Part shown: positions 1 through 64,000 of the stretch, piece by piece
How positions within the stretch are numbered: the first letter of the stretch is position 1
Layout: each line of letters opens with the position of its first letter
Origin: a bacterium EF100-94H03 bin56
GTDB lineage: Bacteria; Pseudomonadota; Alphaproteobacteria; SP197
Length of the DNA: 64,000 bases
Assembly (NCBI GenBank): GCA_002238685.1
Contig: MPMV01000017.1
Coordinates: 1 to 64,000, forward strand
Direction: 5' to 3'
Program-made: the position numbers and the translations under genes
The notes under the pieces: generated by a model
What the model saw: only the letters and a program-made list of their open reading frames with translations
What the model was told of the DNA's origin: nothing
The model's database searches: none

Positions 1-360
<360 letters not shown>

Positions 361-382
361 ACGCGGGCGCCGGGAATTTGCC

Positions 383-1016
383 TCAACCGATCTCGCCACC
401 GTCGGCGCGCGTGAAGGCGATCACGGTGGAGCGCGGCGTGCTGTCGCCGCCCTTGTTGCCCGGATACAGGAGGCCAACGAACATGGTCTTCCGGTCCATG
501 GACCAGCAAAGTCCCGTCACACCGCATTCCTTCGGGCCAACGAGACAGCGGGGTTATTGCCCTGGCCGGCGAAGTCACCCTCGTTCGTGCAGTTGCCGTC
601 GGTCTGGATCCAGAGGCGTCCTTTCCCTTGAACATCAGCCCGTCCGGCGAGTTGAACATGTTGTCGGGGGTCACATTGGCGGAGCCGGCCTTTGCGTCGT
701 CATGCACCGCCGGATTGACGGCCACCACAAACAGACCCCGCGCGAAAGCGGCGGCCGTGTGGTCGCCGCCCTTCGGATGCGCGGCGAACCATTCAGGCCG
801 GTCCTTGGTGGTCGCGCCCACTGCCGATCCGGCCATGCGCGTGAACACGGCAATGTCGGCTATCGAGGCCATGCCGGTCGTTTCCGGCGTCAGCACCAGC
901 CACTCGCCGCTGCCGTCCTCGGCGAAGCACGCCTCCTGGAGCGAACCCGACTTCAGAGGCGCGCAATTGTCGCCGCCTTCGACATGACGGCCTTCGGGAA
1001 CGAGGCGGTATTGGGT
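383..1016 (-). pseudogene. Decayed PhoX-family (DUF839) alkaline phosphatase, C-terminal remnant
   Basis: The minus strand carries PhoX-type segments in the right order: a Thr-Pro-Glu-x-Thr-Gly-Met-Ala-Ser block, GATTKDRPEW, NPAVHDD, DNMFNSPDGLMF, then after a frameshift near 628 the block GRLWIQTDGN...FAGQGNN, and finally GPKECGVT, DRKTMFVG and STPRSTVIAFTRADGGEIG before a TGA at 383-385. Compared with the family, the stretch between DRPEW and NPAVHDD is shortened (internal deletion) and the whole N-terminal half is missing. PhoX is a Ca/Fe-dependent, Tat-exported phosphomonoesterase; this copy cannot encode one. Its 5' side is fused in frame to an IS3-type transposase start. Confidence 0.8.
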
Positions 1017-1079
1017 GAAAACCAGCCGGACGGCCCGGTCCCGAACCTCCGCCGGATAACGTGTCGAGTGTCTTCCCAT
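1017..1079 (-). mobile_element. IS3-family OrfA N-terminal fragment fused to the PhoX remnant
   Basis: An ATG at 1077-1079 (minus strand) preceded by GAAGGAG starts a peptide of about 20 residues with the pattern R-Y-P-x-E-V-R-x-R-A-V-R-L-V. This is the typical beginning of IS3-family OrfA helix-turn-helix transposase subunits. The reading frame then runs directly into PhoX-like sequence. No inverted repeat or remaining transposase was found, so this is a scar of insertion and deletion. The boundary near 1016 is approximate. Confidence 0.55.
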
Positions 1080-1444
1080 GACAGCTCCTTCTTCACACGA
1101 GACGGAGCCGCCGGGAACGCCGGGGCGGTTCACATTCCCGATTTACCACCCATCGGACGCGGTGCCGGGCATGCTCTGACTCTTGTCACGGACCTCAAGA
1201 GTCTCACGTCCATGCGCTCACGGTGATCGTCGCCGATCTCCACCCTGCGGCAAGATACATGCAGCATCCGCTTTTGGGCGTGCCTGGAAAATGTCGGCCA
1301 CAGGTTGCGGGCGACGATCCGGCAGAAGATTGCGGCTTGCGGTGACCAACTTCGGATTCGCAGCCAGACACAACGGGGATTCGTCCACGATGCCGAGCGT
1401 GAAGTGGGACCGGATGAGAACATCGACGGCGACGTCGATCTGCG
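1080..1444. other. Region without a recognisable gene
   Basis: About 365 bases between the transposase scar and the YhaV-like gene. Open frames exist on both strands but none has a recognisable family signature. This is where a PrlF/SohA-type antitoxin gene should lie. The frame directly ahead of the toxin start has a stop at 1415-1417, and no AbrB-like domain could be read in any frame. It may be a degraded antitoxin. Confidence 0.4.
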
Positions 1445-4071
<2,627 letters not shown>

Positions 4072-4072
<1 letters not shown>

Positions 4073-5226
4073 TACCCTGCTCCTTTTGGTGTCTCATGCT
4101 CGCGAAGCAGCGAGCGCGAAAGAATATGACGCTGAATCTCGCTGGTGCCATCCCAGATTCGCTCGATACGGGCATCGCGCCAGAATCGCTCCACAGCGAA
4201 CTCCTTCATGAGACCCATGCCACCGAAGATCTGCACCGCATGATCCGTCACCCGACCCAGCATTTCGCTGGCATAGAGTTTCGCCATGGCGAAGTCACGG
4301 TCCGTGGCGCATCCACGCGCTTCACGGTCGGCTGCCCGCAACACCAGGAGTTCCGCCGCCTCGATTTCGGTCAGCATGTCGGCAAGCTTGAACGACGTTC
4401 CCTGGAACCTGCCGATGGTGCGGCCAAACTGGCGTCTCGTTCCGGCCCATCCGGCAGCCATGGAAAGCACCCGCCGGGCCCGGCCGACACAGTGCGCCGC
4501 GACAGTGAGCCTGGTGGCGCCCAGCCACTCGCGAGCCACGTCAAATCCCCGGTGCTCCTCGCCCAGAATGTGGCGCTGGTGGACCCGGCAGTCCGTGAAC
4601 ACCAGCTCGGCATGGTGGAAGCCTCTGTGCGAGACGCTCTCGCCCCCCGGACGCACCTCGAAGCCGGGGTCTTCCTTGTCGACAAGAAAACTGGTGATTC
4701 CCCCCTCATCGCCTGTCCTGGCAAACAGCACGACATAGTCGGCCACATCCGCATAGCTGATGAAATGCTTGGTGCCGTTGATGATGAAGTCCTCGCCCTC
4801 GCGCCGTGCCCGCGTGGTCATGGAACGCAGGTCGGAACCGGCACCGGGTTCGGTCATGGCCAGGCATTCGACACGCTCGCCGCGAATGGTGGGAAGCAGG
4901 TAGCGGGAGACCTGCCAGCCCGTGCAGGCACGCAGGATGTTTGATGGACGAGCCACCGCATACTGCAGGGCAAAGGCCGTGTGGCCGAGTTCGATCTCGC
5001 AGAGCGACACGGCAAGGGCATCGAGTCCGCCACCACCGAGTTCCGCCGGCATGTTGATGGCATAGAGCCCCTTGTCGATGGCGCGCTGGCGGATCTGCCG
5101 GATGAGGGCCTCCGGCACGTCATCGGTGCGTTCAACCTCGTCCTCGTGGGGAACGAGTTCCTCGGCGACAAACCGGCGCACCGTGTCGACGATCATCGAC
5201 TGCTCTTGCGAGAGGCCAAAATGCAT
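4072..5226 (-). CDS. Acyl-CoA dehydrogenase (CaiA/short-chain type)
   Basis: 384 residues from the ATG at 5224-5226; the downstream start fits the family N-terminus better than the longer frame beginning at 5283. Acyl-CoA dehydrogenase signatures are present: AMTEPGAGSDL, a GTKHFISYAD segment, the RRQFGRTIGRFQ block that contacts FAD, FGGMGLMKEF and a C-terminal DGTSEIQRHIL. An oddity is that the position normally holding the catalytic base in Y-E-G-T is aspartate (W-D-G-T). It would oxidise a CoA thioester to the enoyl-CoA, feeding the adjacent CaiD-like hydratase, with electrons going to ETF. It is the second gene of the minus-strand operon. Confidence 0.88.
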
Positions 5227-5286
5227 GGGAGCACCCGGACGGGACAAGGCGGAATGGATAGTGGCTTGTTCGTTCCGCCGCAAGGA

Positions 5287-7359
5287 TCAGGGCCAGTCGC
5301 CGGACAGTTCCACCACTTCCCTGCGAAACGGAGGCGAATCGATGGGCACGTTCTCATCGAGTTCCCGGGCATAGCGATGTCCGCTGTAGACGGCTGAGGC
5401 GAGAAGCCCCGGCGCCAGGCAGTCACCGATGGCGGTCACACTCGTGATGACACCCTCCCGGGGGGCATCGGCGAGCGCAACAAGGAGTTCGTCGCGGGAA
5501 TCGCGCATGGTGACGAGAACGACCGATCCGCGCTCCAGGCGACGCCGGCGGCCGGTATGGACACAGGCGACTTCAACCGTTCCGCTGCCGATGGCGGCGA
5601 CGTCGTGGCCCAGGACGAGTTCGACACCGAGCGAAAGGAGGCGCGCCTGGATGCGTCCCTGCTCCATGGTGTTGTGGGTCCAGGGAGCGACGTCGGCCGA
5701 CGGTGTGACAAGGACCGTCCTTCGACCCTGCGAGACCGCGACCTCGGCGAGCACACTGGCCATGAAGTAGTGGTCGTCATCGAAGATGACCACAGGATCG
5801 TCGAGGCGAACGCCCGCCATGACATCGTCGGGGGTCAGCACTCCGGCGGTTCCCGCACCGACGATGGGCCGGCGGTGCGATCGGCCCACACCGTCACGGC
5901 GCCAGAGAGAGCCGGTGGCGATGGCGACATGGTCGAAACCGAAACCCCTGATGTCATCGCCGGAAAGTTCGCTTCCCGGGTAGATATCCACATTGGCAAG
6001 CTTGTGCAGCTGGCCCACTCTCCAGTCGCGCACCCTCATCCAGCTGGAGAGGCCCGGAAGCCGCGTCAGCGTCCTCAGGTGGCCTCCAAGTTCGCCGCCG
6101 GCTTCGGCCAGTGTCACCTTGTAGCCACGTTCTCCGAGTGCCCGGGCCGCCTCGAGACCGGCCGGCCCGCCACCGACCACGAGAACGCTGGAATCGCTGC
6201 CCCGGGGGCCGGAATCTTCCGGGTGCCAGCCACGGCGCCACTCCTCGCCCGTGGTCGGGTTCTGGGTGCAGCGCATGGGCATGGACATGAAGTCCGCCGA
6301 AACACAGATATTGCAGCCAATACATTCGCGGATGTCGTCGATGCGCCCTTCCTCGATCTTCTTCGGAAGGAAGGGGTCGGCGATCGACGGCCGGGCGGCA
6401 CCGATGAAATCCGTGTGGCCGCGCCTGACCAGGCTCGCCATGCGGTCAACCGACGTGTAGCGGCCCACCGTCACCACCGGCTTGCCTGTCACCTTCCTGA
6501 CCCACGACGTATGGTCCTCCTGGAAACCCTCCTCGGCAAAGCGGGCCGTCTGACTGTCGTTGTCCCACTCGCTCAGGTTGACATCCCAGAGATCCGGCAG
6601 ATCGGCCAGCAGTTCGACCGCGGCACGGCCGTCACCGTCCGACGTGATTCCTTCGTCACCTTCCAGTTCATCGACCGCCAGGCGCAGGGCAACGCCCATG
6701 GTATCGCCGACTGCCTCCTTCGTGTCCTCGAGAACCTCGCGAATCAGGCGCACCCGGTTCTCGATCGATCCACCGTACTCGTCGACCCGCGTGTTGTAGC
6801 GACGCGACAGGAAGTGCTGCAACAGGCACAGGTTGTGCCCTGCATAGACATAGACAATGTCGAAACCGGCTTCCCTGGTCCGGAGAACCGCCTGGCGGTG
6901 CCAACGCCGGAAACGGGCAATGTCGGAACGGTCCATGGGACGTGCCTGGCCCGGGTCCCCGTCCTGCAGGGGAATGGCAACCGGCGCCATCGCCACCTCG
7001 CGCGACAGGCGGTTGTGTCCGGCCATGCCACCGTAGACCAGTTCGCACGCCGCCAGCGCGCCATGGCGTTTCACGCTGTCGACCATTCTTGCCATGATCG
7101 GAATGTCCTGGCGGGTCCACAGGCGGGCCTCTATGGCCGGCGTGATGTCCCCTGTATGATGGAAGTCGCACTCTTCGGTGGAAACCACCGCCCAGCCTCC
7201 CTCGGCCTTCATGCCGCGCATGGCCGCCATGGCGCTGGGATAGTGGGTTCCCATGCCGTTGCAGTGCGGCACCTGGTAGAAGCGATTGCGTGCCGTGACC
7301 GGTCCTATGGCCACCGGTTCGAACAGGATGTCGTACTGCGGATCACGGCTCATGGGCAT
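5287..7359 (-). CDS. Trimethylamine/dimethylamine dehydrogenase-like FMN/[4Fe-4S] flavoprotein
   Basis: 690 residues, close to the ~730 of trimethylamine dehydrogenase (TMADH). The N-terminal TIM barrel has RNRFYQVPHC with the cysteine (residue 33) that forms the 6-S-cysteinyl-FMN bond in TMADH. It is followed by YVYAGHN and SRRYNTRVDEYGGSIENR. A CIGCNIC...C cluster motif near residues 345-370 fits the [4Fe-4S] site. The C-terminal half is an ADP-binding Rossmann region beginning VLVVGGGPAGLEAARALGE. The enzyme oxidatively demethylates a methylated amine, passing electrons to ETF. ATGs at 7357-7359 and 7351-7353 are both served by GGAGG. It heads an operon with acyl-CoA dehydrogenase and CaiD-like genes; the true substrate is unknown. 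Confidence 0.85.
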   Translation of the reverse strand: MPMSRDPQYDILFEPVAIGPVTARNRFYQVPHCNGMGTHYPSAMAAMRGMKAEGGWAVVSTEECDFHHTGDITPAIEARLWTRQDIPIMARMVDSVKRHGALAACELVYGGMAGHNRLSREVAMAPVAIPLQDGDPGQARPMDRSDIARFRRWHRQAVLRTREAGFDIVYVYAGHNLCLLQHFLSRRYNTRVDEYGGSIENRVRLIREVLEDTKEAVGDTMGVALRLAVDELEGDEGITSDGDGRAAVELLADLPDLWDVNLSEWDNDSQTARFAEEGFQEDHTSWVRKVTGKPVVTVGRYTSVDRMASLVRRGHTDFIGAARPSIADPFLPKKIEEGRIDDIRECIGCNICVSADFMSMPMRCTQNPTTGEEWRRGWHPEDSGPRGSDSSVLVVGGGPAGLEAARALGERGYKVTLAEAGGELGGHLRTLTRLPGLSSWMRVRDWRVGQLHKLANVDIYPGSELSGDDIRGFGFDHVAIATGSLWRRDGVGRSHRRPIVGAGTAGVLTPDDVMAGVRLDDPVVIFDDDHYFMASVLAEVAVSQGRRTVLVTPSADVAPWTHNTMEQGRIQARLLSLGVELVLGHDVAAIGSGTVEVACVHTGRRRRLERGSVVLVTMRDSRDELLVALADAPREGVITSVTAIGDCLAPGLLASAVYSGHRYARELDENVPIDSPPFRREVVELSGDWP

Positions 7360-7435
7360 CTTGCCTCCGGATGCTCATTGTCGGGGCGCCGCTGACCGGG
7401 ATAGCATCCCGGAAGCAGGCAGGGGGCACGCAAGG

Positions 7436-8929
7436 GTGACATTCATTCTCGCACTCGACCAGAGCACGACGTCGAGTCGCGCCATTCTCCATGATGGCGA
7501 CCGGCGCGTCGTGTGCCAGGCGAGTGCGGAAACCAGGTCGTGTTTTCCGCGGCCCGGCTGGGTTGAACAGGATCCCGACGACATCCTGCGAACCAGCTTC
7601 GAGGTCCTGCGCAGGGTGTTGGTCAAGTCCGGCGCCACGCTGGCGTCCATCGCCGCCATGGGCATCACCAACCAGCGCGAGACCGTGGTCGTCTGGGATC
7701 GCGCCACCGGCCAGCCAATTGCCCCCGCAATTGTCTGGCAGGATCGCAGAACCTCCGGCATGTGCCGCCGTCTTGCCGCCGAAGGCCACACCGCCATGAT
7801 TGCCGAGCGCACGGGCCTGCTGCCGGATCCCTATTTCTCGGGCACCAAGATCGCCTGGATTCTCGACCAAGTCGAAGGCGCCCGGGAACGCTCCGGACGC
7901 GGTGAACTGTTGGCGGGCACCATTGACAGTTTTGTGCTGTGGCACCTGACCGGTGGAGAGGTCCACGCCACCGACGCCACCAATGCCTCGCGCACCATGC
8001 TCTACAACATCCGTGAAGGGTGCTGGGATGACGATCTCTGCCGCCTTCTCGGGGTGCCGCGGTCCATGCTCGCGGACGTGCGGGACTGTGCCGACGACTA
8101 CGGCACCTCGGTGATCGGGAACATCCCCATTCGCGGAGTGGCGGGCGATCAGCAGGCGGCCGCCATTGGTCAGGCCTGTTTCCGGCCGGGGATGATGAAG
8201 GTGACCTGCGGCACCGGTTGCTTTGCCCTTCTCAACATCGGAAGCGAGCCGGTGATTTCGCAACGGCGGCTGTTGACGACCGTCGCATGGCAGCTCGCTG
8301 GCGAACGCTGCTATGCACTGGAAGGGTCGATCTTCAATGCCGGTACCGTCGTGCAATGGCTGCGCGATGGCCTCGATGTCATTCGCGATGCCGGTGATAC
8401 CCCGGCACTCGCCGAAGCTGCCGACCCGCTTCACACGCCTTACCTGGTACCGGCGTTTACCGGCCTCGGCGCTCCATGGTGGGACGCCGAATGCCGCGGC
8501 GCCATCCATGGACTCACCCGGGCGAGCGGCAAGGCCGAACTGGTGCGCGCCGCTCTCGAGAGTCTTGCCTATCAGGTGCGCGATCTCCTCGGCGCCATGC
8601 TCGATGACCAGACATCGGCGGGCGACCGCCCCATCGTCCGGGTCGATGGCGGGATGAGCGCCAACGACTTCGCCATGCAGTTTCTTGCCGATATCCTCGA
8701 CATGCCGGTCGACCGGATGGCAAACGTCGAGGCGACCGCACTCGGCGTCGCCTGGCTTTCCGGACACCACGCCGGCGTGTGGCCGGACATGGACAGTTTC
8801 GCCGGCTCCTGGCAGGGCGACAGGCGTTTCACACCGGCCATGGAGCGCGCCGAGGCCGACAGGCGTTACCAGGGCTGGCAGGATGCCGTGCGCCGCACGC
8901 TCGTAAGGAACGAGGGAGCAATGACATGA
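7436..8929 (+). CDS. glpK: Glycerol kinase
   Basis: 497 residues, the usual length for GlpK. GTG at 7436-7438 is chosen because the protein then starts TFILALDQSTTSSRA, the phosphate-1 motif of the FGGY family; the longer upstream frame overlaps the divergent TMADH-like gene. Other GlpK features are GITNQRETVVVWD, AIVWQDRRTS, DATNASRTMLYNI and GVAGDQQAAAIGQ, then KVTCGTGCFALLN and a C-terminal RVDGGMSANDFAMQ. It phosphorylates glycerol to glycerol 3-phosphate in the cytoplasm. The stop overlaps the next ATG (ATGA), pairing it with the M20 peptidase rather than with glpF or glpD. Confidence 0.95.
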   Translation: MTFILALDQSTTSSRAILHDGDRRVVCQASAETRSCFPRPGWVEQDPDDILRTSFEVLRRVLVKSGATLASIAAMGITNQRETVVVWDRATGQPIAPAIVWQDRRTSGMCRRLAAEGHTAMIAERTGLLPDPYFSGTKIAWILDQVEGARERSGRGELLAGTIDSFVLWHLTGGEVHATDATNASRTMLYNIREGCWDDDLCRLLGVPRSMLADVRDCADDYGTSVIGNIPIRGVAGDQQAAAIGQACFRPGMMKVTCGTGCFALLNIGSEPVISQRRLLTTVAWQLAGERCYALEGSIFNAGTVVQWLRDGLDVIRDAGDTPALAEAADPLHTPYLVPAFTGLGAPWWDAECRGAIHGLTRASGKAELVRAALESLAYQVRDLLGAMLDDQTSAGDRPIVRVDGGMSANDFAMQFLADILDMPVDRMANVEATALGVAWLSGHHAGVWPDMDSFAGSWQGDRRFTPAMERAEADRRYQGWQDAVRRTLVRNEGAMT

Positions 8930-10200
8930 TCGACGAGGACACAGGCAAGCGCCTCGACGCAGCCGTCGAGGCGGGCTTTGACGAGCAGGTCGCCTTTACC
9001 GGCGATCTCGTCCGCCTGCCCTCGCTGAGGGGGCAGGAGGCGACCGCCCAGGACTTCATCGCGCGCGCCCTGGCAGCACGGGGATTCGCCGTTGATCGAT
9101 GGCAGATCAGGAACGAGGACATTCGCGACCTGCCGGGATATTCGCCCAAACTGGACGGCTATGACGACGCCTGGGTCAGCGTGGGCACGCTGCGCAGCAG
9201 CGCGCCCGGAGGCCGCTCGCTGATCATCAACGGTCATATCGATGTCGTGCCCGAAGGGCCGCACGACATGTGGTCGACACCCCCGTTCGAACCCGTGGTC
9301 AAGGACGGCTGGATGCACGGGCGCGGCGCCGGCGACATGAAGGCAGGCTGGGTCTGCGGGCTCTTTGCTCTCGATGCCATCAGGCGCGCCGGCTTCCGTC
9401 CGGCATCGGACATCACCATCGAGGCCGTGATCGAGGAGGAGTGCACGGGCAACGGGGCGCTTGCCTGTCGCCAACGCGGCTACCACGCCGATGCCGCACT
9501 CATCCCCGAACCCATGGGCCATGGACTCTTGCGCTCACAGGTCGGCGTCATGTGGTTCCAGTGCCACGTGCGCGGACACCCTGTTCACGTCTCTCGTGCC
9601 GGCAGCGGCGCCAATGCCATCGAGGCTGCCTGGCGCCTTGTCGGCGCCCTCCACACGCTTGAGGAGCGATGGAACGCCGCTGGTCACGAACGCTATGCCG
9701 GCATGACTCACCCGCTCAATTTCAATGTCGGCCGCATCGAAGGTGGAGACTGGGCGTCGAGTGTCCCGGCCTGGTGCCGCTTTGACATGAGAGTGGGCGT
9801 GTTTCCCGGAACCGATCTCGCGCGGGCCCGGGGCGACATCGAGGAGTGCATCGCCATGGCGGCCGGCAGTGACGCCTTCCTTGCCAACAACCCGCCGCAA
9901 GTCGTCTGGGACGGCTTCCAGGCCGAGGGGTACGTTCTTGAAGAGGGAAGCGATGCGGAGGCCGTGATTGCCGAAAGCCACCGGGACGTCTTTGGCGAAG
10001 AGCTCCAGTCACACGCGCTCACGGGAACCACGGACGCCCGGTTCTTCGGTCTCTATGCCGGTATCCCCGCACTGGTCTACGGCCCGCTTGCAGAGAACAT
10101 TCACGGCTTCGACGAACGGGTCAATCTCGATTCCTGCCGCCAGGTCACCCGCGCAATCGCCCGCTTCATCGCCGACTGGTGCGGCCTTGAATCCCTTTGA
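8926..10200 (+). CDS. M20-family metallopeptidase/deacylase (ArgE/DapE-like)
   Basis: 424 residues, starting in the ATGA overlap with glpK. Zinc-peptidase motifs are in order: INGHIDVVPEGP with the first metal histidine, RGAGDMKAG with the bridging aspartate, EEECTGNGAL with the general-base glutamate, and a late NIHGFDERV histidine. The family includes acetylornithine deacetylase, succinyl-diaminopimelate desuccinylase and assorted amidases. A dimerisation domain lies between residues about 200 and 310. Substrate cannot be told; coupling to glycerol kinase is unusual. A ~104-bp copy of its 3' part recurs at 11737-11840. Confidence 0.85.
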   Translation: MIDEDTGKRLDAAVEAGFDEQVAFTGDLVRLPSLRGQEATAQDFIARALAARGFAVDRWQIRNEDIRDLPGYSPKLDGYDDAWVSVGTLRSSAPGGRSLIINGHIDVVPEGPHDMWSTPPFEPVVKDGWMHGRGAGDMKAGWVCGLFALDAIRRAGFRPASDITIEAVIEEECTGNGALACRQRGYHADAALIPEPMGHGLLRSQVGVMWFQCHVRGHPVHVSRAGSGANAIEAAWRLVGALHTLEERWNAAGHERYAGMTHPLNFNVGRIEGGDWASSVPAWCRFDMRVGVFPGTDLARARGDIEECIAMAAGSDAFLANNPPQVVWDGFQAEGYVLEEGSDAEAVIAESHRDVFGEELQSHALTGTTDARFFGLYAGIPALVYGPLAENIHGFDERVNLDSCRQVTRAIARFIADWCGLESL

Positions 10201-10699
10201 GCCGGCCAGTCAGGACACCTGCAATCGGTAACCTCTTCCGCCCGGGCGTCGTTTGTATCCCGCGAGATGCGGCTTGTGTCCGCGAACGTTCACGTGAACG
10301 CAGTTCACAGTTCGCCCCCGGGCACGGTACGCCGCGCACAAGTGTCATGGCCGGAACGTCGCTTGCCAGGGTTGTCCAACGCGCAGGTGCAGGAAGGTCG
10401 TTTCCGCTGTGACGAACGGATCGCGCATGTCGTCACCGCCGGGTGAGCCGGCACGATCACACTGAACGAAACGGCAGGCAAGGCAGAACGCGCCAGGTCC
10501 TGGATGCCCTTCGGTCCTTTCCTGTCTCGAAGACGTCACGCTGCACGAGGCCTGATTTCCTGATCGACATTGAACGAAAGCTCCTGCCTGGCTGGTTCCG
10601 CAGCCCATCCGGCGCGTTGCTCAATAGTCGCGTGGAAGGTATCCGGGCGCACGAGCGCCTCGAGAGAACGTCTTCCGGAAAACACCCCGCCACAGCGGT
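10201..10699. other. Intergenic region, no gene recognised
   Basis: About 500 bases between the convergent peptidase and esterase genes. Short open frames occur on both strands, but none has a family signature or a convincing ribosome-binding site. No terminator with a T-tract was seen. Confidence 0.4.
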
Positions 10700-11644
10700 T
10701 TAGCCTTCGCCACGCCCGAGGCAATGGCGCAGGAAGCGACAGATGAGCGCGTACTCACGACGTGCGGCGTCGCCCCGCATGCGGGCGCGCATGAAGCCAT
10801 GGATCATGCCGCGCGCCTCGCGGTAAGTCACATCGCCGCCGTCCCGCGCCATCTTGGCGGCGAACAGACGGCCATCGTCGCGGATGGGATCGATCTCGGC
10901 AGAATGGACCCAGAAGGGAGCCAGACCGGCGAGGTTCTTGGCCATGATCGGCCGCGCATAGGCGTCATCGGTGTCGTGGTTCCCGGCGAGGTAGAGATCG
11001 CGGTACCTGATGGTGCCGTCCCGCGTCAGGCCTGGCCCGTCGGCGTGCTCCAGGTAGCTCGGCGCGTCCTGATCGAGACCCGTCGCCGGATAGATGATGG
11101 CGACGCCGGCGAGCGTGACGGCGCCGGTGTCGCGTGCCTTGAGCGCCATCACAGCGCCCAGGTTGCCGCCTGCGCTGTCTCCGGCGACGGCAATGCGCCG
11201 AGGATCGATCCCGAGACGCCCGGCTTCCACCTCCAGCCAGAGCAAGGTGTTCCAGCTGTCGTTCACGGCGGCCGGATACGGATGCTCGGGCGTGAGCCGG
11301 TAGTCCACCGAGATCACGAGCGCGCCGGTTTCCTGGGCGAAGCCCCAGGCGATGGTATCGGAACTATCGAGGTCGCCCAGCATGAATCCTCCGCCGTGCA
11401 GGTAGACAATGGCGGGAATCGGCCGTGTTGCTGCCGAGGGTCGATAGATTCTGACGGGGACCGCGTACTCCGGAGTCTCGACCCGCTCGTCCCACACATC
11501 CATGTCGTCGGGTCGCCGCTCGTTGAGCGCGCGGGTGTAGGACGTCCAGAAGCGGCGCTGTTCTTCGGCGTTCTCTCCCTTGGGGCCGGCGGCATCACGG
11601 GCGCTGAGCAGATGGTTCATGTCAGGATGAATGTCGCCCGCCAT
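10700..11644 (-). CDS. Alpha/beta-hydrolase esterase of the hormone-sensitive lipase family
   Basis: 314 residues, full length. The HSL/family IV signature is clear: YLHGGGFMLGD (oxyanion hole), GDSAGGNLG with the nucleophilic serine, an SAEIDPIRDDG segment with the acid, and MIHGF with the catalytic histidine near the C-terminus. It would hydrolyse short-chain carboxyl esters in the cytoplasm. There is no signal peptide. It stands alone on the minus strand between the peptidase gene and a duplicated fragment of that gene, so it may have arrived or been rearranged together with that duplication. Confidence 0.9.
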   Translation of the reverse strand: MAGDIHPDMNHLLSARDAAGPKGENAEEQRRFWTSYTRALNERRPDDMDVWDERVETPEYAVPVRIYRPSAATRPIPAIVYLHGGGFMLGDLDSSDTIAWGFAQETGALVISVDYRLTPEHPYPAAVNDSWNTLLWLEVEAGRLGIDPRRIAVAGDSAGGNLGAVMALKARDTGAVTLAGVAIIYPATGLDQDAPSYLEHADGPGLTRDGTIRYRDLYLAGNHDTDDAYARPIMAKNLAGLAPFWVHSAEIDPIRDDGRLFAAKMARDGGDVTYREARGMIHGFMRARMRGDAARREYALICRFLRHCLGRGEG

Positions 11645-11736
11645 CGCGAAGCCCTCCCTTGCTGGCCCATCATAGCGTCGACCGGACCGCTGTGCAGGGC
11701 AGGGACATCAGGAGCCTGCGCTTTGCCTGGCGACGG

Positions 11737-11840
11737 CTGCCGGCATCCCCGCACTGGTTTGCGGTCCGCTTGCCGAGAACATTCACGGCTTCGACGAGAG
11801 GGTCAATCTCGATTCGTGTCGCCAGGTCACCCGCGCAATC
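11737..11840 (+). pseudogene. Duplicated 3' fragment of the M20 peptidase gene
   Basis: About 104 bases here are nearly identical to 10057-10160 inside the M20 peptidase gene, in the same orientation. They encode a recognisable GIPALV-CGPLAENIHGFDERV-NLDSCRQVTRAIG peptide, with mostly silent differences. Nothing upstream of it resembles the rest of the peptidase. It is a partial duplication now separated from its parent by the esterase gene. Confidence 0.8.
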
Positions 11841-11860
11841 GGAGGAAACGGCCGCGCAAA

Positions 11861-12115
11861 GTGCCGGACCGCTGCGCCGTTGCGGGTTGCGGGAATTGTC
11901 CGACGGTTGGCGCTCATGTGCGGTTTGTCGATGAAGATGGACGACATACCACCGAGTACGGGCGAGGAATTCATGTTCATCCGTTTTGCAATCCCTGCAA
12001 CGCGAAAGGACCCAACCTCTTGGAAGAGGGGGCTCGGGCAAGAGGGAATGATCGCCTGTCGATGGCCAGCACACAGCGCACTTGCAATCCTCCGGCAGGT
12101 GGCCCCATTGAATGA
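11861..12115 (+). CDS. Small four-cysteine zinc-finger/HNH-like protein of unknown function
   Basis: 84 residues from the GTG at 11861, with GGAGGA about 14 bases upstream; the start is uncertain. The protein has C-x4-C near the start, then a T-V-G-A-H-V block, then H-P-F-C-x2-C-N and a late T-C. This spacing suggests a treble-clef or HNH-like zinc site. I recognise the overall pattern (two cysteines, GAHV, CxxCN, terminal TC) from uncharacterised small bacterial proteins, but no function. Its TGA overlaps the ATG of the next gene (ATGA), so the two are probably co-translated. Confidence 0.5.
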   Translation: MPDRCAVAGCGNCPTVGAHVRFVDEDGRHTTEYGRGIHVHPFCNPCNAKGPNLLEEGARARGNDRLSMASTQRTCNPPAGGPIE

Positions 12116-12903
12116 CGGCCGGGACAGGAAAAATGTCGGACCGATTCCTGCCGGGAATTCCCGGCGCACTGGTCGAGGCGGCGTTCCGGGCCGCGCCGGG
12201 TGACGAAATCGCGAGCGGCAAGTTCGACAGTCCGGCATCGTCGGCCGCCCTCGCTGCCAACGCTCTCGGCTTTTTCCTGAAACGGGCGCGGGACTTGCCG
12301 CCGCTGCCGGGCTGCGAAGGGGAACTCTGGCCCGCCCGGGCGCTGACGCTTGAGACGACGATCCGTTTTCCCTGGCGGGGCGGACAACACCCGGTGCTGG
12401 ACCGCCTCGTCGTAACGTCCTCCGCACTCATCGGAATCGAATCCAAGCGATACGAACCGTTTCGGGTCAAGGGAACATCCTCGCTCAGCGAGGCGTATTG
12501 GCGGCCCTGTCGGGGAGAATACATGAAGGGCTACGAAGGCGTCCGGGATGCACTAAGGGATGACAGGCGCTCCTATCTCCGGCTCAACGCCGCTCAACTG
12601 TTCAAGCACGCTTTCGCCTTGCGGACGGATGTCCACCGTAACGGACCGCAGGCGGGACTACGGCCGATCCTCCTCTATCTCTATGCCGAACCGGAGGTAT
12701 GGCCGACTGGCGGGACGCCGGTGGATGAAGGCGCCATAGCGCGGCACCGACTCGAGATCGAGACCTTCGCCTCCGCCGTCGCCGGTGACGAAGTGGCGTT
12801 CATCGCCTGCCCATACAAGACCCTGCTCGGAAGCTGGACCTGCAGCGAAGACGCCGGCATCCGCGCTCACGCACGGTCGGTCCTTGAGCGCTATGCGCCC
12901 TGA
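12112..12903 (+). CDS. Hypothetical protein with possible PD-(D/E)XK nuclease core
   Basis: 263 residues from the ATG overlapping the zinc-finger gene; an internal ATG at 12133 is an alternative. I do not recognise a named family. Residues about 94-112 read P-V-L-D-R-L-V-V then I-G-I-E-S-K: an aspartate (97) followed 13 residues later by E-x-K (110/112) after a hydrophobic strand, which is the geometry of PD-(D/E)XK nucleases. An upstream glutamate near residue 22 could complete the site. There is no signal peptide or membrane segment. Coupling to an HNH-like small protein supports a nucleic-acid role, but this is inference. Confidence 0.55.
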   Translation: MTAGTGKMSDRFLPGIPGALVEAAFRAAPGDEIASGKFDSPASSAALAANALGFFLKRARDLPPLPGCEGELWPARALTLETTIRFPWRGGQHPVLDRLVVTSSALIGIESKRYEPFRVKGTSSLSEAYWRPCRGEYMKGYEGVRDALRDDRRSYLRLNAAQLFKHAFALRTDVHRNGPQAGLRPILLYLYAEPEVWPTGGTPVDEGAIARHRLEIETFASAVAGDEVAFIACPYKTLLGSWTCSEDAGIRAHARSVLERYAP

Positions 12904-13039
12904 GCCGCACGGCCTGCTGTCAGCCGCCGACGGCGGACACGTCGCGGAGGACAAATTCGGTCTCGTCCGGATTGCCCGGACGTGGGCACGTGGGACCGGG
13001 CACCCAGACACACACCCCGCCAATCTTGGGAAGGCCGGG

Positions 13040-13819
13040 TCAGTCGACGAGCATGACCGGAGCGCCGGTCTCCAGCATGCCCTCGACAAGCACGGCGGCG
13101 TAGACACCCGTGGTGCCGGCGTGGTGTTTCAGGACATGGTTGAGAATGGACGGATCACGCTCTGCCGAATCGGGATCAAGGGTGATCATGGCGCAGCGGG
13201 GATCCTTCTCGAGGATGGAGACCTCGACCTTGTTGCCGATCCTGAGGCGCCGGCCGATCCACGCGTCCTCGGCAAGGCCGGTGCCTTCGAGTTCGAGACA
13301 GACGTTCGCCCGGAATCGCCTCTTGTCGACAGGCCGGCCGAGCTCTGTCGAGAGAGTGGCGACCGTGGCTGTCGAGAGAAGGGAAAGCGGCCGGCAGTCC
13401 GTGAAGGCGCGCTCGGAGCGCAGCAGCCGAATACGGTGTTCGCGGCCGAGATGTTCTCCAAGGCATTGCTGCAATGCCGGATCGTCGATCGCCAGAACCT
13501 CGCCATCGGGAAGTTCGACATCGATCACGAGATCCTCGTAGAGAGGCGACAGACCGGGCGCTTCCGCCAGCGCCTCGGCAAGGTTGGGGGGCTGTGACGC
13601 AGCCACGGGATCCCGGAACCGGGGACGCAAGAGCAGCATGCGGCGCTGTTCCCGCGCCGTCAGCCAGGGGAATCCGGGGCTTGCCTGATCACTGCTGAAG
13701 GCGGCGACCCGGTCACCGTAGATGCCGGCAAATCCCAGCCATGCCCGGTCCAGCGTTTCGCCCGCCATGCTCTTGACAGGATAGCGCCACAGGCTTTCCA
13801 CCGCACCGATCACCTTCAT
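13040..13819 (-). CDS. MOSC domain-containing protein (YcbX/mARC-like)
   Basis: 259 residues. The N-terminal third has the MOSC_N barrel signature (SLWRYPVKSMAGE, GDRVAAF) and the C-terminal part a MOSC domain with F-T-D-C-R-P-L-S-L-L, RRFRANV and the conserved cysteine in K-D-P-R-C. Such proteins bind molybdenum cofactor through the cysteine and reduce N-hydroxylated compounds or handle sulfur transfer. No ferredoxin domain is fused, unlike E. coli YcbX. It is monocistronic, convergent with the nuclease-like gene (136-bp gap). Confidence 0.85.
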   Translation of the reverse strand: MKVIGAVESLWRYPVKSMAGETLDRAWLGFAGIYGDRVAAFSSDQASPGFPWLTAREQRRMLLLRPRFRDPVAASQPPNLAEALAEAPGLSPLYEDLVIDVELPDGEVLAIDDPALQQCLGEHLGREHRIRLLRSERAFTDCRPLSLLSTATVATLSTELGRPVDKRRFRANVCLELEGTGLAEDAWIGRRLRIGNKVEVSILEKDPRCAMITLDPDSAERDPSILNHVLKHHAGTTGVYAAVLVEGMLETGAPVMLVD

Positions 13820-14026
13820 GGATCCTTACCCCCTCGCTTGCGCTTCGATCTTATCACTCCCGTGCGACACCCGCGCCACCGATGTCGGCACCCTGTCAGG
13901 CAAACCTCCATTCCTGCAGTGTATGTAAGTGTCGAACTATGCTAATGACCGCCGGTGCGGCGGGAACGGCCGCACGGTGAATCCAGGTTCCCGAGTGCGG
14001 GTGCCGACATGACCAGGAGGACAGTG

Positions 14027-15343
14027 ATGAAGAAATCAGAAGTAACGCGTCGAAAGCTCATCAAGACCGCTGGCACACTTGCGTTGACGAGCGCGCTTCC
14101 CATGCCGTTCATCCGCCGAGCATCGGCCGCGACCGAGCTTGTTCACTGGAGCCCGCTTGCGGCTTCGGACGGAGAGGTCTGGGCCCAGATGATCCAGAAC
14201 TTCAACGAGGCACACAAGGACAAGGGTGTCTCGATCCGCATGGAGGTCGTCAACTGGGATGATTACACCACCAAGGTTCTGGCATCCGCCGCAGCGGGCG
14301 AGGCCCCCGACTTCGGCTGGAATACGGATCCGCGTCCGTCGTTCGTGCGTGACGGGCTGCTGGTGCCTCTGAACGAACTCGCGGCCAATTCGGGACTCGA
14401 CCTGTCGGATTTCTCGGAGTTCTCGATCAATGCCTCGAAGTTCCCGAACTACGGCGGCGACGAACTCTTCCAGGTCCCGCTCGACCTGATGTCGATCCAG
14501 CCCGAGGTCAATACCGCTCACGTGGCCGAGGCCGGTCTCGACATCAACGACTGGCCCGATGACGGCGACGGTCTGCTCGAGTGGGCAAAGGCGATGACCA
14601 AGCGGGATGGTGACACGGTCGTGCGGTCCGGCATCATGATGACCGGATCGGGCGTGCAGCCAACGGTCACCTGGGGCATCGTTGCCGAGCAGATGGGTTT
14701 TCAGCGAATCAGCAACGATTTCACGAGCGTCTGTGTGAATCCCGAGGCCGGCAAGGCAGCGATGCAATGGGTGCTCGATCTGTTCGACACACACAGGGTA
14801 TCGACCCGCGATGTCACCGACCGCTACAAGGCCTTCGGCACCGGCCAGGGCTCCATCTTCTGGACCGGTCCATGGACGATCAACGGTTACCTGGCGCAGG
14901 AACTGCCCTTTGCGACCAAGCTGTTCCCGAAGGTCGGCGAGAAACGTGTAACCTACTTCGAGCGCGGCGCCCTGGAGCTCTACCTTCAGAGCGATCCTTC
15001 ACGCTATCAGGCAACGATGGACGCAGTGACCTGGCTCTCGGACAACAGCTTCCTGTGGTGCACGGAGGGTCGCGGGGCGTCACCGCGGCAGTCGATTCTC
15101 GGCCGCAGCGACTACAAGACGGCAGGAGCCCCCTGGGATGTGCGCGGGGCATTCGTCGATGGCCTGGAGTTCGCGACTGCCATTGCCGATTTCCCGATCA
15201 TCAACGGCGCAGACTTCAACATCTATTCCGGTGGCAACTTCCTGGCGAAGACCCTGGAACTTGTCTGGGCAGGTCAGACATCCATTGATGATGCCATGAC
15301 AAAGCTCCAGGACGGCTGGGGCGAATCCCTGGAAGAGGGCTGA
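14027..15343 (+). CDS. ABC transporter substrate-binding protein, CUT1 sugar type
   Basis: 438 residues from ATG 14027, which has AGGAGG seven bases upstream. The N-terminus has a twin-arginine-like TRRKLIK motif, a hydrophobic core and an alanine-rich cleavage region near residue 35, so it is probably Tat-exported to the periplasm. The mature part resembles family 1 solute-binding proteins (VHWSPLAASDGE start, EAPDFGWN, PWTINGY). It would deliver a sugar or sugar acid to the two downstream permeases. A strong hairpin follows the stop, which usually keeps binding protein expression higher than permease expression. Confidence 0.88.
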   Translation: MKKSEVTRRKLIKTAGTLALTSALPMPFIRRASAATELVHWSPLAASDGEVWAQMIQNFNEAHKDKGVSIRMEVVNWDDYTTKVLASAAAGEAPDFGWNTDPRPSFVRDGLLVPLNELAANSGLDLSDFSEFSINASKFPNYGGDELFQVPLDLMSIQPEVNTAHVAEAGLDINDWPDDGDGLLEWAKAMTKRDGDTVVRSGIMMTGSGVQPTVTWGIVAEQMGFQRISNDFTSVCVNPEAGKAAMQWVLDLFDTHRVSTRDVTDRYKAFGTGQGSIFWTGPWTINGYLAQELPFATKLFPKVGEKRVTYFERGALELYLQSDPSRYQATMDAVTWLSDNSFLWCTEGRGASPRQSILGRSDYKTAGAPWDVRGAFVDGLEFATAIADFPIINGADFNIYSGGNFLAKTLELVWAGQTSIDDAMTKLQDGWGESLEEG

Positions 15344-15351
15344 ACAAGGGT

Positions 15352-15375
15352 CCCGGGGGGCTGCGGCCCCCCGGG
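15352..15375 (+). terminator. Intercistronic GC hairpin after the binding-protein gene
   Basis: CCCGGGGGGC and GCCCCCCGGG form a perfect 10-bp stem around a TGCG loop, eight bases after the binding-protein stop. There is no T-tract, so it more likely acts as a leaky attenuator or an mRNA 3'-end protector than as a full terminator. Confidence 0.65.
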
Positions 15376-15479
15376 CCTTGGACCCCGGGTCGCGATTTGC
15401 GGTCTGGCGGAGACCCGGGACATTCCCGCCTGTTGTTGATCAGGAACATGCGCACGGAGCGTTCAGCCTGGGTGGAGAG

Positions 15480-16361
15480 ATGCTGAGTTACCGCAGCCAG
15501 AAACCACCGGTCGACTGGGCCGCCTATGCTTTCGTCGCCCTCTTCACCGCTCCGTTCCTGCTCTTCAACATCGCACCAATCGTGTTCACAGCGTACCTGT
15601 CGTTCATGAAATGGGGCATCTTCGGACCGCCGAAGTACGTCGGAGTAGACAACTACCGGAAGGCGCTGGAAAACGACCAGATCCTCATTTCGTTCCAGAA
15701 CATTCTCCTCTACGGCCTGACCATCGTGCCAGGAGTGCTGGTTCTCGGACTCATGGCGGCACTCTACGTCAACAACCGGTGGCCGCTGTCTTCCGTGGCG
15801 CGGGTCTGTTTCTTTTCTCCCTATGTGGTCTCGGCAACGGTGATCGGACTGGTATGGGTCTGGATCCTGGACACCCAGTTCGGCATTGCCAATCACTACC
15901 TGGGCTATCTGGGAATCGACAACATTCCCTGGCTGACCAGCACCGACTGGTCCCTTTACGGTGTGGGCATCACCTCGATCTGGTGGGACATGGGCCTTGC
16001 CTTCGTCCTGATTCTCGCAGGCCTGCAGGACATTCCCGGGGACATGTACGACGCCGCGGAGATTGACGGTGCAACACGCTGGCAGCGATTCCGCTATGTG
16101 ACCCTGCCCATGCTTCGCCCGGTGCTGAGCATGGTGATCACGCTGCAGCTCATTGCGACACTGAGGATCTTCAGCCAGGTCTACGTGATGACGAGTGGTG
16201 GACCGGCTTCCTCGTCCACGTCCGTCCTCTACGAGATCTACACGGTGGCGATCCGCAATCAGAAGTTCGGCCTCGGTGCGGCAGTCTCGATGATGCTCTT
16301 CGTGGTGATTCTCCTTGTGACCTTCCTCAGTCGCAGGCTGATCCGGGAACAGTCCACATGA
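15480..16361 (+). CDS. ABC transporter permease, CUT1 type (first permease)
   Basis: 293 residues from ATG 15480 (GGTGGAG upstream); an upstream in-frame ATG at 15378 would add a non-membrane leader that overlaps the hairpin. Six hydrophobic segments are visible. The EAA-loop signature is D-A-A-E-I-D-G-A-T-R-W-Q-R-F near residues 190-205. This is a MalF/UgpA-type inner-membrane subunit. Its TGA overlaps the ATG of the second permease. Confidence 0.92.
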   Translation: MLSYRSQKPPVDWAAYAFVALFTAPFLLFNIAPIVFTAYLSFMKWGIFGPPKYVGVDNYRKALENDQILISFQNILLYGLTIVPGVLVLGLMAALYVNNRWPLSSVARVCFFSPYVVSATVIGLVWVWILDTQFGIANHYLGYLGIDNIPWLTSTDWSLYGVGITSIWWDMGLAFVLILAGLQDIPGDMYDAAEIDGATRWQRFRYVTLPMLRPVLSMVITLQLIATLRIFSQVYVMTSGGPASSSTSVLYEIYTVAIRNQKFGLGAAVSMMLFVVILLVTFLSRRLIREQST

Positions 16362-17224
16362 ACCCCCTGGCATACCTCAAACGCGAGTACGGGATGGCCG
16401 TTGGCGACATTCCGGTGTGGATCGTCGGACTGGCGATCGCCGCACTCTGGATCATGCCCTTTGTCTGGATGGTCTCGACCTCCCTGAAGTACCCGGGAGA
16501 CGTGATGACCGTGGACATCGAATGGCTGCCACACCGCGTCACCTTCCAGAACTATGTCGATATCTTCACGAAGTACCCGGTATGGCGCTGGACCCTGAAC
16601 AGCATCATCGTCGCGGTCAGCGCCACATTCCTGTGCGTGATGTCGGGAGCCCTGGCGGGATACGCGCTGGCGCGGATGAACTTTCCCGGCCGCCGCCTGC
16701 TGTTCGTTCTCTATGTCGCCTCGCTCATGGTTCCGATCGAGGTCTACGCGGTTCCGATGCTTCTCGGCATCATCAAGGTGGGTTGGGCGAACACCTATCA
16801 GGCGCTGATCCTGCCGTCGGTCGGCAACGTATTCAGCGTCCTGATCTTCAGGCAGTTCTTCCTGACCTTCCCGCGAGACCTTGAGGACGCGGCGAGGATC
16901 GATGGTGCGGGACATGGTTTGATCTTCTGGAAGATCGCGTTGCCCCTGGCCCGGGCACCTCTGATCGCCGCGACAATCATCATATTCGTGCTCAACTGGA
17001 ACAACTTTCTCTGGCCATTGCTGGCGGTCTTCAAGGAGGAAATGAAGACCCTGCCCGTCGGAATCGCGGCATTCACGCCGATTTCCGGTACGGCAACCCA
17101 GCTTGAAGGCTTCGCGCTCTCAATGGCGGGGGTGACCGTCCTGTGCATCCCGAGCGTACTCGTCTTCCTCATCCTTCAACGCTACTTCATCCAGGGAATT
17201 TCGAGTGGAGCACTGCGTGGTTGA
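16358..17224 (+). CDS. ABC transporter permease, CUT1 type (second permease)
   Basis: 288 residues, a MalG/UgpE-type inner-membrane protein starting in the ATGA overlap. Six hydrophobic segments are present and the EAA loop reads D-L-E-D-A-A-R-I-D-G-A-G. With the preceding permease it forms the translocation channel. The matching ATPase is not in this operon; the only CUT1-type ATPase in the window is at 25986-27068 on the other strand. Confidence 0.92.
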   Translation: MNPLAYLKREYGMAVGDIPVWIVGLAIAALWIMPFVWMVSTSLKYPGDVMTVDIEWLPHRVTFQNYVDIFTKYPVWRWTLNSIIVAVSATFLCVMSGALAGYALARMNFPGRRLLFVLYVASLMVPIEVYAVPMLLGIIKVGWANTYQALILPSVGNVFSVLIFRQFFLTFPRDLEDAARIDGAGHGLIFWKIALPLARAPLIAATIIIFVLNWNNFLWPLLAVFKEEMKTLPVGIAAFTPISGTATQLEGFALSMAGVTVLCIPSVLVFLILQRYFIQGISSGALRG

Positions 17225-18653
17225 CCAAATTCACATGAATCACATCGCTGGGAAACCGGTTGCTCCGGCGACCGGTGCATTCCTCGACACGATCAACCCG
17301 GCGACGGAAGAGCCTCTTGCGCGTTTCGCGCGCTCCGTGGGCGATGACGTCGACGCCGCCGTTCAGGCAGCACACCGGGCGCAACACGGCGACTGGTCCA
17401 CCATCACGCCGGCGGACCGGGGCAGAATCCTCGAGCGACTGGCCGGGCTGATCGAGTTGGAGCGCGAGAAACTCGCAAGACTCGAAACTCTCGACGCAGG
17501 CAAGCCGCTCGACAATTCCCGCGGCGATATCGACGGTGTGGTCGAAACTCTGCGCTACAACGCTGGGGCTGCCGACAAGATGGAAGGCATCACGGTGCCG
17601 CTCGGTCGCGACTTCGTCGATTTCACAATGCTGGAGCCGCTTGGCGTGACCGCGCACATCGTGCCCTGGAACTTTCCCCTGGGCATGGCTATACGCTCAC
17701 TTGCCCCGGCACTTGCGGCAGGCTGCACCTGTGTTCTGAAACCGGCCGAACAGTCGCCGCTGTCGGCACTCGCATTCGCCAAACTCGCTGAACAGGCAGG
17801 AATTCCCGACGGGGTCGTCAATATCGTCACCGGTCTTGGCGAGGAGGCCGGCGAAGCGCTCGTCCGCCATCCTCTTGTACGTGGCATCACCTTCACCGGA
17901 TCAGTCGAAACCGGTCGCAGGATCATGTCCACCGCCGCACAGGGCATCAAGCCGGTCGTGCTGGAACTGGGTGGCAAGAATCCGATGATCATCCTTGCGG
18001 ACGCAGATCTCGACCGAGCCGTGGATGACGCCCTCGGAGCGTCCTTCGACAACACCGGACAGGTCTGTTCCTCGTCCTCGCGCTATCTCCTCGCACCCGA
18101 GATCCGTGAGGACTTCATCGAACGGTTGTGCGCCGGAGCGGCTTCGCTCTCCATTGGTCCTGGCCTGGAGAACCCCTCTCTGGGGCCGGTAATCTCCAGT
18201 GAGCAGTACGCCAGGGTACGCGGCCATATCGATGCCGGCGTCGCGGCCGGAGGACGCATACGGCAGGGCGGTGGCCGCCCGCAGCATCTGGACCGCGGCT
18301 ACTTCGTCGAACCGACCGTGTTCGACCGTGTGTCCCCGGACATGGCGATTGCCCGCGAGGAGGTCTTCGGGCCGGTCAGCGTGGCGGTCGACATCGGGGA
18401 TACCGATCAGGCGGTCTCTATCGCCAACGGTCTCGGTTTCGGACTGGCTGCAGGTGTCTACACCCGGGACATCAGCCGCGCGCTCAGCATGGCCCAGAGG
18501 CTCGAACACGGATCTGTATGGATCAATGGCTGGTTCATGGGTGGTGTCCAGGCTCCGACCGGAGGCATGAAGGAGAGTGGAGTCGGTCGCGAGCGCGGCC
18601 TTGCGGGGGTGCGAAACTACCTGGCTGTCAAGAACGTGGCGATCCGCCTGTGA
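17205..18653 (+). CDS. NAD(P)-dependent aldehyde dehydrogenase
   Basis: 482 residues from GTG 17205, which overlaps the permease end by 20 bases and has AGGGAA upstream; ATG 17235 is an alternative and would suffice for the domain. All ALDH landmarks are present: PWNFPLGMA (oxyanion asparagine), KPAEQSPLSAL, FTGSVETGRRI, VVLELGGKNP with the general-base glutamate, and GQVCSSSSR with the nucleophilic cysteine. In this locus it may oxidise a semialdehyde from sugar-acid breakdown (for example 2-oxoglutarate semialdehyde) or a sugar aldehyde. Confidence 0.92.
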   Translation: MEHCVVDQIHMNHIAGKPVAPATGAFLDTINPATEEPLARFARSVGDDVDAAVQAAHRAQHGDWSTITPADRGRILERLAGLIELEREKLARLETLDAGKPLDNSRGDIDGVVETLRYNAGAADKMEGITVPLGRDFVDFTMLEPLGVTAHIVPWNFPLGMAIRSLAPALAAGCTCVLKPAEQSPLSALAFAKLAEQAGIPDGVVNIVTGLGEEAGEALVRHPLVRGITFTGSVETGRRIMSTAAQGIKPVVLELGGKNPMIILADADLDRAVDDALGASFDNTGQVCSSSSRYLLAPEIREDFIERLCAGAASLSIGPGLENPSLGPVISSEQYARVRGHIDAGVAAGGRIRQGGGRPQHLDRGYFVEPTVFDRVSPDMAIAREEVFGPVSVAVDIGDTDQAVSIANGLGFGLAAGVYTRDISRALSMAQRLEHGSVWINGWFMGGVQAPTGGMKESGVGRERGLAGVRNYLAVKNVAIRL

Positions 18654-18672
18654 TGCGGCAAGACGGTTCCGC

Positions 18673-19869
18673 TCACTCCCAGTAACTGTCCGGTGGTGGG
18701 CCGTAATCGAGCAACGCACAGGAATAGACCGCCGTCTCGTCAAACGGATAGCGCGCTTCCATCTCGGGAGTGAGGGTCAGGCCGAGTCCGGCTGCGGTGG
18801 AAGGGAGAAGTTGACCGTCCCTGATAGTCCCCTCATCACCAATCATCTCGCGGGCCAGCGGGAAGTCCAGCATGGGGTACTCGACGAGTCTGCCGCCACC
18901 GGCAAAAGCCGCATGGTAGCTCGCCATGATCGCCGCCGCTCCTCCCCAGGCATGGACGACGACATCCTTCTTTCTCTCTCTCGCGGCATCGAAGATATCC
19001 ATCACCGCCGAGATACCACCAATCACCGAGGCGTCCGGCTGGACAAAGTCGTAGACGTCGTCGTCGATGCGCCGGATCATTTCCCGGGGCGTGGTGATGA
19101 TTTCGCCGCCACAGACCGGAACGTCTATACGGGATTTGAGTTCGCGGAATTCTTCGGCGCACTCCGGGCCAAGCGCTTCCTCGATAAAGACCATCCTGGC
19201 GTCTGTGCGGGCGTGAACCGCATCGACGTAGGCCACGACATCGTCCACCTCCTGGGGCGGATCGGCAAGGTTCTGACACATGTCAACCCCCACCTGGATA
19301 CCCCTCCGGCCGGCTTCATCGAGTACCCATGAGGTGCGCCGGATGTCGCTCTTTACCGCGCGGATCTTGTAGGTGGAGATTCCGAGAGATCCGAGCAGGT
19401 CGAACTCGCGCAGGAACTGATCCTTGTGATCGCAGCAACCGCCGGAGCCGTAAATCCGGATCGCATCGGCCCTGGCACCGCCAAGGAGATCATAGACCGG
19501 TTTGCCCAGCGATTTGCCCTTCGCGTCCTGCAATGCAATTTCGAAGGCGGAAATGACGTGACGGGCGGCACCCTGGAGGGACCAGTAGTCGCAGAGCGAA
19601 CGCAGGTCGCGAACCCGGCCGGAAATGTCGAAACCGTCCTTGTCCAGAACCTGTGGGACACAGAGTTCGACGATCGATCGGAAGACTTTCGGCGCGAACA
19701 CCGCAAGGTATCCCTCGCCGAGTCCCGTCACGCCATTCTCGAGCGTCACCTCGACCATTCCGATGGTGCGTCTGGGGCCATTGGGAAAACACTCCCTGAT
19801 CTCGGGATCATCGGCATCGGCATAGGGCGATGTGAGGAGCAGACAGCGGCAATGCGTGATTCGCGGCAT
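18673..19869 (-). CDS. Enolase-superfamily (mandelate racemase/muconate lactonising) dehydratase-like enzyme
   Basis: 398 residues. The barrel landmarks are Y-K-I-R (KxR base pair), V-G-V-D (first metal aspartate), F-I-E-E, C-G-G-E (further metal ligands), Q-P-D-A-S, and a late V-V-H-A-W-G histidine. This Lys/His arrangement is typical of acid-sugar dehydratases of the mandelate racemase subgroup. It would convert an aldonate or aldarate to a 2-keto-3-deoxy acid. It overlaps the upstream 2-hydroxyacid dehydrogenase by the TGA/ATG pair at 19867-19871. Exact sugar acid unknown. Confidence 0.85.
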   Translation of the reverse strand: MPRITHCRCLLLTSPYADADDPEIRECFPNGPRRTIGMVEVTLENGVTGLGEGYLAVFAPKVFRSIVELCVPQVLDKDGFDISGRVRDLRSLCDYWSLQGAARHVISAFEIALQDAKGKSLGKPVYDLLGGARADAIRIYGSGGCCDHKDQFLREFDLLGSLGISTYKIRAVKSDIRRTSWVLDEAGRRGIQVGVDMCQNLADPPQEVDDVVAYVDAVHARTDARMVFIEEALGPECAEEFRELKSRIDVPVCGGEIITTPREMIRRIDDDVYDFVQPDASVIGGISAVMDIFDAARERKKDVVVHAWGGAAAIMASYHAAFAGGGRLVEYPMLDFPLAREMIGDEGTIRDGQLLPSTAAGLGLTLTPEMEARYPFDETAVYSCALLDYGPPPDSYWE

Positions 19870-20777
19870 CAGTATCCCCGCGTGAAGTCGACCAGGCCGA
19901 TGAGAGGTGTTCCACTGCGAAACCGGGAGAGGTTCTCGAGAAAGCGGTCGATCTTCCGGTCAATCTCGTCGTCGCTGCCTCCGCCTGAATGCTGGGTGAG
20001 GATGACGTTGGGTGCAGTCCAGAACACATGGCTTGAGGGCAGTGGTTCGTCGTGCGTGACGTCGATCACGGCGCCGCCCAGGTGCTCCTGCACCAGCGCC
20101 GTCGCCAGGGCCTCTTCATCGACAAGGGATCCCCGGCCCAGATTGCAGAACACCGCGCCCGGTTTGAGACGTGACAGGCGGTCCGCGTCAAACAGACCGA
20201 TTGTCTCAGGCGTGTGCGGCACCGCCGCCACGACCACATCGGCTGTCGCCAGTGCGTCATCGAGTGAATCGGACGTCCAGTCGCGACCGAAGGTCGTGAC
20301 GCGGCATCGAAACGGTTTCAGGAGTTCCGCCAACCGCGAGTTGATCGTCCCGCGCCCGAAGAGGACAACGTGCGAACCACACAGCAACCGCAGGCTGCCG
20401 CGAACCGGATCACCCACCCATTCCCGGCACTCGCGCAACACCACCAGGCGGTCGATGCCCCGGCCCAGGGAGAGAATGCCGGCAAGGGCGGTTTCTGCCA
20501 CCGGGTCCGCAAAGAACCCGGCCAGGTTGGTCACCTGCACCGACTGACCGGAACGCGACCAGTGGAGCCCGGCGTACTCGCCGAAACCAACCGATTCCAG
20601 TTGCAGCCATCGAAGGGAGGAATTGGCCGCGACGACCTCGGGTGCCGGATTGCCGAACACGATGGCCGCATTGCAGGGTGATGTGACCTGGCTGAAAGTG
20701 ACCGGCCAGTTCCCGACACCACGGACGAGCCTTCGTCGTTCCTCACGATCAAGTTCTATGCAGACCGCAATGTCCAT
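19869..20777 (-). CDS. D-isomer-specific 2-hydroxyacid dehydrogenase family protein
   Basis: 302 residues, slightly short for the family (usually 310-330). The NAD-binding Rossmann motif is V-V-L-F-G-R-G-T-I, an unusual G-R-G-T in place of GxGxxG. V-P-H-T-P-E-T and C-N-L-G-R-G-S-L-V-D-E follow, then D-V-T-H-D-E-P-L and a T-Q-H-S-G-G with the catalytic histidine. It would reduce a 2-keto acid or oxidise a 2-hydroxy acid. Coupled upstream of the enolase-superfamily gene. Confidence 0.85.
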   Translation of the reverse strand: MDIAVCIELDREERRRLVRGVGNWPVTFSQVTSPCNAAIVFGNPAPEVVAANSSLRWLQLESVGFGEYAGLHWSRSGQSVQVTNLAGFFADPVAETALAGILSLGRGIDRLVVLRECREWVGDPVRGSLRLLCGSHVVLFGRGTINSRLAELLKPFRCRVTTFGRDWTSDSLDDALATADVVVAAVPHTPETIGLFDADRLSRLKPGAVFCNLGRGSLVDEEALATALVQEHLGGAVIDVTHDEPLPSSHVFWTAPNVILTQHSGGGSDDEIDRKIDRFLENLSRFRSGTPLIGLVDFTRGY

Positions 20778-20811
20778 TGTCCGGTTTCCGGGTCCAGGGT
20801 GCAGGAGTGGC

Positions 20812-22022
20812 TCAGATCTCGAACCGTGCGCACTTCAGGATTTGCAGCGGCCTCTCGTCCTGGCTCCATTCATGATATGAACAGACAACAGTGCCATCGG
20901 CCGCCTGGGTCACTGTGGGGTAGCCGATGTGCTGGTAAAGGCCCGGGTGAAAGTAGTTGACCGCCCCCTCGTCATAGAGTCCCGCCACAGGGACGACGCG
21001 GCTTGACGACGGCTTCGCCACCTGCGAAGTCGCTGGAATGCCGCCCTCGCTGATCACGAACTCGTTCCCGACATCCCAGTCGATGCCGTTATCAGAAATG
21101 ATGCCGCGGACGCCGTAGGACGGTCGGCGATAGCCGTAGACGAGCAGATAACGTCCATCCTGGAGTCGGATGAGTTCGGGAGGATACCCCCAGATCCTGG
21201 TCCACTTCGGCTGCGACCATGTGAAGCCGTCGTCTTCGGAGACCACCATGATCATCGATTTCGTGTCCTGACTGGGCTGCAGGTGGGTGCGCATGAATGA
21301 CACCAGGCGTCCGTCGTCCAGGCGAACGATCCCGGCTTCCTCGTAGTCAATGATGTTGTTCGGATCATAGGCCAGCGTACCGTAGTAGTCCCAGTTGTCG
21401 CCACCATCGTCGGAGCGCACGAGGAAGCAGCGGTTGGTCTCGCCGGTACCATCCTCGGAGTACTCCCTCATCCGGCCGTAGAGCGCCAGAATGAGACCGC
21501 CGTCCGGCAGTTCCCAGGCGCCGAGTCGGCAGCCGCCGTGTTTCATCGGGCGGATGTTGACGGGAATTGGTTCAGTCCATGTAACACCACCGTCCTTCGA
21601 GCGAATCACATAGGTGCCAAGCCATGCCTGGGTCTTGTAGGACCAGAGGTCCAGTCCCCCCATTCATCGGTGAGCGGGAAGGAACTCCACGACGGGCTTT
21701 CGGCCTTCATTCCGCGCTTGAAGAATCCCGTCATCGTGAAATTCACGATCAGCGTCCCGTCGCCCAATTCGCAGATGCCGCAATCCCAGTTCCCCTGGGT
21801 CGCCGTCCAGGGAACAATGATCCGGGGCTCGGACCATGTCAGTCCTCCATCCCGGGATCGTGTCATCAGGGTCTGACCGCTGTCGTGATGAAACGGAAAC
21901 CGTTCTTCATTGAAGACCGCGAGGATATCGCCGTTCTTCAGTGCGCGTTGCGCAATCTGGTTCACGCAATGTTCCGGGTGCCGGAAGATATCGTGATACG
22001 TCAGGTTCCGGATCGGCGACAC
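20812..22022 (-). pseudogene. Sialidase-like (BNR-repeat) protein, frameshifted copy
   Basis: Two overlapping frames (about 21655-22022 and 20812-21663) together align along their whole length with the intact paralogue at 24681-25829, with the shift near 21650-21660 next to a run of six C. The GTG at 22020-22022 with AGGAAAGG upstream matches the GTG start of the paralogue. Asp-box/BNR-like motifs (SRDGGLTWSE; SKDGGVTWTE; SDDGGDNWDY) mark a six-bladed propeller of the exo-sialidase class. Either a recent pseudogene or a sequencing error in a real gene of about 403 codons. Confidence 0.75.
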
Positions 22023-22104
22023 GGTCTGTTCCTTTCCTGCCAGATGCGCCGGCGCTCGGTGCGAAGCCCCCCGCATCAGCGGGAACCTGAATAGTGCCCG
22101 GCCG

Positions 22105-23067
22105 TCATGCCTGAACGAGCCGCGGCACACCGATGGATTTCATCATCGCATGGCAGCGATCCCGGTAGAGCTCACGGATATCCCTTGTCGGTGGACGGCA
22201 GCGGCTTGAAGGAAGGCCGATGAGCTCCATGCAAAGCTTGTCGAGGTATCCGTCACCGCTGGTGTGGTCGTTCTCGATCTCGACCCAGAGCTTGTAGAAG
22301 GGCATCGCCTCCTCCACGAGCATGCGGGCGATTTCTGCGTAGTTGCGCGCCTTGACCTCATCGATCAGCCTGATTCCCCACTCCGGCCAGAAATTGCATT
22401 GATGGACCTCAAAGGCGCGGGCGCCGAGTGCCGGCATCGCGCTCATCGAGAAAAGGAGGTTGTTGTCGATGATCGTGAAACGGTCGGAAAAGGTCGAGAC
22501 GACATCCTCGAACTCCATTGAATCGGAGCGTGGGGTCGCCCATTTGAGACCGACGATGTTCGGGATCGCGGCCAGCCGTTCGATCATCGCGAAGGAGAGG
22601 TTCTGGCTCGTCCAGAACGTGTTGTAGATTATGATGCCCAGGCTTGGCTCGGCGGCGGCAGCGGCGCGGATGTAGTCCTCGAAGTCGCCCTCGGTATGGG
22701 TGAAGTAGAACGGGCAGGAGACCTGGATGAACCGGGCGCCAAGCGCCTTGGCGGCCTTGGCAAGGCGCACGAGTTCGAGCGTCGATGTCGTCTGGGCCCC
22801 CATCGCGACCGGTGCAGCTCCATCCACTTCCTCGACGACGATCGATGCCACGCGGACGCGTTCATCGAAACTCATGGTCGAGAAATCGCCGGCCGCCCCG
22901 CCGGCAAGAAATGTAGCGTAATCGCCACTCAACCCGGAATCGACGAGGAACCGGACGTACTCCCTGAGCGCGGATTCGTTGACTTCCATTCCGGGAGTAT
23001 CCGCGAATGGCGTGGGAATGGTGACATAACAACCCTCAAGGTTATTTCTCAAGTCTCTGACCGACAA
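22105..23067 (-). CDS. DHDPS/N-acetylneuraminate lyase-family aldolase or dehydratase
   Basis: 320 residues from a TTG at 23065-23067 placed after GGGAGAG with good spacing; ATG 23109 and GTG 23139 are upstream alternatives. The family TIM barrel shows G-C-Y-V-T-I-P-T-P-F at the start, the Tyr in I-I-I-Y-N-T and the Schiff-base lysine in V-G-L-K-W-A. The usual G-T-T-G-E motif is replaced by A-G-G-A-A-G-D. Members include NanA, DapA and keto-deoxy-sugar-acid dehydratases or aldolases. Here it could act on the keto-deoxy acid from the enolase-superfamily enzyme, or, given the sialidase-like neighbours, on a sialic-acid-like sugar. Confidence 0.82.
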   Translation of the reverse strand: MSVRDLRNNLEGCYVTIPTPFADTPGMEVNESALREYVRFLVDSGLSGDYATFLAGGAAGDFSTMSFDERVRVASIVVEEVDGAAPVAMGAQTTSTLELVRLAKAAKALGARFIQVSCPFYFTHTEGDFEDYIRAAAAAEPSLGIIIYNTFWTSQNLSFAMIERLAAIPNIVGLKWATPRSDSMEFEDVVSTFSDRFTIIDNNLLFSMSAMPALGARAFEVHQCNFWPEWGIRLIDEVKARNYAEIARMLVEEAMPFYKLWVEIENDHTSGDGYLDKLCMELIGLPSSRCRPPTRDIRELYRDRCHAMMKSIGVPRLVQA

Positions 23068-23167
23068 AGCACTCTCCCGTTCAGTCCAGAACACGACCAC
23101 CGGTGACATGCCTGAAGCGACAATGTCTTCCTGCCGCACGAAACCGCCCGAGCGGCGGAAAGGACCG

Positions 23168-24211
23168 TCAGAAAGTCAATTCCTGCCGGAGCTCCGGCCG
23201 GTACCTCTCGAGTTCATGGCTGCTTGTCCGGCGTCGGTACTCGCGCGGTGATACACCGAAGTGAGCCTTGAAACATCTGGAAAACACTTCCGGCGAGCCA
23301 AATCCGCAGGCGAAAGCAACATCCCGAATCGCCAGATCGCTGTAAAACAGCATTCTGCGGGCAGCCTGCAGCCGTACCTTGCGATAGTAACTCATCGGCG
23401 CATCACCAAGGCTATCGTGAACAAGGCGGTTGAGGGCACGGACAGAGACTCCCGCCTGATCAGCAAGAGCTCTGGCCGACAGCGGAGTCTGGATGTTCTC
23501 TTCCATGCCCTGCAGCACCCTGTTCAGGGGCGACTTCCCGCCCTGGCGCGGCGGCCATGGATCCAGCCTCTGGGGCTCGTCGCTGTCGCGTTGCCGGTGG
23601 GCCACAAAGGCGTTGGCGACGACCTGCGCGAGAGCCGGGCCATTGAGCCCGCTGATGATGTCCAGCATCATATCGAGCGTGGCGTGACCGCCGGCACAGG
23701 TGATGCGGCCACGGTCAATGTTGTAGAGTTGTTCGATCACTTCGATATCGGGATAGAGTTCCCTGAATGTGAAGAACGACTCCCAGTGCAGGGTGGCGCG
23801 CCGCCCATGCAGCAGGCCGGCTTCCGCCAGGGCAAAGGTTCCCGTGTCGATCCCTCCGACAACGCTGCCATGGCGGGCCAGCCGACGCAGCCAGTTCAGC
23901 ACGCTCTTGGACAGATGCCGCGTCGGGTGATTGCCGCCGAAGACCAGGACGATCGGGAGCCAACCGGCGTTCGCGATGGTGGTGTCCACATTCAGCGACA
24001 CGCCGTTTCCCGCATGGACCGGTCCACCTGATTGTGAGATCAGTTGCCAGTCGTAGATCTTTTTTCCGTTGTTCTGATTGGCGATGCGCAGGGCCTCGAT
24101 GGCAGGGACCAGGCCGTAGAGTGGAAACTCGGGAAGCAGGAGGAACCCGAAGCACACCCGTTCGGGGTTGCCGTCAGACTGCGAGGCAATGCTGAGTCCC
24201 GGCAGGTCCAT
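23168..24211 (-). CDS. GlxA-family transcriptional regulator (DJ-1/PfpI domain plus AraC HTH)
   Basis: 347 residues from ATG 24211, chosen because the family domain begins soon after (residues ~17-30); the longer frame has no match. Residues ~15-190 are a class-I glutamine-amidotransferase-like domain typical of GlxA, CdhR and GbdR regulators. Residues ~235-335 are an AraC double helix-turn-helix, with S-A-R-A-L-A-D-Q-A-G-V-S-V-R-A-L and I-R-D-V-A-F-A-C-G-F-G-S-P-E-V-F-S-R. It likely activates the surrounding sugar-acid/sialidase genes in response to a small ligand; homologues often sense betaines or carnitine. Confidence 0.88.
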   Translation of the reverse strand: MDLPGLSIASQSDGNPERVCFGFLLLPEFPLYGLVPAIEALRIANQNNGKKIYDWQLISQSGGPVHAGNGVSLNVDTTIANAGWLPIVLVFGGNHPTRHLSKSVLNWLRRLARHGSVVGGIDTGTFALAEAGLLHGRRATLHWESFFTFRELYPDIEVIEQLYNIDRGRITCAGGHATLDMMLDIISGLNGPALAQVVANAFVAHRQRDSDEPQRLDPWPPRQGGKSPLNRVLQGMEENIQTPLSARALADQAGVSVRALNRLVHDSLGDAPMSYYRKVRLQAARRMLFYSDLAIRDVAFACGFGSPEVFSRCFKAHFGVSPREYRRRTSSHELERYRPELRQELTF

Positions 24212-24680
24212 CAGCACAGGCCGCACCCTGCACGGGACCGCACTTGCTTCGTGACGGCGATCACATCCGACTCGATCATTGGGGACCAGCAAGCAGGTAT
24301 GAGCGGAGCAATTCCTGGCACAGCATAGGGTGAGGAATCCCGTTGCGTCCACGCCTGCAGCAAAAGGGTCGGGACATTTCGACATCGGCGTTCATGGCAG
24401 TCCATCTCAGGCAGCGCCCGTCGACCTGCACGTCATGCATGCCCTGCGGGCGGGCTGCAAGGGCGGGGGGGGGGGGGGCCTTCCGCGAGGGGGGAAAGCA
24501 ACGGCCGGCGTGCCGGGCCCACATACGGGGGAGGGGGAGGCGACCGGGGAGCGGGAGGCCTTCCAGCGAGTGCAGAACGAACGGTCCGGTCTGCAGGCCA
24601 AAGATAGGGAGATGGTGACGGCACGAGGGACGTGTGACGGAGGCATGAACGCTCCGCCGTTGCTCTTGTGACAGCCGCCT
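24212..24680. other. Intergenic region with a long G-tract
   Basis: About 470 bases between the regulator and the intact sialidase-like gene. No gene is recognised. It contains a pure G-run and several shorter G/purine-rich stretches downstream to about 24545. Upstream promoter elements for the regulator would lie here but none stands out. Confidence 0.4.
24465..24478 (+). repeat. Homopolymer of 14 G
   Basis: Fourteen consecutive G at 24465-24478 in a high-G+C intergenic segment. Such tracts can be phase-variable or simply length-uncertain in assembly. It lies outside any gene I can support. Confidence 0.85.
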
Positions 24681-25829
24681 TCAGAGAGTGAAGCGAGTCG
24701 CGAGGCAGTGCTGGAGTGGCTCGGGCGCGTCGTTCCATTCGTGGTAGGCAGCGACCACCGTTCCATCGGGAAGCTGAGCCACCGTCGGGTAGCCGATGTG
24801 TTGGAACTCGCCCGGATTGTGCCAGTCTATGGTGCCGGGGCGATCAGGAACGCCGCCCTTCCTGATGATGAATTCGTCCTTCTTGTCCCAGGTGATCCCA
24901 TCTTCGGAGAGACATCCGAAGGTGCCGTAAGGCGGACGCCGGTATCCGTAGACGCACAGGTAGCGACCGTCCTGAAGGGCAACCGCATCCGCCGGATAAC
25001 CCCAGATATTTGTCCACTTTGGTGCTGACCATGTGTAGCCGTTGTCGTCGGAAACGACCACGACCATGTTCCTTGCGTCTTCACTGGGCCGGTTGTGTGT
25101 CCGCAGGAAACAGACAAGCCGGCCGTCGTGCAGGCGAAGCAACGCCGGTTCCTCGTAGTCGATGATGGTGGCGGGATCGAAGGCAAGCGTCGAGAAGTAC
25201 TCCCAGTTGAAACCACCGTCATCGGATCGCATCAACGCGGACCGGGTCGATTCGTATTCGCCGCTCTCCTCGTAGCCGCGAATGCGGCCATAGAGGCCAA
25301 GCAGAAGTTCTCCACCGGGGAGCTGCCAGCAACCCAACCGACAGCCGCCATGCTTGAGTGGGCGTATGTTGACCGGAATCGGTCTCGACCAGGTCTCGCC
25401 GCCATCGCCGGACCGCACCACGTATGTGCCCAGACAACCCCGGGTATGACGGGACCAGGTCCAGTCGCCCCATTCCCTGCCGCTGGGATGGCTTGCCCAG
25501 GATACACCCTCGGGCCTCACTCCACGCCGGAAGAAGCCGGCAACCGTGAAGTTCACAATCAGGGTTCCGTCGTGAAGTTCGCAGATGCCGCAATCCCAGT
25601 TGCCCTCGGTCTCGGTCCATGGAACCACGACCCTGGGCTCGGACCACGATCTCCCGCCGTCCTTCGATCGGGAGATCAGGGTCTGTCCGCTGTCATGGTG
25701 GTAGGGATATCGCTCCTCGTTGAACACCGCCAGAAGGTCGCCGTTCTTCAGGCACCGCATCGCGATCTGGTTCACGCAGTGTTCCGGATGGCCGAAAATG
25801 ATGTTCGTTTCAAGGTCGCCTGGCGTCAC
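24681..25829 (-). CDS. Sialidase-like (BNR-repeat) protein, intact copy
   Basis: 382 residues from GTG 25829, preceded by GGGAGG and matched by the same GTG-type start in the frameshifted paralogue. Repeated Asp-box-like turns (SKDGGRSWSE, SGDGGETWSR, SDDGGFNWEY, DDNGYTWS) occur every 50-60 residues, as in six-bladed sialidase/neuraminidase propellers. There is no signal peptide, so it is predicted cytoplasmic. It could hydrolyse a glycoside or act as a lyase-like propeller; sialic acid itself is unproven. Located between the GlxA-type regulator and the ABC ATPase. Confidence 0.8.
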   Translation of the reverse strand: MTPGDLETNIIFGHPEHCVNQIAMRCLKNGDLLAVFNEERYPYHHDSGQTLISRSKDGGRSWSEPRVVVPWTETEGNWDCGICELHDGTLIVNFTVAGFFRRGVRPEGVSWASHPSGREWGDWTWSRHTRGCLGTYVVRSGDGGETWSRPIPVNIRPLKHGGCRLGCWQLPGGELLLGLYGRIRGYEESGEYESTRSALMRSDDGGFNWEYFSTLAFDPATIIDYEEPALLRLHDGRLVCFLRTHNRPSEDARNMVVVVSDDNGYTWSAPKWTNIWGYPADAVALQDGRYLCVYGYRRPPYGTFGCLSEDGITWDKKDEFIIRKGGVPDRPGTIDWHNPGEFQHIGYPTVAQLPDGTVVAAYHEWNDAPEPLQHCLATRFTL

Positions 25830-25985
25830 CGTGTCTTCCCTCCCGGGTTCACTGCCCGGCCCCATCGTGGCACGCAAGGCCGGCCGGAGCTTGCTGGGAG
25901 CGGTTCGTGCTGAACCCCTCACCCCATTATGGCGCGCAAGTCGGAGTGCCGATTGACAGTTCCTGCCGCCGTCTTGACCTTTTCT

Positions 25986-27068
<1,083 letters not shown>

Positions 27069-27212
27069 TGGTGCGCGAGCCTCCGCCGTCACATGTCGCC
27101 ACCGGAGTTCGGTAGCAAAAACCGCCGCGTTTTGAAACTCGGCACGTGACATTGTAGCCTCGAAAGAGGGCACCACCTGTCACCCCGCGCCGGCCTCGTG
27201 TAGGTTGTATTC

Positions 27213-29318
27213 ATGACGCTGGCATCCGTTCAACGCGACAGTCCCTTTGCTCCCGTGACGCCGTCGCTCTTCCGCCTGGTGGCGGATTTCGAGCCGGCCG
27301 GGGATCAGCCGGATGCGATCCGGGAACTCGTGGACGGACTCATTGCCGGGGAGCGCGACCAGGTGCTGCTCGGCGTCACCGGTTCCGGCAAGACCTTTAC
27401 CATGGCTCAGGTGATCGAGCGCATGGGACGTCCCGCACTGGTGCTGGCGCCCAACAAGACCCTTGCGGCACAGCTCTACAGCGAGTTCAGGGGCTTTTTT
27501 CCGGACAACGCCGTCGAGTACTTCGTCTCCTACTACGACTACTACCAGCCGGAAGCCTACGTGGCGCGGACCGACACCTATATCGAAAAGGAGTCGAGCA
27601 GGAACGAGCAGATTGACCGCATGCGCCACTCGGCAACCCGGGCAATTCTGGAGCGTTCCGACACGATCATCGTTGCCAGTGTCTCATGCATCTACGGCAT
27701 CGGTGACGTCGAAAGCTATTCGGCGATGACGATATCCCTTCGACAGGGCATGGAGTACCGCCGCGAAGCCATCGTGCGCCGCCTCGTCGAGTTGCAGTAC
27801 ACCCGCAACGACACCGCCTTCCAGCGTGGCGCCTTCCGGGTGCGCGGCGATTCCCTCGAGATCTTTCCCAGCCACCTCGAGGATGGCGCATGGCGGATCT
27901 CGCTCTTCGGTGACGAAATCGAGAGTATCGAGGAATTCGACCCCCTCACCGGACAGCGCGCCGGCGAAATGCAGCAGATCGTCGTCTACCCCAACAGCCA
28001 CTATATCGTTCCCAAGCCGACGCTCCACCAGGCTGCAAAGGCAATTCGCGTGGAACTCGGCGAACGACTGCAGTTCTTTCGCGAACGCGGCCGGCTCCTC
28101 GAAGCCGAGAGACTGGAACAGCGCTGCACCTTCGATCTGGAGATGCTCGAGGCAACCGGCATGTGTGCCGGCATCGAGAACTACTCCAGATTCCTCACGG
28201 GACGCGCTCCCGGGGAGCCGCCACCCACCCTGATGGAGTACCTGCCCGACAATTCCATCATCTTCATCGATGAGAGCCACGTTGCGGTGCCCCAGGTCGG
28301 CGGCATGTTCAAGGGGGATTTCAACCGGAAGTCGACACTCGCCGAGTACGGTTTCCGGTTGCCGAGCTGTGTCGACAACCGCCCGCTCAAGTTCGAGGAG
28401 TGGGAGGCGATGCGCCCGCAATCGATCTTCGTGTCGGCGACGCCGGGACCCTGGGAACTCGAGAGGACGGGAGGAGTATTCACTGAACAGGTGATCCGTC
28501 CCACAGGACTGGTTGATCCTCCGTGTATCGTGCGTCCGGTTGCGACGCAGGTCGATGACCTGATGGCCGAATGCGCCGAGGTCACCGCAACAGGTCATCG
28601 GGTTCTCGTGACCACGCTCACCAAGCGCATGGCCGAGGCGCTGACCGAGTATCTGACTGAGTCCGGGCTGCGTGTCCGCTATCTCCACTCCGACATCGAC
28701 ACCCTCGAGCGTATCGAGATCATCAGGGATCTGCGGCTGGGCGCCTTCGACATCCTGGTCGGCATCAATCTCCTGCGCGAGGGACTCGACATTCCGGAAT
28801 GCGGACTCGTTGCCATTCTCGATGCGGACAAGGAGGGCTTCCTGAGGAGTGAACGCTCCCTCATCCAGACCATCGGGCGGGCGGCACGCAACGTGGACGG
28901 ACGGGTCATCCTCTATGCCGACCACATGACCCAGTCGCTGGAACGGGCAATCGGCGAAACCGAACGCCGGCGGCACAAGCAGGCGGCGTGGAACGAGGAA
29001 CACGGCATCACGCCGGAATCGATACGCAAGGGCATCCCCGACTCGCTCCAGAGCATGGCTGATGCCGACCACGTCACGGTTGATACCGGTATCGCCGGCG
29101 ACAGCCTGGACGTGAGCGGCACGTTCGAGGAACGCATGGACGACCTGCGCCAGCGCATGCGCGAGGCGGCGAGCAATCTGGAGTTCGAGGAGGCCGCACG
29201 CCTGCGAGACGAGATCCGCCGTCTCGAGGCCATCGATCTCGGACTTCGCGAGGCTCCACTCGAGGCCGCCCTGGCGCGTCAGCCGCGGCGGCGGCCCCGC
29301 AGGCGCAGGGGACCCTAG
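27213..29318 (+). CDS. uvrB: Excinuclease ABC subunit B
   Basis: 701 residues, normal for alphaproteobacterial UvrB. Walker A GVTGSGKT lies at residues 54-61. The damage-probing beta-hairpin with [11 protein letters not shown] follows, then FIDESHV (motif II), the UvrA/UvrB interaction domain, helicase motifs V/VI (QTIGRAARN) and a C-terminal UVR motif ([14 protein letters not shown]) that binds UvrC. It acts with UvrA and UvrC in nucleotide excision repair. No SOS-type GTTC-N7-GTTC operator was seen in the 144-bp upstream gap. Confidence 0.98.
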
Positions 29319-29326
29319 AGAAACCC

Positions 29327-30091
29327 ATGGGTTGCGCCCTTGTCACCGGCGCCGGACGGCGCCTTGGCCTTGCCATGGCGAGGGCGCTGGCAGCCGACGG
29401 ATGGCCTGTCGCCCTGGCTGCCCGGAAATCGTTCGCCGAGGCGTGCGCCGAGGCCCGGGATATCACGGGCAGAGGCGGAAGGGCGCTGGCGATCAGGGGC
29501 GACCTCGCTGATCGCCAGACACCGGCAAGGGTGGTCAGGGAGGCCATGGAAGCACTCGGCCCGGTAACGCTTCTGGTCAACAACGCGGCCGTCTTCATCG
29601 ATGACAGCGTGCGCACCGCGGGCCCGGACACCATCGACGCCAACATCCACACCAACCTCGTCGCGCCCATGCTGCTCACCAGGGCCTTTTCCAGACAGCT
29701 GCCTTCCTCGGCGCAAGGGTGCGTCATCAACCTGCTTGACCAGCGCGTGTCCAATCCGACGCCCCGCTACATGTCCTACACGGCCTCGAAGGTGGCGCTC
29801 GAGGCGATGACGCGGACATGGGCGCTGGAACTCGCCCCGGCTGTCAGGGTCAATGGAATCGCTCCGGGCATGGCCCTTCCCGACCACCGAAGCGATGACG
29901 CCGCCATGGACCGCTGGACCGCCGGCTTTCCCCTGGGACGCGGGACGTCTCCGGAAGAAATCTGCGATACCCTGCGATTTCTCATCCAGGCGCCGTCCGT
30001 GACGGGGCAGGTCATCCACCTCGATGGCGGCCAGCGTCTGGGCTGGCAACATCCGGCGGGCGGCTACCCGCTCGGACCCGACGTGGCATGA
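29327..30091 (+). CDS. Short-chain dehydrogenase, pteridine reductase/FolM-like
   Basis: 254 residues, classical SDR size. The cofactor motif is TGAGRRLGLAMA, with arginine residues suggesting NADPH preference as in pteridine reductases. NNAA follows, then the catalytic Y-T-A-S-K and a G-M-A-L-P region. Its TGA/ATG overlaps folB by four bases, which supports a role in folate or pterin metabolism (dihydromonapterin or dihydrofolate reduction) rather than general alcohol oxidation. It starts eight bases after uvrB, so may be read through from it. Confidence 0.88.
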   Translation: MGCALVTGAGRRLGLAMARALAADGWPVALAARKSFAEACAEARDITGRGGRALAIRGDLADRQTPARVVREAMEALGPVTLLVNNAAVFIDDSVRTAGPDTIDANIHTNLVAPMLLTRAFSRQLPSSAQGCVINLLDQRVSNPTPRYMSYTASKVALEAMTRTWALELAPAVRVNGIAPGMALPDHRSDDAAMDRWTAGFPLGRGTSPEEICDTLRFLIQAPSVTGQVIHLDGGQRLGWQHPAGGYPLGPDVA

Positions 30092-30495
30092 CCCGCACGC
30101 GTGTGTTCATCGAGACCCTGGAGCTCGAGGCATCGATCGGCATCCTCGATCACGAGGCCACCGTCAGGCAGCCTCTCATCGTCGATGTCACGCTTGAACT
30201 CGAGGGAGGCTCCTGGAAGACCGGGCGCCTCGAGACCACCGTCGATTACCGGGATATCGTCCTGCGGGCACAAGGCATCATTGGCCGTGGTCACATCCGG
30301 CTGGTCGAGGACTTCGCCGAAGACATGGCGGCAGCCTGCCTGGAGTTGCCGCATGTCACCACGGTCATCGTGCGTGCCGTCAAGCCCGATGCCGTGCCAG
30401 CGGCGCGTGCCGCCGGGGTCGAGATCACGCGGTCACGCGACTCCGACGGTGTCAGGTGGCGACCAGCTGCAGACGCGCCGTCTGCAGGTGGCTGA
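30088..30495 (+). CDS. folB: Dihydroneopterin aldolase
   Basis: 135 residues. FolB features include the F-I-E-T-L-E-L-E-A-S-I-G-I-L-D-H-E start, Q-P-L-I-V-D-V-T, T-V-D-Y-R-D-I with the conserved tyrosine region, and the glutamate in L-V-E-D-F-A-E. It cleaves dihydroneopterin to hydroxymethyl-dihydropterin in folate synthesis. The last 44 bases overlap, tail to tail, the antisense GntR regulator. The C-terminal ~15 residues look like non-conserved extension. Confidence 0.88.
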   Translation: MTRTRVFIETLELEASIGILDHEATVRQPLIVDVTLELEGGSWKTGRLETTVDYRDIVLRAQGIIGRGHIRLVEDFAEDMAAACLELPHVTTVIVRAVKPDAVPAARAAGVEITRSRDSDGVRWRPAADAPSAGG

Positions 30496-31168
30496 GGACG
30501 ATGTCGGCAGCACGATCGGCGTCACGCACTCCAAGGGCCTCGAAGAGCTGGCGATGGTCATGGTTGTAGGAATCCATCGCCTGACCGGTGAGCACCTTGT
30601 CCTTCATCGCGCTCCACTGGCGGTGTCCGCGAACATGATTGATCCGCCGGTAGAAGGAGCACATCAGCGGATTGTGGGTGGCATCGGCAATCAACTGGTG
30701 GAAGATGCGGTCCTGGCGCGTGAAGGATTCCGGCTCGCCCGACGATTCGAGAGCGTCCAGGGCAATGCCGATGCGGCCGAGATCGCGCATGGTGGCGTGG
30801 ACCGTGGCGAGGCGCACCATGTGTGGTTCCACGGCGATCCGCACATCGATCAGTTCGAGGGGGCTGGTGATTTCGGCAATATCGGGATTCTCGGCGTCGT
30901 GGCTGAAGGTGACAAATGTCCCGCTCCCCGCCCGGCGGGAGACGAGGTTGCTGTCGCAGAGCAGGCGCAGGGCTTCACGGACGGTGGTCCGTGAACACGA
31001 GAAGGCATCGGCGAGGACACGCTCGGCAGGCAGGCGTTCACCATCGACATAGATGCCGTCGGCAATCGCCGTGCGCAGCCGGGTGGCAATGGCGACGGCG
31101 GTTCCTGTCCGCGGCAACGGAAGGGGTGTCGTGCGGACCGGGTTCATCGTTGGTCTTGACATCGGCAT
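30452..31168 (-). CDS. GntR-family transcriptional regulator with FCD domain
   Basis: 238 residues. The N-terminal winged helix reads L-P-A-E-R-V-L-A-D-A-F-x-C-S-R-T-T-V-R-E-A-L (residues about 45-66). The C-terminal helical FCD domain has the metal/ligand residues in D-R-I-F-H-Q-L-I-A-D-A-T-H-N-P and a later H-D-H-R. It is transcribed divergently from the FAD oxidase/glutamate-synthase-like operon and is its likely regulator, perhaps a repressor relieved by a methylated amine or amino acid. Confidence 0.9.
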   Translation of the reverse strand: MPMSRPTMNPVRTTPLPLPRTGTAVAIATRLRTAIADGIYVDGERLPAERVLADAFSCSRTTVREALRLLCDSNLVSRRAGSGTFVTFSHDAENPDIAEITSPLELIDVRIAVEPHMVRLATVHATMRDLGRIGIALDALESSGEPESFTRQDRIFHQLIADATHNPLMCSFYRRINHVRGHRQWSAMKDKVLTGQAMDSYNHDHRQLFEALGVRDADRAADIVLSHLQTARLQLVAT

Positions 31169-31193
31169 GAAGCGCGTTCTAGGGTTTTTGGGG

Positions 31194-31219
31194 ATTGGTT
31201 GTATTGGTTCACTATTGGT
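31194..31219. promoter_or_regulatory. Three direct ATTGGT repeats in the divergent promoter region
   Basis: ATTGGT occurs at 31194-31199, 31203-31208 and 31214-31219, between the GntR gene and the FAD oxidase. The last copy continues TATAAC, giving TTGGTATAA, which resembles half of the TGGTATACCA-type site used by FadR-subfamily regulators. It is a plausible operator for the adjacent GntR protein. Inferred from position and repetition only. Confidence 0.4.
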
Positions 31220-31307
31220 ATAACTGGCGGGTCACAGATCGTCAAGCACTCTTCCTCCCGTCCTGTCGCGAGGACGGGAGTTGCGAACAACAGGGGACGA
31301 ACACCGC

Positions 31308-32645
31308 ATGGCATTCCCGAAAAGCTCACCCTATGTGATCATCGGAGCCGGTATCCACGGCCTTTCGACAGCCTACCACCTTGCCCTGGAACTGAAGGCG
31401 CGAGGACGGGGCGGTGGCGAGGACATTCTCGTTCTGGACAAGACGGGGATTGCGGCCGGCGCCAGCGGCATCGCCTGTGGCGTGGTCCGCAACAACTACT
31501 ACCAGCCGGCCATGCGCGAACTCATGGCGCAGAGCGTCGAGGTCTGGGAAAGCGACCCTGAAGCCTACAGCTATCACCCGGTCGGCTACATGCAGATTTC
31601 CAGCGAGTCCATGCATGAGGACGTCACGACGATCTACCAGCAGCAGCAGGCGATCGGCTACGAGTCGGCTTTCATCGAGGGCGCGGACGACTGCATGACG
31701 TACATGAAGTCGATGTTTTCCGACTGGCGGGCACAGAACATCACCTCGGTGCTGCACGAAAAGAAGGGTGGTTACGCCAACAACACCGCGTCCATCTACG
31801 GGCTTGCCTCCAAGGCGGAAAGCGAGGGTGTCCGTATCATCACCGGCTGCAACGTCACCGGTTTCAGGCGTTCCGGCGAAGCGGTGAGCGCTGTCATCAC
31901 GGACCGGGGCACCATCGAGACCGACATGGTCGTGGTGGGCGTGGGGCCGTGGGTCTCCAAGATCTGGACCATGCTCGACCTGCCCGAGAGCGTCTCCATC
32001 AAGGGCGCGGACGGCACGATGCATCACGGCATCGACATGTGGCGCTACTGGTGCCTTGAAGAGGGCACGCTCGGCGTCGATCCGAACCTGCAGAAGACGA
32101 ACGACGGCGACATGCCTCCGGTCATCCATGTCGACACCGATGCCCCGCTCCATTCCGATATCGATGACTCCGTCATCACCGAAGAGATGTGGGGCATCTA
32201 CTACAAGCCCGACTTCAACTTTGCTGGCATCCAGGGCGGTGCCATGCCCTACGAGGTCACCACACCGGTCAACGAAGTGGCGCTCGATCCCTATGGCCCG
32301 GAATCGCCGGACTTCATCGTCGGCGACGAGTTCGCCCACATGTGGTGTTCGGCCCTGGCCCATTGCCAGGAGCGTTTCTCCGGGCAGATCAGACACTGGA
32401 AGAAGGAACCGTCGGGAGGCCTTGGATGTTTCACGCCCGACAGCTTCCCGGTCTTCGATACGATGTGCGAGAATGTCCAGATCATCGCCGACTCCAATCA
32501 TGGCTACAAGATGATCGGCGTCGGCAAGCTCGTGGCCGCCGAGTGCGTTGGCGAGACCATGGCGTTGCTCGAGCCATTCCGATTTTCACGTTATGCCGAA
32601 GGACAACTGCATCCGGTGTCGAACAGCCCCTTCCCGTGGAGCTGA
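31308..32645 (+). CDS. FAD-dependent amine oxidoreductase (DAO family, sarcosine oxidase beta-like)
   Basis: 445 residues from ATG 31308 (GGGGA upstream). The N-terminus has the FAD-binding fold, I-I-G-A-G-I-H-G-L-S-T-A-Y. Further features are G-A-S-G-I-A-C-G-V-V-R-N-N-Y-Y-Q-P, typical of the flavin-contacting strand in DAO oxidases, and a C-terminal D-S-N-H-G-Y-K-M-I-G-V-G-K block. It probably oxidises an N-methyl amino acid such as sarcosine or N-methylglutamate. It leads an operon with glutamine-synthetase-like and glutamate-synthase-like genes. No THF-binding aminomethyltransferase subunit lies nearby, so the methyl group's fate is unclear. Confidence 0.85.
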   Translation: MAFPKSSPYVIIGAGIHGLSTAYHLALELKARGRGGGEDILVLDKTGIAAGASGIACGVVRNNYYQPAMRELMAQSVEVWESDPEAYSYHPVGYMQISSESMHEDVTTIYQQQQAIGYESAFIEGADDCMTYMKSMFSDWRAQNITSVLHEKKGGYANNTASIYGLASKAESEGVRIITGCNVTGFRRSGEAVSAVITDRGTIETDMVVVGVGPWVSKIWTMLDLPESVSIKGADGTMHHGIDMWRYWCLEEGTLGVDPNLQKTNDGDMPPVIHVDTDAPLHSDIDDSVITEEMWGIYYKPDFNFAGIQGGAMPYEVTTPVNEVALDPYGPESPDFIVGDEFAHMWCSALAHCQERFSGQIRHWKKEPSGGLGCFTPDSFPVFDTMCENVQIIADSNHGYKMIGVGKLVAAECVGETMALLEPFRFSRYAEGQLHPVSNSPFPWS

Positions 32646-32718
32646 CAAGGCCACCGGCCCCGGTAATCCAGGCAAGAAGGACAATCCAAAGAACCGACCC
32701 TAAGGGAGAGCAGGATCC

Positions 32719-34191
32719 ATGCCGATGGACATCGAACGTTACGTTGAACAGGAAGGCCGCGCCGAAAGGGTGCGCCAGGTGCGCGAGAAGATCGATGAAC
32801 TGAACATCGATTACATCTACTACCAGTTCATTTCCGTGACCGGGCGCATTGTCGGCAAGGGTGTTCCCGCCGATCACTGGGAGACCATTGCCGAGCGGGG
32901 TTTCCAGCTGGTCTACGGTTCGGTCGCCAATCTCTATGTCGACCGTTACGGAAGCTACATCGGTTACGGGCCGGAATCATCCGAGCTTGTGGGCATCCCC
33001 GATCCGGAGACATTCGTACAGCTGCCCTGGGACAAGCGTGTGGCGCGGGTCTACTGCACCTGCTTCCGTAACCGCGAGGAACCCGTCAATCCGGGCGCCT
33101 TCTTCACCGGAGACTGCCGCGGCAACCTGCGGCGCACCCACGACGCCTTCCAGGAGAAGCACAACGGCCTGCATCTGCGCCATGGCACCGAGCCGGAAAT
33201 GATGTGGCTCAAGAAGGGCGAGGACGGCCTGCCTGATGGCGGATTTTCCAAGCCGAACTGCTACCACATCGACCAGTTCGAGAGTCTGCGCCCGGTGTTC
33301 ATGAAGGCGATCGAGTACAGCCGCGCCATGGGCCTCGACATGATCCAGGGCGACCATGAGGACGCACCGGGCCAGCTGGAGCTGAACTTCCAGTTCGACG
33401 ATGCCCTGCGCACCGCCGACCGCCTCACCACCTACCGGCAGATCTGTGCCCAGGTGGCGCGCGAGAACAACCTCGTGGCGTGCTTCATGTCGAAGCCCTT
33501 CATGGGTGTCTCGGCGTCGGGGTGCCATCACAACGTGTCCCTGTGGACTGGCGGCGCCGACGAGATCAACACACTGGGCCAGGACCAGCCGGCGGGCATG
33601 ATCGAGAACTTCGTCTATCGCAAGGGCGGCATCAACACGTTCCTTCCGGACGGCACCGATCCGCGCAAGCCCGGCAGCGTCGGCCTCAAGGCCATCGGTG
33701 GCGTCATGTCGCATCTCGGCGCCCTCACGGCCATCGGCTGCTCCACGGTCAACTCCTACCGCCGCCTGTGGGACACGGGCTTCTGGGCTCCGGTGTTTGC
33801 CGACTGGGGATACCAGAACCGGACCACCGGAATGCGCGTCTCGGCACCGGGACGTTTCGAGTACCGGGCTGTCGACTCCATGGTCAACCCCTACCTCATG
33901 GCCGGCGCTCTGCTGCAGGCTTTCGACGACGGCATCGACAACGATCTCGATCCGGGCGAGCCCGAGGAGCGCAACATCTACCAGGCCATGGAAGAGGGCA
34001 AGCTGGTCAAGAAACTGCCGATGTCGCTGGGTGATGCCCTCGATCGCCTGCGCGATGACGAGGTGATCAGGTCATCGATGCCAGGCGACATGTACAAGGT
34101 CTTCATGCACTACAAGACCAACGAGTGGGAGACCTTCATGGCCACCGTCACTGAATGGGACATGGAGACCTACTGGGATTGCCTGCCCTGA
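32719..34191 (+). CDS. Glutamine synthetase-family ligase (type III / gamma-glutamylmethylamide synthetase-like)
   Basis: 490 residues, with GGGAG before the ATG. Glutamine-synthetase fold landmarks are the beta-grasp N-terminus, the glutamates and asparagine of the metal/glutamate site in G-D-H-E-D-A-P-G-Q-L-E-L-N-F, the H-H-N-V-S-L-W histidine segment, and the arginine block N-R-T-T-G-M-R-V. It would join an amine (ammonia or methylamine) to glutamate's gamma-carboxylate using ATP. Next to the N-methylglutamate-synthase-like trio it probably belongs to the same amine-assimilation route. A hairpin separates it from the next gene. Confidence 0.85.
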   Translation: MPMDIERYVEQEGRAERVRQVREKIDELNIDYIYYQFISVTGRIVGKGVPADHWETIAERGFQLVYGSVANLYVDRYGSYIGYGPESSELVGIPDPETFVQLPWDKRVARVYCTCFRNREEPVNPGAFFTGDCRGNLRRTHDAFQEKHNGLHLRHGTEPEMMWLKKGEDGLPDGGFSKPNCYHIDQFESLRPVFMKAIEYSRAMGLDMIQGDHEDAPGQLELNFQFDDALRTADRLTTYRQICAQVARENNLVACFMSKPFMGVSASGCHHNVSLWTGGADEINTLGQDQPAGMIENFVYRKGGINTFLPDGTDPRKPGSVGLKAIGGVMSHLGALTAIGCSTVNSYRRLWDTGFWAPVFADWGYQNRTTGMRVSAPGRFEYRAVDSMVNPYLMAGALLQAFDDGIDNDLDPGEPEERNIYQAMEEGKLVKKLPMSLGDALDRLRDDEVIRSSMPGDMYKVFMHYKTNEWETFMATVTEWDMETYWDCLP

Positions 34192-34207
34192 CAGGCAGAG
34201 TGTCAGT

Positions 34208-34235
34208 GCGGCAGCGGGACGTGTCCCGCTGCCGC
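34208..34235 (+). terminator. Intercistronic hairpin
   Basis: GCGGCAGCGGGAC and its complement GTCCCGCTGCCGC form a 13-bp stem with a minimal GT loop. It lies between the ligase stop and the amidotransferase ribosome-binding site (GGGGAGAG). No T-tract follows, so partial attenuation or RNA processing is more likely than full termination. Confidence 0.6.
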
Positions 34236-34261
34236 CCGAAGACAAGGGGAGAGAACAAGGC

Positions 34262-35197
34262 ATGTGTGGCATTGCAGGCATCATTCACCGCAACAGGTCA
34301 TCCGACATCGGCTCGGAAATGACCTCCATGTTGCAGTCGCTCAAGCACCGGGGACCGGACTCGACGGGATTTGCCATCTACGGCATGCCCCGGGAGGACG
34401 AGTTTGTCCTGCGCTTCAAGGTCGCCGAACAGGAAGACGCAGCGAAGGGTTACAACATTCACCAGGAGATTCGGGACCGCCGGGCCGAAGTCGACCGCCG
34501 TCTCGCCGAACTCGGGGTGGAGGTGGTCGAGACCGTCGATGCCACGGAGTACGCCTATCGCTACCGCATCAGGCATGGCGGCGACATGCGCAAGGTGGTC
34601 GATTACGTCGAGGACGTGACCTCCACCGAGATCCTCTCTCTCGGGAGCCGCCTTGAGCTGATCAAGGATCTTGGAGACGCATCGACCGTGTCGGACCAGT
34701 ACGCGCTCAGGGGCTTCAATGGCACCCATGCCATCGGGCACACCCGCATGGCCACGGAATCGGATGTCGACATCCGTTCCGCCCATCCCTACTGGGCCTA
34801 TCCCTACAACGACATCGCTGTGGTGCATAACGGCCAGCTCACCAACTACTGGATCATGCGCCGTGAACTCGAGCGCAAGGACTTCCGCTTCATGTCGAGC
34901 TGCGACAGCGAGCTCATCTCGGTCTACCTCGCCGACAAGCTGCAGGAAGGCGTCGATCTGGAAGAGGCCATGGTGCGGTCGGTCGACGAATTCGACGGAG
35001 TCTTCACCTACCTCGTGGCGACGTCGGACAAACTCGGCATGGCCAAGGACGACATGGCCGCCAAGCCCATGGTGCTCTACGAGAGCGACGACCTGGTAGC
35101 CATGGCCTCCGAAGAGGTCGCCATCCGCCAGGTCCTGCCCCACGAAATCGACACGCACGATCCCTACGACCGGGAGGTTCGGGTATGGCAGAGCTGA
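34262..35197 (+). CDS. mgsA: Class II glutamine amidotransferase, GlxB/MgsA-like
   Basis: 311 residues. The mature N-terminus begins with the nucleophilic Cys2 (MCGIAGIIHR). It also has the Ntn-hydrolase landmarks H-T-R-M-A-T-E-S-D, V-V-H-N-G-Q-L-T-N-Y and S-C-D-S-E. Homologues are GlxB of rhizobia and subunit A of N-methylglutamate synthase, corresponding to the glutaminase domain of GOGAT as a free subunit. An insertion (residues ~55-130) is specific to this subfamily. It overlaps the next gene by 13 bases. Confidence 0.85.
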   Translation: MCGIAGIIHRNRSSDIGSEMTSMLQSLKHRGPDSTGFAIYGMPREDEFVLRFKVAEQEDAAKGYNIHQEIRDRRAEVDRRLAELGVEVVETVDATEYAYRYRIRHGGDMRKVVDYVEDVTSTEILSLGSRLELIKDLGDASTVSDQYALRGFNGTHAIGHTRMATESDVDIRSAHPYWAYPYNDIAVVHNGQLTNYWIMRRELERKDFRFMSSCDSELISVYLADKLQEGVDLEEAMVRSVDEFDGVFTYLVATSDKLGMAKDDMAAKPMVLYESDDLVAMASEEVAIRQVLPHEIDTHDPYDREVRVWQS

Positions 35198-36030
35198 ACG
35201 AGACCGCGCGCTCCCACGACATGGGGCTGCATACCGAGCAGCTCACAGGGCGCACGCAGCAGAGGTTCTTCGATGTCAGCGAAGAGGGGAACCATCTCTA
35301 CCCGGAAGCATTTGACGTCGATTACAACAAGCGCGCCGTCATCGATGCCATCGACATGGATGCCCGGGACGTGAACCGGAAGATCCGTGACCTGATGGCC
35401 GAAGGATACGGCTCCATCGTTGTCCGCAATCCCCAGGCCCGCCATTCCCTGGCCGTGGGTATCCTGCAGCGGCTCAACCTGACCTTCGAGGGAAGCCTCG
35501 GGTACTTTGGCGTCGGGCTCATTGACGGCCCCAATGTCAGGGTGACCGGCCGCGTGGGCTGGTCATGCGCCGAGAACATGATGGCCGGCACCGTGATCGT
35601 CGAAAAGAACGCCGGTTCGACCTTCGGGGCCGCCATGCGTGGCGGCGATCTCGTGTGCATGGGCGATGTCGGTTCGCGGACCGGCATCGACCAGAAGGGC
35701 GGCACCATCATCGTCGGTGGCCGGACCGGCGCCTTCTCGGCGTTCATGATGCAGCGGGGCCGCATGATCGTGCTTGGTGACGCGGGCAAGAACCTCGGTG
35801 ATTCGATGTACGACGGAACCATATTCGTCGGAGGCTCGATCGAGAGTCTCGGTGTCGATGCCGTGCCGGGAGAAATGTCCGATCTCGATTGCGCCTGGCT
35901 CGAGCGCAAACTCGGCATGTATGGCCTCAGGGCGCCGGACGGTGTCGCCAACATGACCAAGATCGTCGCCGGCAAGCAGCTCTGGAACTACGACAATCTT
36001 GAACCGTCAGAGAAGAAGATCGTTCTCTAG
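35185..36030 (+). CDS. mgsB: GXGXG-domain protein, GlxC/MgsB-like (glutamate synthase domain 3)
   Basis: 281 residues of right-handed beta-helix type. Repeated glycine turns are visible: L-G-Y-F-G-V-G-L-I-D-G-P, G-D-V-G-S-R-T-G-I-D-Q-K-G-G, G-G-R-T-G-A-F and L-G-D-A-G-K-N-L-G-D. This matches the C-terminal structural domain of glutamate synthase alpha subunits as a stand-alone subunit. It should hold the complex together between the amidotransferase and the FMN subunit. Confidence 0.85.
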   Translation: MAELNETARSHDMGLHTEQLTGRTQQRFFDVSEEGNHLYPEAFDVDYNKRAVIDAIDMDARDVNRKIRDLMAEGYGSIVVRNPQARHSLAVGILQRLNLTFEGSLGYFGVGLIDGPNVRVTGRVGWSCAENMMAGTVIVEKNAGSTFGAAMRGGDLVCMGDVGSRTGIDQKGGTIIVGGRTGAFSAFMMQRGRMIVLGDAGKNLGDSMYDGTIFVGGSIESLGVDAVPGEMSDLDCAWLERKLGMYGLRAPDGVANMTKIVAGKQLWNYDNLEPSEKKIVL

Positions 36031-36052
36031 GCCGGTGGGAGACAACCAGAAA

Positions 36053-37405
36053 ATGACCGCAGACGCGAACGGCAATGGCCGCAACAGGGAAATCCTCGGC
36101 GAGAATTTCATGTTTCCGCCACGGGTGGTCGACGACATCCACATCAAGGCCGAACTCGGACGGTACCGCATGCGCGGCATGGCCCTGTTCAAGAAGATCC
36201 CGACCTGGGACGATCTCACCTTCCTTCCGGGTACCCTCACCCGTTTCGTGATCGAGGGGTATCGCGAAAAGTGCCAGACACGGACCGTGATCGGGCCCCG
36301 CGCCGGACGTCCCCTGGTTCTCGATATTCCGGTCTATGTCACCGGCATGAGCTTCGGCGCCCTGAGCTACGAGGCGAAGACCGCGCTGGCCCGCGGCGCC
36401 ACCATGGCGGGCACGGCGACGTGTTCCGGCGAAGGCGGCATGATCCCCGATGAACGCCGCTACTCGGAAAAGTGGTTCTACCAGTGCATCCAGTCGCGCT
36501 ACGGCTTCAATCCGCATCACCTGCGGCTGGCCGACGGTTGCGAGTTCTTCATCGGCCAGGGCTGCAAGGTCGGCCTTGGCGGTCATCTCATGGGCCAGAA
36601 GGTCACCGACCAGGTGGCCGAGATGCGGTCCCTGCCTGCGGGTATCGACCAGCGCTCGCCGGCACGCCATCCCGACTGGCTGGGCCCCGACGACCTGGCC
36701 CTCAAGATCCAGGAAATTCGCGAAGCCACGAACTACCAGATCCCGATCCAGCTCAAGCTTGGTGCGGCGCGGGTCTACGATGACGTGCGCATGGCCGTGA
36801 AGTGCGATCCCGACTCCATCTACATCGATGGCATGGAAGGTTCGACCGGGGCAGGCCCCCACCTTGCCACCGAGGAAACCGGCATTCCCGGTATCGCAGC
36901 CATACGTCAGGCCAGGCGGGCGATCGATGATCTCGGCAAGCGCGGCGAAATCACGCTCATCTACGCCGGTGCGGTGAGAAACGGCGGTGATCTGGCGAAG
37001 GCGCTCGCTCTCGGCGCCGACGCGGTCGCCATCGGGACCACCGCCATGATGGCTCTCAACTGCAACAAGGACATCCCGGAGGCGGACTTCGAGGGTACCA
37101 TCGGGGTTCCTGCCGGATACTGCTACCACTGCCATACCGGCCGCTGCCCGGTCGGCGTCGCAACCCAGGATCCGGAGTTGCGCAAGCGCCTCAACCCCGA
37201 TGATGCGGCCGAACGCGTCTACAACATCCTCCATACACTGACCATCGAATGCCAGATGATGGCGCGGGCCTGTGGCAAGACCAACGTTCACAGCCTCGAA
37301 CCGGAGGATCTGGCGGCACTGACCATGGAAGCCTCGGCCATGGCGGGCGTCCCCCTGGCAGGGACCAGTCACACCGTCGGCGTCGATGACTACCACCACC
37401 TCTGA
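36053..37405 (+). CDS. mgsC: FMN/[3Fe-4S] glutamate synthase-like subunit, GlxD/MgsC-like
   Basis: 450 residues from ATG 36053 (GGGAG upstream). It is the FMN-binding synthase domain of GOGAT: G-M-S-F-G-A-L-S-Y-E-A-K, S-G-E-G-G-M, L-K-L-G-A-A-R, D-G-M-E-G-S-T-G-A-G-P, G-G-D-L-A-K-A-L-A-L-G-A-D-A-V and the cysteine motif C-Y-H-C-H-T-G-R-C-P-V-G for the iron-sulfur cluster. With the two upstream subunits it should make glutamate from 2-oxoglutarate and glutamine, or N-methylglutamate from methylamine and glutamate. Confidence 0.88.
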   Translation: MTADANGNGRNREILGENFMFPPRVVDDIHIKAELGRYRMRGMALFKKIPTWDDLTFLPGTLTRFVIEGYREKCQTRTVIGPRAGRPLVLDIPVYVTGMSFGALSYEAKTALARGATMAGTATCSGEGGMIPDERRYSEKWFYQCIQSRYGFNPHHLRLADGCEFFIGQGCKVGLGGHLMGQKVTDQVAEMRSLPAGIDQRSPARHPDWLGPDDLALKIQEIREATNYQIPIQLKLGAARVYDDVRMAVKCDPDSIYIDGMEGSTGAGPHLATEETGIPGIAAIRQARRAIDDLGKRGEITLIYAGAVRNGGDLAKALALGADAVAIGTTAMMALNCNKDIPEADFEGTIGVPAGYCYHCHTGRCPVGVATQDPELRKRLNPDDAAERVYNILHTLTIECQMMARACGKTNVHSLEPEDLAALTMEASAMAGVPLAGTSHTVGVDDYHHL

Positions 37406-37423
37406 CCCGGACAGGTAACGCAG

Positions 37424-37825
37424 ATGACAGGCACAACTGACAAGACGGCCGACGTCGACTACTTCCTCACTTCGGACGGTCTCGACACGTCCCGCGAGAA
37501 AGAGATCGGCCAGCACATCGGCTATCGCTACGACGTCAACCTGCTTCCCGACTATGACCGGTTGACGCCGTTCCTGAAGACCTACATCGAACTCATGGGC
37601 TGGGACGATCTCAACTGGCTCGAGGATGTCCACATGGGCTACGAGGAAGGTCATGCCGCGGTCTTCGACCGCAATGCGAATGGCTGGATTCGCGTTCCCG
37701 AATCCTTGGACCTGCCGGACAACCAGCAGGACCGCGACATGATCGCCCGTGAGCTCCTGATCAAGTTCCAGATGTCGAATCGCCATCCCATGCGCGATCT
37801 CTACCGCGCCTACCGCAAGTTCTGA
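37424..37825 (+). CDS. Small acidic protein of unknown function in the mgs/glx-like operon
   Basis: 133 residues, rich in Asp, Glu, Trp and Tyr, with no signal peptide or membrane segment. I do not recognise the family. Notable blocks are L-L-P-D-Y-D-R-L-T-P-F-L-K near the centre, the aromatic-acidic stretch W-D-D-L-N-W-L-E-D-V-H-M-G-Y-E-E-G and a basic C-terminus (R-D-L-Y-R-A-Y-R-K-F). It begins 18 bases after the FMN subunit and is the last gene of the operon. It could be an accessory subunit of the synthase or the oxidase. Confidence 0.65.
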   Translation: MTGTTDKTADVDYFLTSDGLDTSREKEIGQHIGYRYDVNLLPDYDRLTPFLKTYIELMGWDDLNWLEDVHMGYEEGHAAVFDRNANGWIRVPESLDLPDNQQDRDMIARELLIKFQMSNRHPMRDLYRAYRKF

Positions 37826-37833
37826 TCGTCACC

Positions 37834-37854
37834 TGCCGGCGGCGACCGCCGGCA
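37834..37854 (+). terminator. Hairpin at the end of the mgs/glx-like operon
   Basis: TGCCGGCGG and CCGCCGGCA form a 9-bp perfect stem with a CGA loop, starting eight bases after the last stop codon. No T-tract follows, so termination strength is uncertain. Confidence 0.5.
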
Positions 37855-37989
37855 CCAGTACCTGCTCTCCCATCCCGGAAAGGCACGGACGCCTGTCGCA
37901 CCACCGGGCTGGTCGTCCCCCTCCCGATTCCTGGTGACGTTCCCGACCCATGCGGACCCGCCGGGCGGCGCGGCACTCGGGCAGACCCG

Positions 37990-38550
37990 TCAGACCTGTG
38001 TCACAGGAGGGTTGGCGACGGCTCTCTCCCAGTCGGGAAGGAAGGCAAGGGCGCGCGGCGCTGCAGGCGGCGGGGCAAACAGGGCATTGTGCCAGAAGAG
38101 TGCCGTGGCGAAGGGATCGTCGCCCGGCAGGTCCTGAACGTCGCATGGCAGGATCCAAGACTGGCTGAACTGCTCGAAATGGAGTGTCGCGCCGCCAGCG
38201 GCAACGAGAGCGGCGGCACCCGGTGACTGCCGGGAGAACTGAGCGAACAGCCGCGGCTCGAAATCCCGCGATGTCTGGAAGTAGGTTGCTGCCAGGTGCT
38301 TCAGCCCCTTCTCGAAGCGCTCCCGGGGATCATGGGTGCCCGAGACCGTCTGGCGAAAGAAAGCCGCCGAGTCGGCTGGCTCCCTCTCGATGAGGACCGT
38401 CCGGACGTGACCGAGGACGCCGCCGTCGGCAAGGACGGCACGGGGTGTCATGGCGCTGGAGGGACGCCCGTTCTCCCGGCGCATGGCGTGCTGGCGAATG
38501 AGGCACTGCCAGGCCATGAACGCGTCTCGCAGGGCATTCTCCCCGGCCAT
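37990..38550 (-). CDS. Conserved-looking hypothetical protein
   Basis: 186 residues. I do not recognise a named family. It lacks a signal peptide and membrane segments. The N-terminal part has W-Q-C-L-I-R-Q-H-A-M-R-R-E-N-G-R-P-S, followed by V-L-I-E-R-E-P-A-D-S-A-A-F-F-R and H-D-P-R-E-R-F. The residue mix and the tight six-base spacing after the YggT-like gene suggest a genuine gene in a two-gene operon. Its 3' end reaches to within 165 bases of the convergent mgs/glx-like operon. Confidence 0.65.
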   Translation of the reverse strand: MAGENALRDAFMAWQCLIRQHAMRRENGRPSSAMTPRAVLADGGVLGHVRTVLIEREPADSAAFFRQTVSGTHDPRERFEKGLKHLAATYFQTSRDFEPRLFAQFSRQSPGAAALVAAGGATLHFEQFSQSWILPCDVQDLPGDDPFATALFWHNALFAPPPAAPRALAFLPDWERAVANPPVTQV

Positions 38551-38556
38551 GGCTCC

Positions 38557-38928
38557 TCAGAAACCGCCGAGCCCGCCACCGAAGAGATCGTAGAGGATGG
38601 CGGCGATTTCTCCCTCGAGGGGGAAGGACAGCATGCCGAGCACCGAGTACCCGAGAATCCAGGGCAGGGCATAGAAGCGGAACAGGAAGAAGAACCAGGC
38701 GACGAACAGCGGCACGATGGGGTCGATGAGAAATCCCGGCGTCACCGGCCGGAAGACCCGCAGGACCGGATCGGTCAGCATGACGAACGCCCGCATGAAG
38801 AAAAAGTCGGATGTCACGGGAAGGAAGATGTTCATAGCCGCGCGGCCGATCAGCGTCCACATGATGGCGCCGAGGATGTAGTCGAGGCCCACCACCCACC
38901 AGGGGAGAACAGCCGCCAGGCTGGTCAT
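38557..38928 (-). CDS. YggT-like integral membrane protein
   Basis: 123 residues with at least two clear hydrophobic spans and the R-x-F-x-P-V-T-P-G-F pattern between them, as in YggT/CcmB-like small membrane proteins. Function in this family is unclear; members have been linked to osmotic or envelope homeostasis. It ends in a glycine-rich tail (F-G-G-G-L-G-G-F). First gene of a two-gene minus-strand operon. Confidence 0.7.
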   Translation of the reverse strand: MTSLAAVLPWWVVGLDYILGAIMWTLIGRAAMNIFLPVTSDFFFMRAFVMLTDPVLRVFRPVTPGFLIDPIVPLFVAWFFFLFRFYALPWILGYSVLGMLSFPLEGEIAAILYDLFGGGLGGF

Positions 38929-38960
38929 CGGATCACGGCTCCCGGGCTGTCATGAACAGA

Positions 38961-38993
38961 CAAGGGGGCGGACAGTCCTTGTCCGCCCCCTTG
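38961..38993 (-). terminator. Strong hairpin downstream of the symporter gene
   Basis: CAAGGGGGCGGAC and GTCCGCCCCCTTG form a perfect 13-bp stem around AGTCCTT. It sits just after the symporter stop and before the YggT-like gene, both on the minus strand. It lacks a long T-run but is the strongest stem in the area and probably terminates symporter transcription. Confidence 0.75.
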
Positions 38994-39016
38994 CAACAAG
39001 GGTCTTCAATGATGCG

Positions 39017-40834
39017 TCAGTGCGTTTCAGCCAGGATCGTCTTTCCTGTCGGAACGCGGGTTTCATCCACCATGGCCTGCATCTCGGCATCCGGTGCTTC
39101 GGTGACCAGCGAAACCACGACCATCGCCACCAGCGAGACCGGCATGCCGATCATGCCGAACCGGAGGTGATCGATCGACCACAGCTGGTCACCACCGTTG
39201 TAGACGTGGATGAGGTAGATCGTCCCTGCTGCAAAACCGGCAATCATGCCTGCGATCGCCCCTGGCCTGTTGGCGCGTTTCCACCAGATTCCCAGAACCA
39301 GCGGGAAGAACAGGCCCGAGCATGCGAAGCAGAAGGCCCATGCCACAGCCCCCAGAATGCCCGTGAGCTGCAACGACGCGATCAGAGCCGCAAGGACACC
39401 GATAACCACCAGGAGGACACGGGCGACAATCAGACGACGCTTCGTATCGGCCTTGGGATCGATGATCTTGTAGTAGAGATCGTGGCTCAGCGCGTTGGCG
39501 ATCGCCAGCAGCAAACCGTCGGCAGTCGACATCGCTGCTGCCATGCCTCCGGCTGCCACAAGCCCCGAAATCACGTAGGGCAGACCGGCAATTTCCGGTG
39601 TTGCCAGCACGACGATGTCGGGCCTCATGAAGAACTCGTTGAGCTGGACGATGCCATCACCGTTCTGGTCGACGACCGAAAGCATGCCGACCGCTGTCCA
39701 GTTCTGGATCCACTCGAGATTGGAGACGTCGTCAATCGCCTTGCCGACCACTGCCGTTGCCAGATTCGGATCGAGAAGCTGGAGCTTTGTCAGGGTCGCC
39801 AGTGCCGGCGCCGTGAAGTAGAGCAGGAAGATGAAGAACAGGGACCAGCCCACCGACTTGCGCGCCTGACGCACCGACGGCGTCGTGAAGTAGCGCATGA
39901 GGATGTGCGGCAGGGAGGCCGTGCCCGCCATCATGCACAGGGCGAGAGTCACGAACTTCCATGAGTCGAGCCCACCCTGCGGATCGAAGTGGGCCGTTGT
40001 CAGAACCTTCAGCCCGGCCACGCTTTGAGCCGCCGCCACAAGGCCGTATTCCGCCTCGAGTTCGGCAATACGCAACGCCGCATCACCATAGGTGAAGTGC
40101 GGGATGATGCCGAAGCCCTGGGCATTCGACATCCAGATCACGGGCACCAGATAGGCGATGATGAGGACGATGTACTGCGCCACCTGTGTCCAGGTCACGC
40201 CGCGCATGCCGCCCAGCATCGAACACAGCAGGATGCCCAGAAGTCCGAACCACACACCGAATTCAAACGGTATGGCAAGGGCCCGGGCGGCAATCGTGCC
40301 GGTCGCGTTGATCTGTGCCGTCACATAGGTGAACGACGCGACCACGAGCACCAGCACGGCACAGAGCCGCGCCAGGTTGCCACCGTAACGTGTACCGATG
40401 AAGTCGGGCACCGTGTAGCAACCGAATTTCCTGAGATAGGGCGCCATCAGGGCGTTGACGAGCACGTATCCGCCCGTCCAGCCGATGACAAACCCGAGAT
40501 AGGGGTAACCACCGAAGTAGATTCCTCCCGCCAGGGCGACAAACGACGCACCGGACATCCAGTCCGCTGCTGTCGCCATGCCGTTGTAGAATGCCGGAAC
40601 TTCACGTCCGGCAACGTAGTAGGCATCGACCTGCATGGTTCGCGAGAGCCAGCCGATGGTGGCGTAGATCGCAATGGTGAACAGGAGGAAGAGGATGCCG
40701 ATCAGCTGGGCGCTTGCACCAAGCTGCTCGACAATCGCCATCAGGGCAAAGAATCCCAGGAATCCAAGGGTGTAGATCCCGTAGACCTTGCCCAGACGGT
40801 CGACAAAACGGGTTCCCTGTGTTTGATCGCTCAT
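39017..40834 (-). CDS. Sodium:solute symporter, VC_2705 (ActP-like) subfamily
   Basis: 605 residues with about 13 hydrophobic segments. Family hallmarks are Y-Y-V-A-G-R-E-V-P-A-F-Y-N-G-M-A-T-A-A-D-W-M-S, G-G-M-R-G-V-T-W-T-Q and G-L-V-A-A-G-G-M-A-A-A-M-S-T-A-D-G-L-L. It is a Na+-coupled importer, probably of acetate or another short carboxylate. A loop after the midpoint carries D-Q-N-G-D-G-I-V-Q-L-N-E, a textbook EF-hand calcium loop. The small DUF4212 partner is ten bases upstream. Confidence 0.92.
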   Translation of the reverse strand: MSDQTQGTRFVDRLGKVYGIYTLGFLGFFALMAIVEQLGASAQLIGILFLLFTIAIYATIGWLSRTMQVDAYYVAGREVPAFYNGMATAADWMSGASFVALAGGIYFGGYPYLGFVIGWTGGYVLVNALMAPYLRKFGCYTVPDFIGTRYGGNLARLCAVLVLVVASFTYVTAQINATGTIAARALAIPFEFGVWFGLLGILLCSMLGGMRGVTWTQVAQYIVLIIAYLVPVIWMSNAQGFGIIPHFTYGDAALRIAELEAEYGLVAAAQSVAGLKVLTTAHFDPQGGLDSWKFVTLALCMMAGTASLPHILMRYFTTPSVRQARKSVGWSLFFIFLLYFTAPALATLTKLQLLDPNLATAVVGKAIDDVSNLEWIQNWTAVGMLSVVDQNGDGIVQLNEFFMRPDIVVLATPEIAGLPYVISGLVAAGGMAAAMSTADGLLLAIANALSHDLYYKIIDPKADTKRRLIVARVLLVVIGVLAALIASLQLTGILGAVAWAFCFACSGLFFPLVLGIWWKRANRPGAIAGMIAGFAAGTIYLIHVYNGGDQLWSIDHLRFGMIGMPVSLVAMVVVSLVTEAPDAEMQAMVDETRVPTGKTILAETH

Positions 40835-40844
40835 GACACCCTCC

Positions 40845-41099
40845 TCATTCGTCGCTCAGGCCGCATTCTTCATCAATGCGGTCCTGCAGGAAGTTGTGAC
40901 CAACGATCAACAGAACGAACACGATGAGCGACCCCTGAACGATCATGTAGTAACCGAGCGGGAATCCCAGGAACGAACCGCCGTCGAGATCCTTGGCAAA
41001 GAACGGAAACACGTATCCGAACAAGAGCCAGATCGCGAGCACCCAGTAGGTCAGGCGCGACGTCTTGGCCCAATGTAGTCTTCTGTTATCCTGCGACAT
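40845..41099 (-). CDS. DUF4212 small membrane subunit of the symporter
   Basis: 84 residues with two hydrophobic segments and the family pattern W-x-x-x-x-R-L-T, followed by F-P-L-G-Y-Y-M-I-V-Q-G-S. DUF4212 proteins are encoded next to VC_2705-type symporters and are thought to be a small partner subunit. It is the first gene of the symporter operon and diverges from the operon starting at 41195. Confidence 0.92.
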   Translation of the reverse strand: MSQDNRRLHWAKTSRLTYWVLAIWLLFGYVFPFFAKDLDGGSFLGFPLGYYMIVQGSLIVFVLLIVGHNFLQDRIDEECGLSDE

Positions 41100-41194
41100 T
41101 CGCCGCCTCCTTCAACAGTTGGTGCCGTAGACCAGCCCCCGGCGCACGCGTCTATTGCCAGGAGGGGCATCTGAAACGGCTAGCGGGATTATGG

Positions 41195-41998
41195 ATGATG
41201 CTTTCACAATTTCAACAGGGAATGGTGCGTCTGTTGAAGGCCGGGATGCCACCGGTGCCGTCGCTCCCCAGAATTCTGAAGATTCGCTTCGACCGCTCGA
41301 AGCTGCGGACAGTCGACAGCCTGGTGGAATTCATTCACACGAGGTCCTCATACATCGCGCAGACGTCGCTTCACGGATACCTCAAGACCCGCATGGGCAC
41401 GAGCTTCAGGGCATGGTTCGAGGACGAGGCCTTCTCCGACTCGATCCGAATCGCATCGGTCAGGGTTTTTCTTTCCTGCCTCGCCGATCTCACTGTCTAT
41501 TCCGTGGCCACGGCAGCCCGGCAGACCGTCGTCGACGACGCCGTCCTGGAGGCGCTGGCGGGACACGCCTTCCGCCGGGCCGCCGTGGCAGGGCTGGCCG
41601 GTCAACCTGAACGCGACGACCTCGACGCGACATTCGATGCCTTTGACCGGCGGGCCCCCCCCCCGGACCGGCGGGTCGGGGCCGCGGGGGCAGGGCTGGC
41701 CGGTCAACCGGAACGCGACGCCCTCGACGCGACATTCGATGCCTTTGACCGGCGGGCCCGCCTCGAGGACTGGCGGATCGCGGCCGAGGGTCGCAAGGCC
41801 TTCACCGGCAGCGAGGCGGACCTCGTCCGTCTTGCACCCGTCATTGACGAGTACCGGGAACTCGACCGCGAGATTGTGACCAATTCGATCCGCTTTCGCT
41901 GGCGCGATGTCCGCGAGCAGATTCGCCGGCGCATGGATGGCGACGGGCTCTTCGAGGACTGGAAAGACCGGGTCGGGCGCGGAGCCACCGGGTGCTGA
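41195..41998 (+). CDS. Hypothetical protein with a duplicated 34-residue segment
   Basis: 267 residues from ATG 41195 (another ATG codon follows immediately). The N-terminal ~125 residues (M-V-R-L-L-K-A-G-M-P-P-V, L-K-I-R-F, T-S-L-H-G-Y-L-K-T-R-M-G-T) look like a conserved alphaproteobacterial domain with no known function. Residues ~130-190 contain two copies of a 34-residue unit (A-G-L-A-G-Q-P-E-R-D...F-D-R-R-A) that are almost identical at DNA level. It opens the operon with the exonuclease and CBS/nucleotidyltransferase genes and diverges from DUF4212. Confidence 0.65.
   Translation: MMLSQFQQGMVRLLKAGMPPVPSLPRILKIRFDRSKLRTVDSLVEFIHTRSSYIAQTSLHGYLKTRMGTSFRAWFEDEAFSDSIRIASVRVFLSCLADLTVYSVATAARQTVVDDAVLEALAGHAFRRAAVAGLAGQPERDDLDATFDAFDRRAPPPDRRVGAAGAGLAGQPERDALDATFDAFDRRARLEDWRIAAEGRKAFTGSEADLVRLAPVIDEYRELDREIVTNSIRFRWRDVREQIRRRMDGDGLFEDWKDRVGRGATGC
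41588..41759 (+). repeat. 70-bp tandem direct repeat (102-bp period) with a C10 run
   Basis: 41588-41657 and 41690-41759 are nearly identical (two differences seen) and lie 102 bases apart, an exact multiple of three. The 32-bp spacer begins in a run of ten C at 41655-41664. The duplication is recent and preserves the reading frame. Confidence 0.85.
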
Positions 41999-43347
41999 GG
42001 CAGCCGACGCGATTCTGGCAGGGCTTGACGCTGTGCCTGGTTTCAGCCGCTGGTGCGACACTGTGGCTCGCCGCACTCGCCTATTGGACATCATGGCCGG
42101 AACACGTGCCCCTGCGAGCACTCGCCATCGGTTCGGGAGTCCTGCTGGCCACAGGAGCCCTGTGGTTCGCCACCGGCCTGGTCCGCGGACAGAGGAAGGA
42201 CATCCAGCGTCTTCGCGGCAGCCTGCTGCTCGCCGTCGGGGAAGGACGGCGCTTCCTTGACCATGCCGACCGCATGGTCACCAACCGCGAACTGACGGCG
42301 CTCGCCGGCACCATCGACAGTGTTCTCGCCTCCCGGGAGCACCGGCGCCAGCTGACCGAACAGCGCCTGACAGGGATTCTGGCGGCGCTCCCCACCGGCG
42401 TGGTGGTCGTCACCCGCACCGGACTGGTCAGCCTGGTCAACAACGCCGCGCGACACGCCTTTCCCTCCCACGCACTCAGCCCGGGAACAAGCGTGTTCGC
42501 CGCCATCACACGCGAGAGTGTCCCGGAACCTGACCATCCGGACCCTGTCGCCAGTGTCCGGTCCGTCGACGGTCGCGACATCCCCGCGCGCATCGCGACA
42601 CTTGGCGACCGGGGAGGCTGGGTGATGATTCTCGAGGCTCCGCCTGGGAATGGAGGCGTCCATGAACTCGATCACGATCTGGGGCTTCACGACAGTCTTC
42701 CGCCATCTCCTCCGCCCGAAGAGACCACACCCCTTTCCGCACTGCCAGGCGTCGTCGTCGATTGCGAGACCACCGGACTCGATCCCGGACAGGACCGGAT
42801 CGTCTCCATCGGCGCCGTCAGGATCCATGGCGCCCGGGTCTATGCCCATGCCAATCTCGATACGCTGATCGATCCGGCAACCGCCATTCCAGGAGCCTCC
42901 ACGGTCATTCACGGCATCGACGACGCCATGGTCCAGGGCGCACCCGGAATCAGGACCGGTCTTGGGTATCTGGAGGAAATCTCCGGCAGCTGCGTTGTCA
43001 TCGGCCACAACATCGGTTTCGATCTCGCCGTTCTGGCTGCTGAAAGCCGGCGGTGCGGAAAGTCCTGGTCCGCCCCCTTCTCCCTGGACACCGGCCACCT
43101 TGTCGCCGTTCTTGAGCCTGACCTCAAGACGCTGGATCTCGACTCCGTGTGCCGGCACTTTGACGTCGCCATCAGTGGCCGGCACACGGCTCTGGGTGAC
43201 GCGCTCTCCGCTGCCGAACTCTTCGCTCACATTGTGCCGCTGCTCGAGGACCGGGGTGTGACGACGCTGGGTGACGCCCTCGCCTTCACCAGACGGGCGC
43301 GGCGCACCCGCTCCCGGCAGCGGTCCCTGGGCTGGCAGGTTCGATGA
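41992..43347 (+). CDS. Membrane-anchored DEDDh 3'-5' exonuclease (DnaQ-like)
   Basis: 451 residues from GTG 41992, overlapping the previous stop. Two hydrophobic spans lie at residues ~10-32 and ~40-60. A linker follows with a possible PAS-like region, then an exonuclease domain with V-V-V-D-C-E-T-T-G-L-D-P (DxE), G-H-N-I-G-F-D and H-T-A-L-G-D-A (residues ~265-430). DEDDh exonucleases of this type remove 3'-terminal nucleotides from DNA or RNA. The N-terminal membrane anchor is unusual for a replicative epsilon subunit. It is translationally coupled to the CBS gene (ATGA). Confidence 0.88.
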   Translation: MLRQPTRFWQGLTLCLVSAAGATLWLAALAYWTSWPEHVPLRALAIGSGVLLATGALWFATGLVRGQRKDIQRLRGSLLLAVGEGRRFLDHADRMVTNRELTALAGTIDSVLASREHRRQLTEQRLTGILAALPTGVVVVTRTGLVSLVNNAARHAFPSHALSPGTSVFAAITRESVPEPDHPDPVASVRSVDGRDIPARIATLGDRGGWVMILEAPPGNGGVHELDHDLGLHDSLPPSPPPEETTPLSALPGVVVDCETTGLDPGQDRIVSIGAVRIHGARVYAHANLDTLIDPATAIPGASTVIHGIDDAMVQGAPGIRTGLGYLEEISGSCVVIGHNIGFDLAVLAAESRRCGKSWSAPFSLDTGHLVAVLEPDLKTLDLDSVCRHFDVAISGRHTALGDALSAAELFAHIVPLLEDRGVTTLGDALAFTRRARRTRSRQRSLGWQVR

Positions 43348-44756
43348 ACCACCGTCAGGTCGACACATGGCCCTGGCGCTTTCGCGTTCGCGACATCATG
43401 ACTGTCGATCCCGTGTTCGTGGATTCCGGATGCCTGCTCGCCGACACTGCCTCGACGATGATCGACCGGCACATCTCGTCGGTCCTGGTCGACCGCGAGG
43501 GCCGGACTGGCGGCCCCGGAATCATCACTGAACGCGACGTCGTGCGGGCGGTGGCGAACCACGGTCAGGCCGCTCTCCGGCTGGCATCCGGTGACCTGAT
43601 GTCAACGCCCCTGGTCTCCGTCATGGCTGACGAACCCGTCTGGGTGGCCCTTGGCCGCATGACGAGACTGTCCCTGCGCCATCTCGCCGTCACGGATTCG
43701 TCCGGTGCCGTGTGCGGCATCATGACCTCGAAGCTGCTGGTCCGGCACCAGGCGGGCGAAGCCCTTGTCATCAACGATGCACTTGAAGCCGCCTCCAGTG
43801 CGCCCGATCTTGCAGAAGTTCATGCCCGACTGGCGCCGATGGCCGGCGCTCTTCTCGACGAGGGCATGAGTGCCTCGCGCATTGCCTCTATGATCTCGAG
43901 CTTCTATCGCAAGCTCACCGCCCGCGCTGCCCGGCTCGCCTCGGCCGAAGAGCCCGAAGACGGCTGGGCCTTCTTCATTCTTGGTTCCGCAGGACGCGGT
44001 GAGTCCCTTCTCGCAGGCGATCAGGACAACGCCATCGTCAGCACCGGCGAGGTGGATGACGCCATCCTCCTGCGCATCGCGTCAAGGGCCTCGGATCTGC
44101 TGGACGCAGGAGGCCTCCCCTATTGCAAGGGCAAGGTCATGGCGTCCAATTCCGACTGGCGACGAACCATGGACGACTGGCAGAAGGCCATCGCCGGTTG
44201 GGCGACGCGCGCCGACGGGGCGAGCCTGCTCAATGTCGACATCTTCTTCGATCTGGTTCACGTGCATGGTGACCGCATGCTGACCGACCGGCTGCGCAGT
44301 CTGGCACTGGAAACGGCCCGCACTCCGGTGCTGCCGCGAATGATGGCGGAGCAGTTGCAGACCTGGGTTTCGCCGCGCGGATTTCTGGGTGGCCTGAAGA
44401 CGAAGGACGGTCGCCTCGATCTCAAGATCGGTGGCCTGTTTCCCCTGGTTGCCGGCGCCCGCGCCATGGCGCTGCGTCACGGCATAGAAGCCACCGGCAC
44501 CGCCATGCGCCTGACGGCCCTGGCCGAGCTCGGCACAATCGCCAGGGCCGACCTGCTGGCATTCACTGACGCCCACGAGGTGTTTCTGGACCTCATGCTC
44601 AGACAGCAGGTCAGGGATCTCGGGGCCGGTGTAGCCGCCGGTCCGGGCATCGACGTGACACAGCTTTCGCCCCGTCAGAAGCGCAACCTGCGACGGTGCC
44701 TTGGTGATGTCTCGCGCCTGCCAGGCCTCGTCCTCGACGTTACGGCGCGCGGCTGA
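43344..44756 (+). CDS. CBS-pair plus DUF294 nucleotidyltransferase-like signalling protein
   Basis: 470 residues. Residues ~15-130 form two CBS repeats (D-I-M-T-V-D-P-V-F-V; L-M-S-T-P-L-V-S-V). Residues ~150-330 are a DUF294 nucleotidyltransferase-like domain with G-S-A-G-R-G-E-S-L-L-A-G-D-Q-D-N-A, the GS...DxD pattern of GlnD-type enzymes, and a helical C-terminal domain follows. It would sense an adenine nucleotide or similar ligand and may modify a partner. Proteins of this kind recur next to VC_2705 symporters, so it may regulate the divergent symporter. Confidence 0.88.
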   Translation: MNHRQVDTWPWRFRVRDIMTVDPVFVDSGCLLADTASTMIDRHISSVLVDREGRTGGPGIITERDVVRAVANHGQAALRLASGDLMSTPLVSVMADEPVWVALGRMTRLSLRHLAVTDSSGAVCGIMTSKLLVRHQAGEALVINDALEAASSAPDLAEVHARLAPMAGALLDEGMSASRIASMISSFYRKLTARAARLASAEEPEDGWAFFILGSAGRGESLLAGDQDNAIVSTGEVDDAILLRIASRASDLLDAGGLPYCKGKVMASNSDWRRTMDDWQKAIAGWATRADGASLLNVDIFFDLVHVHGDRMLTDRLRSLALETARTPVLPRMMAEQLQTWVSPRGFLGGLKTKDGRLDLKIGGLFPLVAGARAMALRHGIEATGTAMRLTALAELGTIARADLLAFTDAHEVFLDLMLRQQVRDLGAGVAAGPGIDVTQLSPRQKRNLRRCLGDVSRLPGLVLDVTARG

Positions 44757-44765
44757 TCCACCCGA

Positions 44766-45776
44766 TCATGGCGGTGGCCAAAGCGGGGCAAGGCGCATGA
44801 CAGTGAAGGGGCCGATGGTCAATCGTCCGTGCTGCATTGAAAGGTCGACATCGAGGCGCCGCTGGCCGTCCACCGGCGGTCCGGCCATGAAATCAAGTGC
44901 CGCAATGACGATGTCCGCCTGATCCTGACGCACCTCGCCTGCCTGCGCCAGGGCCATGATGATCTCGCGATAGCCGACGACTTCGAGACGCAGGGCGCCA
45001 ATGGGCCGATTGTCCCCGTCGAGCGCAAGGCGTCCCTCGCCCTGGGCCGCGACCGGCGGCCACTCGAGAACAAGATCACCCAGGTCCACGTAACCGCCGG
45101 CGCGCCGCCAGGCATCCACACGCTCCCTCGCGGTACCCTGGCGCGGCACGGCGCCCACCACACGCATCCGCGCCAGGCCTCTCTCCACCCGCCCAGCGGA
45201 TCCGCTCCCGATTGTCAGGTCCGTCATCTCCAGGAAGACATCCCGGTCATCCCCGTCACCACTGGGGGTCGAGACGACGTCCAGCGTGCCGGCCTCGGCG
45301 AGAGCTGTTCCCTTGCCGGAGAACACCGTCACATCCTCGAGACCGATATTGATGGCGTCCACCGCACCGGAGGCAAGCCCGATTGCGGCGCGGCCATGAT
45401 CCATGGAAATGCCGACGACATGACGGCGCGAAGGTGTCTCGACGACAAGATCCTGCCTGCGGGGCAGCACCAGTGACAGGCCGGCCAGGTTCAACGGATT
45501 GGTGATGATCACGAGTTCTGATGCATGCCAGGTGGCCCGTTCGCCGCCACGCCCCCAGACAACGGTCGGTTGCTGCGCGGTCATGCGCATGGAAAAGGGA
45601 AAACCGCCCGCGTCGAGTCGTGTCCAGGAGGCGTGCCAGTCCTTCTCCAGAGACGGGGCCGCGGCCTCGTCCATGATGTCTTCAAGCCTGAGCGCGAGAC
45701 CGTGCCAGGCAATCGTGTACGCGACCGCGAGAGCGACAATTGCCGCTGCGATCCACTTGATACGACGCCCGACCAC
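44766..45776 (-). CDS. DUF2125 family protein
   Basis: 336 residues from GTG 45776. A single N-terminal hydrophobic segment (residues ~8-25) gives an inner-membrane anchor or uncleaved signal, with the rest in the periplasm. The fold begins W-H-x-S-W-T-R-L-D-A-G-G-F-P-F-S-M-R-M, the DUF2125 signature. The family is mainly alphaproteobacterial and of unknown function. Located just downstream of the RND pump on the same strand and convergent with the CBS gene (9-bp gap). Confidence 0.88.
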   Translation of the reverse strand: MVGRRIKWIAAAIVALAVAYTIAWHGLALRLEDIMDEAAAPSLEKDWHASWTRLDAGGFPFSMRMTAQQPTVVWGRGGERATWHASELVIITNPLNLAGLSLVLPRRQDLVVETPSRRHVVGISMDHGRAAIGLASGAVDAINIGLEDVTVFSGKGTALAEAGTLDVVSTPSGDGDDRDVFLEMTDLTIGSGSAGRVERGLARMRVVGAVPRQGTARERVDAWRRAGGYVDLGDLVLEWPPVAAQGEGRLALDGDNRPIGALRLEVVGYREIIMALAQAGEVRQDQADIVIAALDFMAGPPVDGQRRLDVDLSMQHGRLTIGPFTVMRLAPLWPPP

Positions 45777-45802
45777 AGATCACCGGTTCCGGTAGAGAAG
45801 GG

Positions 45803-48800
45803 TCACTCTGCCGCTTCCAGCGCTGCGCCTGCGCGGCCGGAACGGCGCGCCTTGCGGGTCTGGCGCCAGGCGCCGACATTCTCGCGCACCATCAGGGCAC
45901 AGGGTGTGACAATGAGTGTCAGGATCGTGGCGAATGCCAGGCCGAACACGATGGCGCTTGCCAGCTGGACCCACCACTGGGTCGAGGGCGCTCCCACGCT
46001 GACCTCTCGGGTGACGAAATCGATGTTGACCTGCAGCACCATGGGCATGAGTCCGAGAATGGTCGTGATCATGGTGAGCAGCACCGGTCTCAGGCGCTGT
46101 GCCCCGGTCCGCAGAATGGCTTCGACGGGATCCCTGACCGTCCGGCGAAGCCTGTCAAAGGTGTCGATGAGAACGATGTTGTTGTTGACCACGATGCCGG
46201 CCAGCGCAATGACGCCGATGCTCGACATGATCATGCCATAGGGCTTGCCGGTCACAAGGAGGCCGATCATGACCCCGACTGTCGACATGATCACCGCGGA
46301 AAGGATGAGGAAAGCCGAATAGAAACTGTTGAACTGCGTGACGAGAATGATTGCCATCATGAAGAGAGCGACGATGAAGGCCTTGAGCAGGAACTCGGAT
46401 GCCTCTTCCTGACGTTCATTGTCCCCCCGGAAATCAACCCCGACGCCGGGACCGAGTTCGACTGTGCCCAGCCATGCCTGCAGGTCACGCACCAGGGAAT
46501 CCGCCAGCACCCCTTCCTTGATATCAGCCGCGATGGTCATGACGCGTTCGCCGTCCACCCGCTGGATCCTGCCGACCCTTGGTCTGGCCGAGCGCTCCAC
46601 AAAGTTCCTGATCGGCACGTGACCCAGAGGAGTCTGGATGCGGAGCTGGTCAAGCCCGTCAAGGGTGCGCATGCCTTCCGGGAACCGGACCAGGACATCG
46701 ATCTCTTCATTCGAATCATCGAGGCGCACCGTGGTGATGCGCAGCCCCCTGGTCACGAGCTGAATGATCGAGCCGACCGAGCCGATGTCCGCTCCGAACT
46801 TCGCCGCCTGGGTGCGATCGACAACGACCTCCCACTGAATTCCGGGAATTGGACGGCTGTCCTCGATTTCCTTCAGTCCATCCACCTCGTCGAGATGGTC
46901 GCGCAGGGCGGCAATCGCTTCTTCCAGCAGAACCGGATCGCTCGCGGACACCTGGATGTTGATCGGTTTCTCGGATCGCGGGCCCCGCCTCTGCCCACGT
47001 GATTCGACACGGATGCCGGCAAGGGCCGCGACTCTCTCGAGGACGTCCTCGAAAATGGCCGACGCAGAACGTCTCAACGACCAGTCGACGAGCTCCACGT
47101 TGACCGTTCCGATGGCGTCTTCGGCCCCCCGGGAATCCTCTCTGCCGCCTGAAGTCGCGAAAATCGTCTCGAACTCCTTCATGTCGAGCAAGCGGTCCTC
47201 GACTTCGCGAACCAGAACGTCCTTTTCCGCGGTGGAGAGGTTGCCCCTGGCATGAATCTGGAACGCCGCCCTTTCGGGTTCGATATCGGGAAAGAACTCG
47301 ACTCCCTTGCCATAGCGGGCGTAGGCGACCTGCACCCCGGCCAGCAACAGGACCGAGACAAGGAGAACCTTGACCGGGTGGCGCAGCAGGACGCGCAGGA
47401 TCGCGAGATAAAGACCGGTAAAGCCACGCACGCCGTCGAGGCTGCTCCCCGAATCCTCGGACAAGGCACGTGCCTGATCGCCGCCATGCCCGGTGCTCTT
47501 GCCAAACAACGATCCCAGGGTGGGGACGAAAATGAGCGCCATGGCAAGCGACGCGGAGAGAACGGCAATCAGGGTGATCGGCAGGTACTTCATGAATTCG
47601 CCGACCATTCCGGTCCAGAACATGAGGGGAAGGAACGCCACGAGAGTTGTCAGGGTCGAAGCGGTGATCGGCCAGGCCATGCGGGAGGCGGCTGAAAAGT
47701 AGGCCTCGCGACGACCGAGGCCTTCGGACATCTTCCGGTCGGCATACTCGGTCACGACAATGGCGCCATCGACAAGCATGCCGACCGCGAGAATGAGGCT
47801 GAACAGCACGACGATGTTGAGGGTCAGGCCAGCGATCGCGAGAACCAGGATTCCGGTCAGGAACGATCCCGGTATGGCGACACCGACAAGCGCGGCCGAT
47901 CGCCAGCCCAGACACCATACGATCACGATCATCACGAGAAGCACGGCTGTCAGCACATTGTTCTGCAGATCGGCCAGCATGAGCCGGATGCCCTTCGACT
48001 GGTCCCTCGAGAAGGCGACCTTCACGCTCGACGGCCAGTCTGCGCTTGTTGCCGCCACGACAGCCCTCACCTTTTCGATGGTCTCGATGATGTTCTCGCC
48101 GGTTCTCTTGGACACCTCGATGGTCAGCGCCGGCTCGCCCTTCACCCGGGCATGGACCCTGGCATCCTTGAATGTCCGCCTGACCTCTGCCAGCTCGCGG
48201 ACACTGGTTGTCGCATCTCCCCTGATCTTGAGGGGCAGGCCCAGGAAGTCATCCACGTCGTCGATGAGCCCGGGGACCTTGATTGCGAACTGTCCGGCGC
48301 CCGTATCCATCAGACCGACCGCCACCGGCCGGTTGGACCCACTGATGTCCCGCGCGATCTCGATGACATTGAGCCGGTAGCTCTCCAGGGTCACCGGGTC
48401 GACGATTACCTCGATCACCTCCTCGCGGTCTCCCTTGATGACGGCCTCAAGGACTTCACTCACCCCCTCGATGTTGTCCTTGAGTGTGCGGGCCAGACGC
48501 AACATGGTCCGTTCCGGCACGTTGCCCGATAGGCTCACAACGAGTACGGGAAACAGCGACAGGTTGATCTCGTGCACGGTGGGATCGTCCGTGTCGTCAG
48601 GCAGGTCATGCCTGGCGATGTCGACCCTGGCCCGGACATCCTCAAGGGCGGTATCGGGATCAAATCCCGCCTCGAATTCCAGAGTGACGTTGGCGCCACC
48701 CTCGAACGCCGTCGACCTGACTTCCCTGACATTCTCGATACCGCGCAACTCCTGTTCCATGGGCTTGATCAGGAGACTGACCGCATCATCCGGCGAAATT

Positions 48801-48961
48801 CCCTCGTGGTGCATCGACACGTAGATAATGGGGATATTGATGTCGGGATCGGACTCTTTCGGGATCGCGACGTAGACCGACACGCCGACAACCAGGAGCA
48901 GCACGAGGGTGAGCAGGACCGTTCGGGGATGGTCGAGCGCGGTGTTGATCAGGGCGTTCAC
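45803..48961 (-). CDS. RND-family efflux transporter, inner-membrane permease
   Basis: 1052 residues, full length for an AcrB/CusA-like pump, starting with GTG 48961. It has 12 hydrophobic segments in two halves. Landmarks include the first periplasmic loop, with S-A-F-E-G-G-A-N-V-T-L-E-F-E, the G-M-L-V-D-G-A-I-V-V TM4 segment with the proton-relay aspartate, and A-G-I-V-V-N-N-N-I-V-L-I-D-T-F in the second half. It exports drugs or hydrophobic compounds with the adaptor encoded just upstream. No outer-membrane channel gene is in the window. It overlaps the adaptor gene by four bases. Confidence 0.95.
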   Translation of the reverse strand: MNALINTALDHPRTVLLTLVLLLVVGVSVYVAIPKESDPDINIPIIYVSMHHEGISPDDAVSLLIKPMEQELRGIENVREVRSTAFEGGANVTLEFEAGFDPDTALEDVRARVDIARHDLPDDTDDPTVHEINLSLFPVLVVSLSGNVPERTMLRLARTLKDNIEGVSEVLEAVIKGDREEVIEVIVDPVTLESYRLNVIEIARDISGSNRPVAVGLMDTGAGQFAIKVPGLIDDVDDFLGLPLKIRGDATTSVRELAEVRRTFKDARVHARVKGEPALTIEVSKRTGENIIETIEKVRAVVAATSADWPSSVKVAFSRDQSKGIRLMLADLQNNVLTAVLLVMIVIVWCLGWRSAALVGVAIPGSFLTGILVLAIAGLTLNIVVLFSLILAVGMLVDGAIVVTEYADRKMSEGLGRREAYFSAASRMAWPITASTLTTLVAFLPLMFWTGMVGEFMKYLPITLIAVLSASLAMALIFVPTLGSLFGKSTGHGGDQARALSEDSGSSLDGVRGFTGLYLAILRVLLRHPVKVLLVSVLLLAGVQVAYARYGKGVEFFPDIEPERAAFQIHARGNLSTAEKDVLVREVEDRLLDMKEFETIFATSGGREDSRGAEDAIGTVNVELVDWSLRRSASAIFEDVLERVAALAGIRVESRGQRRGPRSEKPINIQVSASDPVLLEEAIAALRDHLDEVDGLKEIEDSRPIPGIQWEVVVDRTQAAKFGADIGSVGSIIQLVTRGLRITTVRLDDSNEEIDVLVRFPEGMRTLDGLDQLRIQTPLGHVPIRNFVERSARPRVGRIQRVDGERVMTIAADIKEGVLADSLVRDLQAWLGTVELGPGVGVDFRGDNERQEEASEFLLKAFIVALFMMAIILVTQFNSFYSAFLILSAVIMSTVGVMIGLLVTGKPYGMIMSSIGVIALAGIVVNNNIVLIDTFDRLRRTVRDPVEAILRTGAQRLRPVLLTMITTILGLMPMVLQVNIDFVTREVSVGAPSTQWWVQLASAIVFGLAFATILTLIVTPCALMVRENVGAWRQTRKARRSGRAGAALEAAE

Positions 48962-50058
48962 AATGTCCCTGAGGCACCGTCGACGTGGACCGGTGTGACG
49001 GCTTCACCATCGGTGACGAATTCATGACCGACGGTGATGAGCGTCACCCGTTCAGGGAGTCCGGCGACGTGATATCCATCGGCTTCGGCAGAAATGATCG
49101 TCACCGGAAGAAAGCGGACCGTCGATTCCCCGTTGATGATCTTGACGCCCAGTGTGCCCGAATCATCGAGAGACAGGATCGAGGGCGAAAGGAAGTGGCT
49201 GGGAACGGTCGCCAGCGGCAGCCTCACAAGTGTTGTCATTCCAGCCCGGATGGTGTGCTGCGGGTTGGGAATGTCCAGTTCGATCCTGTAGGTCCGGGTC
49301 TGTTCATCCGCAGTTCTGGCAATGTAGCGCACCACTCCGGCCACGGTCTCTCCCGTCGCCAGCGTCACCATGCCCCGGATCCCGGTCTCGATGCTCGCCA
49401 CCCGGGTTTCGCTGACAAAGCTGACGACCGTGATCGGATCGAGATCCACGATCGTGCCGAGCGTGTCGGCTGCGCCGGTGAAGACGACCGATCCTTCCTC
49501 GATGTCGAGTTCCTCGAGAACGCCCGATATCGGCGCCTTGATGCGTGTGCGTTCGATATCGAGACGGATGGCAGCGAGATCGGACCGCGCCCGATCGAGT
49601 TGGGCCAGCGCTTCGGCCTCTGCGGCTTCGGTCTGCCAACCGCTCTCTGCCAGCCTGGAAGCCGCCTCGTACTCGATTTCACGCAGACGGACGCTTGACC
49701 GGGCCCTCTCCAGGCGCTCCATGCGATCGTCAGGGACCAACCGGGCGATAAGGTCGCCAGCTTCAACGAAATCACCCTCCCGCACCTCAACCGCTTCGAC
49801 ACGGCCACGTGTCTGTGCGCTGAGCGCCACAATCCTCTCGGCAGCCGTCTGTCCCGTCAGGGTCAGTTCAAGCGCGTGGGGTATCGCAACACTCGTCGCG
49901 ACCCTGACGGAGGTGGCAGGCGGCGCCTCGATCACGGTTTCCGGCACCGGCTCTGCCCCGCCCTCCGACGCGGGCACATCGTCCCCGAGATTGCCGGACA
50001 GCACCCAAGCTGCAGCACCGATCGCGAAGACAACAGCGAGAATGTGGGAGAATTTCAT
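48958..50058 (-). CDS. RND efflux periplasmic adaptor (membrane fusion protein)
   Basis: 366 residues from ATG 50058; an earlier in-frame ATG at 50082 only adds a hydrophilic leader before the signal-like segment M-K-F-S-H-I-L-A-V-V-F. Lipoyl/beta-barrel HlyD features are visible: G-R-V-E-A-V-E-V-R-E-G-D-F-V-E-A-G-D, a long coiled coil (residues ~105-165) and I-K-A-P-I-S-G-V-L-E. It links the RND permease to an outer-membrane channel. First gene of the operon. Confidence 0.93.
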   Translation of the reverse strand: MKFSHILAVVFAIGAAAWVLSGNLGDDVPASEGGAEPVPETVIEAPPATSVRVATSVAIPHALELTLTGQTAAERIVALSAQTRGRVEAVEVREGDFVEAGDLIARLVPDDRMERLERARSSVRLREIEYEAASRLAESGWQTEAAEAEALAQLDRARSDLAAIRLDIERTRIKAPISGVLEELDIEEGSVVFTGAADTLGTIVDLDPITVVSFVSETRVASIETGIRGMVTLATGETVAGVVRYIARTADEQTRTYRIELDIPNPQHTIRAGMTTLVRLPLATVPSHFLSPSILSLDDSGTLGVKIINGESTVRFLPVTIISAEADGYHVAGLPERVTLITVGHEFVTDGEAVTPVHVDGASGTL

Positions 50059-50159
50059 GATGCCGGATTCATCACGGGCCATGTGCCGGTGATGACTGTT
50101 CTCTGGAGTTTCACTATAGCGCAGAGCGACCGGGGATTGGAGTCATCCCGGCGGCCAGG

Positions 50160-50639
50160 TCATCGACGCTCGCCCCTGGCTAGTCCGATATGGCGTGCGG
50201 CCCACACCGGCGACTCCTTCCATACCAGCGCGGCAAGGCGTGAATCGATGTCCGGGGGGAAGGGTTTCGTTCGTCCCGCCTTGTGATCGAGATGGAGCCA
50301 CATGCACTCGATGGTTCCGCACTGACGCTCACCGACACGAAAGACATGGCCGATGTGGAGGCGCTTGGCATCGTGTCCGATGACAAGGCTGTCGAAGGAA
50401 AGACATTCGCTCCTCGACACTTCGGCGAGATAGCGGACATGTGTTTCCACCGTCACCAGGGCGCATCCGGTCCTGTCGTAGTAGGCGGTGCCGATATCAA
50501 GGTGAGCCTGGAACGCCCATGAGGCGTCACTGGCCGCAACCACGAAGTATCCTTCGTTCATGTGGCCGTAGTGATCCGTCCATGAGGCGGGCACGTCCAC
50601 CTGGTAGATGTCCGAAAACAGCGGATTGTCATCATTCAT
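50160..50639 (-). CDS. Hot-dog thioesterase (4-hydroxybenzoyl-CoA thioesterase/YbgC-like)
   Basis: 159 residues from ATG 50639, with GGAGAG upstream. Hot-dog landmarks are S-W-T-D-H-Y-G-H-M-N near the N-terminus (general base), T-V-E-T-H-V-R-Y-L-A-E-V and a C-terminal strand G-T-I-E-C-M-W-L-H-L. It hydrolyses acyl-CoA thioesters. Similar stand-alone thioesterases, or domains fused to carnitine dehydrogenase, act on betainyl-CoA in carnitine catabolism, so a link to the betaine genes is possible but not shown by the context. Confidence 0.85.
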   Translation of the reverse strand: MNDDNPLFSDIYQVDVPASWTDHYGHMNEGYFVVAASDASWAFQAHLDIGTAYYDRTGCALVTVETHVRYLAEVSRSECLSFDSLVIGHDAKRLHIGHVFRVGERQCGTIECMWLHLDHKAGRTKPFPPDIDSRLAALVWKESPVWAARHIGLARGERR

Positions 50640-50718
50640 CTCAACTCTCCTGACCATCCGTCCGGGTCCTGCCGGCAGCCCGGATCGATGCCGTTGTTGC
50701 AGATCAGGGGTCCACCGC

Positions 50719-51507
50719 TTACGGATCGGGAGTCCAGCCCAGCGCCTCGAAACGTTCGATCGCCTCCGCGTGACGGAGAGCTTCGGCGGCATCCCTGCTG
50801 TCCATGCCGATGCCCCTGACCAGAAGGTTGCGGGCGTGTTCGCTCCCGTCGTCCAGGACCAGCAACCCTGTGGCACACTCCAGCATGATGGTCTTGCTGT
50901 CGGGTCGGAGTTCCAGGGCCCGTTCGAAATGTTCCAACGCCGCGTCCTCGCTGGCATCGTAGAGCATTCCGGCCACAAAGGAGCCCAGGGCGTCGATCAC
51001 ACCCGCATGCCAGCGCCCCATGGCAAGGTGGGCCTCGGCCATCTCCGGGTCAAGGGCCAGGGCCTTTTCGGCGGCCTCGCGAATTCTCGTACCGTAATCC
51101 CGGTTCGATGCCTCGAAGGAACCGACCGCCTCCGCGTGCCGGCCGATGGCGGTGGCGAGTTGCACATGGGCTTCGGCGTTCTTCGGATCGGCGCGGACGG
51201 CCTCGGTTGCAAGATCGATGGCCTGCCCGAGGTACCGGTCCACCTCGTCTGTCCCTGCAATGAAGTGGCCATGGACCTGCAAGGACCTCGCCGCCAGCAT
51301 GAAACCGGCAGCTGTTCCGAGACCCTCGGCAATCCCGGCGGCCTCGATAAATCTCCCCTCGGCATAGGCAGTCCGCGCAAGATCGAGGGACCCGGCGTCG
51401 GCATCGAACGGAAGACTGAAGGCCAGCCCGAGAACCCATGCGAGGACGAGGCGTCCCCACATCCGGCGCCGAACCGTTTCAGTAATGCAACCCTTCTCCT
51501 GATCCAT
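50719..51507 (-). CDS. TPR-repeat protein with signal peptide
   Basis: 262 residues from ATG 51507 (GAAGG upstream); ATG 51462 is an alternative and puts the signal peptide directly at the N-terminus. A hydrophobic stretch (M-W-G-R-L-V-L-A-W-V-L-G-L) is followed by an alanine-rich cleavage region (D-A-D-A), so it is predicted periplasmic. At least four TPR-like helical pairs are seen (D-P-K-N-A-E-A-H-V-Q-L-A; D-P-E-M-A-E-A-H-L-A-M-G; A-L-E-H-F-E-R-A-L-E-L-R-P-D). Role unknown; TPRs mediate protein-protein contacts. Confidence 0.8.
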   Translation of the reverse strand: MDQEKGCITETVRRRMWGRLVLAWVLGLAFSLPFDADAGSLDLARTAYAEGRFIEAAGIAEGLGTAAGFMLAARSLQVHGHFIAGTDEVDRYLGQAIDLATEAVRADPKNAEAHVQLATAIGRHAEAVGSFEASNRDYGTRIREAAEKALALDPEMAEAHLAMGRWHAGVIDALGSFVAGMLYDASEDAALEHFERALELRPDSKTIMLECATGLLVLDDGSEHARNLLVRGIGMDSRDAAEALRHAEAIERFEALGWTPDP

Positions 51508-51625
51508 GACCTTCGGGATTCCACATCGCCACGCAGCCATCGCCACGCAGACCTGCGAGGAACTCGCCCAGCTCACCGGATGTCTCGATACGCCCAGTCT
51601 GCTCGAGGAACCGGATGAACGCCAT
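51479..51625 (-). CDS. Possible small protein upstream of the TPR gene
   Basis: A 48-residue frame starting at ATG 51625 (or GTG 51679) with F-L-E-Q-T-G-R-I-E-T-S-G-E-L-G-E-F-L, which looks like a real helical coding segment rather than an antisense shadow. It overlaps the TPR gene start by about 30 bases. No family recognised and the ribosome-binding site is weak. Confidence 0.3.
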   Translation of the reverse strand: MAFIRFLEQTGRIETSGELGEFLAGLRGDGCVAMWNPEGHGSGEGLHY

Positions 51626-51687
51626 GAGCCGGGGAGGACCTGCGGCGTTTGCGCCAACGCCACAGGTAGACAGGCGCACACGATGCG

Positions 51688-51813
51688 CTACGACGACAAT
51701 CGTGCCACAGAAAGCGCTCGACGATGCAGATCGTCAACCAAAGCAAGCACGATGGCGGCAAGGCCGGCCAGAGCGGCACTCACCAGGGATCGGGTGCCGG
51801 AAAGGGTAGGCAC
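51688..51813 (-). CDS. Possible 41-residue membrane peptide
   Basis: GTG 51813 follows TGGAG at suitable distance. The peptide has one hydrophobic helix (residues ~12-27, A-A-L-A-G-L-A-A-I-V-L-A-L-V) and ends in V-A-R-L-S-S. It is too short to classify. Its position at the head of the small-frame/TPR group on the same strand is the only supporting context. Confidence 0.3.
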   Translation of the reverse strand: MPTLSGTRSLVSAALAGLAAIVLALVDDLHRRALSVARLSS

Positions 51814-52116
51814 GTTCGTTCTCCATTCTAGTGAGAGTACGACAATCGCCAAAAATCACAGCCCGATTCAATGCCGAGTCAAAGAGCGGAACATTCCTTT
51901 GCCGTAACGGTCTGCCAAACACCTCTCGGAATCAATGTCGAGACCGGCAAGATACCATGTTCGACCGGACGAGGACGCTGGCGAATGAGCAGGCAACGCC
52001 GTTGTACATTCCGGGGAAGTCGAGCATAGTCGTAGTATTGAGGATGTAGATCGTGAGATCAGCTTGCGGGCGGCCAGTTGTAGCGCTGCTCTTGGTCAAC
52101 TTCGGGAGGATCCGTT
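51814..52116. other. Upstream region of the binding-protein gene, no gene recognised
   Basis: About 300 bases, noticeably richer in A+T than its surroundings, ending in GGGAGGATCC ahead of the binding-protein ATG. It should hold the promoter for that gene. No clear -35/-10 pair or operator could be fixed by eye. Confidence 0.4.
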
Positions 52117-53253
52117 ATGCACGTTCTCCGCCAACTCAATGTCGAAAAGCTTCAGAAACGCCTCATCGACGGCACGATTGACCGGCGCGAATTTAGTCGC
52201 GGTTTGGCGGCCGTGGGGCTGAGCCTCGTCACGTATCCGATAGTCAAAGCCCCCGCCCGGGCGGCTGGCGAGCTGGTCGTCGTGACCTGGCCCGGTTACG
52301 ACCTGCCGGAGTTGATGGGCGATTTCATTGCCAAGTACGGCCGGTCGCCGGAATACAGCTACTTCGGATCGGAAGACGAGGTCTTTTCGAAGGTGCAAGC
52401 CGGATACGCGCCCGACCTGCTCCACCCGGGAAACTATATCGTGCGAAAGTTCGTGGACGCTGATCTGATCCAACCAATCGATCCCGACCGGCTCAAGGTT
52501 TGGCCCGATATAGCGCCCGAGATCAAGGACATCGCAGGGGCTATCCACAACGGCAAGCGGTATTTCATTCCGGCCGAGTTCGGGCACACGTCGGTGCTGT
52601 TCAGGACCGATCTCGTGGATCCGAAGTATGTCGAGGAGAACACCCTGGAGATCGTCTTCGATGAACGCTACGCGGGCCGCATTGCATGGACCGATGATTC
52701 CGGCGCGAACGTCCGGGTCGCGGCTCTCGTCCTCGGCTATGAGAATATCTGGGATCTCAACGACGATCAGCTTGAGGAGGTGCGCAAACTTCTGACGAAG
52801 CAGCGGAAGCTGGTTCGCTATTACTGGTCCGATCCGACCGAGATGGAGCAGTCGATGGCATCGGGCGAGGTCGTCATGGCCTGGGGTTACAACCAGTCGC
52901 TGGTGTCGTTGAAGAGGCAGGGCCTGCCGGTTGCTTTCATGACCCCGAAGGAGGGTCTCTTCGCCTGGGGCAGCGGGTTCATCATGCACAAGGACGTCAA
53001 GGACGAGCAGGCGGCATACGACTATATGGACGCTTGGATCTCACCCGAATCCGGTGCCTGGCTGATCGACAATTACGGTTACGCCAGCTCGAACCTCAAG
53101 GCCTATGGCCTTGTCGCTTCCGAACGGCTCGATGAGCTTGGCTTCAGCAATCCCGAGGAGGTTATTCGCAAAACCATATTCTTCCGGGCGCTGGAACCCG
53201 AGGTCGATGCCAGATACGAAGCCGTCTACACGGAAGTCCGGGCCGGGGGGTGA
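52117..53253 (+). CDS. ABC transporter substrate-binding protein, polyamine (PotD/PotF) type
   Basis: 378 residues, GGGAGG seven bases before the ATG. The N-terminus has a D-R-R-E-F-S-R-G-L-A-A-V-G-L twin-arginine-like signal with hydrophobic core and A-P-A-R-A-A cleavage region. The mature part has L-V-V-V-T-W-P-G-Y-D-L-P, G-S-E-D-E-V-F-S-K-V-Q-A-G and A-W-G-Y-N-Q-S, as in spermidine/putrescine-binding proteins. No permease or ATPase gene of this type is adjacent; the next gene is a hydrolase. It may serve a distant transporter. Confidence 0.87.
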   Translation: MHVLRQLNVEKLQKRLIDGTIDRREFSRGLAAVGLSLVTYPIVKAPARAAGELVVVTWPGYDLPELMGDFIAKYGRSPEYSYFGSEDEVFSKVQAGYAPDLLHPGNYIVRKFVDADLIQPIDPDRLKVWPDIAPEIKDIAGAIHNGKRYFIPAEFGHTSVLFRTDLVDPKYVEENTLEIVFDERYAGRIAWTDDSGANVRVAALVLGYENIWDLNDDQLEEVRKLLTKQRKLVRYYWSDPTEMEQSMASGEVVMAWGYNQSLVSLKRQGLPVAFMTPKEGLFAWGSGFIMHKDVKDEQAAYDYMDAWISPESGAWLIDNYGYASSNLKAYGLVASERLDELGFSNPEEVIRKTIFFRALEPEVDARYEAVYTEVRAGG

Positions 53254-53362
53254 GACCGCGCAAGCTGCGGCCGCAATGGCGTTCGCGCCCGACGGCATGT
53301 CCCTGACCACCGTGCGATCGCCTGCGGCGTGTCTGCCCTGCTGACGGTGGAGTGAATCAATC

Positions 53363-54544
53363 ATGGCGACCGGCACGACACTGACGACGGACCTCAACCC
53401 GGACCTCGTGGTCGGCGAGGACGACAAGGCACACTGGAATCTTCCCGACAACCGACGATGGGGCTTCCACAACCTGTACAGACTGACGCGTTACAGTCTG
53501 GGTATCCGTGCGCCGCACGTGCTGCCGCTGAGCAAGGCGATCGACGAGCGTATCGGCGACATGCCTGAAGTTCGCCGGTACACGGGCACAACGTACTTTT
53601 CTGCCATGGCGGTGGTGCGGAAGCAGTCGGTGCTGTTCGAGACCTATGCGCCGGATTTCGGTCCTGACCGGCCGCACAGCATGCAGTCGGTCGGCAAGAC
53701 GGCCGCGAGCCTGATCCTGGGTCGCCTGGTCGAGGACGGTCGAGTCGAGTTGGACCGCAAGGTGGCCCACTACCTCCCCGAAATCAGCACGGGTTACGCG
53801 GAGGCCACGGTGCAACAGGTTCTCGACATGGACGTCGTGAACAACTTCGACGAGGGCTATGACGCACCCTATTCGGCCGATCCTCTACGCGGCGCGCCAG
53901 TCGGTTACAACAACGAAGAAATCGCCATGGGCTGGCGCCTTCCGCCCGCTGGCCAGTCCGAGTTCGGATGCCGGGCACTTGCCGCGGCCCTGGTAAGCGA
54001 CGACGTAGTCAACCCGACCGGCGAGACCCGGTACGCATCGCCGAACACCGACGTTCTGGGCTGGATCGCGGAGCGCGCCAGCGGTCGCTGCCTGCGGGAA
54101 CTCCTGGTCGAAATCGTAGAGGCCGCCGGTATTGCGGGCGTCTATCACGTCGGGACCGATTGCGAGGGCGTGCCGCAAATTGCAGGTGGTGTGTGCATGA
54201 CGGCGCGCGACCTGGCCCGCTACGGCCTGCTGTTCGCGCGCCTCGGCATGGGCGTCCATGGCGAGGCCGTCGGCAGCGCCAAGTTCATCCATGAAACCCG
54301 GAGCGGGCGCGGCACGCGCTTGCCCGAGCCCAGCGGCTGGCTTCGCTACAGCAACCATACGACCACCGATGGGCGATGGCTCGGACACGGCGGATATGGC
54401 GGACAGTACCTGCTCGCCGATCCGGATACCGGAACTGTGGTTGCCTTCTTCAGCGTACTCGAGGACCGCCACGCCTACACCGAGGATTATCTTCCCGGCG
54501 TCGTCCGCATGGCCGAGGATATCATCCGGCTCTACGACACCTGA
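53363..54544 (+). CDS. Beta-lactamase-fold serine hydrolase (class C/EstB-like)
   Basis: 393 residues. It shows the S-V-G-K nucleophile motif near residue 109 (SxxK), a Y-A-S-P-N block in the YxN position and H-G-G-Y-G-G-Q replacing the KTG box. There is no signal peptide, so it is a cytoplasmic esterase or peptidase rather than an antibiotic-resistance enzyme. It lies 109 bases after the binding-protein gene on the same strand, hinting that it processes the imported ligand (for example an ester or amide). Confidence 0.85.
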   Translation: MATGTTLTTDLNPDLVVGEDDKAHWNLPDNRRWGFHNLYRLTRYSLGIRAPHVLPLSKAIDERIGDMPEVRRYTGTTYFSAMAVVRKQSVLFETYAPDFGPDRPHSMQSVGKTAASLILGRLVEDGRVELDRKVAHYLPEISTGYAEATVQQVLDMDVVNNFDEGYDAPYSADPLRGAPVGYNNEEIAMGWRLPPAGQSEFGCRALAAALVSDDVVNPTGETRYASPNTDVLGWIAERASGRCLRELLVEIVEAAGIAGVYHVGTDCEGVPQIAGGVCMTARDLARYGLLFARLGMGVHGEAVGSAKFIHETRSGRGTRLPEPSGWLRYSNHTTTDGRWLGHGGYGGQYLLADPDTGTVVAFFSVLEDRHAYTEDYLPGVVRMAEDIIRLYDT

Positions 54545-54546
54545 TA

Positions 54547-54573
54547 CCGACGGTCTCCGAGGGAGACCGTCGG
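54547..54573 (+). terminator. Hairpin after the serine hydrolase gene
   Basis: CCGACGGTCTCC and GGAGACCGTCGG form a perfect 12-bp stem with a three-base GAG loop, two bases after the stop codon. No T-tract, but position and stem strength suit a terminator. Confidence 0.65.
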
Positions 54574-55065
54574 AAGGGTTGCCGGAAGGTCGGTCCATGA
54601 TCGACCGAGGATCGGAGCAGTGCGCTTTCCGTGGCGGCTCCAGGTCGCTTGCGACGAGATCGTTCGCCTGAAGGGACACCACGACATGCAGCGGGATTCT
54701 TGGGTCATAGCAGCGGTGTTGCAGACGCAATTCGCTTCCTTCGGAAACCGGCGACCTGAACATCGCCCGGCTACGCTGCGAGATGATCGAGGTCTCGCTT
54801 CACGAACACATCATCGTCGCACAGAGATACGCAGAACCGCACGCTACCCGTGCTTTTGACCTGCGACACCGTGAAGCCACGATCTTGTCGACGCCGGCGC
54901 GGTGACCTCTTCAGCCATGCCGAACGCCGGTCCGCCAGCGGAGTCGACACGGCGCTCGACGAAGTCCGCAACAGGTTCGCCAGGGATGCGCACTCGTCCA
55001 GGGCCGGGGCTTCGGCGAAACCCGCCACGGCCCGTCCAGGGACGAGCCGTAGGCTCCCGACGCCG
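54574..55065. other. Intergenic region, no gene recognised
   Basis: About 490 bases between the convergent hydrolase and BHMT-like genes. Several frames are open, including one antisense frame ending near 54771 with an F-V-K-R-D-L-D-H-L tail. None gives a family signature, and no inverted repeats of an insertion sequence were found. It may hold decayed coding sequence. Confidence 0.35.
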
Positions 55066-56022
55066 TCAGGGCAGATGTGTCGGCAGTGCGTCGCGCAGCG
55101 GCCGGATATGCTCGATCTCGATGCCGCAGCAACCTCCCACCACCTGCACACCGGCCTCGACACAGTGCCTGGCCCAAGCCGTGAACTCCTCCGGCGTGAC
55201 CGGTGTCGGCCTTCCCCGGTCGCGGTAGGTGTCGACATAGTCCATGCGCTCGGCTTCGGGATAGACGCAGATCGGCCCATGCCACCTGGCGCGCACGACG
55301 TCGAGCGCCGCGTCGGTCGCACTGATCAGCGAATGGAAGAGGCAGACCACATCGCCACCGAGCGCCATGACCTCGTCGAAGCCATCGGCGATTGTCTCGG
55401 GCGAAGAATAGCCGAGCCGGGGCATCGACTCGCGCTCGTCCTGCCTGACCTTGAAGCCGGGCCACACCGGCAAGCCGGTCGCGAGACACGCCTCGACGAC
55501 CCATTTGCGATGAATGTTGCCCCCGGTCGATTCGGCGATCAGGAAATCGACCCCGGCCTCGGCCAGTATGTCGGCCTGCTGGCGGAGATTCGCCCGTGCC
55601 TGGGCCTCGGAGGTCTCGCTTCGCCGCTCCTCGTAGTCTCCCTCGCAGGCGACCCGCAGACCGAAGTTCGAGACGGAACCGGCAATCAGCGGCGGACGGT
55701 CTCCCGCCGTCCTGTCACGGGCGTCCTGTGCCAGCATGACGGCGCGCAGGTTGAGTTCGACGACCTTGTCGCCGAGACCGAGGGGCTCGAGGTTGTGGCG
55801 GGCAGACGAATAGGTGTTGGTGGTGATGATGTCGACACCGGCCGCGACGTACTCCTCGTGCATGCGGCGCACGGTGAAGGGGTGGCTCTCCAGCGCCGCC
55901 GCCGCCCACGCCAGTCCGGACATGGGCACGCCCATGCTCTGGAGCCGGGTGCCGATGGCGCCATCGAGCAGGATGACCTCGCGCCGCGCCAGGCGCCGTT
56001 CAAGATTTGCATATGCGCTCAC
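55066..56022 (-). CDS. Homocysteine S-methyltransferase family protein (betaine-homocysteine methyltransferase-like)
   Basis: 318 residues from GTG 56022, preceded by GGGAGGG. The family TIM barrel shows L-L-D-G-A-I-G-T-R-L near the start, T-T-N-T-Y-S-S-A-R and A-E-S-T-G-G-N. Zinc cysteines are a candidate in V-V-C-L-F and the paired cysteines in V-G-G-C-C-G near the C-terminus. It moves a methyl group to homocysteine, giving methionine. Beside an MttB-family methyltransferase and betaine importer it probably accepts methyl groups from a betaine, or works as a direct betaine demethylase. Confidence 0.87.
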   Translation of the reverse strand: MSAYANLERRLARREVILLDGAIGTRLQSMGVPMSGLAWAAAALESHPFTVRRMHEEYVAAGVDIITTNTYSSARHNLEPLGLGDKVVELNLRAVMLAQDARDRTAGDRPPLIAGSVSNFGLRVACEGDYEERRSETSEAQARANLRQQADILAEAGVDFLIAESTGGNIHRKWVVEACLATGLPVWPGFKVRQDERESMPRLGYSSPETIADGFDEVMALGGDVVCLFHSLISATDAALDVVRARWHGPICVYPEAERMDYVDTYRDRGRPTPVTPEEFTAWARHCVEAGVQVVGGCCGIEIEHIRPLRDALPTHLP

Positions 56023-56110
56023 GCTGCCCTCCCCAGGCCGAATTCGAGGCTCGAACCATATATCACCGAAACTTCCTGCAGGAAGTGGCGCCGCGGACGA
56101 TCGCCCTGGT

Positions 56111-57151
56111 TCACTCCCGGTTGTCTCCATCCATCGGCCACGTGTCGGCAATCCTGTAACCAACCGGAAAGGGATCGTCGGACTCGAGGACGTAATCGCA
56201 CGCGGCGGTGATCCATGCCCGGCCGCTCATGGCGGTCACCACGGCCTCGTAGGGTCCGACCCTGACGAGCTCAGTGATTTCCGAAGAGAAGGCAGAGTCG
56301 ATCAGGGAGCGGTGCAGGAACGGCTCGCCAACGGAAATCCGCCCGCGCGCATGCAGCACGGCGAGCCGGGCCGATGTTCCCGTACCACACGGACAACGGT
56401 CGATTCGACCGGGCGAAACGACCACCGCATTCCTGGAGTGGAGACCGCCTTGCGCACGCACGGCCGGAGACCGGAAGAGGGTCTGCGTTATGCCTGCGAT
56501 CTCCGGATTCTCCGGATGGCTGACCGGAATCTGCTCGGCCGCAGCCCGCTTGACCGCCTGACCCACCTCGCAGAGTGTCCGCCCCTCGGACGGCACCAGT
56601 TCGAAACCAAAGTGAGCCGCATCCACCAACACGTAGGTCATGCCACCGAAGGCCACGTCGACCGGCAAGGGTGCCAGGCCCGGAACCTCGATCACACGAT
56701 CGAGGCAATAGACGAAGGCAGGCCGGTTGACGAGCCGGACCGCGCCGATCCTGCCATTGGCCGTGTCGCATTCGATTCCAATCAGGCCGGCCGGCGCTTC
56801 GAGGGTGAAGCGTGTGACCGGTTCCGTGATGGGAACCATGCCGGTCTTCAACAGGACCGTGGCCACGCTTATCGTGTTGCCGCCGGACATGGCCGGATAC
56901 TCCTCGCTCTCCGCGATGATGAAACCGGCAACGGCTTGCGGATGCTCCGAGGCAACGATGAAATTGACGCTCCTGACGACACTGCCACGCGGCTCGTTCA
57001 GAAAAAACCTGCGGATATCGTCATGGTGCCGACGCAGGTACGTCATCTTCTGGAACACCGGTCCGGCCGGCAGTTCAGGCAGACCGGACGTGACGACCGT
57101 CTCGACATCGCCCTCGCAATGACAATCGTAAGCGGTGAAGCGCGCCTTCAT
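56111..57151 (-). CDS. Proline racemase-family protein (hydroxyproline epimerase/dehydratase type)
   Basis: 346 residues from ATG 57151. The first catalytic position, normally Cys in M-C-G-H, is Ser here (A-M-S-G-G-N-T-I). The second Cys is present (C-P-C-G-T-G-T-S-A-R). Residue combinations separate the family: Cys/Cys for proline racemase and 4-hydroxyproline epimerase, Thr/Cys for trans-3-hydroxyproline dehydratase, and Ser/Cys members reported as epimerase/dehydratase variants. A role in hydroxyproline or proline-betaine catabolism fits the neighbours, notably the HpbD-like enzyme at 62.4 kb. Confidence 0.88.
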   Translation of the reverse strand: MKARFTAYDCHCEGDVETVVTSGLPELPAGPVFQKMTYLRRHHDDIRRFFLNEPRGSVVRSVNFIVASEHPQAVAGFIIAESEEYPAMSGGNTISVATVLLKTGMVPITEPVTRFTLEAPAGLIGIECDTANGRIGAVRLVNRPAFVYCLDRVIEVPGLAPLPVDVAFGGMTYVLVDAAHFGFELVPSEGRTLCEVGQAVKRAAAEQIPVSHPENPEIAGITQTLFRSPAVRAQGGLHSRNAVVVSPGRIDRCPCGTGTSARLAVLHARGRISVGEPFLHRSLIDSAFSSEITELVRVGPYEAVVTAMSGRAWITAACDYVLESDDPFPVGYRIADTWPMDGDNRE

Positions 57152-57236
57152 GCGGACTCGCCGGTCAAGCTGGCCCGGCATCGTGCTGATCACGCCGTTC
57201 GACACATGTCAGGTTCGGGGCGGCGGGCAGCCCCGA

Positions 57237-58781
57237 CTACCTCACATCGTCAGGCAGCTCCCGCTCGCGGCGGGCGACGAAATCACGCAATTCCTCGTCT
57301 ACGGCCTCGTCCAGCGGGGGCGGCACGTACGTTTCGAGCATCTGCCGCACGCGGGCGGCGGCCCGCCGGTCTGCATCCAGGCCGCCTTCCGCCTCCCATT
57401 GCTCGAAGCTATCGTGGTTCATCAGTTCGGGCATCATGAAAGCCCGCTCGAAGTTGTCGAGCGTGTGTTTCGTGCCAAGGAAATGTCCGCCGGCCTCAAC
57501 CTCGCCGATCGCCTCGAGGGCGGCGTCGAGTTCGCCGAAGTCAACGCCCTGGCCAAGCCTGTAGAACATCTCCATCTGTTCGGCGTCGAGCACGAACTTC
57601 GCATAACTCTGGGTCAGCGCACCCTCCATGTAGCCCGTCGTCGAAAGAACGAAGTTGGCGCCGGCCATCATCACGCCGTACATGTTGCGCGCGGCCTCGT
57701 AGCCGGCCTGGGCATCAACGATCTTGGCGCTCGAGCAGCCGCCGCTGCACCGCCAGGGCAGACGATAATGGCGGGCCATCTGGCCGACCAGCATGTTCAT
57801 GTGGCAGATCTCCGGCGTTCCCGCCATGGGAGCGCCGGACTTCATGGAAACCGTCGCCAGCCACTGGCCGTAGACGGCGGGCGCGCCGCGCCGGACCAAT
57901 TGCGAGAAGGCGATTCCTGCCAAGGCCTCGGCGTTGATCTGGACCAGCGAACCGACAGTGCTCGCCGGCGTGCTGGCGCCGCCCAGCACGAAGGGAGTAT
58001 AGAGCATGGCCTGGTTGGCGGACGCATAGACCTTGGCCGCATCGAGCATGGTCTGGTCCCACACCAGCGGCGAGTTGCAGTTGGCGATGGACGTCATGAC
58101 GGTATTGTTCTCGACGAAGTCGCTACCAAACAGGATCTTCGCCATGGCGACGGTGTCTTCGGCCCGCTCGCGGGCTGTCACCATGCCCATGAAGGGCTTG
58201 TCCGAGTGCCTGATGAGGCTGTAGACCATGTGGAGATGGCGCTTCGGGACGGGCACGTCCATCGGCTCGCACAACACGCCGCCGGAAAGGTGCATGGCCG
58301 GCGACATGTGAGCCAGTTTCGCGAAGGCGTCGAAATCGGCGAGGGTGCCGTAACGGCGCCGGCCGTCGAGATCGAGAACGTTGGGCGAGCCGTAAGCCGG
58401 CGTGAAAATCTGCTTCAACCCACCAAGTGTGACCGAGCGCGCCCGATTGCGGGCAACCATGGTGTAGCTCTCGGGCACCGTGGCGATCAGTTCCAGCAAC
58501 TGGCCCCGGTCGATGTGCACCCTATAGCCCTCGACCAGCGCTCCGGCGGCCTTCCACAGGGCCACGCTTTCATCGTCCCGGAACTCGATCCCCTTGTTCT
58601 CGAGCAGCGTCATAGTCGCATCATGGATGTGCTTGACCTGGTCCGGCGACATGAGGTCGATCACGGGAATCCTGCGGTCGAGCTCGGGCAGGAAGCGGAC
58701 CGGCCGCTCGGTGCGGGCCTGCTTGCGCGCGTCCCGTCCACGGCGCCTGCGCGGTTTGTCGACAGCGTCGATGACGGTCAT
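57237..58781 (-). CDS. MttB-family (non-pyrrolysine) trimethylamine methyltransferase-like protein
   Basis: 514 residues read without an internal stop, so there is no pyrrolysine codon; this places it with the glycine-betaine/proline-betaine/carnitine-type methyltransferases (MtgB, MtpB, MtcB) rather than true MttB. The TIM-barrel family is recognised from I-E-F-R-D-D-E-S-V-A-L-W, T-P-A-Y-G-S-P-N-V-L-D and C-S-G-G-C-S-S-A-K. A basic N-terminal extension of ~30 residues precedes it. It should remove a methyl group from a quaternary amine and pass it to a corrinoid protein, but none is encoded nearby. Confidence 0.88.
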   Translation of the reverse strand: MTVIDAVDKPRRRRGRDARKQARTERPVRFLPELDRRIPVIDLMSPDQVKHIHDATMTLLENKGIEFRDDESVALWKAAGALVEGYRVHIDRGQLLELIATVPESYTMVARNRARSVTLGGLKQIFTPAYGSPNVLDLDGRRRYGTLADFDAFAKLAHMSPAMHLSGGVLCEPMDVPVPKRHLHMVYSLIRHSDKPFMGMVTARERAEDTVAMAKILFGSDFVENNTVMTSIANCNSPLVWDQTMLDAAKVYASANQAMLYTPFVLGGASTPASTVGSLVQINAEALAGIAFSQLVRRGAPAVYGQWLATVSMKSGAPMAGTPEICHMNMLVGQMARHYRLPWRCSGGCSSAKIVDAQAGYEAARNMYGVMMAGANFVLSTTGYMEGALTQSYAKFVLDAEQMEMFYRLGQGVDFGELDAALEAIGEVEAGGHFLGTKHTLDNFERAFMMPELMNHDSFEQWEAEGGLDADRRAAARVRQMLETYVPPPLDEAVDEELRDFVARRERELPDDVR

Positions 58782-58965
58782 CGGCGGAACTCCCTGCGTA
58801 AGGCCAGATTACCTGCTTTCGGCCGGTTGGTCATACAACCGCCTCTCATCGCCGAACCGGCAGTGAGCATTACTCGTTGACGTCGATTCCGGTTACCGAA
58901 TAGGCTTCCTGGTGCATTGTTGCATAGTCGTGACGATGCCGTTCCGGTGCCGAGGGAGGCAAGAG

Positions 58966-59952
58966 ATGATCAAGAAAGCTGTTTGGATAGCGGCGGGCAT
59001 GCTTCTGGCTGTCCAGCTGACGCCGAATACGGTGGCCGCGGATTCAGTCAAGCCGATTTATCAGGGTGTCTCGGAGGAGCTCTTCCAGACCTACATTGTC
59101 GGCATGGGCCTGGAAGAACTCGGCTACGAGGTCGATGAGCCAACGGTCGCCCAGATGCAGGCCAGTTTCGTGGCGGTGGTGAACGGCGACGCCTCGTTCT
59201 ATCCGGCGTTCTGGTGGCCGCTTCACAAGACGTTCTGGGAACAGCAGGGTGGCGATGCTGTCTGGCAGCGGGCCGGAACCCTGGTCGAGAATTCACTGCA
59301 GGGATACCTCATCGACAAGGCAACCGCGGAGGCCCAAGACATCACGACGCTCGACCAACTGCAGGATCCGGAACTCGCGAAGCTGTTCGATATCGACGGC
59401 AACGGCAAGGCCGACCTCTATGGCTGCGAGACGGGTTGGGGTTGCGAGCGTGTCATCGAGCACCAGCTCGATGCCTACGAGTTGCGCGACACGGTGGAGC
59501 ACCGTCAAGGCGGCTATTTCGCCATCATTCCAGACGCCGTGGAACGTATCAGGAGCGGTCAGCCCACGCTCTACTACACCTGGACCCCGCTCTGGCTCAG
59601 TGGCGTTCTGCGTCCCGGACACGAGGTGGTGTGGCTCAACGTCCCCTTCACGTCCCTGCCCGATGGCCGGACCGAAGAGGACAGTACGACCGTGGAGGGT
59701 ATCGGCAATCTGGGGTTTGCCGTCAACACGCAGCATGTCATCGCAAGCACGGCGTGGCTTGAGGCCAATCCGGTCGCAGGGAAGTGGTTCGAGCTGCTGC
59801 AGATCCCCATCGACGCCATCAATGCCCAGAACATGCTCGTGAACGAGGGCGAGAAGTCGGACGAGCAGATACGCCAGCACGCCCGCGACTGGATCGAAGC
59901 GAACCAGGCGCAATGGGACAGCTGGATCGCTGAGGCGCAGGCCGCGCAGTAG
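58966..59952 (+). CDS. Glycine betaine/proline-betaine ABC transporter, substrate-binding protein (OpuAC/ProX-like)
   Basis: 328 residues from ATG 58966 with GAGGGAGG upstream. A Sec signal (I-K-K-A-V-W-I-A-A-G-M-L-L-A-V) with an A-A-D cleavage region gives a periplasmic protein. Tryptophans typical of the quaternary-amine aromatic box are present (Y-P-A-F-W-W-P, T-W-T-P-L-W-L-S). Followed by an intrinsic terminator and then the ATPase and permease genes. It diverges from the MttB-like gene across a 184-bp region. Confidence 0.92.
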   Translation: MIKKAVWIAAGMLLAVQLTPNTVAADSVKPIYQGVSEELFQTYIVGMGLEELGYEVDEPTVAQMQASFVAVVNGDASFYPAFWWPLHKTFWEQQGGDAVWQRAGTLVENSLQGYLIDKATAEAQDITTLDQLQDPELAKLFDIDGNGKADLYGCETGWGCERVIEHQLDAYELRDTVEHRQGGYFAIIPDAVERIRSGQPTLYYTWTPLWLSGVLRPGHEVVWLNVPFTSLPDGRTEEDSTTVEGIGNLGFAVNTQHVIASTAWLEANPVAGKWFELLQIPIDAINAQNMLVNEGEKSDEQIRQHARDWIEANQAQWDSWIAEAQAAQ

Positions 59953-59985
59953 CGCGCCTGCTCTTTCTGTACAGCCTGGATACAG

Positions 59986-60015
59986 CGGGTGCATGGTTCG
60001 CCATGCACCCGTTTT
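59986..60015 (+). terminator. Intrinsic terminator/attenuator with UUCG tetraloop
   Basis: CGGGTGCATGG, loop TTCG, CCATGCACCCG, then TTTT at 60012-60015. This is an 11-bp stem with a very stable tetraloop and a short T-tract, the best intrinsic terminator in the window. Placed between the binding-protein stop and the ATPase start (60038), it should raise binding-protein mRNA relative to the membrane components. Confidence 0.85.
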
Positions 60016-60037
60016 GATTCGATCGCTCGGAGACGGC

Positions 60038-61111
60038 ATGCCGAACGCCACCATTGAATGCCGCGGCGTCTGGAAAATCTTCGGCGACCGCGAGAAGGAG
60101 GCGCTGGCCGCGGTCAGGTCGCGCGAAATCGGAAAGAGCCAGGTTCTTGACGAATTCGGATGCGTCGTCGGCGTGCGGGATGTCAGCTTCGACGTGGCCG
60201 AGGGCGAAATCTTCTGCATCATGGGCCTGTCGGGCTCCGGCAAGTCCACGCTCATCCGACATGTGAACCGGCTCATCGATCCCAGTGCGGGCGAAATTCT
60301 GGTCGAGGGCGTCGCGGTCAACACGCTTGCGCCGGAAGCCCTGCGCGAACTCCGGTCGAGGAAGATCGGAATGGTGTTTCAGAACATGGCCCTTCTGCCC
60401 CACCGGACGGTGCTGGACAATGTCGCGCTCGGTCTCGAGCTGCGCGGCGTTGACAGGACCGAGCGCAACGCAACCGCCGTGAACACACTTGAGCGGGTCG
60501 AACTCGCCGGTTGGGGCGACCGTTATCCCGACGAGCTTTCGGGCGGCATGAAGCAGCGTGTCGGCCTGGCTCGTGCGCTGGCGGCCGATCCGCACATTCT
60601 CCTGATGGACGAGCCCTTCTCGGCGCTCGATCCTCTGATTCGCCGGGAACTCCAGGGCGAGTTCATGACACTGGCTTCCCAGATGAACAAGACCACCCTG
60701 TTCATCACCCACGACCTCGATGAAGCGATCCGGATCGGCCACCGCATCGCCGTCATGAAGGACGGTGCACTGGTGCAGATCGGCACTCCCGAAGATATCG
60801 TCACCAACCCGAAGGACGACTATGTGGCGGATTTCGTTGCCGGGATTTCCAGACTCAACCTGGTGACGGCGCAAAAGATCATGGAACCGCCCGAGGCTTA
60901 CACCACGCAGCACGGTGCGATCGACGAGAAGGTCTGCCCTCGGGCCTCGCCGGACGACAGCCTGGACCGCCTGACTGACCTTGCAGTCGGAAGCCCGCAT
61001 CCCATTCTCGTCATCGCGGACGGCAGGACCGTCGGTATCGTGACCGGCCGGACCCTGCTTCGAGGCATTCAAGGCAACCGGTCGGGAGACGGATCCCAGG
61101 CAACGACCTGA
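60038..61111 (+). CDS. Glycine betaine/proline-betaine ABC transporter, ATP-binding protein (OpuAA/ProV-like)
   Basis: 357 residues from ATG 60038 (CGGAGA upstream). It has the quaternary-amine-transporter N-terminal extension (V-W-K-I-F-G), Walker A G-L-S-G-S-G-K-S-T, signature L-S-G-G-M-K-Q-R-V-G-L-A-R-A-L, Walker B L-L-M-D-E-P-F-S-A-L-D and the switch T-H-D-L-D-E-A. A C-terminal tail holds a single shortened CBS-like repeat (I-L-V-I-A-D-G-R-T-V-G-I-V-T). It drives uptake with the next gene, 22 bases downstream. Confidence 0.95.
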   Translation: MPNATIECRGVWKIFGDREKEALAAVRSREIGKSQVLDEFGCVVGVRDVSFDVAEGEIFCIMGLSGSGKSTLIRHVNRLIDPSAGEILVEGVAVNTLAPEALRELRSRKIGMVFQNMALLPHRTVLDNVALGLELRGVDRTERNATAVNTLERVELAGWGDRYPDELSGGMKQRVGLARALAADPHILLMDEPFSALDPLIRRELQGEFMTLASQMNKTTLFITHDLDEAIRIGHRIAVMKDGALVQIGTPEDIVTNPKDDYVADFVAGISRLNLVTAQKIMEPPEAYTTQHGAIDEKVCPRASPDDSLDRLTDLAVGSPHPILVIADGRTVGIVTGRTLLRGIQGNRSGDGSQATT

Positions 61112-61133
61112 GAGGGTCAGGGAGTGACGGCTC

Positions 61134-62069
61134 ATGGATGAATGCGGCCTGCTGAACGTCTTCGAATGCGGCACGATTCCGATTGAGATCTGGGTCTCGG
61201 ACGGACTGCGATGGCTGGTCGCCAACTACCGTCCCTTCTTTCAGGCCCTGAAATGGCCCGTGGAGCTGGTGCTGCGCAACTTCGAATGGGCACTTGGCAG
61301 CGTGCCGCCGACGCTCATGCTGGCCGTCTTCGCCTTGGCGGCCTGGCAGATCGCGGGAGTCAGGCTGATGCTCGGCGTCGCCGGATCGCTGCTCTTTATC
61401 GGTTTCCTCGGGGTATGGCCGGAGACTATGACGACACTTTCGGTCGTCTTCACATCCCTGGTCCTGTGCCTCGTCATCGGCTTGCCGTTGGGTATCTGGG
61501 CTGCCAGGAGCAACCGCTTCTATGCTCTCGCGCGGCCCGTTCTTGACGGGATGCAGACCATTCCGGCCTTCGTCTATCTGGTGCCGATCGTCATGCTGTT
61601 CGGCATCGGCAATGTTCCTGGCGTCATCGTCACCATCGTCTTCGCGTTGCCTCCCGTCATCCGCCTGACCAATCTCGGAATCCGGCAGGTGCCGAACGAC
61701 GTGATCGAAGCCATGCTGGCCTTTGGCGCGTCCGAACGCCAGTTGTTGTGGAAGGCGCAGCTGCCACTCGCCATGCCCTCCATCATGGCGGGCATCAACC
61801 AGACACTCATGATGTCGCTGTCGATGGTTGTCATCGCCTCCATGATCGCGGTGGGAGGGCTCGGCCAGATGGTGCTTCGCGGAATTGGACGGCTGGACAT
61901 GGGAATTGCGACCGTCGGAGGGCTCGGCATCGTGATGCTGGCCATCGTGCTGGACCGGCTGACACAGTCCATCGCGCAGAGCAGCCAGCGTCGAAGGGGC
62001 GCATCGTGGCGGGAACGCGGCCCCGCCGGCCTCTTCCTGAAATGGATGGGGAAAATCCGAACACGATGA
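61134..62069 (+). CDS. Glycine betaine/proline-betaine ABC transporter, permease (OpuAB/ProW-like)
   Basis: 311 residues with about six hydrophobic segments and the family's EAA-type loop A-M-L-A-F-G-A-S-E-R-Q-L-L-W-K. The I-R-L-T-N-L-G-I-R-Q-V-P segment matches ProW-type permeases. With the OpuAC/ProX-like and OpuAA/ProV-like genes it completes a single betaine importer. Confidence 0.93.
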   Translation: MDECGLLNVFECGTIPIEIWVSDGLRWLVANYRPFFQALKWPVELVLRNFEWALGSVPPTLMLAVFALAAWQIAGVRLMLGVAGSLLFIGFLGVWPETMTTLSVVFTSLVLCLVIGLPLGIWAARSNRFYALARPVLDGMQTIPAFVYLVPIVMLFGIGNVPGVIVTIVFALPPVIRLTNLGIRQVPNDVIEAMLAFGASERQLLWKAQLPLAMPSIMAGINQTLMMSLSMVVIASMIAVGGLGQMVLRGIGRLDMGIATVGGLGIVMLAIVLDRLTQSIAQSSQRRRGASWRERGPAGLFLKWMGKIRTR

Positions 62070-62419
62070 CCGCGGAACTGCCGACCGGGCGTTGACGAGT
62101 TCAGCCAATCATTATGAAAGCGGATGTGCTCCAGGTCTGGCGTGGTGCTGTTGCCCACACCAGATACACGGTCGACCGCGTGCCGGTCGCTCGGACGTTG
62201 CGGCCCCTTGTCATGAAGAACAGGAAGACCCGCAGGCTGTCGCGCGAGGATGAAGATTCGTGAACAACAGCTTGACGTGGCAGTGGATCCGGTTCGGGGG
62301 GCTGTGTGCCCCGCCCGTACATGACGGGAAACGACTACGGTCCGGCCTCCCCGGAAGGACTTTCGCACCAGGCTCCGCACCGGTAGGCTGATTCTCAATC
62401 CATCCTTGGCCACCACCAC
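62070..62419. other. Region between permease and HpbD-like gene, no gene recognised
   Basis: About 350 bases. A 49-codon forward frame from ATG 62114 and a longer antisense frame exist but neither has a recognisable signature. No clear ribosome-binding site precedes the TTG of the next gene, so the promoter and leader of the epimerase-like gene may lie here. Confidence 0.35.
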
Positions 62420-63526
62420 TTGAAGATCGCCGAACTGCACGTCCACCGGATCGACCTGCGGATCCGGACCGGATCCTACGTCATGTCGGGCGCCAGCCTC
62501 GAAGCGGTGGACTCCACCGTCGTCGAACTCATCACGGATACGGGCCTCAAGGCCTACGGCGAGACCTGCCCCGTCGGCCCGACCTACCAGCCCGAGCACG
62601 CGCTCGGCGCCCGGGCCGCGTTGGCCGAAATGGCCCCTCACCTGATTGGCGAGGATCCGCTGAATGCCAACGCCCTCCACCGGAACATGAACGCCCACCT
62701 CAATGGTCACAACTACGCAAAGGCCGTGGTCGATATGGCGCACTGGGATCTCATGGGAAAGGTCCACGGTGCGAGAGTCTGCGATCTTCTCGGCGGCGCG
62801 GTCTTCGAGGAGGTGCCATCCTACTATGCCATCAGCGTCGGCGAACCTGACGAGGTCGCCCGCCTCGCCCTGGAAAAGAGCAGGCAGGGTTTCCCGCGCC
62901 TGCAGCTCAAGGTGGGCGGACGCACCATCGACGCCGACATCGCGACGATCCGCAAGGTCTGGGAGACCGTCGGGAGGACGGTCAGGCTCGTCGCCGATGC
63001 CAACCGGTCCTGGACGACCCGTGACGCCCTGCATCTGTCGAAGTCCTGTGCAGATATCCCGGTCGTCCTCGAGCAGCCCTGCAACACCATGACGGAAATC
63101 GCCCGCATCCGTCCGCAACTCGAGCATCCCGTCTACCTCGACGAGAGTACGGAAAGCCTCGGCGATGTCCTGAACGCCGTCGGTTCCGGCCTCTGCGACG
63201 GATTCGGATTCAAGGTCGGACGGCTCGGCGGCCTCAGTCACCTGCGCACGGCGCGCGATATCTGCAGGGTATGGTCCCTTCCCCATACCTGCGACGACAG
63301 CTTCGGCGGCGACATCACAGCGGCCGCCTGCGTTCATGCCGGAGCGACGGTGGAGGCGCATCTCAACGAGGGCGTCTGGATCTCGCAGCCCTATACCGGC
63401 GTTCACTACGATCCCGAAGGCGGCATCGAGGTTTCGAACGGTCGGATCTCCCTGCCCAGAGGACCGGGCCTGGGAGTCACGCCATCACCGGAGCGACTCG
63501 GTCCTCCTGTCGCGTCCTACGGTTGA
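62420..63526 (+). CDS. hpbD: Enolase-superfamily epimerase, hydroxyproline-betaine 2-epimerase (HpbD)-like
   Basis: 368 residues from TTG 62420 (no earlier start in frame; start uncertain). Enolase-superfamily barrel residues fit 1,1-proton-transfer epimerases: the first lysine in L-Q-L-K-V-G, metal ligands in V-A-D-A-N, L-E-Q-P and L-D-E-S, and the second lysine in G-F-K-V-G-R-L-G-G. Such a Lys/Lys pair is used by HpbD, which epimerises trans-4-hydroxyproline betaine and proline betaine. The context (betaine ABC importer, proline-racemase-family protein, methyltransferases) matches HpbD neighbourhoods. Dipeptide epimerases are the main alternative. Confidence 0.8.
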   Translation: MKIAELHVHRIDLRIRTGSYVMSGASLEAVDSTVVELITDTGLKAYGETCPVGPTYQPEHALGARAALAEMAPHLIGEDPLNANALHRNMNAHLNGHNYAKAVVDMAHWDLMGKVHGARVCDLLGGAVFEEVPSYYAISVGEPDEVARLALEKSRQGFPRLQLKVGGRTIDADIATIRKVWETVGRTVRLVADANRSWTTRDALHLSKSCADIPVVLEQPCNTMTEIARIRPQLEHPVYLDESTESLGDVLNAVGSGLCDGFGFKVGRLGGLSHLRTARDICRVWSLPHTCDDSFGGDITAAACVHAGATVEAHLNEGVWISQPYTGVHYDPEGGIEVSNGRISLPRGPGLGVTPSPERLGPPVASYG

Positions 63527-64000
63527 GTCGATCGCTTCGACATCCGCCTCGTCGCCTCCGGCGTCTCGCCATGAAAGGAGCCGAACCACCGGTCGCACGG
63601 GGTCCGGGGCTCCGTGGTTGCGTTCGACGTAGCGGTCGTGGCGCTGGTGGAGGAAGTCGCCGGCCCTGATGCCCCTGTCGTTCGCCGGTCAGGCTGTCAC
63701 TCTCTCGAATCCCCTTGTGGGAGGCGACCGCGATCAACACCTTCCGCTGCGGGCGAAAGAGCTGAATGTCCCGGAGCGCGCCGATTTCGTTGTTGACGGC
63801 CATGACCGAACTGCTTGCCGGACGCGGCCTGCCCGGCGCCGGGTGCCGAAAGCCTCATGACTGTTTCGGCACTCGGCTGAGCCTCTCCACCGGAACACCT
63901 TTCACGGCACCGGGAAATCCGGAATTGACGACGATTGTCAACCAACGGATCCCGACATTCTTTGGCATCACATCAGCAGCCTCGAAGTGCCACGGTGCCG
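63527..64000. other. Window end, no gene recognised
   Basis: About 470 bases after the HpbD-like gene. An antisense frame (63477-63803) begins with N-N-E-I-G-A-L-R-D-I and contains V-L-I-A-V-A-S-H-K-G, which hints at coding sequence, but it soon becomes low-complexity and no family could be assigned. A gene beginning or ending beyond the window cannot be excluded. Confidence 0.35.

Follow-up and report, generated by a model that had tools for sequence, protein, structure and literature searches.

A solitary REase-ARP-type PD-(D/E)XK nuclease gene preceded by a probable relic of a small zinc-protein gene in an alphaproteobacterial genome

The window analyzed here, a 64,000-nucleotide stretch of contig C67 from a genome of 4.5 Mb, encodes a 263-aa protein that is the product of a genuine, intact gene of the REase-ARP family. 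Our preferred explanation, to which we assign a probability of about 0.72, is that a solitary REase-ARP-type PD-(D/E)XK nuclease, probably a defence effector, stands behind the relic of a small gene and that the cassette came from outside the genome. The contribution of the window itself is modest, consisting of a corrected start codon and a revised status for the small frame in a member of a known family. The relatives of the nuclease occur in three settings (on their own, within McrBC operons, or within an ADP-ribosylglycohydrolase operon), and named culturable hosts (Rhodobacter, Erythrobacter, and Brevundimonas) allow the role of REase-ARP to be tested.

Family, fold, and start of the nuclease

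One scan of species genomes retrieved 67 relatives of the 263-aa protein (41 to 75% identity), nearly all of them with complete frames. Most come from Rhodobacterales, Sphingomonadales, and Caulobacterales; a few belong to gamma- and deltaproteobacterial MAGs. The invariant columns in an alignment of 53 members included G30, E32, K37, D97, E110, S111, K112, R113, E115, and P116. Thus, the three residues that a preliminary description of this DNA had picked out when proposing a PD-(D/E)XK nuclease (D97, E110, and K112) are invariant in every aligned member. Pfam PF22558 (REase-ARP) was matched by 50 of the 53 (best E value = 6.1e-12), although the window protein alone scored 25.9 bits (E value = 9.4e-6), just under the Pfam cut-off of 27. 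A sequence search of solved structures returned no match for the nuclease or for the small frame that precedes it.

We also predicted the structure of the nuclease, as had been proposed. AlphaFold2 run on the 53-member alignment gave a model with a pLDDT of 93.8 and a pTM of 0.92. Foldseek alone returned weak PDB matches only, led by McrC (E value = 0.017), and a viral structure library gave a single weak match (E value = 3.4e-4). When the rows were realigned with VIA-align, almost all were PD-(D/E)XK nucleases, among them Nt.BspD6I (Z = 7.6, the best value), a P. abyssi repair nuclease (6.8), AF1548 (6.6), Can2 (6.5), FokI (6.1), McrC (6.1), EcoT38I (6.0), and Shedu (5.8); these values are middling, the best of them falling in the range that the tool terms common. 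NucS/EndoMS-type repair nucleases were among the structural neighbours. Because the structural rows agree and the D...ExK strand is invariant, we assign the protein to the PD-(D/E)XK fold. The nuclease would hold Mg2+ via E32, D97, and E110, use K112 as its catalytic lysine, and cut nucleic acid; its most likely function would be that of a defence effector acting on phage or plasmid DNA.

The gene has been kept under purifying selection in the family, with dN/dS values of 0.11 to 0.24 against four relatives (0.24 against the nearest). At three sites that are nearly invariant in the family, the window copy carries another residue (F52L, W134R, and D159N; the mean is 1.6 such departures per sequence), and these substitutions could reduce its activity.

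Homologues open with M-x-DxFLPGVP, and the window sequence at this place reads MTAGTGKMSDRFLPGIPG. Translation probably begins at ATG 12133, behind AGGA, and not at ATG 12112, since the opening of the relatives falls there and the AGGA lies in a stretch that is common to the relative L005. With this start, the nuclease is a 256-aa protein that begins 17 bases past the small-frame stop. The two frames described earlier as overlapping by ATGA are both present as open frames (Table 1); if homologues are a guide to the real start, the genes do not overlap and the ATGA loses its meaning.

Table 1. Coordinates of the frames, motifs, and repeats at the nuclease locus (window positions)
Feature	Position	Strand	Details
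M20 peptidase gene tail, source-like repeat copy	10056-10159	+	blastn self-match, 91% over 104 bp; Peptidase_M20
Duplication scar, second copy of M20 peptidase tail	11738-11841	+	91% to 10056-10159
Probable remnant of a gene for a small HNH-like zinc protein, truncated at the 5' end	11840-12115	+	profile E value = 7.4e-5; dN/dS = 0.88
Small frame	11861-12115	+	GTG start; 84 aa; six Cys; GAHV and CNPCN
Nuclease open frame	12112-12903	+	263 aa; ATGA overlap with small frame
AGGA, probable ribosome-binding site of nuclease gene	12126-12129	+	stretch common to L005
REase-ARP-type PD-(D/E)XK nuclease gene	12133-12903	+	probable start ATG 12133; open from 12112
Invariant E32 codon, candidate first acidic active-site residue	12205-12207	+	alignment; role inferred
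Invariant D97 codon	12400-12402	+	alignment
E110-S111-K112 codons (ExK motif), all invariant	12439-12447	+	alignment
3' end of block common to decayed C3 copy	12904-12977	+	blastn, 89% over 12541-12977

The small frame and the origin of the cassette

We read the 84-residue frame as most likely what is left, after truncation at the 5' end, of a separate gene for a small HNH-like zinc protein. Natural small proteins of like layout are encoded on plasmid pBbsI (L101, member at 1381-1677), a Vibrio plasmid (L102), a phage contig (L103), and a viral contig (L105). This family was located with a composed 60-aa search probe, which itself counts as no evidence; the profile was built from the four natural sequences, the last of them found through the others, and left the window frame out. 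Scored against this profile, the window frame ranked first of 1,094 frames (E value = 7.4e-5), and the corresponding frame of a second copy of the block, on contig C3, ranked second (E value = 0.0097). The third best, at a weak E value of 0.4, was NCRSHLKHW, which resembles CxCGSWKxHW and lies in another frame just upstream on C3. The natural members combine an N-terminal CxCGSWKxHW with a C-terminal C-C-GAHV-CxxCN. With WP_310774707.1, a hypothetical protein of plasmid pBbsI, the window frame shares C-x4-C-x-N-x-PT-x-GAHV ... P-x-C-x-x-CN ... TC, but it lacks the N-terminal motif and is unconstrained, and no Pfam family covers it. On the viral contig, the small GAHV zinc protein is followed by a ThsB-type TIR gene and a gene for an unknown 157-aa protein (L105 2974-4710).

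A search for HNH family matches to the small frame in Pfam, NCBIfam, PADLOC, and PHROGs gave none, and the three GAHV-family members scanned had no Pfam match above the cut-off. What survives of the HNH-like zinc protein proposed in the preliminary description is its ancestry, as suggested by the profile, and not membership of a curated HNH family. A match to zf-Paramyx-P was under the cut-off and was attributed to chance, as were two weak plasmid matches (H5 and H7), which fell in other frames or genes. We found no small-frame homologue in nine further genomes from the genus, six from elsewhere in the family, or 385 from the class, and none in plasmid, phage, or viral-contig searches made with the window frame; a degenerate motif scan of 398 genomes of the phylum matched the window only. 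The joint occurrence of the pair was also checked, as proposed, and a small-frame homologue stood beside the nuclease at none of the relatives' loci (0 of 67). Given these searches, we rejected the small frame as a conserved gene. It forms the last part of an open frame of 463 aa that lies antisense to the esterase gene, and such openness is unremarkable in DNA of 65% GC.

The second copy of the block (contig C3, 32596-33147; L004 6523-7272, minus strand) is shorter and decayed: in it, the small relic is fused in frame to the C-terminal portion of the nuclease, and the fusion frame offers no ATG, GTG, or TTG start ahead of the small part. Between the two copies, the small frame shows 38 differences over 193 bases, spread evenly across codon positions, and its dN/dS is 0.88 in its own frame, with values of 0.90 and 0.79 for the two other frames, while the nuclease part of the same copies has a dN/dS of 0.40 in frame. 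The small frame thus appears to be without coding constraint, a reading that relies on this one second copy, itself decayed. Cysteine and histidine positions are largely kept between the small segments, with C46 replaced by H. The single-sequence fold confidence of the small frame is 39.

The similarity to the C3 block spans positions 11840 to 12977 of the window and begins where the repeated M20 peptidase gene tail ends; the GTG at 11861 lies about 20 bp past this 104-bp duplicated tail. The duplication scar reported earlier is real and is a copy of the peptidase gene tail (Table 1). The duplicated tail seems to have replaced the 5' end of the small gene: recombination would have cut the small HNH-like gene and joined it to the tail copy. 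On our reading of the sequences, the window copy would have lost its 5' end, and the C3 copy would have undergone a frame shift and a deletion reaching into the nuclease gene.

In the closest sister species (L127), whose gene names were assigned by reading, the M20, esterase, and MOSC genes are all present. There, M20 and the esterase are separated by some 10 kb of sugar-transporter and PfkB-type genes that are missing at 10202-10690 of the window, and serine-hydrolase and HAD genes occupy the position of the nuclease. The presence of other genes at this site indicates that, in the present lineage, the nuclease block has replaced other sequence or been inserted. The nuclease cassette was absent from the nine other genus genomes and the six rest-of-family genomes searched, and since the sister species also carries other genes in its place, the cassette would have entered the genome from outside.

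Genomic settings of the nuclease and its relatives

The window nuclease has ordinary neighbours, namely an FMN oxidoreductase, an FGGY kinase, the M20 peptidase, the esterase, and a MOSC protein, with an apparent sugar ABC transporter (by reading) beyond them. The part of the window that was scanned contains no defence island; we found no McrB or McrC neighbour and, among the immediate neighbours scanned, no cognate methyltransferase of a Type II restriction-modification system. An operon combining an ADP-ribosylglycohydrolase, a phosphatase, and an ADP-ribose-sensing regulator was also absent around the gene, so we file the window copy under the protein family only and not under a conflict system. 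PF22558, to judge by its name, traces to the REase of the ADP-ribosylglycohydrolase-centred conflict systems. We found no experimental test of the REase-ARP nuclease family in the literature, where it is predicted from sequence only.

Most relatives are likewise solitary and directly behind unrelated genes: an SDR gene (with leuA on the opposite side), a trigger-factor gene, or an AddA-like gene, the last assigned by reading in L056 and L065. A scan of 90 neighbours gave 10 leuA, 9 SDR, and 7 trigger-factor proteins; these counts are approximate, as the relatives' genes were called with a home-made caller that made some strand errors (e.g., in L005). A minority of relatives occupy defence settings. 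In three loci (L049, L050, and L061, about 2400-9100; Novosphingobium and Erythrobacter), the nuclease is flanked by an McrB-type AAA gene on one side and mcrC (PF10117 in L061, E value = 1.7e-69) on the other, and a WYL regulator comes after them; L050 also has an MTES_1575 nuclease-helicase upstream. These loci are possibly McrBC type IV restriction systems with an extra nuclease; the window protein differs in standing apart from McrB and McrC and in matching PF22558, not PF10117.

At another locus (L054, 821-6726), an operon encodes NAMPT, an NMN adenylyltransferase-Nudix protein, an Exo_endo_phos protein, a phosphatase-ADP-ribosylglycohydrolase, and then the REase-ARP nuclease, with an NrtR-type regulator nearby. 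It resembles the ADP-ribosylglycohydrolase-centred conflict systems of Iyer et al. 2022 (PMC9503650) and would fit that published prediction as an instance of such a system, whereas the window copy stands alone. A few other relatives have neighbours that match the PADLOC models mad3, mad8, AriA, MzaE, and AbiU, and a Qipengyuania plasmid relative lies near Abi, HEPN, and HipA genes. The defence association proposed in the preliminary description is thus seen in relatives (the McrBC and ADP-ribosylglycohydrolase operons) but not in the window.

Weighing of the explanations

The preliminary description had read the two frames as a coupled two-component system, which we do not retain: none of the 67 relatives is paired, the small frame is truncated and unconstrained, and the ATGA start is doubtful. 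The lack of a conserved pair is also an outcome that the description itself had named as refuting its proposal. Under this idea, a small zinc protein, translated from GTG 11861, would regulate, target, or restrain the nuclease. The order of the two segments, small directly before nuclease in both copies in this genome, suits such a module, as do the retained cysteine and histidine positions (C46 to H aside) and the natural relative found before a ThsB-like TIR gene. These points are set against the solitary state of the other nuclease genes, the missing 5' end, the low fold confidence, and a dN/dS that carries a frame signal in the nuclease part and none in the small part, and we hold a working pair to be very unlikely. 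We regard as similarly speculative, and improbable, the broader idea that GAHV zinc proteins serve unrelated antiviral effectors as mobile accessory subunits, with the window preserving a trace of a REase-ARP module that is intact elsewhere.

For the nuclease itself, we consider a role against foreign DNA reasonably likely, judging from the settings of its relatives. The settings of many relatives (SDR/leuA, trigger factor, and AddA) suit a cellular role no less than defence, and a housekeeping nuclease for DNA repair or maintenance would account for the recurrent, stable places in Rhodobacterales, for the AddA-like genes upstream, and for the NucS/EndoMS-type structural neighbours. Yet only 9 of 372 class genomes carry the nuclease, some of them as fragments or with a stop, and it is missing from every other sampled genome of the same genus or family; truncation or interruption of the gene is common, and relatives sit in McrBC and ADP-ribosylglycohydrolase operons. 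Such gain and loss is more in keeping with a conflict gene than with a core repair gene, and we think a repair function unlikely. A gene already decaying and no longer working in this genome, as on contig C3, would agree with the three departures from nearly invariant sites, the disturbed neighbourhood, and the deleted fusion that is its sister copy; it is an improbable reading of a frame that is open over its full length, with all catalytic residues intact and a dN/dS of 0.24 to the nearest relative. A defence nuclease standing alone behind a small-gene relic is thus the reading that we prefer.

Truncated or interrupted REase-ARP copies were also seen in other alphaproteobacteria (L134, L135, and L133), two of them being C-terminal only. 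One truncated copy starts at profile position 137, and the C3 remnant starts at position 136.
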